A stretch of DNA of 37,516 nt from Bacteroidota bacterium (GTDB lineage: Bacteria > Bacteroidota > Bacteroidia > Flavobacteriales_F > PHOS-HE28), in the NCBI GenBank assembly GCA_014584605.1, contig JACTMO010000046.1, positions 1 to 37,516 of the forward strand, read 5' to 3'. A program made the translations under genes and the position numbers. Position 1 is the first letter of the stretch. Each line of letters starts with the position of its first letter. The notes under the pieces are model-generated. The model was not told where the DNA came from. It saw only the letters and a program-made list of their open reading frames with translations, and did no database searches. This document shows positions 1 to 37,516 of this stretch, piece after piece.

Positions 1-7619: not shown

Positions 7620-8396
7620 ATGCCGATCGATCCACGCGTACGCCGGCTGCTGGAAGCCGCCTATCGACGCTACGCCACCGCAGCCTTCGTGGAGGACGAC
7701 CCTTTGCAGGTGCCGCGTTCCTTCGCCGTGCGGCACGATGCGGAGGTGATCGGCTTTCTGACGGCCACGATCGCCTGGGGGCAGCGGCGCACCATCATCG
7801 CCAACGCGTGGCGGCTGGCGCGTATGATGGACGGCACGCCCGGTGCTTTCGTCGATTCGGCCTCGGCCCGTGAGCTGGCCGTGCTGGCCCCTTTTGTGCA
7901 TCGCACCTTCAACGGGACCGACCTGAGGCACTTCGTGATGGGGCTCCGGCACCTGCGCGGCACCTACGGCGGCCTGGAGGAGGCCTTCCTGGAGGACGGG
8001 GCCTTGGGCGACATGGGCACGGCCATCGCCCGGTTCAAGCGGCGCTTCTTCGAGCCACGGCATACGGTCCGCACGCGCAAGCACGTGGCCGACCCCTCGC
8101 GCGGCAGCAACGCCAAGCGGATCAACATGTTCCTGCGCTGGATGGTGCGCACCTCCGCGGAAGGCGTGGACCTGGGGCTGTGGACCCGCATCCGGCCGGC
8201 GGACCTGATGGTCCCGCTGGATGTGCACACGGGGCGGGTGGCGCGCGAGCTGGGGCTGCTCACGCGCGCTCAGGACGACTGGAAAAGTGTGGTCGAGCTC
8301 ACGGAGAACCTCCGCCAGCTCGACCCTGATGATCCGGTGAAGTACGACCTGGCGCTCTTCGGCCTCGGCGTCAACCGGGCGCTCAACGTTCGATGA
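7620..8396 (+). CDS. TIGR02757 family (DUF2400) protein
   Basis: The product (258 aa) shows the typical conserved blocks of TIGR02757: FLTATIAWGQRRTIIANA, MGLRHLRGTYGGLEEAF, the basic RKHVADPSRGSNAKRIN-type stretch, FLRWMVR, and PLDVHTGRVARELGLL near the C-terminus. The family is widespread in Bacteroidota and shows a helix-hairpin-helix-like C-terminal arrangement reminiscent of DNA glycosylases, but its biochemical role is not established. ATG 7620 gives the normal N-terminus. The last 14 bases overlap the 3' end of the convergent T9SS surface protein. Confidence 0.88.
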   Translation: MPIDPRVRRLLEAAYRRYATAAFVEDDPLQVPRSFAVRHDAEVIGFLTATIAWGQRRTIIANAWRLARMMDGTPGAFVDSASARELAVLAPFVHRTFNGTDLRHFVMGLRHLRGTYGGLEEAFLEDGALGDMGTAIARFKRRFFEPRHTVRTRKHVADPSRGSNAKRINMFLRWMVRTSAEGVDLGLWTRIRPADLMVPLDVHTGRVARELGLLTRAQDDWKSVVELTENLRQLDPDDPVKYDLALFGLGVNRALNVR

Positions 8397-10803
8397 GCAC
8401 CGTGGCGGTGGCGGCGTGGCCGACCTCGTCGCGAGCGTGGAGCATGTAGAGGCCACCGCCCAGGCCGCTGCGGTCCAGCACCACGGTCGTCGACCGGCGC
8501 TGCAGGCGGCGCACCTCACGGCCCGAGGCATCGAGGAGCACCAGCTCCAGGCGGCCTTGGAAGCGGTCGTCCAGCACGATGGCGGCCGTGCTGCTCACCG
8601 GGTTGGGCACCACGGTGATGGCGGGCGGCACTTCCGCGGCCACCTCGTCCACACCCACCGTTCCGAAGGTGAGCGTGTTCAATACGGTGTTGGTGATGAC
8701 CGGGGCGTTCTGGTCGAAGTGGATGGCCGCGCGGTTGTGGACGGTGCTGCCCTCGGCAAGGCCGTCGTGATGATCGATGGCGAACATCAGGTAGCCCTGG
8801 CTGCCCACCGGGTCGCTGGCGCTGTCCGGCAGTTGGATGTCCGGGAAGGTCACCGTCAGCAGGCCCTCGTCGCTCAGGCCCACCTGGTGAACGTGGCTCG
8901 CGCCAAGGACGCGCAGGGAGGCCAGGTCAAGGTCCTGGTCCAGGCTGTCCACCAGGACCACCTGCCCGGCGGGAAGGTTGCCGGTGTTCTGGAAGCGGAT
9001 GGTGTACACCAGGGTGCTGCCCATTTCGGTGAGGTGGTCCGGGCCCGTGCCGCGCGGCAGCACCTGCTTGTCGTTGGGGTCCACGGCGCAGCCCACCTCG
9101 CCATCCACCGCAACACCGGCGGCATGGGTGGTGCCGTTCACCACGGCCACCACGGCCAGGGAGTCGTCGAGCTGTTCGCCCACATGGGTCTCGTCCGGCA
9201 TCTGCACCAGCACCTGCACCTGGCGGGTGTGGGTGGCGGGGACGTTCACGAAGGTCCACTGGGGCACGCCGTTCAGCACGGCATCGGGCGGGGGCACCGC
9301 TCCGGCGAAGGTGCTCAGCGGGTCCAGGTGCAGCGCGGTGGTGAGGTCGGCGGCCAGGGTGCCGGTGTTCTGCACGGTGAACCAGTAGGGCACCACTTCG
9401 TTGCAGCGGATGTCGCCGGGGGTGAGCACGGGGCCGAGGGAGACCACGTCCTGGTCGGCGTGCAGGCCGAAGTCGCGTTCCAAGGCGCTGTTGTTCTGGG
9501 TCGTCACCGTCACGTTGTACAGGTCGGGCGTGGTGTTGCTCCAGCCCGCCACCGGCGGAAGCCACACGGCATAAGGACCGGGGACGGCGCTGAAGCTGTA
9601 CATGCCGCTGTGGTTGGTGAAGGTGGCCGGCACGTCGGTGGCCTCCACGCGGATGTTGTACAGTCCATGGTCGTTGCCGTTGAACACACCGTCGGCGTTC
9701 ACATCGTTGAACACACGGCCCACGATGCTGTTGCCGGCGATGGCCAGGTTGTCGAAGTAGAGCACGCGGTACTGGGCCACCGAGGTGGTGAAGAGCTCGG
9801 CATCGCCGTCGCCGTCCACATCGGCGGCCATCAGCCATCCGGGGTCCGTGATGCCGGTGGCGATCACCTGGCGCGGGCCCAGGGTGCCCTGGCCATCGAG
9901 GTGCTCGTACCAGGCCAGCTCATCGAGGTCGTTGGAGGCCACGGCCACGTCCAGGTCGCCGTCCAGGTCGAGGTCCTGCACCAGCATGCGGTCGCTCACC
10001 GACGAGGCGGCGCAGAGGGGCTGGGGCGGGCCGAAGCTGTTGGGGAGGCCGCGTTGCCACTGCAGCTGCTGATCGGCGGCGCTGGCCATCACCAGGTCCA
10101 CCAGGCCGTCGTTGTCCAGATCGCGTGGGGCACCGATGCCCACGGCGCCCAGGACCGCGGACGGGGCGAAGGAGGCGCCGCCCAGGTTCTCGCACCACCG
10201 CATCGCGGAGGTCATCGGGTCGTTCCACACCACGTCCAGGTCCCCGTCCGCGTCGCGGTCGAAGATCTCGGCGCGTTCGGCCGATACCGGACCGGCCACG
10301 ATGCCGCCAGGGATGAACTGGCCCAGGCCGTTGCTGTTCTCCATCCAGCGTAGCTGACCGCTCACGGTGGTGACCAGCAGGTCCCTGTCGCCGTCGCCGT
10401 CCAGATCGCCCGAGGTGATGGCCCGTACGGCGGGGCCATTGCTCACCAGCTGGGCGGGCCCCAGGGCGAAGCTGCCCACGTTGCGGTACCAGGTGAGCGC
10501 ACCGCTCTGCTCGCTGCTGCCCACGATATCGGTCCAACCATCGCCGTCCAGGTCGGCGGCATGGCCCACCACATCGGAGGTGGTCCAGATCTGGGCCGGG
10601 CCGAAGGTCTGGCCCAGGTTCACGTGAACGGACAAGCCGTTCCGGCTTCCGATCAGGAGGTCGGGCGAACCATCGCTGGTGAGGTCGACGAACTCCAGGC
10701 TCTGGGGTCCTTCCGCGTAGATCTCGTGCCCACCGCCGAACTGTGCGGAAGCGGGCAGGCAGGCGATCCCGGGAACGAAAAGGAGGGTCCGGATGGTGGC
10801 CAT
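8383..10803 (-). CDS. Large secreted FG-GAP/VCBS-repeat protein with T9SS sorting domain
   Basis: The product is about 806 aa. A signal peptide (MATIRTLLFVPGIACLPASAQ) is followed by about seven calcium-binding FG-GAP/VCBS repeats with cores such as DLDGDGDRDLLV, DRDADGDLDVVW and DVDGDGDAELF (residues about 35-340). Next comes an SdrD_B-like segment (GRVFNDVNADGVFNG), then a DUF11/DUF7619-type domain (DPNDKQVLPRG, YTIRFQNTGNLPA, RAAIHFDQNAPVITN), and finally a T9SS type A sorting domain beginning VVPNPVSSTAAIV. It is expected to be secreted by T9SS and anchored on the cell surface; adhesion or glycan binding is inferred. An in-frame ATG at 10815 is an alternative start. The 3' end overlaps the TIGR02757 gene by 14 bases. 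Confidence 0.92.
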   Translation of the reverse strand: MATIRTLLFVPGIACLPASAQFGGGHEIYAEGPQSLEFVDLTSDGSPDLLIGSRNGLSVHVNLGQTFGPAQIWTTSDVVGHAADLDGDGWTDIVGSSEQSGALTWYRNVGSFALGPAQLVSNGPAVRAITSGDLDGDGDRDLLVTTVSGQLRWMENSNGLGQFIPGGIVAGPVSAERAEIFDRDADGDLDVVWNDPMTSAMRWCENLGGASFAPSAVLGAVGIGAPRDLDNDGLVDLVMASAADQQLQWQRGLPNSFGPPQPLCAASSVSDRMLVQDLDLDGDLDVAVASNDLDELAWYEHLDGQGTLGPRQVIATGITDPGWLMAADVDGDGDAELFTTSVAQYRVLYFDNLAIAGNSIVGRVFNDVNADGVFNGNDHGLYNIRVEATDVPATFTNHSGMYSFSAVPGPYAVWLPPVAGWSNTTPDLYNVTVTTQNNSALERDFGLHADQDVVSLGPVLTPGDIRCNEVVPYWFTVQNTGTLAADLTTALHLDPLSTFAGAVPPPDAVLNGVPQWTFVNVPATHTRQVQVLVQMPDETHVGEQLDDSLAVVAVVNGTTHAAGVAVDGEVGCAVDPNDKQVLPRGTGPDHLTEMGSTLVYTIRFQNTGNLPAGQVVLVDSLDQDLDLASLRVLGASHVHQVGLSDEGLLTVTFPDIQLPDSASDPVGSQGYLMFAIDHHDGLAEGSTVHNRAAIHFDQNAPVITNTVLNTLTFGTVGVDEVAAEVPPAITVVPNPVSSTAAIVLDDRFQGRLELVLLDASGREVRRLQRRSTTVVLDRSGLGGGLYMLHARDEVGHAATATVLIER

Positions 10804-10965
10804 GGCAGGGTGCATTGCGCCGCTGATACGGCGAAGTATTTCGACGAGTTACACCCACCCATCGACGGAAACACGGAAAGCCTGGACCTAAAGGCTTGAC
10901 AAGGCCGGGAGCAGGGGGAAGGCCCGGGCGTTGGACGCGGGGACGGTGGGCCCGGGCATCCGCCG

Positions 10966-10973
10966 CATCTTTG
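10966..10973 (+). promoter_or_regulatory. Bacteroidetes-type -7 element for the BatA-like gene
   Basis: CATCTTTG (TAnnTTTG with T to C at the first base) lies 8 bases before the ATG at 10982. The identical octamer precedes dapD and the saccharopine dehydrogenase gene. Confidence 0.55.
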
Positions 10974-10981
10974 CCCAGCGG

Positions 10982-13021
10982 ATGACCTTCCTGAACCCTT
11001 CCTTCCTGTGGGCGCTCGGCGCCCTGGCCATCCCGGTCCTCATCCACCTCTTCCAGCTCCGGCGGTTCAAGCGGATCGATTTCACCCACGTGCGCCTGCT
11101 GGAGGAGGTGACCCGGCGCACGCGGAGCATGCGCAAGGTGCGGCACTGGGGTGTGCTGGCCGCGCGTTGTGCCGCCCTGGCCGCGTTGGTGCTGGCCTTC
11201 GCCCAACCGGTGCTCCAGCGGTCGGACGCCACGGTCACGCCGGGCCGCCAGGCGGTGAGCATCTATGTGGACGACAGCTACAGCATGGACGGGCAGAACG
11301 CCGGCGGGCGGTTGTTGGACCAGGCGCGCAAGGCGGCCGGCGACATCGTGAACGCACAGGCGGCCACCGACCGTTTCCAGGTGCTCACGAACCGGTACGA
11401 AGCGCGGCAACAGATGCTCGTGGGCCGGGACGACGCCGTGGAGGCCGTGTCGCGCGTGGAGACCGGGCCGTACGCACGCCCGCTCTCGCAGGTGCTGGCC
11501 CGCCAGCGCGAAGCCCTGGTGCGGGGCCAGGAACAGGGCCGACGCCGCATCCTCTTCACCGACCTGCAACGGCACAACGTGGACCTCGATGCCTGGACGA
11601 ACGACAGCCTGATGCCGGTGTTGATCGTACCCTTCCAGCCGGCCGACGCGGCCGACCTCAGCATCGACTCGGCCTGGTTCGAGGGGCCGGTGCGCCGCGC
11701 AGGCCGTCCGGAAGCGCTGCACGTGCGCATCACCAACCACGGCGGCAACGACCTCTCCGCCATCCCGCTGAACCTGACGGTGGACGGCAGGGTGCAGGCC
11801 ATGGGCACCTTCGCCGTGCGCGGCGCCTCGGCCGTGGACACCGTGCTGCGCTTCACCCAGGTGGGTCCCGGTCCGCACCACGGCGAGCTCAGCATCAAGG
11901 ATCCCCCCATCGTGTTCGACGACGTACTGCCCATCGCCTACACCGTGGTGGACCGGGTGCGCGTGCTGGTCATCGGCGGCGCGCTACCCGACGGCGACCA
12001 GGCGCTGCGTGCCGTGTTCGCCAGCGACAGCAGCTACACGACCACCTTCGCCGACCTGCGCACGGTGGACCCGATGCAGGTGGCCGAAGCCGACCTGGTG
12101 GTGGTGAACGGCTGCACCGGCATCCCCGCAGGTCTGGCCCAGCAGCTCAGGGAGCGGGTGGGCGCCGGAGGCTCGCTGGCCCTGTTCCCTCCCTTGGAAC
12201 CGCCGGTGGCCGACCACAACGGTCTGCTGGCCGCCCTGGGCGCCGCCACCTTTGGCGCACGCGACACGTCCGGCATCGCCATGGACCGGATCGACCTGGA
12301 CCTGCCGTTCCATCGCGAGGTGTTCACCCACCTGCCGCGCAACGTGGACCTGCCCGGGGTCCGTCTGCGCTACGCCCTGCAGCCGGTCCACGGCGCCACC
12401 GCCCTGCTGCGCACGGTGGACGGCAAGCCCTTCCTTTCGCTGTCCACCGCCGGTGAAGGCCGGGTGCTGGTGGGCGCCTCGCCCCTCACCGAAGCCGCGG
12501 GCGGCCTGATCCGTCACGCGCTGTTCGTCACCACCCTCCTGCGCCTGGCCGAGACCAGCCGGAGCTCGGGCGCGCTGTACCAGGTGCTGGGCGCGGAGCA
12601 CCAGGTGCCCCTGCCCGGCGTGCCTCCCGCAGGCGAGGCCGGCTTCACCCTCCGCGGCCCCGGTGGTCGCAGCTGGGTGGCGGAGACACGCAGGGGCCCC
12701 GGCGGCACCGAGCTGATGCTGGGCGGTGACGACATGGAGGCCGGAGCCTATGCCGTGACCCGGGGCACCGACACGGTGGCCATGGTGGCGCTGGTGAACG
12801 ACCGCTCCGAGGCCTCCCGCGACCTGATGGGTGTGGAGGATCTGCGTGAACAGCTCGCCCAGCGCGGCCTTACCGCCTTCAGGGTGCTGGACGCTCCACA
12901 AGCCGGCGCCACGCTAAGTTTGAACGAGGTGGACGGAGGAACCAAGTTGTGGCCCTGGTTCATTGTGCTGGCCCTGCTCTTCCTGGCCATCGAGACCATC
13001 CTGATCCGCACCAGCCCATGA
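10982..13021 (+). CDS. BatA-like membrane protein with degenerate vWA domain
   Basis: The product (679 aa) starts with the BatA/aerotolerance-regulator N-terminal module (TIGR02226): MTFLNPSFLWALGALAIP, IHLFQLRRFKRIDF, then a second transmembrane helix near 60-78. A vWA-like domain follows, with the metal-site motif YVDDSYSMDG (DxSxS), and then a long region with a glutamine-amidotransferase-like character. A C-terminal transmembrane helix (PWFIVLALLFLAIETILI) closes the protein. Its role is unknown; related Bat proteins are linked to envelope integrity and stress survival. The stop overlaps the start of the dihydroorotase-like gene (ATGA), so the two are translationally coupled. Confidence 0.88.
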   Translation: MTFLNPSFLWALGALAIPVLIHLFQLRRFKRIDFTHVRLLEEVTRRTRSMRKVRHWGVLAARCAALAALVLAFAQPVLQRSDATVTPGRQAVSIYVDDSYSMDGQNAGGRLLDQARKAAGDIVNAQAATDRFQVLTNRYEARQQMLVGRDDAVEAVSRVETGPYARPLSQVLARQREALVRGQEQGRRRILFTDLQRHNVDLDAWTNDSLMPVLIVPFQPADAADLSIDSAWFEGPVRRAGRPEALHVRITNHGGNDLSAIPLNLTVDGRVQAMGTFAVRGASAVDTVLRFTQVGPGPHHGELSIKDPPIVFDDVLPIAYTVVDRVRVLVIGGALPDGDQALRAVFASDSSYTTTFADLRTVDPMQVAEADLVVVNGCTGIPAGLAQQLRERVGAGGSLALFPPLEPPVADHNGLLAALGAATFGARDTSGIAMDRIDLDLPFHREVFTHLPRNVDLPGVRLRYALQPVHGATALLRTVDGKPFLSLSTAGEGRVLVGASPLTEAAGGLIRHALFVTTLLRLAETSRSSGALYQVLGAEHQVPLPGVPPAGEAGFTLRGPGGRSWVAETRRGPGGTELMLGGDDMEAGAYAVTRGTDTVAMVALVNDRSEASRDLMGVEDLREQLAQRGLTAFRVLDAPQAGATLSLNEVDGGTKLWPWFIVLALLFLAIETILIRTSP

Positions 13022-14310
13022 AACCCACGCTGCTCCGCCAGGCACACATCGTAGACCCCGGAGGCCCCGCCCACGGTCAGGAAGCGGACCTGCTGCTGGA
13101 GGACGGGCGCATCAAGCGCATCGGGCAGCGGCTCGCACGGGGCGACGCGCGGGAAGTGCGACTGCCGGGCCTGCACGTTTCACCGGGCTGGGTCGACACG
13201 CGGGCCCACTTCCGCGAGCCCGGTGAAGAACCCAAGGAGGGCCTGCGCAACGGTCTGGACGCGGCGGCCGCCGGAGGCTTCACCGCGGTGGCCGTGCTGC
13301 CCAGCACCCGGCCGGCCATCGATGACGCGAGCCGTGTGGAGCACCTGCTGCGCCGTGCCGAGGGCCATGCCGTGCGGCTGCTGCCGCTGGGCGGGCTCAC
13401 CAAGGGGTTGCAGGGCCAGCAACTGGCCGAGCTGTACGACATGCACCGGGCCGGCGCGGTGGCCTTCACGGACGACCAGGAGCCGCTGCGCAACCCGCGG
13501 GTGCTGCTGCTCGCCCTGCAGTACGTCACCGTGTTCGGCGGCACGGTGATCAGCTTTCCCCAAGACCCCGATCTGCTGGGCCAGGGCCAGATGCACGAAG
13601 GCCCCCTGAGCGCCCGCCTCGGCATGCGCGGCATCGCACCGCTGGCCGAGCAGGTCCGGCTGGCCCGCGACATCGCCCTGCTGGAGTACACCGGGTCCCG
13701 CCTGCACGTGGCCACGGTGAGCAGCGCCGAAGGGGTGGACCTGGTGCGCGCGGCCAAGGCGCGCGGGCTGGCGCTCACGGCCTCGGTGGCAGCACATCAC
13801 CTGCTGCTGGACGACGGCTGCCTGCGCGGCTTCGACACGGTGTACAAGGTGATGCCGCCCCTGCGCGACGCCGCCACCATCGAGGCCCTGCGCAACGGGG
13901 TGAAGGACGGCACCATCGACACGATCTGCAGCGACCACCGGCCGGAGGACATCGAGCACAAGAAGCTGGAATTCGGGCAGGCCGCCTTCGGCATGGGCGG
14001 TCTCGAAACGGCGTTCGCCGTGGCCAACACCGCGCTCAAAGGGCACATGAGCCTGCGCCGCATCGTGGCGCGTTTCACCCACGGACCGCGCAAGGCCCTG
14101 GGCCTGCCGGCGCTGCACCTGGTCGAAGGCGGGGAGGCGGACCTCACCCTCTTCGACCCCGAGCTGAGCTGGCTGTACACGCGCGACCATGCCGTAAGCC
14201 GGGCCGACAACTCTCCGTTCTTCGGTCAGCAGCTCACCGGAAGGCCGCTGGGGATCGTGCGCGTAGGTCGCCCGTACTGGAGCCCGGTGCTCCAGGAAGC
14301 GATGGCTTAA
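13018..14310 (+). CDS. Dihydroorotase-like amidohydrolase, probably catalytically degenerate
   Basis: The product (430 aa) is related to PyrC dihydroorotase, which closes the pyrimidine ring, and has the amidohydrolase beta-barrel signatures SPGWVDTRAHFREPGEE, AHHLLLDD and ICSDHRPED. The first metal-binding His of the HxH motif is Arg62 (DTRAH in place of DxHxH). The His normally found after the central strand is missing in VISFPQDPDL. The His of the HVST block is Thr233 (LHVATVSS). His64, the AHH pair and Asp306 remain. Bacteroidota commonly carry such a second, non-canonical copy beside a true PyrC. The start overlaps the stop of the BatA-like gene, a pairing I recall as common in this phylum. 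Its actual activity is unknown. Confidence 0.85.
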   Translation: MKPTLLRQAHIVDPGGPAHGQEADLLLEDGRIKRIGQRLARGDAREVRLPGLHVSPGWVDTRAHFREPGEEPKEGLRNGLDAAAAGGFTAVAVLPSTRPAIDDASRVEHLLRRAEGHAVRLLPLGGLTKGLQGQQLAELYDMHRAGAVAFTDDQEPLRNPRVLLLALQYVTVFGGTVISFPQDPDLLGQGQMHEGPLSARLGMRGIAPLAEQVRLARDIALLEYTGSRLHVATVSSAEGVDLVRAAKARGLALTASVAAHHLLLDDGCLRGFDTVYKVMPPLRDAATIEALRNGVKDGTIDTICSDHRPEDIEHKKLEFGQAAFGMGGLETAFAVANTALKGHMSLRRIVARFTHGPRKALGLPALHLVEGGEADLTLFDPELSWLYTRDHAVSRADNSPFFGQQLTGRPLGIVRVGRPYWSPVLQEAMA

Positions 14311-14885
14311 TCCGCCTTCACCTGCGCAGCGTCGATGCTGTCGTTCATCCGGCGGAAGCGTTCGATCAACTCCTCGTCGGTGTACTGTAGGTTCTGGATC
14401 ATCGCCTTGGCGTCCTTGGCGAAGCGATGGTCCGGGAAACGCGCGATCACCTCTTCGTAGGCCGTTTTGGCGTTGCCCTTCTGCTTGAGGTCGGCATCGA
14501 TGGTGAAGGCCCGCAGGTAGTAGGTGTCCGCCAGACGGGACCATTGCGGATACTCCTTGATGATGCGGTCGTAGAGCTGCACGGCCTCCTGCGGCCCGCC
14601 CAGGCCCTTGCTCATGCCCGCAGCACGGAAGAGGTATTCGGGCGCCATGGAGTCGTTGGGGAAGGCCTTCGCATAGGCCTTGTACACATCCAGCAGGGCC
14701 TGCGCCCCCCGTCGGTCGAAGACGGTCTTGGCGAACAGGGAGTCCTCCATGGCGCGGATGCGGACGCTCATCTCCGGGGCGGGCGGCGTGGTGGAACCGG
14801 TGGGCGCGGTCGGCGCTTTGGCGGCATCACCGCCGCAGGCCACGAGCAACATGGCCAGCAGGCCGGGTATCAGAAGGGTCCTCAT
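14307..14885 (-). CDS. TPR lipoprotein (BamD/YbgF-like)
   Basis: The product (192 aa) has a lipoprotein signal peptide with lipobox LLVACGG (Cys about 18), a low-complexity Ala/Pro/Thr linker, and tetratricopeptide-type helices with alternating motifs such as LLDVYKAYAKAFPND, AVQLYDRIIKEYPQWSR and AKTAYEEVIARFPDHRFAKDA. This resembles the outer-membrane TPR lipoproteins BamD or CpoB/YbgF, though no specific assignment is possible. The start overlaps the stop of peptide deformylase (ATGA), so it follows def in the same transcript. Its stop overlaps the convergent dihydroorotase-like gene by 4 bases. Confidence 0.8.
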   Translation of the reverse strand: MRTLLIPGLLAMLLVACGGDAAKAPTAPTGSTTPPAPEMSVRIRAMEDSLFAKTVFDRRGAQALLDVYKAYAKAFPNDSMAPEYLFRAAGMSKGLGGPQEAVQLYDRIIKEYPQWSRLADTYYLRAFTIDADLKQKGNAKTAYEEVIARFPDHRFAKDAKAMIQNLQYTDEELIERFRRMNDSIDAAQVKAD

Positions 14886-15475
14886 CGAGCGGTCTTCAAA
14901 GGGGGGAATCGCATCTTGTACTTGGCATCGGTGATGCCCCGCGAGATGTCGCGCAGACGGCCCTGCAGCAGCTTGCGCCGCAACGGGGCCAGATGGTCGG
15001 TGAACAGGATGCCGTCCAGGTGGTCGTGTTCGTGCTGGATCACACGGGCGGCAAAGCCCTCGAAGGTCTCCTCGTGCTCCTTGAACTGCTCGTCCTGATA
15101 CTGAAGCACGATCCGGGACTGGCGGAACACCTCCTCCCGGATGCCGGGAATGCTGAGGCATCCTTCCTCGAAGGGCCATTCCTCCCCATCCTCCTCCACG
15201 ATGTAGGGATTGATGAACACCTTCTTGAACGCGGCCAGATGGGCCTGCTCGGGAATGGGCTTGCCCTGCTCATCCTCCGCGAAGGGCGATGCGTCCACGA
15301 TGAACAGGCGCAGGCTGTGCCCCACCTGGGGTGCCGCCAGGCCCACGCCGTTGGCCGCGTACATGGTCTCGAACATTTCGGCGATCAGCTGCTCCAGCCC
15401 GGTGTGGCCGGGCTCGATGTCCTGGGCCAGCTTCTTGAGCACGGGATCGCCGTATGCGCGTATGGGGAGGATCAT
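14882..15475 (-). CDS. def: Peptide deformylase
   Basis: The product (197 aa) removes the formyl group from nascent N-terminal methionine. All three signature motifs are present: GVGLAAPQ (43-50), EGCLS (104-108, with metal-ligand Cys106) and QHEHDH (147-152, HExxH with His148, Glu149 and His152). ATG 15475 begins MILPIRAYGDPVL, the normal N-terminus; the extra 13 codons upstream would run through the promoter. A clear -7 element, TATTTTCG, lies 8 bases upstream. The TPR lipoprotein follows with a 4-base overlap. Confidence 0.97.
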   Translation of the reverse strand: MILPIRAYGDPVLKKLAQDIEPGHTGLEQLIAEMFETMYAANGVGLAAPQVGHSLRLFIVDASPFAEDEQGKPIPEQAHLAAFKKVFINPYIVEEDGEEWPFEEGCLSIPGIREEVFRQSRIVLQYQDEQFKEHEETFEGFAARVIQHEHDHLDGILFTDHLAPLRRKLLQGRLRDISRGITDAKYKMRFPPLKTAR

Positions 15476-15482
15476 CGGGTCG

Positions 15483-15490
15483 CGAAAATA
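15483..15490 (-). promoter_or_regulatory. Bacteroidetes-type -7 element for def
   Basis: The minus strand reads TATTTTCG, matching TAnnTTTG with one change, 7 bases before the def ATG. The remaining 125 bases up to the ruvX stop show nothing notable. Confidence 0.6.
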
Positions 15491-15615
15491 CTCCGCGCCG
15501 TTCGGCGGAAGCACGACGGGTCACCGCTGTAGCAAGATGACGACAGGCGTTTCAGGTCGCCGGATCCCGCTTCGAACAGCACCTGCGATGATGGGAGGGC
15601 CGGTCGGCGACGAGA

Positions 15616-16035
15616 TCAAGGATGTGCCTGGCCCTTGAGCCAGTCCTGGAGCAGGATGGTGGCGCTGATGCGGTCGAGCTGTCCCTTGTCGCGCCGGGCC
15701 TGGCGGCCCTTGCCGCTGGCGAGCAGGGTGCGCTCGGCCAGAACACTGGTGAAGCGTTCGTCCACCGTTTCCACGAAGCAGTTCGGGAAGGACTTGCGCA
15801 GGTGCTCCACCAGGACCAGGGCGGGCGCGGTACCGTCGGTGGGGCCACCGTTCAGGCCGCGGGGAACCCCTACCACGAAACCGTCCACCGGCGCGGTGGC
15901 CAGGTAGCGCTGCAGGTAGGGAAGCAACGCGGTGGTGTCCACCGTGTCCAGTGCGGTGGCGATGATGCGCAACGGATCGGTGACGGCGAGGCCGCAGCGC
16001 CGGGCGCCGGGATCGATGGCCAGCACGCGTCCCAC
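15616..16035 (-). CDS. ruvX: RuvX/YqgF family Holliday junction resolvase-like protein
   Basis: The product (139 aa, usual length) has an RNase H-like fold and is implicated in Holliday-junction resolution or in 16S rRNA 5'-end maturation. Acidic residues lie in LAIDPGARRCGLAVTDP (Asp8), ETVDERFTS and QLDRISATILLQDWL, as in YqgF proteins. VVGVPRGLNGGPTDG is the conserved glycine-rich block. The start is GTG at 16035, placed because it yields the standard MGRVLAIDPG opening and lies 4 bases after a -7-like element. The gene is divergent from dapD. Confidence 0.93.
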   Translation of the reverse strand: MGRVLAIDPGARRCGLAVTDPLRIIATALDTVDTTALLPYLQRYLATAPVDGFVVGVPRGLNGGPTDGTAPALVLVEHLRKSFPNCFVETVDERFTSVLAERTLLASGKGRQARRDKGQLDRISATILLQDWLKGQAHP

Positions 16036-16039
16036 GGCG

Positions 16040-16047
16040 CGAAGGTC
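16040..16047 (-). promoter_or_regulatory. -7-like element for ruvX
   Basis: The minus strand reads GACCTTCG 4 bases before the GTG start, suggesting a leaderless message. It has two mismatches to TAnnTTTG. Confidence 0.35.
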
Positions 16048-16096
16048 GGCAACCGGAAGGCAAGGGCACGCAGGCCGGCAGGCGGGCGCCGGTGCT

Positions 16097-16104
16097 CATC
16101 TTTG
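16097..16104 (+). promoter_or_regulatory. Bacteroidetes-type -7 element for dapD
   Basis: CATCTTTG lies 4 bases before the ATG at 16109. The spacing implies translation from a leaderless message or from the next ATG at 16118. Confidence 0.55.
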
Positions 16105-16108
16105 CGGT

Positions 16109-16924
16109 ATGCACGAGATGATCGATCTGGCCTGGAAGGACCGGGACCTGTTGCGGGATGCCGATGTGGTGGACCATATCGGCGCGGTGATCGAGAAGCT
16201 GGACCGCGGAGAGGTCCGGGTGGCCACCCCACCCGACACACCCGATGGGGCCTGGACGGTGAACGACTGGGTGAAGAAGGCCGTGGTGCTCTACTTCCCC
16301 ATCCGCCAGATGCAGACCTACGAAGTGGGCCCCCTGGAGTTCCACGACAAGATGCGCCTGAAGCACGGCTACGCGAAGCTGGGGGTGCGCGTGGTGCCCC
16401 ACGCCATCGCACGCTACGGCGCCTACCTGGCGCGCGGGGTGATCCTGATGCCCAGTTACGTGAACATCGGGGCCTACGTGGACGAGGACACGATGGTGGA
16501 CACCTGGGCCACGGTGGGCAGCTGTGCGCAGATCGGCAAGGGCGTGCACCTTAGCGGCGGCGTGGGCATCGGCGGGGTGCTCGAGCCGGTGCAGGCCGCC
16601 CCGGTGATCATCGAGGACGGCTGCTTCATCGGGTCGCGGGCCATCGTGGTGGAGGGTGTGCGCGTGGGCCGCGAGGCGGTGCTCGGGGCCAACACGGTGC
16701 TCACCGCCAGCACGCGCATCATCGACGTCACCGGTCCCACGGCCGTGGAGATGCGGGGCCATGTACCTCCGCGTTCGGTGGTGATCCCGGGCACGGTGCC
16801 CAAGCGCTTTCCGGCGGGAGAGCATGGGGTGCCCTGTGCGCTCATCATCGGCCGGCGCACCGAGAGCACCGACCGCAAGACGAGCCTCAACGAAGCCCTT
16901 CGCGAGCACGGTGTGGCGGTGTAG
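16109..16924 (+). CDS. dapD: 2,3,4,5-tetrahydropyridine-2,6-dicarboxylate N-succinyltransferase
   Basis: The product (271 aa; E. coli 274) succinylates tetrahydrodipicolinate in the diaminopimelate/lysine pathway that feeds peptidoglycan. An N-terminal helical domain is followed by left-handed beta-helix hexapeptide repeats. Diagnostic stretches are MPSYVNIGAYVDEDTMVDTW, GSCAQIGKGVHLSGGVGIGG and EDGCFIGSRAIVVEGV. The start is either ATG 16109 or the ATG three codons on (16118); both follow a -7 element very closely. The next gene starts 4 bases after the stop. Confidence 0.96.
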   Translation: MHEMIDLAWKDRDLLRDADVVDHIGAVIEKLDRGEVRVATPPDTPDGAWTVNDWVKKAVVLYFPIRQMQTYEVGPLEFHDKMRLKHGYAKLGVRVVPHAIARYGAYLARGVILMPSYVNIGAYVDEDTMVDTWATVGSCAQIGKGVHLSGGVGIGGVLEPVQAAPVIIEDGCFIGSRAIVVEGVRVGREAVLGANTVLTASTRIIDVTGPTAVEMRGHVPPRSVVIPGTVPKRFPAGEHGVPCALIIGRRTESTDRKTSLNEALREHGVAV

Positions 16925-16927
16925 GCC

Positions 16928-18208
16928 ATGGAGATCCTGGTCATCCTCCTGCTCACCCTGCTCAACGGCTTCTTCTCGTTGAGCGAGATCGCGCTGGTGA
17001 GCGTGAAGCCCGCCCGCATCCAGGCGCTGGTGGACCAGGGCGACCGGCGGGCACGCATCGTGCAGCGGCTGCTGGCCGACCCCGAGGCCTTCCTGAGCTC
17101 GGTGCAGGTGGGCATCACCCTGATCGGCATCATCGCCGGGGCCTACGGCGGAGCGGCGCTCACCGACGACCTGGCGATGGCGTTGAAGGGATGGCCCGTA
17201 CTGGCACCCTACGCGCACAACACGGCCTTCACGGTGGTCATCGGCGGGATCACCTACTTCACCATCGTGGTGGGCGAGCTGGTGCCCAAGTCCATCGCCC
17301 TTGGCACGCCCGAACCCATCGCGCTGTTCGCGGCCCCGATCATCCGCGTGTTCACCCTGGCCACCTTCCCCATCGTGAAGCTGCTGTCGGTGTCCACCAC
17401 GCTGCTGATGAAGCTCGTGCCGGAGCCCGGCGACCAGGCCGACCGGCTGAGCGCCGAGGAGCTGCGGGCCATGATCCGCACGGCCAACCTGCAGGGTGTG
17501 CTGGACCAGGCCGAGAGCGAGGCCCACCAGAACCTCTTCCGCTTCAGCGCACAGCGGGCCCGCACCTTGATGACCCATCGCGGCCAGGTGGAGTGGATCG
17601 ACAGCACCCGTCCGCTCGCCGAGATCGTGGCCCAGGTGCGCGACAGCCTGCGCTCGAAGTTCCCGGTGTGCCGCGGCACGGTGGACGAGATCGAGGGCAC
17701 CCTTAGCGCGCGCGACCTCCTGGAGCAGGAGGACAGCCCCGGCTTCACCCTGCAACAGGTGGTGGTGCCGCCGATCATCGTACCCGAGAACGCCGAGGCC
17801 TTCGACATCCTCCGCCGCTTCAAGCGCAGCAAGCAGTACATCGCGCTGGTGGTGGACGAGCACGGGCAGTTCGAGGGGGTCGTCACCCTCCACGACCTCA
17901 CCGAGGCCATCGTGGGCGACCTGCCCGACGAGGACGAGGAGCACCTGGCCAGCATGGTCCAGCGTGCCGACGGCAGCTGGCTGGTGGATGGGCAGGTGCT
18001 CATCGGCGACCTCAACCAGCGGCTGGGCCGCACCCTCATCGACGAGGAGTCCACCAGCTACGCCACGGTCGCCGGTTTCTTCCTGGGCCGCCTGGAGCGC
18101 ATCCCCACCGCCGGCGACCGGGTGCAGGACGAGGAGTTCACAGGTGAAGTGCTGGACATGGACGGCAACCGCATCGACAAGGTGCTCATCATCCCGCGCA
18201 CCCGGTGA
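16928..18208 (+). CDS. CNNM/CorC (HlyC/CorC) family transporter, DUF21 + CBS pair + CorC_HlyC
   Basis: The product (426 aa) has an N-terminal DUF21 membrane domain of four hydrophobic segments (about 1-20, 57-80, 95-120 and 133-155) containing NGFFSLSEIALVSVK. A pair of CBS domains follows (about 205-335, including VVDEHGQFEGVVTLHDLTEAI), then a C-terminal CorC/HlyC domain ending GEVLDMDGNRIDKVLI. Relatives are Mg2+/Co2+ efflux or resistance proteins. The gliding protein GldE of Bacteroidota has the same architecture, so GldE is an alternative that the context does not support. It lies between dapD (4-base gap) and the GT9 gene (4-base overlap). Confidence 0.9.
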   Translation: MEILVILLLTLLNGFFSLSEIALVSVKPARIQALVDQGDRRARIVQRLLADPEAFLSSVQVGITLIGIIAGAYGGAALTDDLAMALKGWPVLAPYAHNTAFTVVIGGITYFTIVVGELVPKSIALGTPEPIALFAAPIIRVFTLATFPIVKLLSVSTTLLMKLVPEPGDQADRLSAEELRAMIRTANLQGVLDQAESEAHQNLFRFSAQRARTLMTHRGQVEWIDSTRPLAEIVAQVRDSLRSKFPVCRGTVDEIEGTLSARDLLEQEDSPGFTLQQVVVPPIIVPENAEAFDILRRFKRSKQYIALVVDEHGQFEGVVTLHDLTEAIVGDLPDEDEEHLASMVQRADGSWLVDGQVLIGDLNQRLGRTLIDEESTSYATVAGFFLGRLERIPTAGDRVQDEEFTGEVLDMDGNRIDKVLIIPRTR

Positions 18209-19209
18209 AGCGCTTCCTCATCGTCCAAACGGCCTTCCTCGGCGACGTGGTGCTGGCCACCGGCGTGCTGGAGAAGCTGCACGCCTTCTTCCCCGACGCC
18301 GCCATCGACCTGGTGGTGCGCAAAGGCAACGAAGGGCTCTTCGCCGGTCATCCCTTCCTGCGGAAGGTGCATGTGTGGAACAAGGGCAAGGGCAAGTATG
18401 GATCGTTGCTGGGCCTGATCCGGGACCTGCGGCGCACCGAGTATGATCATGTGATCAACGGCCAGCGCTTCCTGTCCACCGGCTTGATGACCGTGCTGGC
18501 CCGCGGCGGCGAGCGCGTTGGCTACGACCGGAACCCGCTCAGCAGGCTGTTCACCCGGCGGGTGCCGCACGTGATCGGCGATGGCCGCCACGAGATGGAC
18601 CGCCTCAACGCGCTGATCGCGCACCTCACCGACGGCGTGCGACCGCTGCCGCGCCTGCACCCGTCCGCCACGCACCGTGCCGAGGTCGCTGCGGTCCTCG
18701 GCGCTTCGGGACCGGCGCACGCGTCGACCACCCTCCCGCCCTACTTCTGCATCGCGCCGGCCTCCGTGTGGTTCACCAAGCAGTGGCCGGCGCACAAGTG
18801 GACCGAACTGATCCGCGTCCTGCCTGCCGACCACCGCATCCTGCTGATCGGTGCATCGGGCGATGCGGCGCTCTGTGAACGCATCGCCCGGGCCGCAGGG
18901 CGTGGCGAGGTGCTGGCCGGCAGGCTCTCCCTGCTGGGCACGGCCGTGCTGATGGAGGGTGCCGTGATGAACCATGTGAACGACAGCGCCCCCCTGCACA
19001 TCGCCAGCGCCATGAACGCCCCGGTGACGGTGGTCTTCTGCAGCACCGTGCCCGCCTTCGGTTTCGGGCCGCTGCGGGCCAACGGCCGCATCGTCGAGGT
19101 CCGGGGAACGCTGGACTGCCGCCCCTGTGGCCTGCACGGTCACAAGACCTGTCCGAAGGGTCACTTCCGCTGTGCGGAGGAGATCGCCACGGACCAGGTG
19201 GCGGGCTGA
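18205..19209 (+). CDS. Glycosyltransferase family 9 (heptosyltransferase-like)
   Basis: The product (334 aa) carries the GT9 opening IVQTAFLGDVVLATGVLEKL, the central CIAPASVWFTKQWPAHKW, and the C-terminal donor-site region VNDSAPLHIASAMNAPVTVVF followed by a Cys-rich tail (CRPCGLHGHKTC). GT9 enzymes transfer heptose to the lipopolysaccharide inner core at the cytoplasmic face of the inner membrane. The start is GTG at 18205, overlapping the transporter stop (GTGA), which indicates translational coupling. The exact sugar and acceptor are not known. Confidence 0.9.
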   Translation: MKRFLIVQTAFLGDVVLATGVLEKLHAFFPDAAIDLVVRKGNEGLFAGHPFLRKVHVWNKGKGKYGSLLGLIRDLRRTEYDHVINGQRFLSTGLMTVLARGGERVGYDRNPLSRLFTRRVPHVIGDGRHEMDRLNALIAHLTDGVRPLPRLHPSATHRAEVAAVLGASGPAHASTTLPPYFCIAPASVWFTKQWPAHKWTELIRVLPADHRILLIGASGDAALCERIARAAGRGEVLAGRLSLLGTAVLMEGAVMNHVNDSAPLHIASAMNAPVTVVFCSTVPAFGFGPLRANGRIVEVRGTLDCRPCGLHGHKTCPKGHFRCAEEIATDQVAG

Positions 19210-19252
19210 GGTCCGGCGGCGGGCCCCATGGCAGTCCGTTCGCCGGGTGGGC

Positions 19253-20908
19253 TCAGGGCCTGATGACCATGGTGTGCATGCGCGTACCCAGGCCGAGAAG
19301 CTCGAGCACATAGCTGCCCGCCGGCAATGGCGTAAGGTCCATGCCTCCGCTCACCTGCCCGTGCGCTGCGCTGCGCAACAGCTCGCGGCCGCCCAGGTCC
19401 AGCACGCGGAGCCCGGTGACCGGCGACGGTGCCTGCCAGGTGATCCGGTCTCCGGGGACGGGAAAGACCCTGACCGCCTCGGCGCTCCTGTCGGGCAGGC
19501 CCAGGTTCGGGTCCACCACGATGAACTGCCACATCATCATGTTGATGTGGGCCAGGTTGTGGCAGTGGTACATCAGCGGCCATCCATCGGTAGCGTACAC
19601 GGCGAAGCGCATGATGATGCGCACCGTGTCGCCCACGTCCACGTTCACCACCGACTTGGGCCCGGCCTCCCAGGGTGCCGGCGCCACGCCGTCGCGGTCC
19701 AGCACATAGAACGCTCCGCCGTGGATGGTGATCGGGTGGGCGATGTTGGACAGGTTGACGAACTCCCAGATCTCGGTGGCGCCCAGCAACACCGTATCGT
19801 TGATCACGTTCATGTCCCACTCCGCGCCATTGATGGTGAACATGCCGACGTCGCCCACCATGCCCATGCCCTCGATGACCTTGGTGCGGGTGACCGATGC
19901 CGAGCTCTCCGGATAGGGTTGCACGTTGGCCAGCGTGGCGGGGAGGCTGGTGACGGGGTTGGCCGTGGGCGCGGTGACGCGGATGCGCAGCACGGCGAAA
20001 TCGGCCCCGTTGAGCGCGCTGCTCTCCCAAAGGATGTTGCCGCTGCCCGGTACGCTCTGGGGCAGCTCGCTGCCGAAGCTCATCAGCAGCAGGCTGTCGC
20101 CCTCCATGCCGGTGAGGTCCAGCAGCAGTTCCGCACGCTCCCCGCTGGAGAGCATCAGGCGGTCCATGGGCGCCGGTGCGGCGAGCAGGCCGTTCTCACC
20201 CCCGATCACGTGGAAGGTGGTCCCCTCCTGGAAGCCGAAGCGGTAGTAGCGGGCCGTGGAGGCGTTGGCCAGCCGCAGGCGCACCACCTGTGCAGGGCAC
20301 TCCAGGAAGGGCCGGGCGGTGCCGTTCACCAGGATGCTGTCCCCCAGCGGCGCGTTGATGAATTGGCCCGTGGGGCTGAACCGCTTGTCCTGCACCACCA
20401 CGGGGAAGTCGTCCACGCCCCATTGCCGCGGCAGATCGAGGGCGGCCTCCTCCGCATCGCGCACGATCAGCAACCCGGCGGCCCCCTTGCCCACCTGCTG
20501 GCCGATCAGGTCCATGGTGTGCGGGTGGTAGGTGTACATGCTCGCCTTGTCGATCACCTTGTACTTCACGTCCCAGGTGCCGCCCGGGGCGATCTCCCGC
20601 GGCGGACTTCCATCGAACACCGGCGGCACCTCCAGGCCGTTCCAGTGCATGGTGGTGATCTCGTTGAGCTGGTTGTACACCTTGAAGCGCGCCGTGTCGC
20701 CCTGTTGCAGCTCGAGGGCATAGCCCAGGTACGGCGCGTTGATGCCGTAGGTCTCGGTGACCCAACCCGGGTAGAATTCCTTGGTGGAGGGCGCCACCAC
20801 CAGGTGGAAGGTGTCGGCCGTCATCAGCGGCGGTATGGCCAGCGGGTTCTGGCCGAAGGATGCACCGCCCACCAGCAGTGCCGTGCCATGCAACAGGAGC
20901 TTCCGCAT
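19253..20908 (-). CDS. Secreted multicopper-oxidase-like protein with T9SS sorting domain
   Basis: The product (551 aa) has a signal peptide (1-19), three cupredoxin domains of the CueO/CotA/SufI type, and a C-terminal T9SS sorting domain (from VRVFPVPGDRITW, about 479). The type 1 copper ligands are intact: His391, Cys449, His454 and Met459 in HPITIHG and HCHNLAHINMMM. In the trinuclear site, HWHG has become HWNG (Asn90) and HPFHIHG has become HPITIHG (Thr394), so two of the eight expected histidines are missing; His88, the HPH pair (128/130), His396, His448 and His450 remain. ATG 20908 is chosen for the signal peptide; the open frame extends to 21007. Redox activity is therefore uncertain. 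Confidence 0.9.
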   Translation of the reverse strand: MRKLLLHGTALLVGGASFGQNPLAIPPLMTADTFHLVVAPSTKEFYPGWVTETYGINAPYLGYALELQQGDTARFKVYNQLNEITTMHWNGLEVPPVFDGSPPREIAPGGTWDVKYKVIDKASMYTYHPHTMDLIGQQVGKGAAGLLIVRDAEEAALDLPRQWGVDDFPVVVQDKRFSPTGQFINAPLGDSILVNGTARPFLECPAQVVRLRLANASTARYYRFGFQEGTTFHVIGGENGLLAAPAPMDRLMLSSGERAELLLDLTGMEGDSLLLMSFGSELPQSVPGSGNILWESSALNGADFAVLRIRVTAPTANPVTSLPATLANVQPYPESSASVTRTKVIEGMGMVGDVGMFTINGAEWDMNVINDTVLLGATEIWEFVNLSNIAHPITIHGGAFYVLDRDGVAPAPWEAGPKSVVNVDVGDTVRIIMRFAVYATDGWPLMYHCHNLAHINMMMWQFIVVDPNLGLPDRSAEAVRVFPVPGDRITWQAPSPVTGLRVLDLGGRELLRSAAHGQVSGGMDLTPLPAGSYVLELLGLGTRMHTMVIRP

Positions 20909-20929
20909 GCGTTCCAGGAGTTGGTTCGG

Positions 20930-20944
20930 GGCCCAAAGTGGGCC
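20930..20944. promoter_or_regulatory. Small palindrome overlapping the likely promoter of the multicopper gene
   Basis: GGCCCA, AAG, TGGGCC forms a perfect 6-bp inverted repeat 22 bases upstream of the multicopper gene start. On the minus strand it overlaps CCACTTTG, a two-mismatch -7 element. It could be an operator, but this is speculative. Confidence 0.25.
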
Positions 20945-21051
20945 ACCGGCGAGCGGCGCGCCATGATGCGCATCAGCCCGTGTCGTCCGCAGGCCCCTGG
21001 TCCGCATCGCCGGTGAAGCCTCTTCGCAGGCGGGACGCAGGTCCGGCCGCG

Positions 21052-21059
21052 TAGTTTCG
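21052..21059 (+). promoter_or_regulatory. Bacteroidetes-type -7 element for the five-gene operon
   Basis: TAGTTTCG, one change from TAnnTTTG, lies 19 bases before the ATG at 21079. Confidence 0.5.
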
Positions 21060-21078
21060 CGGTCCCGCCCGTGCAGCC

Positions 21079-21402
21079 ATGAGCATCGACCGCCTGCAGC
21101 AGTTGCGCCAGCTCCTGGCCGAAGAGCCGGGCGACCTCTTTCTGCGCTACGCCATCGCCCTGGAGCACCGACGGCTGGGCGCCACCGCAGAAGCCATCGC
21201 GGACCTGGAGGCGCTGCTGCGCGAAGCCCCGCAGCACATCGCCTCCTATTACCAGCTGGCGCTTATGCTGGCCGAGGCGGACCGCACGGACGATGCGCTG
21301 GATGTGTGCGATGCGGGCCTGCTGCAGTGCTTGGTGGCCGGCGACCGCAAGGCGAGGGCCGAACTGCAGGAGCTGCGCAACACCATCGCGGAGGCGGAAT
21401 GA
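21079..21402 (+). CDS. Small tetratricopeptide-repeat protein
   Basis: The product (107 aa) is entirely helical with two to three TPR units: DLFLRYAIALEHRRLGATAE, AIADLEALLREAPQHIASYY and QLALMLAEADRTDDALDVCD. It has no signal peptide, so it is cytoplasmic and probably a protein-interaction module. It is the first gene of a tightly packed plus-strand operon, and its stop overlaps the next start (ATGA). No specific partner can be named. Confidence 0.85.
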   Translation: MSIDRLQQLRQLLAEEPGDLFLRYAIALEHRRLGATAEAIADLEALLREAPQHIASYYQLALMLAEADRTDDALDVCDAGLLQCLVAGDRKARAELQELRNTIAEAE

Positions 21403-22322
21403 GGCTGCGCGCCGCCCTTGCAGCGGTGGCCGCCACCGCGCTCCTTGGCAGCCTGGTCTCCGTGGCCCCCTGGCTGGCGGTGACCGCACCGGTGGGCGCC
21501 CGCACGCTGGTCGTGGAAGGGTGGGTCCCTGCGGACCGGCTGCCCGAAGTGCTGCGCCTGGCCCGGGCGCGACGGGTGGAACAGGTCTTTGTCACCGGTG
21601 GCGGCCGCCCCCTGGCCCACTACCTCCGCGCCGGCGACACGCTGGTCGTAGGCCACGCACCGATGCCGGGCATCTGGCGGCTGGAGCTCGCGGGGTTGCC
21701 CGGGCAGGGGTGGCAAATACGAACGGAGGCAGGCATCCTGCGCGAAGGCGTTGCGGGCGATGCCACGGAAGTGGTGGACGTCGACCTGCGGAGCGGGTCG
21801 CGGACCTTGCGACTGGCCGTGCTGGGCGGAACGGTGGGCGACAGCACGGCCCTCCTGTTCGTGCGGGACCTGCGGCAGGCCGGGCGGAGCATGGCGGAGA
21901 CCGGACATGAGGCGGCGATCCACCACGCCAGCGGTGCACGCACCTCCTGTCCCCTGACCTGGGCGGAGGACCGCGTACGGCTGCTGGTGCGCCTCGGTCT
22001 GCCGCCGGGCGCCGTGCATGCCGTGCAAGGCCCCCTGGACCTGTCCGGCAGGACGGCTGCGGCCGCCCAGGCCATGGCCACAGCGGCCCGCCGCAAAGGA
22101 CTGGGCACCTACGATGTGCTGACCCTGGGCGTCCATGCCCGTCGCACCCGCAACGCACACCGCCGCGCCGGCGGAGGGGCGCTGCGGGTGGGTGTGATCG
22201 CGCTGCCCGACCCGCGCGTGCCGCCGCACACCTGGTGGCTGAGACCCGCCGCCTGGCCCGTGGTGGCCAAGGAACTGGCCGGTCTGCTGCGCGACGGCTT
22301 CACCGGTACCTTTGGGACGTGA
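21399..22322 (+). CDS. YdcF/SanA-like (DUF218-type) protein
   Basis: The product (307 aa) has an N-terminal signal/anchor segment (about 1-30) and then ARTLVVEGWVPADRL, LARARRVEQVFVTGG and later TRNAHRRAGGG, a layout seen in the YdcF/SanA/ElyC superfamily of Bacteroidota and cyanobacteria. An extra beta-rich insertion occupies about 75-165. Family members are implicated in envelope integrity, but no reaction is established. ATG 21399 overlaps the TPR gene stop; its own stop overlaps the GTG start of the next gene. Assignment is by motif only. Confidence 0.6.
   Translation: MRLRAALAAVAATALLGSLVSVAPWLAVTAPVGARTLVVEGWVPADRLPEVLRLARARRVEQVFVTGGGRPLAHYLRAGDTLVVGHAPMPGIWRLELAGLPGQGWQIRTEAGILREGVAGDATEVVDVDLRSGSRTLRLAVLGGTVGDSTALLFVRDLRQAGRSMAETGHEAAIHHASGARTSCPLTWAEDRVRLLVRLGLPPGAVHAVQGPLDLSGRTAAAAQAMATAARRKGLGTYDVLTLGVHARRTRNAHRRAGGGALRVGVIALPDPRVPPHTWWLRPAAWPVVAKELAGLLRDGFTGTFGT
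22307..22314 (+). promoter_or_regulatory. Internal Bacteroidetes-type -7 element
   Basis: TACCTTTG is a perfect match to TAnnTTTG, lies inside the end of the YdcF-like gene and stops 4 bases before the GTG start at 22319. It may give the nuclease-like gene its own leaderless transcript. Confidence 0.5.
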
Positions 22323-23587
22323 CCCGCACCAAGTTCCACACCCTCGCCCTGCTGCTCGCGCTCTACGGGGCCGCCCGGACCACGGAGGCACAGACCACCT
22401 TGCGCGTCATGACCTACAACCTGCTGGCCTTCCCCGAACCGGTGCCTGCGGGCAGGCAGGATACGCTGGCCCGCATCGTGGCCCATGCACGGCCGGACCT
22501 GCTCCTGGCCCAGGAGGTCCGCACCCTGGCCGGTGCCAACCTGGTGCTCAACGATGCGCTCAACTCCGGCGGGGTCACGCGGTTCAGCCGGGCCGACTGG
22601 GTGCCGCAGATCAGCGACCCCAACAACACGGAGAAGCTGCAACAGCTCCTCTACTACGACCACGAGCGCTTCACGCTCACCGGCCAGCAGACGCTCACCA
22701 CGGCGGTTCGCGACATCAACGTGTACACGCTGCTGGTGAACGACGTGGACCTGCCGCAGAGCCAGGACAGCACCTTCATCACCGTGTACGTGGTGCACCT
22801 CAAGGCCAGCACCGGCGCGGTGAACGAGTATGCGCGCCAGCAGATGGCCGCAGTGCTCATGGCGCATCTCGCCACGCTTCCCGCAGGTCGCAACGTGATC
22901 GTGGCGGGCGACATGAACCTGTACGGGGCCGATGAGGCGGCCTATGCCACACTGACCACCGGCGGTGGCGGCAATCCCTTGCAGGACCCGCTGATCCTGC
23001 CCATAGCCTGGAACAGCAACTCGGCGATGGCCGAGCACCACACCCAGAGCACGCGCACCAACGTGCTCTACGGCGAAGGCGCGGGCGGTGGGATGGACGA
23101 CCGTTTCGACATCATCCTGCTGAGCCAGGCGGCGATGACGGGTACGGACCGCCTGAGCTACGTGGCCGGAAGCTGCCGCCCGGTGGGCAACTCGGGCACC
23201 TGCTTCAACAACAACATCCTCGATTGCAGCACCGGCCAGGCACCCCTGGAGGTGCTCCGGGCGCTGTACTACATGAGCGACCACCTGCCGGTGGTGCTGG
23301 ACCTGAGCTTCAACGGCGTGGTGGCGGGCGCCGGACCGCTGGAAGCCCCCGCCCCACTGTCCCTGCACCACCGCGCCGACGGCACCCTGTTCCTGCAGGC
23401 TTCGCGCGACGGGCACGGGCTGTTGGAACGTTGGGATGCGCAGGGCCGCCTGCTGGAACGCCGCAACATCGCCTTTGGCGCAGGCACCACGGAACTTCCC
23501 GTGACCGGGTCGGTCCCGGGGTTGCAGGTGGCCGTGCTGCACGTGGACGGCCGGGCCGTTCGTCACCCCTATCTCATCCTGCCATGA
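22319..23587 (+). CDS. Secreted endonuclease/exonuclease/phosphatase-family protein with C-terminal sorting domain
   Basis: The product (422 aa) begins with a signal peptide (about 1-24, ending TTEAQ). The EEP fold is recognised from RVMTYNLLAFP, DLLLAQEVRT, VVHLKAS, VIVAGDMNLYG and YMSDHLPVVLDL, which supply the catalytic Asn, Glu, Asp, Asn and His of DNase I-like enzymes. A Cys-containing loop (GSCRPVGNSGTCFNN) may form disulfides. The last 70 residues, ending HPYLILP, look like a T9SS sorting domain. The GTG start at 22319 overlaps the previous stop (GTGA). A secreted nuclease or phosphodiesterase is likely; the substrate is not known. Confidence 0.85.
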   Translation: MTRTKFHTLALLLALYGAARTTEAQTTLRVMTYNLLAFPEPVPAGRQDTLARIVAHARPDLLLAQEVRTLAGANLVLNDALNSGGVTRFSRADWVPQISDPNNTEKLQQLLYYDHERFTLTGQQTLTTAVRDINVYTLLVNDVDLPQSQDSTFITVYVVHLKASTGAVNEYARQQMAAVLMAHLATLPAGRNVIVAGDMNLYGADEAAYATLTTGGGGNPLQDPLILPIAWNSNSAMAEHHTQSTRTNVLYGEGAGGGMDDRFDIILLSQAAMTGTDRLSYVAGSCRPVGNSGTCFNNNILDCSTGQAPLEVLRALYYMSDHLPVVLDLSFNGVVAGAGPLEAPAPLSLHHRADGTLFLQASRDGHGLLERWDAQGRLLERRNIAFGAGTTELPVTGSVPGLQVAVLHVDGRAVRHPYLILP

Positions 23588-24102
23588 CGGATGCACGTCC
23601 CGCACCGGAGGAGGTCCCCGCGTTCTATCGGGGCTATGTGGATGCCGCCCAGGGCCGGGACCTCCCGGAAGCCCTGGTCCACGCGGCCCAGGCCGTGCTG
23701 AACGCCTTCGGGGCGGTACCCTCCGCGCAGATCGACCACCGGTATGCACCCGGCAAGTGGACCGTGCGCGAGGTGCTGCTGCACCTCAACGATACGGAGC
23801 GCGTGTTCGCTTATCGGGCCCTCCGCTTCGCACGGATGGATGCCACGCCGCTGCCGGGCTTCGACGAGGATGCCTATGTGCCGGCGGCACGGGCCGCCCG
23901 CCGCAGCATGGACGACCTGCTGGCGGAGCATCGGGCGGTGCATCAGGCCACCCTGGCACTGTTCCGGAGCTTTGGTCCGGAGGACCTGCTACGCACCGGG
24001 ACGGCGGGCGGCAAGACGATCAGTGTGCGCGCCCTCGGCTGGGCCACGGCGGGGCATGCGCTCCACCATGTCCGGCTGTTGCACGAACGATACCTGCGCT
24101 GA
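23584..24102 (+). CDS. DinB-superfamily protein
   Basis: The product (172 aa) has the DinB_2 four-helix pattern: YAPGKWTVREVLLHLNDTER, an intermediate helical region, and the C-terminal GHALHHVRLLHERYL. The histidines in LLHLND and GHALHH are the expected metal-binding positions. DinB proteins are thiol-transferase-like or metal-dependent hydrolases with diverse substrates, none predictable here. The ATG overlaps the previous stop (ATGA), continuing the operon. Confidence 0.85.
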   Translation: MTDARPAPEEVPAFYRGYVDAAQGRDLPEALVHAAQAVLNAFGAVPSAQIDHRYAPGKWTVREVLLHLNDTERVFAYRALRFARMDATPLPGFDEDAYVPAARAARRSMDDLLAEHRAVHQATLALFRSFGPEDLLRTGTAGGKTISVRALGWATAGHALHHVRLLHERYLR

Positions 24103-24103
24103 C

Positions 24104-24559
24104 ATGCGAAGCATCCACGACTGGTTCGCAGCCTACGGCGAGAGCCATCAGCACCCCATGAACAAGGCGTTCCATTGGGTGTGCATCCCGGTGATCTTCC
24201 TGAGCATCGTGGGCCTGCTGTGGTCCATACCCTCGCCGGTGGCCACACCGCATGTCTGGGCCTGGGCCGCGGTGGCTTTCGTGGCGCTGTTCTACGCACG
24301 CCTTTCCAAGCCGATGATGCTGGCGATGGTGGCCTGGTGCCTGCTGTGCCTGGGGCTCGTGTGGGCGCTGGAGCGCTCGCTGCCCATCCCCTTGTGGGTG
24401 AGCTGCCTGGTGCTGTTCGTTGCAGGATGGACCGGGCAGTTCATCGGGCACCACATCGAAGGCCGCAAGCCCAGCTTCTTCCAGGACCTGCAGTTCCTGA
24501 TGATCGGGCCGGCGTGGCTGATGGGCGATCTGTTCCGGCGCGTGGGACTGCGCTACTGA
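24104..24559 (+). CDS. DUF962/Mpo1-like membrane protein (putative 2-hydroxy fatty acid dioxygenase)
   Basis: The product (151 aa) has about four membrane segments and the conserved histidine motifs of the Mpo1/YGL010w family: HPMNKAFHWVCIPVIF near the N-terminus and TGQFIGHHIEGRKPSFFQDL near the C-terminus. Yeast Mpo1 is an Fe(II)-dependent dioxygenase in alpha-oxidation of 2-hydroxy fatty acids, so a lipid-degrading role is a reasonable inference. The start lies 1 base after the DinB stop. Its 3' end overlaps the convergent lipoprotein gene by 7 bases. Confidence 0.85.
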   Translation: MRSIHDWFAAYGESHQHPMNKAFHWVCIPVIFLSIVGLLWSIPSPVATPHVWAWAAVAFVALFYARLSKPMMLAMVAWCLLCLGLVWALERSLPIPLWVSCLVLFVAGWTGQFIGHHIEGRKPSFFQDLQFLMIGPAWLMGDLFRRVGLRY

Positions 24560-25668
24560 GGCAGGGAGCGGAAGTAGGTGGGGCCATGGCCCGGCAGCTC
24601 CTCCGGATGGAGCAGCGCCCGCAGGTCCGCGAGCAGCACATCGGGCTCCAGCATGGCCCGGCCGAACAGGTCGGCTTCAGCGGCGTTGGCCACGAACACG
24701 ATGCCGCGTTGGAAGGCGGGGCTCTCGAGCAAACGGCGGTCCACACCCGGCAGTTCCGACCTGCGATGCAGCTGGGGCACATCGGCCACCACACCCCAGA
24801 CCGTGCAGGCGTGCGCATCGGCCATCACCGTCTCCAGGGGCAGATCGATGTTGCCGACGGCATGGCGTCCGGCATGGCGGTAACGCGCACCGGCATCGGT
24901 CACCAGCCGGGCCATCAGGCTGTTGCCGGCGGGCACGCTCCAGGTGCCGCGCCACGCACTGCCCAGGAAGACCTCCGCCGCATCGGCATCCACGGGTCGC
25001 ACCAGGGCCCGGTAACGCGCGGCGATGGTCTTGAAGAGGCTGTCGGCCCGGCCGGAGGTGCCGGTGAGGGCGCCGAAGAACCGGATCCACTCGGCCCGGC
25101 CCAAGGGGTGCGGCTCCAGGTACTCGCACACGGGCACCAGCTGATGATGCCTTGTCACGCGGGCCGCCTCCCCCCCGAAGGGATGGTGGAGCACCAGGGC
25201 TTCCGGCAATGCGCTGAGCTGCTCTTGCCGGGCCCCATCGCCGTCGGCCAGGCCCAGCGTACGGCCGTCGGTCAGGGCCTGACGCAGGCCCGCATCGCGC
25301 TGCAGCTCGGGCCAAGCACAGGCCACCACGCGGGGCAGGGTGCCCAAGGCGGACAGGTAGGCCGTGTGGGTGGTGCTCAGCAACACCAGCCGCTCCTGGG
25401 CGGGGTCGATCACGGTCCACGGTCCGGCGCAAGGCCCCTGGGGCGGCGGCGCCGCAGCGCTCACCAGCATGCGCGCCAGGGTGTCGCCCTCGGCGCCGAG
25501 CACCAGCAACGCTTCGCCGGCAGGGCCCTGCCATCGTCGGAAGTGCGTGGCCGCTTCGTTGGTCCGTTCGACCCACCGTGCTTGCGCTGCAGGACCGTCC
25601 GCAGGGGGACCGGGCGTGGCGCAGGCGGATGCCAGGGCCAGGACGAGCAGGGCGGTGCCGTGCCTCAC
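24553..25668 (-). CDS. Periplasmic metal/cofactor receptor lipoprotein (BtuF-like)
   Basis: The product (371 aa) has a lipoprotein signal peptide (MRHGTALLVLALASACATPG, lipobox Cys16). The rest resembles helical-backbone ABC solute receptors for cobalamin, haem or siderophores: the VVACAWPELQRDAGLRQALT segment, EYLEPHPLGRAEWIRFFGAL, and FLGSAWRGTWSVPAGNSLMA with a long linking helix. No permease or ATPase gene is adjacent, so its transporter must be elsewhere. The start is GTG at 25668, overlapping the S41 gene stop (GTGA), so it follows that gene in one transcript. Ligand unknown. Confidence 0.75.
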   Translation of the reverse strand: MRHGTALLVLALASACATPGPPADGPAAQARWVERTNEAATHFRRWQGPAGEALLVLGAEGDTLARMLVSAAAPPPQGPCAGPWTVIDPAQERLVLLSTTHTAYLSALGTLPRVVACAWPELQRDAGLRQALTDGRTLGLADGDGARQEQLSALPEALVLHHPFGGEAARVTRHHQLVPVCEYLEPHPLGRAEWIRFFGALTGTSGRADSLFKTIAARYRALVRPVDADAAEVFLGSAWRGTWSVPAGNSLMARLVTDAGARYRHAGRHAVGNIDLPLETVMADAHACTVWGVVADVPQLHRRSELPGVDRRLLESPAFQRGIVFVANAAEADLFGRAMLEPDVLLADLRALLHPEELPGHGPTYFRSLPQ

Positions 25669-27152
25669 TGCAGTTCGAGGATCATCTCCATCAGGGCGTC
25701 GCGCAACAGATCGCGACCGGTGGCCAGGGCACGGGCATCCACGGCGAAGGCATGGTCGGGCTGTTCGCCCTGATCGGGCGCGCCCCGGGGCGTGCCTTCA
25801 TACACGTAGCGGATCAGGGGGATGTTGAAGACCAGCCCGACGTTGGGCGTGCGCAGTTGCAGGATCCTTCCGCCACAGCTGCTGATGCTGTTGGTCCCCA
25901 CCTCCTCGCCCACAATGGTCGCCCTGCCGGCCCGTCGGGCCATCATCACCAGGGCGGCGGCGGCCTCGCGCGTGAGCGCATCGCAGACCACGTACACCTT
26001 GCCGTCAAAGGCGTTGGACTTCGGCTCCAGGAGCTCCAGCCGGGGGTCGTCCGGGCGCAGGTGCAGGCGGCCGTGATCGCCCGGGAGGTAGTTGGCGTGC
26101 AGCGTGGCGAAGAACTCGGGCTGGGCCGTGCACAGACCGTAGTGCGTAGGCGGCGCCTGGGCCCTGATGGTCATGTCCTGCACCACCCGGTAGGGCTTCA
26201 GCGCATAGATGGAATGGATCAGCTCGGCCAGCGCCAGTTCCCCACCACCGGCGCCGCGCACATCGATCACCAGCACCCGGGACCGGTTGCGCTTGAGGTC
26301 GCGCCGCAGGTCCTCCACGAAGCGCTCGGGACGGATCCCGGCGTTCAGCAGGCTGTCGGTGTGCAGATCGCGAAGGTGGAGCCAGGTGCTGTGGTGGTCC
26401 GCATGGTGCGTGGCGCTCCACGGCAGCAGGGGGTCTTCGTCGGTGCGCACAAAGGCACGCACCTCTTCACCGGTGAGGCCCACGACCTGCTCGGTACGGG
26501 CCCGGCCGCCCGGAGGCTCGTAGGTGACGGTGAAGGTGCGCGAGCGGTCGAGGTGCCGGTACAGCAGGTACGGCAGATCGCGCTCCACCTTGCGGATGCG
26601 GGAGAGGGTGTCCCCGGCATCGGCAGGGAGCATGGACGCCAGGGTGTCGAGGATGGCGGCGGCCGATCGTCCGTTGATGGAAAGGATGCGGCTGCCCGAC
26701 GGGATGGTCCGGAAGCCCTTCAATTCCTCTTCCACGAAGAGGTCATGGCCCACGGCGCGAACGGCCAGTGGAAGGAGCGGGACCCGTTGGCGCAGGATGG
26801 ACTCCACGGCGGGGGGCAGCCCCACGGTGGTGTGCGCATCGGCGATGAGCTGCAGGACTGGGCTGACCAGATCGGCCACCTCGGCGGCGGTCAGGGGCAC
26901 CCGGGCCTTGGCGATGGCGTCGTCGATGGCGCGGTCGAGCGCGGCCTTGGTCACATGCCGATAGGGGTCGGCGTGGGCCTCATGCAGCGTGGTCCGCCAG
27001 ATCTCCAGGTCGGCCGCCACGCGCTCCGGATAGAACCGCTGCCCGTCCAGGGGGCCACGCTCCTGGGCGCACACCGGGACCGATGCGGCGATCAACAGCA
27101 ACAGCGGAAGGAGGCGGCGGAGCGGACCGTAGGTCGGCAGGCGGAAGATCAT
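25665..27152 (-). CDS. S41 family protease homologue, probably inactive
   Basis: The product (495 aa) has a signal peptide (about 8-29, ending PVCAQ) and an S41 C-terminal-processing-protease-like core: VLVIDVRGAGGGE (293-305), KVYVVCDALTREAAAALV (385-402) and RATIVGEEVG (410-419). Aligned without gaps to the usual TFSAAE block, the nucleophilic Ser is Glu396 (TREAAA). Peptidase function is therefore doubtful, and a binding role is possible. ATG 27152 is preferred over the open frame to 27239 because of the signal peptide. It is co-directional with the following receptor lipoprotein (GTGA overlap). Confidence 0.85.
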   Translation of the reverse strand: MIFRLPTYGPLRRLLPLLLLIAASVPVCAQERGPLDGQRFYPERVAADLEIWRTTLHEAHADPYRHVTKAALDRAIDDAIAKARVPLTAAEVADLVSPVLQLIADAHTTVGLPPAVESILRQRVPLLPLAVRAVGHDLFVEEELKGFRTIPSGSRILSINGRSAAAILDTLASMLPADAGDTLSRIRKVERDLPYLLYRHLDRSRTFTVTYEPPGGRARTEQVVGLTGEEVRAFVRTDEDPLLPWSATHHADHHSTWLHLRDLHTDSLLNAGIRPERFVEDLRRDLKRNRSRVLVIDVRGAGGGELALAELIHSIYALKPYRVVQDMTIRAQAPPTHYGLCTAQPEFFATLHANYLPGDHGRLHLRPDDPRLELLEPKSNAFDGKVYVVCDALTREAAAALVMMARRAGRATIVGEEVGTNSISSCGGRILQLRTPNVGLVFNIPLIRYVYEGTPRGAPDQGEQPDHAFAVDARALATGRDLLRDALMEMILELQ

Positions 27153-27195
27153 GCGGACTGAACTGCGAATATCGGGCCGTGGCGGGGGGTGAAAG

Positions 27196-27227
27196 ACATG
27201 GCCCCGGCCTTCCGGTCGGGGCCATGT
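27196..27227 (-). terminator. Strong terminator hairpin after pckA
   Basis: Arms ACATGGCCCCG and CGGGGCCATGT are exact complements (11 bp). Inner bases extend the stem to about 14 bp around a 4-base loop. On the minus strand it lies 20 bases after the pckA stop and is followed by a short CTTTC tail. No long U-tract is present, as is common in GC-rich Bacteroidota. Confidence 0.7.
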
Positions 27228-27246
27228 GCCTGCTGTCATGCCGCGC

Positions 27247-28860
27247 TCAGGCCTTCACGGCCGTGCGCGGGGCGGCGGCGAGCACTTCGGGCTCCACGCC
27301 GTCCTTGTACTTGGCGAAGTTGTCGTTGAAGGCCTGGGCCAGCTTCTCGGCGGTCTTGTCGTAGGCGGCCTTGTCCTTCCAGGTATTGCGCGGATCGAGC
27401 ACCTCGGCGGGCACGCCGGGGCATGCCGTGGGGAAGCTCACACCGAACACGGGGTGCTCCCCGTACGTGGCCTTGTCCAGTTCGCCGGAGAAGGCCGCGC
27501 CGATCATGGCCCGCGTGAACTTGAGCTTCATGCGTTCGCCCGTACCGTAGGCACCGCCACTCCAGCCGGTGTTCACCAGCCAGATGCGCACATCGTGCTG
27601 GCGCAGCTTCTCGCCCAGCATGGCGGCGTACTTGCCGGGGTGCAGGGCCAGGAAGGGGGCGCCGAAGCAGGCGCTGAAGACGGTCTTGGGCTCGGTGATC
27701 CCGGCCTCGGTGCCGGCCACCTTGGCGGTGTACCCGCTGATGAACCAGTACATGGCCTGCTGAGGCGTCAACCGGCTGATGGGAGGCAACACGCCGTAGG
27801 CATCGCAGGTCAGGAAGAAGATGTTGCGGGGGTGGCCGCCCATGCTCGGCACCGCGATGTTGGCGATGTGCTCGATGGGATAGCTGACCCGGGTGTTCTC
27901 GGTCTTGGTGCCGTCGCTGAAGTCCACCTTGGTGGTGCCCTCATGGAACACGATGTTCTCCAGCAGGGCCCCGAACTTGATGGCGTCCCAGATCTGGGGT
28001 TCCTTCTCGGCGCTGAGGTCGATGCACTTGGCGTAGCACCCACCCTCGAAGTTGAACACGCCGTTGGCGCTCCAACCGTGCTCGTCGTCGCCGATCAGGC
28101 GGCGGTCCGGGTCGGCGCTGAGGGTGGTCTTGCCCGTGCCGCTGAGGCCGAAGAACACGGCGGTGTCGCCCCCCTGGCCGATGTTGGCGCTGCAGTGCAT
28201 GCTCAGCACACCGCGCTCCTGGGGCAGCACGTAGTTGAGCACCGTGAAGATGCCTTTCTTGATCTCGCCGGTGTAGCCCGTGCCCCCGATGATGATCATC
28301 TTCCGGGTGAAGTTGATGATGGCGAAGTTGTGCTGGCGGGTGCCGTCGGTGGCGGGATCGGCGGTGAAGCCTGGGGCGCACACCACGTGCCACTCGGGGA
28401 CGAAGTCCTCGAGCTCTTCGGCGGTGGGCCGCAGGAACATGTTGCTGGCGAAGAGCGCACTGGTGGGATGCTCGGCGATCATGCGCAGGTTCAGGCGGTA
28501 GGCCGGATCGGCGCAGGCGGTGGCGTCCTTGATGTACACCTCCCGGTTCATGAGGTAGGCGCACATCTTGCCGTAGAGGGCGTCGAACTTGGCGGGGTCG
28601 AAGGCGATGTTGACGTCGCCCCACCACACGGTGTCCTGCGTCTTGGCGTCCTTCACGCAGAACTTGTCCTTGGGGCTGCGGCCGGTGAACTCCCCGGTGT
28701 CGATCGCCAGGGCGCCGCTGTCGGCGAACACGCCCTGGCCGTTGACGATGGCGTGCTCGATCAGTTCGGCGGGCTCGAGGTTCCAGTAGGCGTCGCCCAC
28801 AAGGCCCAGGCCGATGGTGGAGAGGTCCGCGTTCTTCGGTCGCTTGCCGAACTCGTTCAT
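27247..28860 (-). CDS. pckA: Phosphoenolpyruvate carboxykinase (ATP)
   Basis: The product (537 aa, normal length) converts oxaloacetate and ATP to phosphoenolpyruvate in gluconeogenesis. Visible motifs are TGRSPKDKF (59-67, substrate site), the kinase-1a loop FGLSGTGKTTLS (237-248), IGDDEHGW (256-263) and the C-terminal VNTGWSGGAYG block. ATG 28860 gives the expected MNEFGKRPKNADL start. The longer open frame upstream crosses the promoter and the DUF423 gene and is rejected. A near-ideal promoter (TTG, 23-base spacer, TACCTTTG) lies upstream, with a GC palindrome in the spacer, and a strong hairpin lies downstream, so the gene is probably monocistronic. Confidence 0.97.
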   Translation of the reverse strand: MNEFGKRPKNADLSTIGLGLVGDAYWNLEPAELIEHAIVNGQGVFADSGALAIDTGEFTGRSPKDKFCVKDAKTQDTVWWGDVNIAFDPAKFDALYGKMCAYLMNREVYIKDATACADPAYRLNLRMIAEHPTSALFASNMFLRPTAEELEDFVPEWHVVCAPGFTADPATDGTRQHNFAIINFTRKMIIIGGTGYTGEIKKGIFTVLNYVLPQERGVLSMHCSANIGQGGDTAVFFGLSGTGKTTLSADPDRRLIGDDEHGWSANGVFNFEGGCYAKCIDLSAEKEPQIWDAIKFGALLENIVFHEGTTKVDFSDGTKTENTRVSYPIEHIANIAVPSMGGHPRNIFFLTCDAYGVLPPISRLTPQQAMYWFISGYTAKVAGTEAGITEPKTVFSACFGAPFLALHPGKYAAMLGEKLRQHDVRIWLVNTGWSGGAYGTGERMKLKFTRAMIGAAFSGELDKATYGEHPVFGVSFPTACPGVPAEVLDPRNTWKDKAAYDKTAEKLAQAFNDNFAKYKDGVEPEVLAAAPRTAVKA

Positions 28861-28885
28861 GTCCTTTGAGGTTGGAATAGGGCCG

Positions 28886-28893
28886 CAAAGGTA
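28886..28893 (-). promoter_or_regulatory. Bacteroidetes-type -7 element for pckA
   Basis: The minus strand reads TACCTTTG, a perfect TAnnTTTG, 25 bases before the ATG. A -33 TTG lies 23 bases further upstream, within the accepted spacing range. Confidence 0.7.
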
Positions 28894-28900
28894 GAGGAAC

Positions 28901-28916
28901 GCCCCGGCGCCGGGGC
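28901..28916. promoter_or_regulatory. 16-base perfect palindrome in the pckA promoter spacer
   Basis: GCCCCGGC followed by GCCGGGGC, a perfect palindrome with no spacer. It lies between the -33 TTG and the -7 element of pckA and also just downstream of the DUF423 stop (28926). It could be an operator for carbon-source control of pckA, or a terminator for DUF423. With no spacer to form a loop and no U-tract, an operator is somewhat more attractive. Confidence 0.4.
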
Positions 28917-28925
28917 CAACATCCG

Positions 28926-29315
28926 TCAGTGCGCGCGACGGGCGGCCAACAGGACCAGCCCCCAGCCGGCGATGAAGCACAGGCCGCCCAAGGGGGTCAG
29001 GGGGCCCAGGAGCGGTGTAAGACCCTGGGTGCCAAGGGGCACACGCGTGGCCAGCAGGTACAGTGAGCCGCTGAAGGCCAGCACCCCGGCCAGCAACAGG
29101 GCCAGGGCAAGCCGCAAGGGGCGTTCGGGAAGCCGGCCGTGCAGGGCGGCCAGCAACAGCATCCCCAGCCCGTGGTAGAACTGGTACTCCACCCCGGTGC
29201 GCCATTGGGCGAGGGCCTCCGGAGCGAGCAAGCCGCGCAAGGCATGGGCGCCGAAGGCACCCAAGGCCACGGCGGTGGCGAGCACGGCGGCACCGAGGGT
29301 CAAGGAACGTCGCAT
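28926..29315 (-). CDS. DUF423 (YgdD-like) membrane protein
   Basis: The product (129 aa) has four predicted transmembrane segments and the family opening GAFGAHALRGLL followed by EYQFYHGLGMLL, near-diagnostic for DUF423. Function is unknown in this widespread family. A CACCTTTG -7 element lies 4 bases before its ATG, suggesting leaderless translation. The 3' end is 9 bases from the palindrome in the pckA promoter. Confidence 0.9.
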   Translation of the reverse strand: MRRSLTLGAAVLATAVALGAFGAHALRGLLAPEALAQWRTGVEYQFYHGLGMLLLAALHGRLPERPLRLALALLLAGVLAFSGSLYLLATRVPLGTQGLTPLLGPLTPLGGLCFIAGWGLVLLAARRAH

Positions 29316-29319
29316 GCCG

Positions 29320-29327
29320 CAAAGGTG
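29320..29327 (-). promoter_or_regulatory. Bacteroidetes-type -7 element for DUF423
   Basis: The minus strand reads CACCTTTG, one change from TAnnTTTG, 4 bases before the ATG at 29315. Confidence 0.5.
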
Positions 29328-29340
29328 GCAGGAAAAGCGA

Positions 29341-29365
29341 AGCCCCCCGGGACCGCCGGAGGGCT
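29341..29365 (-). terminator. Terminator after the small LPP20-type gene
   Basis: On the minus strand AGCCCTCCGG pairs with CCGGGGGGCT (one wobble) across 5 bases, followed by TCGCTTTTCC. It lies 24 bases after the stop at 29389, so it probably ends the envelope-module transcript and sits immediately upstream of the DUF423 promoter. Confidence 0.6.
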
Positions 29366-29388
29366 CACGCCCAAAGGATGTCCAAGGG

Positions 29389-29988
29389 TCAGCGCTCGTT
29401 CTTGAGCTTCTCCATCTCCTTGTCGAAGGTCTCCTTGAACTTCTCGTAGTCGTAGTCGATGCGAAGGCGCTCGTCCTGGCTGAGGCGCTCGTTGTACTCG
29501 CTGAGCAGGTCCTGGGCGCTGAGCTCGATGGCCAGGTAGCTCTTGTAGGTGTTCTGCGGGGTCTTGGTGAGCTTCTCGCAGATGGTGCGGGTGCCGCTGA
29601 GGCGCTGGTCGGTGACCTCGCGGGTGAGGCCCTCGAAGCGCTCGGCGATCTCCTCCTTGTTGTTGAGCTCGCGGCTGTTGACGTAGTTGTCCACCACGCG
29701 CTTCACGGCGGTGTTGATGTCGGCGGCCAGCTGTCCGCGGGCGGCGTTGAGGGCCTTGCTCTTGGCGGTCTGCTGGTCCATGCTCTCCCCTACGGCGTTG
29801 GCGCGGAAGAACTCCTTGTTGGTGAAGTACTCGGGGCCGGAGCAAAGCACCACCACCTCCACTTCGTTGGGGGGCGGCTGGGTGTTGGTCTCGGCGATCT
29901 TCTTCTTGGGCTTGCAGGAGGCCATGCCGGCGGCCAGCAGGGCTGCCGACAGCACGAAGGTGGCGGAACGTAGGGTCGGAGTGCTCAT
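29389..29988 (-). CDS. Small LPP20-type lipoprotein
   Basis: The product (199 aa) has a lipoprotein signal peptide with lipobox AGMASCKPKKK (Cys25), then an LPP20-like domain around FFRANAVGESMDQQTAKS, followed by ALNAARGQLAADI. The C-terminal third is charged and helical (YDYEKFKETFDKEMEKLKNE). LPP20 proteins are outer-membrane or periplasmic lipoproteins of mostly unknown role; FlgP of Vibrio is an example. It is the last gene of the DUF4476/CsgG/LPP20 set, 75 bases after its neighbour, and has its own sigma-54-type promoter (30025-30040). It is followed by a terminator. Confidence 0.8.
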   Translation of the reverse strand: MSTPTLRSATFVLSAALLAAGMASCKPKKKIAETNTQPPPNEVEVVVLCSGPEYFTNKEFFRANAVGESMDQQTAKSKALNAARGQLAADINTAVKRVVDNYVNSRELNNKEEIAERFEGLTREVTDQRLSGTRTICEKLTKTPQNTYKSYLAIELSAQDLLSEYNERLSQDERLRIDYDYEKFKETFDKEMEKLKNER

Positions 29989-30024
29989 GGTCGTCGACTT
30001 GGTTCGTGTCGTTGGGTACTGTTT

Positions 30025-30040
30025 TGCGAACGGCGTGCCA
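30025..30040 (-). promoter_or_regulatory. Candidate sigma-54 (RpoN) promoter for the small LPP20 gene
   Basis: The minus strand reads TGGCACGCCGTTCGCA. It matches TGGCACGnnnnTTGCW with one mismatch and has the correct 10-base interval between the GG and GC. The predicted start of transcription is about 30015, 27 bases before the ATG. The resemblance to the element at 33875-33890 makes chance less likely. Confidence 0.65.
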
Positions 30041-30063
30041 AACTTGCGGAATGCGCGCGTTTC

Positions 30064-31446
30064 CTACAAGATCGCAGCGATCAGCGCGGGCACCAGGTCC
30101 TTGCGGAGGTCCTGCGCACCTTTCTTGTAAGCCTCCAGGGCGGCCTTGTCATAGGCCAGCTGCACGCCCTTCACGCCCTGGCGGCCGGTCTGGTGCACGA
30201 GTTCGCCGGTTCGCCGGTCGGTACAGGTGAGGGTGAGGTCCAGGAAGGCGGTGTGGAAGCCGCTGGTGGCCCCTCCCTCGCGGGTGTCGGCGGCAAGCCG
30301 CAGCACCAGGTCGCTGTCGGCCTCGCGGTCGGTGAAGCGGAAGCCGCGGCGGGCGAGCTCTTCGCGCAGGGCGACGGCCAGGCCGGCCTGCGGCAGGGCG
30401 TTGCCGTAAGCGCGTTCATCGGCCTTCAACAGCACCCGGGGCAGGTGCAGGTCGATGGGCACGTGCAGCTCGGGCACGCTGAGCCCGGCGGTGAGGGCAC
30501 GTGCGGTGGCGGCATCTCCCACCCCGCCCATCAGGGCTTCCAGGTCCAGCCGCACCAGCAGTTCCGGGGCGTTGGCGTCCAGCGACACGCCTTCCACGTT
30601 CACGCGGGCATGACCGTCCGCATCGGTGCGTTTGGCCAGGCCCACCTTGCCGGTCGCGCCGGGATAGGCGGCCGTGAGGGGCACCTGGGCCATGTCGCGC
30701 TGGGCGGTGCCCGAGCCGTGGCGCGCCCGGATGAGCAGCTCGCGGCGATAACCGTTGGCGGGCTCCAGCACGCAGCGCTCCGGGAGGCTGGTGAGCGCAA
30801 GGCCGCCCGTGAGGCCCTGAAGCCCTGCGTACAGTTCGTTGGCCAGCACCACCTGGCGCCCGTCCACCTCCACACGGTCGGCCTCGCCCCAGTGGTCGCG
30901 CAAGGCCATCAGCGCCCGCAGCTCCAGATCGAAGGCGCCCGGAAGGTCGCCGGTGCCCAGCGCAGCGCGGCTGCGGGCGTGCAGGTCCGCGGCCTGGGCG
31001 ATGGCGGCGCTCTTCCGCTCGGCCTGCAGCCGGGCATGCTCGGCCTTGCTCAGGCGGTAATAGGTCCACAGTTCAGTCCCGCTGTCCCAGCTGTCCACCA
31101 GCTCAAAGCCTTCGATCTGCTGGCTGGTCCGGGTGCGCACGGTGCTCGTGTAGCTGTCGGTGAACGAGCCGCGGCTGTCCAGGGTGTAGAGCAGGCTGTT
31201 GCCTTCGACGGTGACGCTGATCTCGCTGGCCAGGTCGTTCAAGGCGTTCTGCTTGGCGGCCTCCTGGTGATCGGGCCGGCTCTTGGAGGCGATGCCGATG
31301 CCCACGTAGTAGTTGCCGGTCACCGGGCGGCTGTCCACCCAGGCCGGGCGCACGGCGGGGGACGGCGGTGGCGGCTGCTGCACCTGCTGGGCGGGTTTGC
31401 AGGCCCCCAACAGCAGCAGCACGGACCAGCTCAGAACGCGGTGCAT
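30064..31446 (-). CDS. Large LPP20-domain lipoprotein
   Basis: The product (460 aa) has a lipobox in LLLLGACKPAQQ (Cys16) and a Pro/Gln linker. An LPP20 domain (about 45-135) contains NYYVGIGIASKSRPDHQEAA, QNALNDLASEISVTVEG and the ELWTYYRLSKAEHARLQAE region. A second part (about 200-450) is beta-rich with a carboxypeptidase-like or CsgG-like flavour (GVKGVQLAYDKAALEAYKKG). The gene directly follows the CsgG-like gene with a 1-base stop/start overlap (TGATG), indicating translational coupling. It probably acts with CsgG at the outer membrane; the details are inferred. Confidence 0.8.
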   Translation of the reverse strand: MHRVLSWSVLLLLGACKPAQQVQQPPPPSPAVRPAWVDSRPVTGNYYVGIGIASKSRPDHQEAAKQNALNDLASEISVTVEGNSLLYTLDSRGSFTDSYTSTVRTRTSQQIEGFELVDSWDSGTELWTYYRLSKAEHARLQAERKSAAIAQAADLHARSRAALGTGDLPGAFDLELRALMALRDHWGEADRVEVDGRQVVLANELYAGLQGLTGGLALTSLPERCVLEPANGYRRELLIRARHGSGTAQRDMAQVPLTAAYPGATGKVGLAKRTDADGHARVNVEGVSLDANAPELLVRLDLEALMGGVGDAATARALTAGLSVPELHVPIDLHLPRVLLKADERAYGNALPQAGLAVALREELARRGFRFTDREADSDLVLRLAADTREGGATSGFHTAFLDLTLTCTDRRTGELVHQTGRQGVKGVQLAYDKAALEAYKKGAQDLRKDLVPALIAAIL

Positions 31447-32828
31447 CAGGGGAGTTTCTGGGCGAGATGGTCCACCACTTCGCGCGCGATGCGGTCGCCG
31501 GCCTTGCGCATGGCATCGTCCAGCAGGGTGGCCACCGGCTTCACCTCGCGCGGTGCGTTCAGCAGGGAGCGCAGGTCGCGCCGCGCCCGGTCGCTGGGGT
31601 CCAGCACGCCGTTGAGGCTGGGCAGCAGGGCATCGCGGTTGCCGGAATAGCTGGCGTAGTAGGCCTGGTCCTGTTCGCTCACGTCCACCACGTTGCTCAC
31701 CAGCACCTCGCCGGTCTCGAGGCTCACCAGCCGGAAGCTGAAGGAGGTCGTCACCAGGTTCTGCTGCAGGTGCTCGGTGTACTCCACGGGTTTGTACTTG
31801 GTCACCAGCACCGACTCACCGGTCTCGGGCACCTTCTGGCGCACACTGTAGGCCTCGAACCCCTTCTTGGTGCTGCTGCGCGGTTTGCCGGCCTCCTCGC
31901 GGTAGCTGATCAGGTCGCCCATCAGCACGGCCTTGGCGCCGATGAGGTTGCCCACCTGCACGGCGGTGGCCTGGTCCACCACGCCGCTGAGGCCCAGGCG
32001 CTGTTCCTCCAGGATGCGGTCCAGGTTCTCGCGGTCCACCACCTTCAGGAAGGGATCGCCCGAGCCGGTGATGCCGCTGACGGTACGCGCCTGCAGCCGC
32101 GCGGCCAGGTCGGTGCGCTTGCTGCTGCTGGCGAAGGGCAGCACGGCGATGGAGTACTGCCCCTTGGTGAGGGCCTCGGCGCGCAGGGCGGCGGCGTCCT
32201 TGTACGCGGGGTCCTTTTCCAGCACACGGCTCAATTGCGCGTAGGCGTGGCGGTAGCGCCCGCCCTCCAGGTCGGTCCGGGCGGCGCGGTACAGCGGTTC
32301 CATGTAGGCGATGCTCTGCAGGCTGCTGGCGTCCTTGTAGCCGGGCTCCAGCTTGGCGATGCGGGCGAAGGTGGCCTCGGCGGCCTGGAACTCCTGGCGC
32401 TCCAGCTGCCCCTGCCCCTGGGTGTAGAGGGACACGAGGTGCTCGCCCTTCACACGCTCGAACTCGCGCTGCTGGTGGTCGGGGATCTCGAGCACCACGC
32501 CCAGCCGGTTGGCGCGGTCGGCGTAGGCCTTGGCGTCCAGGTAGGTGTCCACGGCCTTGGCCAGGTCGCCGCTGCCGTTCACCTCGCGGAAGAAGGCGCC
32601 GAGCTTGTCGTTCAGCAGGCTCTGCCCCGCCTTCTTGAGGCCGATCTTGGCCTCCACGTTGCGCTGGTCGCGCTGCAGGGCCTGCAGGTACATGTCCGCC
32701 GCCTCCGCATAAAGCCCGGCCTCATCCAGCTTCAGTCCTTTCTTCACGAAGCTCCGCGCGCCGGAACAGCCCGCCCAGAGCGCGGCGGCGACGGCAAGCA
32801 CAAGGAGCGGGCGGCCCGGGGTTCCCAT
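31446..32828 (-). CDS. CsgG-like outer-membrane lipoprotein with N-terminal TPRs
   Basis: The product (460 aa) has a lipobox in AALWAGCSGAR (Cys21) and helical TPR-type repeats up to about 210 (AADMYLQALQRDQRNVEAK, YRHAYAQLSRVLEKDPAYKD). A CsgG/LpoB-like domain follows, with SIAVLPFASSSKRTDLAARL, VVDRENLDRILEEQRLGLSG and SFSFRLVSLETGEVLVSNVV. CsgG forms the curli secretion pore; LpoB-type relatives activate penicillin-binding proteins. No curlin genes are nearby. The gene starts 16 bases after the DUF4476 gene and overlaps the LPP20 gene by 1 base, so it belongs to one operon. Confidence 0.85.
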   Translation of the reverse strand: MGTPGRPLLVLAVAAALWAGCSGARSFVKKGLKLDEAGLYAEAADMYLQALQRDQRNVEAKIGLKKAGQSLLNDKLGAFFREVNGSGDLAKAVDTYLDAKAYADRANRLGVVLEIPDHQQREFERVKGEHLVSLYTQGQGQLERQEFQAAEATFARIAKLEPGYKDASSLQSIAYMEPLYRAARTDLEGGRYRHAYAQLSRVLEKDPAYKDAAALRAEALTKGQYSIAVLPFASSSKRTDLAARLQARTVSGITGSGDPFLKVVDRENLDRILEEQRLGLSGVVDQATAVQVGNLIGAKAVLMGDLISYREEAGKPRSSTKKGFEAYSVRQKVPETGESVLVTKYKPVEYTEHLQQNLVTTSFSFRLVSLETGEVLVSNVVDVSEQDQAYYASYSGNRDALLPSLNGVLDPSDRARRDLRSLLNAPREVKPVATLLDDAMRKAGDRIAREVVDHLAQKLP

Positions 32829-32844
32829 GGCGCTGGGCGGCTTT

Positions 32845-33834
32845 TCAGCGGCTGCGTACGTAATCGTTCAGCTCATCCACCGAGCTCTCGAAGGTGAAAG
32901 CGTCGTTGAGCTTGAAGTAGTTGCTCAGGTCGAAGGTGTGGTCGTAGGCGAACTTGGCGAAGTCCAGCTTGCTCTCCTCGAAGGTGAAGAGTTCCATGAT
33001 GCCCTTGACCTGGTCCACGGTGAAGCAGCGGTCGGCGGCCACCTGCTTGGCCACGCTCATGCGGGTGTCCTCGAAGGTCTTGGAGCCGATGCTGGCCTTG
33101 GCATCGGCGAATTCCGAGGCGCTCATGGGCCAGGGGCAGCCGATGCGGCCGGTGTAGCCGGGCATGGTGTACACCGCCGGCTCGGGCGGACGGGTGGCCG
33201 AGGTCTCCACCGGCACATCGTCCGGGATGGTCTGCGTGGTGGTGGTGGTCGTGGTGGTGGTCGTGGTGGTCGTGGTGGTGGTCGTGGCGTCGTTGACGTT
33301 CACGTTCATGTTCACCCCCACGCCGTTCAGGTCGATGGTCATGTTGACGTTCTCGCCCGTACCCGGCCGGGTGGAGGTCTGCTCGGTCACGGTGACCGTG
33401 GTGCCGGTGCCGCCGGGGGGCGGAGGCACATCGTCGTGGAACTCGGTCGGGCGCGGTTTCTCGTCGATCACCAGGGCGCTGGCGGCGGTGCCCAGAGCGG
33501 CCTCGCCGGTGGGACGGAAGACCTTCTCGCCCTTCTTGTTGGTGGTGACCATCATGGTGTACTCCTTGCCCAGGGGGAAATAGCCCTGGCGGCGCAGTTC
33601 GGGGATGGACAGGTCCTCGAAGCGTACATGGAGCATGGGGGTCTCGTTGCGGATGCCGGTGGCCACCACGCGAGCGGCGGGAAGTTGGTTCTTCGGCTCG
33701 CCGTCCACCATCAGGGTGAAACGGGCGCCATCGTCCGAGAACAGGACGATGTCGGTGGTCCGAGGGTCCATGGATTGCGCCCGGACCGAGGCGGACAGCA
33801 GGAGGACGGCGGCAAGGGGAGCGTGGCGGAGCAT
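32845..33834 (-). CDS. Secreted DUF4476 protein with polythreonine tract
   Basis: The product (329 aa) has a signal peptide (about 1-20). An N-terminal beta-rich part (25-130) is followed by a Pro/Thr-rich linker with an Asn-Val alternating stretch (GVGVNMNVNVND), then 17 consecutive threonines (184-200). A C-terminal DUF4476 helical domain (about 240-325) contains CFTVDQVKGIMELFTFEESK and DLSNYFKLNDAFTF. DUF4476 is common in Bacteroidota and of unknown function. The gene heads the operon with the CsgG-like and LPP20 genes and has both a sigma-54-type and a -7-type promoter upstream. ATG 33834 fits the signal peptide; the longer frame crosses the promoters. Confidence 0.88.
   Translation of the reverse strand: MLRHAPLAAVLLLSASVRAQSMDPRTTDIVLFSDDGARFTLMVDGEPKNQLPAARVVATGIRNETPMLHVRFEDLSIPELRRQGYFPLGKEYTMMVTTNKKGEKVFRPTGEAALGTAASALVIDEKPRPTEFHDDVPPPPGGTGTTVTVTEQTSTRPGTGENVNMTIDLNGVGVNMNVNVNDATTTTTTTTTTTTTTTTTQTIPDDVPVETSATRPPEPAVYTMPGYTGRIGCPWPMSASEFADAKASIGSKTFEDTRMSVAKQVAADRCFTVDQVKGIMELFTFEESKLDFAKFAYDHTFDLSNYFKLNDAFTFESSVDELNDYVRSR
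33235..33285 (-). repeat. 17-codon polythreonine microsatellite inside the DUF4476 gene
   Basis: 51 bases of ACC and ACG codons (mostly ACC) encode 17 threonines in a row. All units are multiples of three, so slippage would change tract length without a frameshift. It separates the linker from the DUF4476 domain. Confidence 0.9.
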
Positions 33835-33850
33835 GGCTTCAAATGGTTTG

Positions 33851-33858
33851 CGAAGGTA
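33851..33858 (-). promoter_or_regulatory. Bacteroidetes-type -7 element for the DUF4476 operon
   Basis: The minus strand reads TACCTTCG, one change from TAnnTTTG, 16 bases before the ATG and just downstream of the sigma-54-type element. It may provide a housekeeping transcript in addition to the regulated one. Confidence 0.45.
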
Positions 33859-33874
33859 GGTCCGACATCGCCTT

Positions 33875-33890
33875 GGCAAGGGCTGTGCCA
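33875..33890 (-). promoter_or_regulatory. Candidate sigma-54 (RpoN) promoter for the DUF4476-CsgG-LPP20 operon
   Basis: The minus strand reads TGGCACAGCCCTTGCC: GG at -24, GC at -12, 10 bases apart, matching TGGCACGnnnnTTGCW at all but one of the core positions and at the last base. Predicted transcription starts near 33865, about 30 bases before the ATG. A small hairpin (33894-33910) lies just upstream. Confidence 0.7.
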
Positions 33891-33915
33891 AAGGCCGGGA
33901 ACAGCCCGGTCTGAT

Positions 33916-33923
33916 CATCTTTG
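33916..33923 (+). promoter_or_regulatory. Bacteroidetes-type -7 element for the saccharopine dehydrogenase gene
   Basis: CATCTTTG, 32 bases before the ATG at 33956; the same octamer precedes dapD and the BatA-like gene. Confidence 0.5.
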
Positions 33924-33955
33924 CGGTCACCCATATCCTACGGGTTGTCGTGCCC

Positions 33956-35296
33956 ATGCGCCAGATCCTCATCCTGGGAGCCGGACGCTCCGCCTCGACG
34001 CTCATCGGTCAGCTCATCCACGACGCCGCGCGTGAGGCGTGGCGCATCACGGTGGTGGACCGCGACCTGGCCCATGCGCAGGCACTGGTGGCGGGCGGCA
34101 CGGCGGTGGCGCGGGCCGAACAGGGCGACGCCGGCGACCCGGCGGTACGCGAGCGGCTGATCGGCGCGCACGACCTGGTGATCAGCATGCTGCCGGCCTT
34201 CATGCACCTGGACGTGATGAAGGACTGCCTGCGGTTGAAGCGGCACGTCATCACGCCGAGCTACGTGCCGGACGCGCTGTGGTCCATGGATGCGGACGTC
34301 CGGGCGGCGGGGCTCATCTTCCTGAACGAACTGGGGCTGGACCCCGGCATCGACCACATGAGCAGCATGCGCATCCTGGACCGGGTGCGGGCCGAGGGCG
34401 GGCGCATGGAGGCCTTCGAGAGCTATTGCGGTGGGCTCATCGCCCCGGAGAGCGACGACAACCCCTGGGGCTACAAGTTCACCTGGAACCCACGCAACGT
34501 GGTGCTGGCCGGGCAGGGCGGCATGGCCCGCTACATCAAGGACGGCAGCTACAAGTACCTCCCCTACCACCGGCTCTTCCGCGAAACCGTGCGCGTGACG
34601 GTGCCTGGCTACGGCGCGTTCGACGGCTATGCGAACCGCGACTCCCTGAAATACCGCAAGCATTACGGGCTGGAGGAGATCCCCACCCTGGTGCGAGGCA
34701 CCCTGCGCAAAGCGGGCTTCTGCGAGGCCTGGGACAGCTTCGTGCAGCTGGGCTGCACCGACGACAGCTTCCCGCTGGAGCTGCGGCCCCACGCCACCTG
34801 GGAGGAGTTCCTGGAGGCCTTTCTGCCGCACGACGTGGAACGCGACGTGCGCGCGAACCTGGCGCACACCCTGGGGCTCGACCCCCGGGGGGAGGTGATG
34901 GCGAAACTGGACTGGCTGGGCCTGTTCGGCCGGGAGCGGATCGGGACGCAGGGCCTGAGCCCGGCCGCCACGCTGCAGCATCTGCTGGAGGCCCGGTGGA
35001 AGCTGGGGCCGGAGGACAAGGACATGGTGGTCATGTGGCACCGTTTCCGCTACACGGTGGACGACCGCCACCAGGAGCTTCAGGCCTCGCTGGTGGCCTT
35101 GGGCGAGGACCCCGTGCATACCGGCATGGCCCGGACGGTGGGGCTGCCCATGGCCTTCGCGGCGCGGCTGGTGCTGGGCGGTGCGCTGCAACAGCGCGGG
35201 GTGCTGCTGCCGATCGCCCCGGAGGTCTACACCCCCATCCTGGCGGCCCTGGAGGATGCGGGCATCGCGTTCACCGAAGAGGAGGTGGAGGTGTGA
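33956..35296 (+). CDS. Saccharopine dehydrogenase family protein (LYS9-like)
   Basis: The product (446 aa) has an N-terminal NAD(P)-binding motif ILILGAGRSASTLIGQLI and the characteristic NELGLDPGIDHMSSM block, followed by ESYCGGLIAPESDDNPWGYK and KFTWNPRNVVLAGQ. These match saccharopine dehydrogenase (NADP+, L-glutamate-forming), which takes part in lysine metabolism. Whether it works in lysine degradation or another reductase role is not known; the DAP route (dapD) is also present in the window. The start is ATG 33956 or GTG 33950, two codons earlier. It is divergent from the DUF4476 operon and ends 10 bases from the convergent trmN6-like gene. Confidence 0.9.
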   Translation: MRQILILGAGRSASTLIGQLIHDAAREAWRITVVDRDLAHAQALVAGGTAVARAEQGDAGDPAVRERLIGAHDLVISMLPAFMHLDVMKDCLRLKRHVITPSYVPDALWSMDADVRAAGLIFLNELGLDPGIDHMSSMRILDRVRAEGGRMEAFESYCGGLIAPESDDNPWGYKFTWNPRNVVLAGQGGMARYIKDGSYKYLPYHRLFRETVRVTVPGYGAFDGYANRDSLKYRKHYGLEEIPTLVRGTLRKAGFCEAWDSFVQLGCTDDSFPLELRPHATWEEFLEAFLPHDVERDVRANLAHTLGLDPRGEVMAKLDWLGLFGRERIGTQGLSPAATLQHLLEARWKLGPEDKDMVVMWHRFRYTVDDRHQELQASLVALGEDPVHTGMARTVGLPMAFAARLVLGGALQQRGVLLPIAPEVYTPILAALEDAGIAFTEEEVEV

Positions 35297-35306
35297 ACCC
35301 TGCGTC

Positions 35307-36008
35307 CTACGGGAACTTCAACAGGAAGGGAGCCAGGAGCTTGCGGTACGCTTCGCTGAAGGTGCCGGGCCGGTGCTCCACCAGCAGCACCTCCGGCCCC
35401 ACGGGCGTGCGCAACCGTCCGATCTCCAGCAGCACCCGCTTCGGTGGTCGCCCCTCCAGGTAGTGCAGCACGCAGCGGCGCGCGGGATGCAGGTCGTACC
35501 GGGCCATCCCATCGAGCAGCTCGGCCTCGCGGTTCAGGGGAATGATGCAGGCGAACCGGCCTCGCTCCGCCAGCAGGCGGTCCACCACCTCCAGCAGCTC
35601 GGCGAACCGGAGCCCGCCCCCGTGCTTGGCGACACCCGTGCGCGTATCCGGCGACCCCATCTCGCCGGCGTAGAACGGCGGGTTGCAGAGGATGCGGTCG
35701 AACGGTTCGCCGGCACGCATGCGGCGCACGTCCATCCGGTGCACGCGGACCCGCGGGGCCCACGGGCTCGCAGCCGCGTTCTCCGCCGCCTGTCCGGCCG
35801 AGGCATCGTCGATCTCCACGGCATCGATGCGGGCGGCCGGGTTGCGCTGGGCGGCCATCAGGGCCAGCACACCGGTGCCGGTGCCGATGTCCAGGATGCG
35901 GGCCCCGTCCACATCGGCCCAGGCCCCCAGCACCACGGCATCGGTGCCCACCTTCAGCGCGCAGCGGTCCTGGCGGAGGGTGAACTGCTTGAAGCGGAAG
36001 TCCGACAT
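35307..36008 (-). CDS. trmN6: tRNA1(Val) (adenine(37)-N6)-methyltransferase-like
   Basis: The product (233 aa) is a SAM-dependent methyltransferase of the YfiC/TrmN6 type, which methylates A37 of tRNA1(Val). FKQFTLRQDRCALKVGTDAV is the diagnostic opening. ILDIGTGTGVLALMAAQ is the SAM-binding loop, and ILCNPPFY is the N6-adenine catalytic motif. ATG 36008 gives the normal N-terminus; the longer open frame upstream has no homology. A possible -7 element (CACCTTCG) lies at 36017-36024. It is convergent with the saccharopine dehydrogenase gene. Confidence 0.92.
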   Translation of the reverse strand: MSDFRFKQFTLRQDRCALKVGTDAVVLGAWADVDGARILDIGTGTGVLALMAAQRNPAARIDAVEIDDASAGQAAENAAASPWAPRVRVHRMDVRRMRAGEPFDRILCNPPFYAGEMGSPDTRTGVAKHGGGLRFAELLEVVDRLLAERGRFACIIPLNREAELLDGMARYDLHPARRCVLHYLEGRPPKRVLLEIGRLRTPVGPEVLLVEHRPGTFSEAYRKLLAPFLLKFP

Positions 36009-36122
36009 CGCGGGGACGAAGGTGGTAAGGTCGGACCTGGGATCCGACAAGGACCTCATCTCCACGTCCCGCTGAAGCGAAACAAGTCGTGCCCATGTGA
36101 CCGCTTGGCCATGTACCCCAAT

Positions 36123-36160
36123 GCCGAGGGCCGCCCCGCGCAAGCGAAGCGGCCCTCGGC
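36123..36160 (-). terminator. Terminator hairpin after the S74/T9SS gene
   Basis: GCCGAGGGCCGC and GCGGCCCTCGGC are perfect 12-bp arms around a 14-base loop, 17 bases after the stop of the S74 protein. There is no U-tract, only ATTGGGG, so efficiency is uncertain, but the stem is strong. Confidence 0.65.
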
Positions 36161-36177
36161 CATCGTTCTGTGTCATC

Positions 36178-37516
36178 CTATCGCGCCACCTTCACCGCCT
36201 TCTTCACCACGAAGGTGGCCCAGTCGTGGGTGTAGGCGCCGACCTCACGCACGGCCTCCTCCAGCACCTCCAGCCGCTGGCCACTGGCATCGCTCACCTC
36301 CAGCCGCGTGCGGCCCGGCGCGGCCACCGTGTACCGCAGCTGCGTGTGGTCCGCCACAGGGTTGGGCACGATGAACAGATCGGCGCGCAGGGCCTCTCCT
36401 GCGCCCGCCCCAGGGCTCATGCCGCGCCCATCCGTGCTGCCGTGGGCTGCGCAACAGGTGGCGAGGTCTTGCTGCACGGCCGCCAGCTGATCCTGTAGGG
36501 TTGTGATGGTGGCTTGCTGCTCTTGAAACGCTGCCATCAGGTATGGAATGAATCCCGTATAGCTGACCGCCTTCAGGTCTTTACTCGGATGGAGCACGTT
36601 ACCAGCTTGGTCATAAGCTGCAGGCTGATGAACATCACGGACCAACTGCGGTATAAGCGCCTCCAGTTCGGGTGCCATCACACCCAGCTGGATCCCGGTG
36701 GGCAGGTTCATCTGCGGGCATGCGCTCGGATCGAACTCGTAGGTGTACAGCGGGATCGCGTTCATCAGATCGACAGCCGCCTGCCTATCCGCTGGCTGAA
36801 CGTTGGTCTTCAAGGAAGGGTCTGAGGTAGAGAAAATGTTCGAGGTCGTACTGAACTGGGTTCCGTTCACGAAGAGTGCCCATGCTGTGCTCCCTCCACT
36901 CGCCATGGTATATAACCCGTAATTGTTCGCCGCGCTGCTGTTCGTCCACGCATCGAAATAGCCACCATAGTTATTGGTGACACTACTGCCGTAGTTCCAC
37001 ATCCTGGAGTGTACGCCGAAGTTGTTCGTGGTCGTCCCTGCGACCGAGCACGCGGCCCGGAGCGAGATGTTGTCCGTCACAGTACTGCCGGAGGCCACGT
37101 TGGTGAGGCCTTCCACCCCGATGTTCAGATCGAACGCACTGGCGTTGGTCAGCTCGCCCCAGAAACGACCACCCGTGTTGACATCCGCACCGTTGTAGCA
37201 ACGTGCCTGCACACCGTAGTGCTCCAGCCCTGTGCCATCGGTATAGAAGCCGCCGCCGACCTTGCTGTCCGCCCCTCCATCCGCATCGGCACGGATCACC
37301 CACATCCCGGTCCCGCTCGCTGGGGCGTACCTTACGTTCAACTTAGCCGATGGCGCACTGGTCCCGATCCCCACGAACTCCTCCTCATCCGGGCAATCCG
37401 GGTCCGCAGCCCCCACTGCCGTCCACACGTGGTTGGGGTTCGGATTGGCGCCCATGGTCCATTCGCAATTGTCGGGCGGCGCGGGCAGGCTGCTCACATC
37501 CCGCCAATGCAAACGT
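36178..37516 (-). CDS. Surface protein with peptidase S74 chaperone domain and T9SS sorting domain (5' end outside window)
   Basis: The frame runs off the right edge, so the N-terminus and any signal peptide are missing; the visible part is about 445 aa. A beta-rich, Gly/Asn/Ser-rich region resembling tail-fibre or collagen-like surface proteins is followed by a peptidase S74 domain starting FSTSDPSLKTNV, with LGVMAPELEALIPQLV. This is the intramolecular chaperone of phage tailspikes and endosialidases, which cleaves itself before the SD pair. A helical segment (AAFQEQQATITTLQDQLAAV) and a C-terminal T9SS sorting domain (IVPNPVADHTQLRYTV) follow. The S74 region is visibly richer in A+T than the surrounding DNA, hinting at domain acquisition. 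Secreted by T9SS by inference. Confidence 0.85.
   Translation of the reverse strand, partial: RLHWRDVSSLPAPPDNCEWTMGANPNPNHVWTAVGAADPDCPDEEEFVGIGTSAPSAKLNVRYAPASGTGMWVIRADADGGADSKVGGGFYTDGTGLEHYGVQARCYNGADVNTGGRFWGELTNASAFDLNIGVEGLTNVASGSTVTDNISLRAACSVAGTTTNNFGVHSRMWNYGSSVTNNYGGYFDAWTNSSAANNYGLYTMASGGSTAWALFVNGTQFSTTSNIFSTSDPSLKTNVQPADRQAAVDLMNAIPLYTYEFDPSACPQMNLPTGIQLGVMAPELEALIPQLVRDVHQPAAYDQAGNVLHPSKDLKAVSYTGFIPYLMAAFQEQQATITTLQDQLAAVQQDLATCCAAHGSTDGRGMSPGAGAGEALRADLFIVPNPVADHTQLRYTVAAPGRTRLEVSDASGQRLEVLEEAVREVGAYTHDWATFVVKKAVKVAR

Follow-up and report, generated by a model that had tools for sequence, protein, structure and literature searches.

The locus raises the question of whether two elements resembling sigma-54 promoters, lying before the first and the last gene of a four-gene envelope set, are genuine promoters, and whether they make the set a single regulatory unit, as an earlier note on this DNA had proposed. 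The window, that is, the whole stretch analysed, comprises 37,516 nucleotides of a Bacteroidota genome (assembly GCA_014584605.1, contig JACTMO010000046.1), and the features discussed here are listed in the order in which they are read.

33875..33892, minus strand: site 1, sigma-54-type -24/-12 element TTTGGCACAGCCCTTGCC, upstream of the DUF4476 gene (from sequence and conservation)
33851..33858, minus strand: -7 element TACCTTCG for the Bacteroidota housekeeping sigma factor, 18 bp after the TTG at 33879-33877
32845..33834, minus strand: first gene, DUF4476 protein with signal peptide and poly-Thr linker (Pfam PF14771, E 1.2e-19)
31446..32828, minus strand: CsgG/LpoB-like protein with TPR (Pfam PF03783, E 1.5e-11)
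30064..31446, minus strand: LPP20-domain lipoprotein (Pfam PF02169, E 2.3e-12)
30020..30042, minus strand: site 2, sigma-54-type -24/-12 element TTTGGCACGCCGTTCGC(AAAA), internal, before the last gene and without a -7 element
29389..29988, minus strand: last gene, small lipoprotein of predicted LPP20 fold

Sigma-54 (RpoN) promoters have the -24/-12 consensus YTGGCACGN4TTGCW. Read on the minus strand, site 1 has its TGG at 33890-33888 and its GC at 33877-33876; site 2, which reads TTTGGCACGCCGTTCGCAAAA at 30042-30022, has its TGG at 30040-30038 and its GC at 30027-30026. Exactly 10 bases separate GG from GC in both, the spacing of the -24/-12 class, and the sequence thus bears out where the earlier note had placed the elements and how it had spaced them. 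At site 1, TTGC is followed by C where A or T is expected, and the window's own site 2 has TCGC at -12. The ATG at 33834 is ~40 nt past the end of site 1 and the ATG at 29988 ~36 nt past the end of site 2; the distance of 25–30 bases to the gene starts given earlier needs correction, as the sites end 36–41 nt before the start codons and the shorter distance fits only the inferred transcription start.

The genes form a cassette of a CsgG/LpoB-like protein, an LPP20 lipoprotein and a small LPP20-fold lipoprotein, here with DUF4476 ahead. Within the DUF4476 gene, window positions 33230-33290 encode ~20 threonines in a row (ACC/ACG repeats). NCBIfam named no cassette protein above its cut-off, and the last gene's own protein had no Pfam match; the best of three relatives matched LPP20 at E 0.0029. 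We predicted the structure of this protein from a 34-sequence alignment (mean pLDDT 80), and the best solved match of the model in Foldseek was H. pylori Lpp20 (5ok8; E 2.2e-4, probability 1.00), while its profile aligned with the cassette's LPP20 protein at 89.8% probability. Because of the fold match and the profile comparison, the last gene is predicted to encode a second LPP20-fold lipoprotein, giving the cassette two. The gaps between genes are small or negative among the first three and 75 nt ahead of the last, and it is therefore likely that the four genes are read as one transcript with an additional internal promoter.

A plain match to the pattern is not above chance at either site. 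The consensus with up to two mismatches matched the window 14 times, mostly inside genes, against 21.6 expected, and the genome contained 66 consensus matches against 133 for the backwards pattern, giving no genome-wide excess. The statement that the sites have no counterpart elsewhere in the window holds for non-coding DNA but not overall. It is conservation, not consensus counts, that raises both sites above chance.

Within the genus, site 1 was present upstream of DUF4476 in 27/30 loci in the form TGGCAY-N5-TTG[CT]C, in which T, GG, C, A, TTG and the final C never vary. Across 39 genomes, the strict pattern TTTGGCAYN5TTGC matched 43 times and its backwards control 11 times; it thus occurs about once per genome, nearly always at the DUF4476 promoter, which made up most of the matches. 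The members of the genus met here were all metagenome assemblies. Site 2 was found as TTTGGCAC upstream of the small lipoprotein in 29/30 genus loci. Its G located 12 bases past the first G of GG is invariant; the -12 element takes the forms TTGGA, TTGGC, TCGC or similar, such that the GC pair is not kept in most genus members, where TTGGA occurs and the second base is often changed, and the TTG is shifted by one base, with TGG-N7-TTG in 23/32. Abutting site 2 on its upstream side, positions 30043-30060 hold a GACGCGCATTNCGAAG-like block conserved in the genus, possibly an activator site or a remnant of the LPP20 gene end.

Scanning a collection of genomes of 84,980 species gave 80 loci. Assemblies labelled Flavobacteriales, Cytophagales, Sphingobacteriaceae and Vicingaceae have these genes in the order CsgG-LPP20-lipoprotein or LPP20-lipoprotein, and the sites before the lipoprotein, such as TTGGCCTTATAATTGCAT (Cyclobacteriaceae), TTTGGTATTTGATTTGCGT (Ohtaekwangia) and TTTGGCACAGTTTCTGAAAA (Vicingaceae), vary in letters and are equal in spacing. 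In a score-free test covering the loci outside the GC-rich group, TGG-N8-TTG, the exact sigma-54 spacing, occurred in 32/48 loci and any other spacing in 6 at most. We also applied a simple score, by which an upstream region was counted if it fell in the top 5% of its own locus (P < 0.05). The regions upstream of DUF4476 (26/27) and of the small lipoprotein (70/80) were mostly counted, compared with 0/21 and 0/19 for the controls DUF423 and PEPCK, 1/29 and 2/29 for the internal cassette genes CsgG and LPP20, and 3/15 for the divergent neighbour using the same intergenic region; the score demands GG and G, so these P values favour a sigma-54-type motif, and the loci share ancestry. Where DUF4476 is absent, LPP20 (TTTGGCACGGATGTGGCAATAG, Cytophagales) or CsgG (TTTGGTACAATCATTGCAAG) has an equivalent site ahead of it; in still more distant loci the site precedes the lipoprotein in 4/5. 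A few lineages (e.g., L275 and L287) lack site 2.

The two sites differ in what surrounds them. Housekeeping promoters of Bacteroidota consist of a -33 TTG and a -7 TAnnTTTG, the latter about 17–23 bp after the TTG. At site 1, TAnnTTYG, which we take to be the phylum's housekeeping -7 element, follows the TTG by 16–19 bp in 27/27 genus loci. The sigma-54 -12 and the housekeeping -33 overlap at this site, because the same TTG (33879-33877) belongs to both. Site 1 is thus probably a dual promoter, combining a sigma-54-type element with a conserved -33/-7 pair; the fully conserved -7 alone could account for transcription, and either both sigma factors would be active or a waiting sigma-54 polymerase would block the other. 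No TAnnTTYG -7 element was seen at site 2 in the genus (0/29 loci), which by its sequence and position is a putative internal promoter serving only the last gene. Regulation as a unit, as first proposed, is therefore too simple: site 1 does head the four-gene run, but it overlaps a -33/-7 promoter, and site 2 would serve the last gene only.

The machinery that such promoters need is encoded in the genome. The search recommended in the earlier note recovered rpoN (E 2.2e-53), which was also present in 56/58 relatives sampled, along with three full sigma-54 activators. Receiver domains occur in two of these, whereas the third consists of AAA+ and Fis-type HTH only; together with the conservation of both sites, these agree with their assignment as sigma-54-type promoters. 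The receiver-less activator, an LptE-like gene and groES lie on one strand at L374 (G000:C75) 3443-7261, and the order is identical in G010 (L373). In two distant genomes, Chryseosolibacter indicus and one other, rpoN is within ~1–3 kb of the cassette, close to the LPP20-lipoprotein genes but arranged differently in each (L296 1804-3258; L368 4031-2580).

Our promoter scan covered 1.58 Mb of the 3.74-Mb genome with simple gene calls, and the two window sites ranked second and third among its non-coding matches. The others precede genes for pirin, an OMP beta-barrel, groES, a 47-aa protein and an activator, and further motif-bearing genes in relatives encode a LolA-like protein and a 270-aa secreted protein; similar sites hence precede other genes that are mostly envelope or chaperone genes, and the envelope link made in the earlier note extends to these candidates. 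The groES site is kept in relatives, where it has no -7 element (0/20). A passage of PMC12316311 states, with a citation, that groES depends on sigma-54 in B. thetaiotaomicron, and this serves as an outside check on the motif. In several genus members, genes for a conserved 45–47-aa protein of unknown family carry a TTTGGCACGNNNCTTGG-type site ~45–50 nt ahead (L163, L169, L148, L161 and L173). A paralog of the lipoprotein (G000:C14:53951-54532, L128; also L129-L147) has TGGCAYGnTnTTTTCTTTG shortly before its start in most relatives; as a sigma-54 site, this element was rejected, the -12 G being replaced by T.

Three other explanations of the conserved elements have to be weighed. Chance matches to a loose consensus would agree with window and genome counts no higher than controls, but a block kept in dozens of genomes, with a preferred spacing and gene-specific controls, leaves this with next to no credibility, and we consider it refuted by conservation. 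More serious is the idea that site 1 is a housekeeping promoter only (-33 TTG, -7 TAnnTTCG) and that the TTTGGCA upstream belongs to the operator of some regulator, the imperfect palindrome TTGGCA-N7-TGCCAA. The 27/27 conservation of the -7 element among relatives fits this, as do the GGCA...TGCC arms kept at site 1. However, the GG-N10-G spacing is rigid whereas the -7 shifts by 3 bp, and the outer T's are kept on one side alone. The same block moreover stands at site 2 and groES without a -7 element (0/29 and 0/20) and without the palindrome, which was rejected as an operator, being present at site 1 only, and distant families alternate GGCAC, GGTAT and GGCCT yet hold the GG...TTG spacing unchanged. 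We judge this explanation unlikely.

A motif bound by some other transcription factor, recognizing TTTGGCAC-N5-TNG near its targets, would account for the noncanonical -12 bases of the genus (TTGGA and TTGAC; TTTTC at the paralog promoter). Yet Cytophagales carry the canonical TTGCA or TTGCG at the corresponding place, the site lies ~45–60 nt before the ATG, site 2 and groES showed no further promoter, and rpoN and activators are retained almost everywhere, all of which makes such a factor more improbable still.

We therefore consider both sites genuine RpoN promoters, serving an outer-membrane lipoprotein cassette that is old in Bacteroidota, with a probability of roughly 0.8; comparison supports sigma-54 control well and regulation as a single unit only in part. 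RpoN binding, the start sites and the acting activator are our inferences. RpoN polymerase would form a closed complex on each -24/-12 element, and transcription would start ~12 nt past the -12, only upon ATP hydrolysis by an AAA+ activator. Because a housekeeping -33/-7 promoter shares bases with site 1, the first gene would probably combine basal with inducible transcription, or the two would be mutually exclusive. The last gene would gain its own activator-dependent expression from site 2, added to read-through. The receiver-less activator near lptE and groESL is a candidate for this role, and the signal, at a guess, is envelope or protein-folding stress. A wider picture, which we put forward as doubtful though conceivable, is that sigma-54 is the ancestral controller, in much of Bacteroidota, of a dedicated outer-membrane machine of a CsgG/LpoB-like protein and two LPP20-fold lipoproteins, of the chaperonin and of outer-membrane proteins; in this picture a PspF-like activator would drive an envelope-stress response, and the -33/-7 of site 1 would act as a sigma-factor switch.

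The novelty lies in the targets, the promoters being of a known kind. Searches for literature on DUF4476 and on Bacteroidota RpoN yielded almost nothing; RpoN is near-universal in the Bacteroidota sampled (56/58) and its targets are little studied in the literature searched. A promoter fixed before one cassette in many families provides a concrete, testable target set, and it gives sigma-54 a connection with LPP20-type lipoproteins that are not part of a flagellar system. Among cultured relatives, Ohtaekwangia koreensis and Chryseolinea are examples with the cassette.

With known sigma-54 promoters, the sites share the GG-N10-G(C) spacing and the TTGGCAC -24 element, and their genome likewise encodes rpoN and AAA+ activators; they differ in the degenerate -12 of the genus (TCGC, TTGGA, TTGAC) and in the overlap of site 1 with a -33/-7 promoter. 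The fold of the last-gene protein resembles that of H. pylori Lpp20 (HP1456, 5ok8), although identity is 16% and the gene context is another. In Vibrio, FlgP is of the LPP20 type. The Vibrio H-ring genes flgO, flgP and flgT belong to the FlrC/sigma-54 class III (PMC6504787), thus linking genes for LPP20-type outer-membrane lipoproteins to sigma-54 as predicted here. They are, however, part of a flagellar cascade, whereas our cassette encodes a CsgG-like protein and, in many cases, DUF4476, and no flagellar genes were seen near it. The envelope theme of the targets is alike in Francke et al. 2011 (PMC3162934), who described sigma-54 as a controller of the bacterial exterior, although neither Bacteroid- nor CsgG appears in their main text; these and the Vibrio genes may be taken as parallels, not proof. 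Closest to home, the sigma-54 promoters of groES/grpE in Bacteroidota come from a survey (PMC12316311) whose main text is silent on LPP20 and CsgG, and a conserved groES site of like kind is found here.
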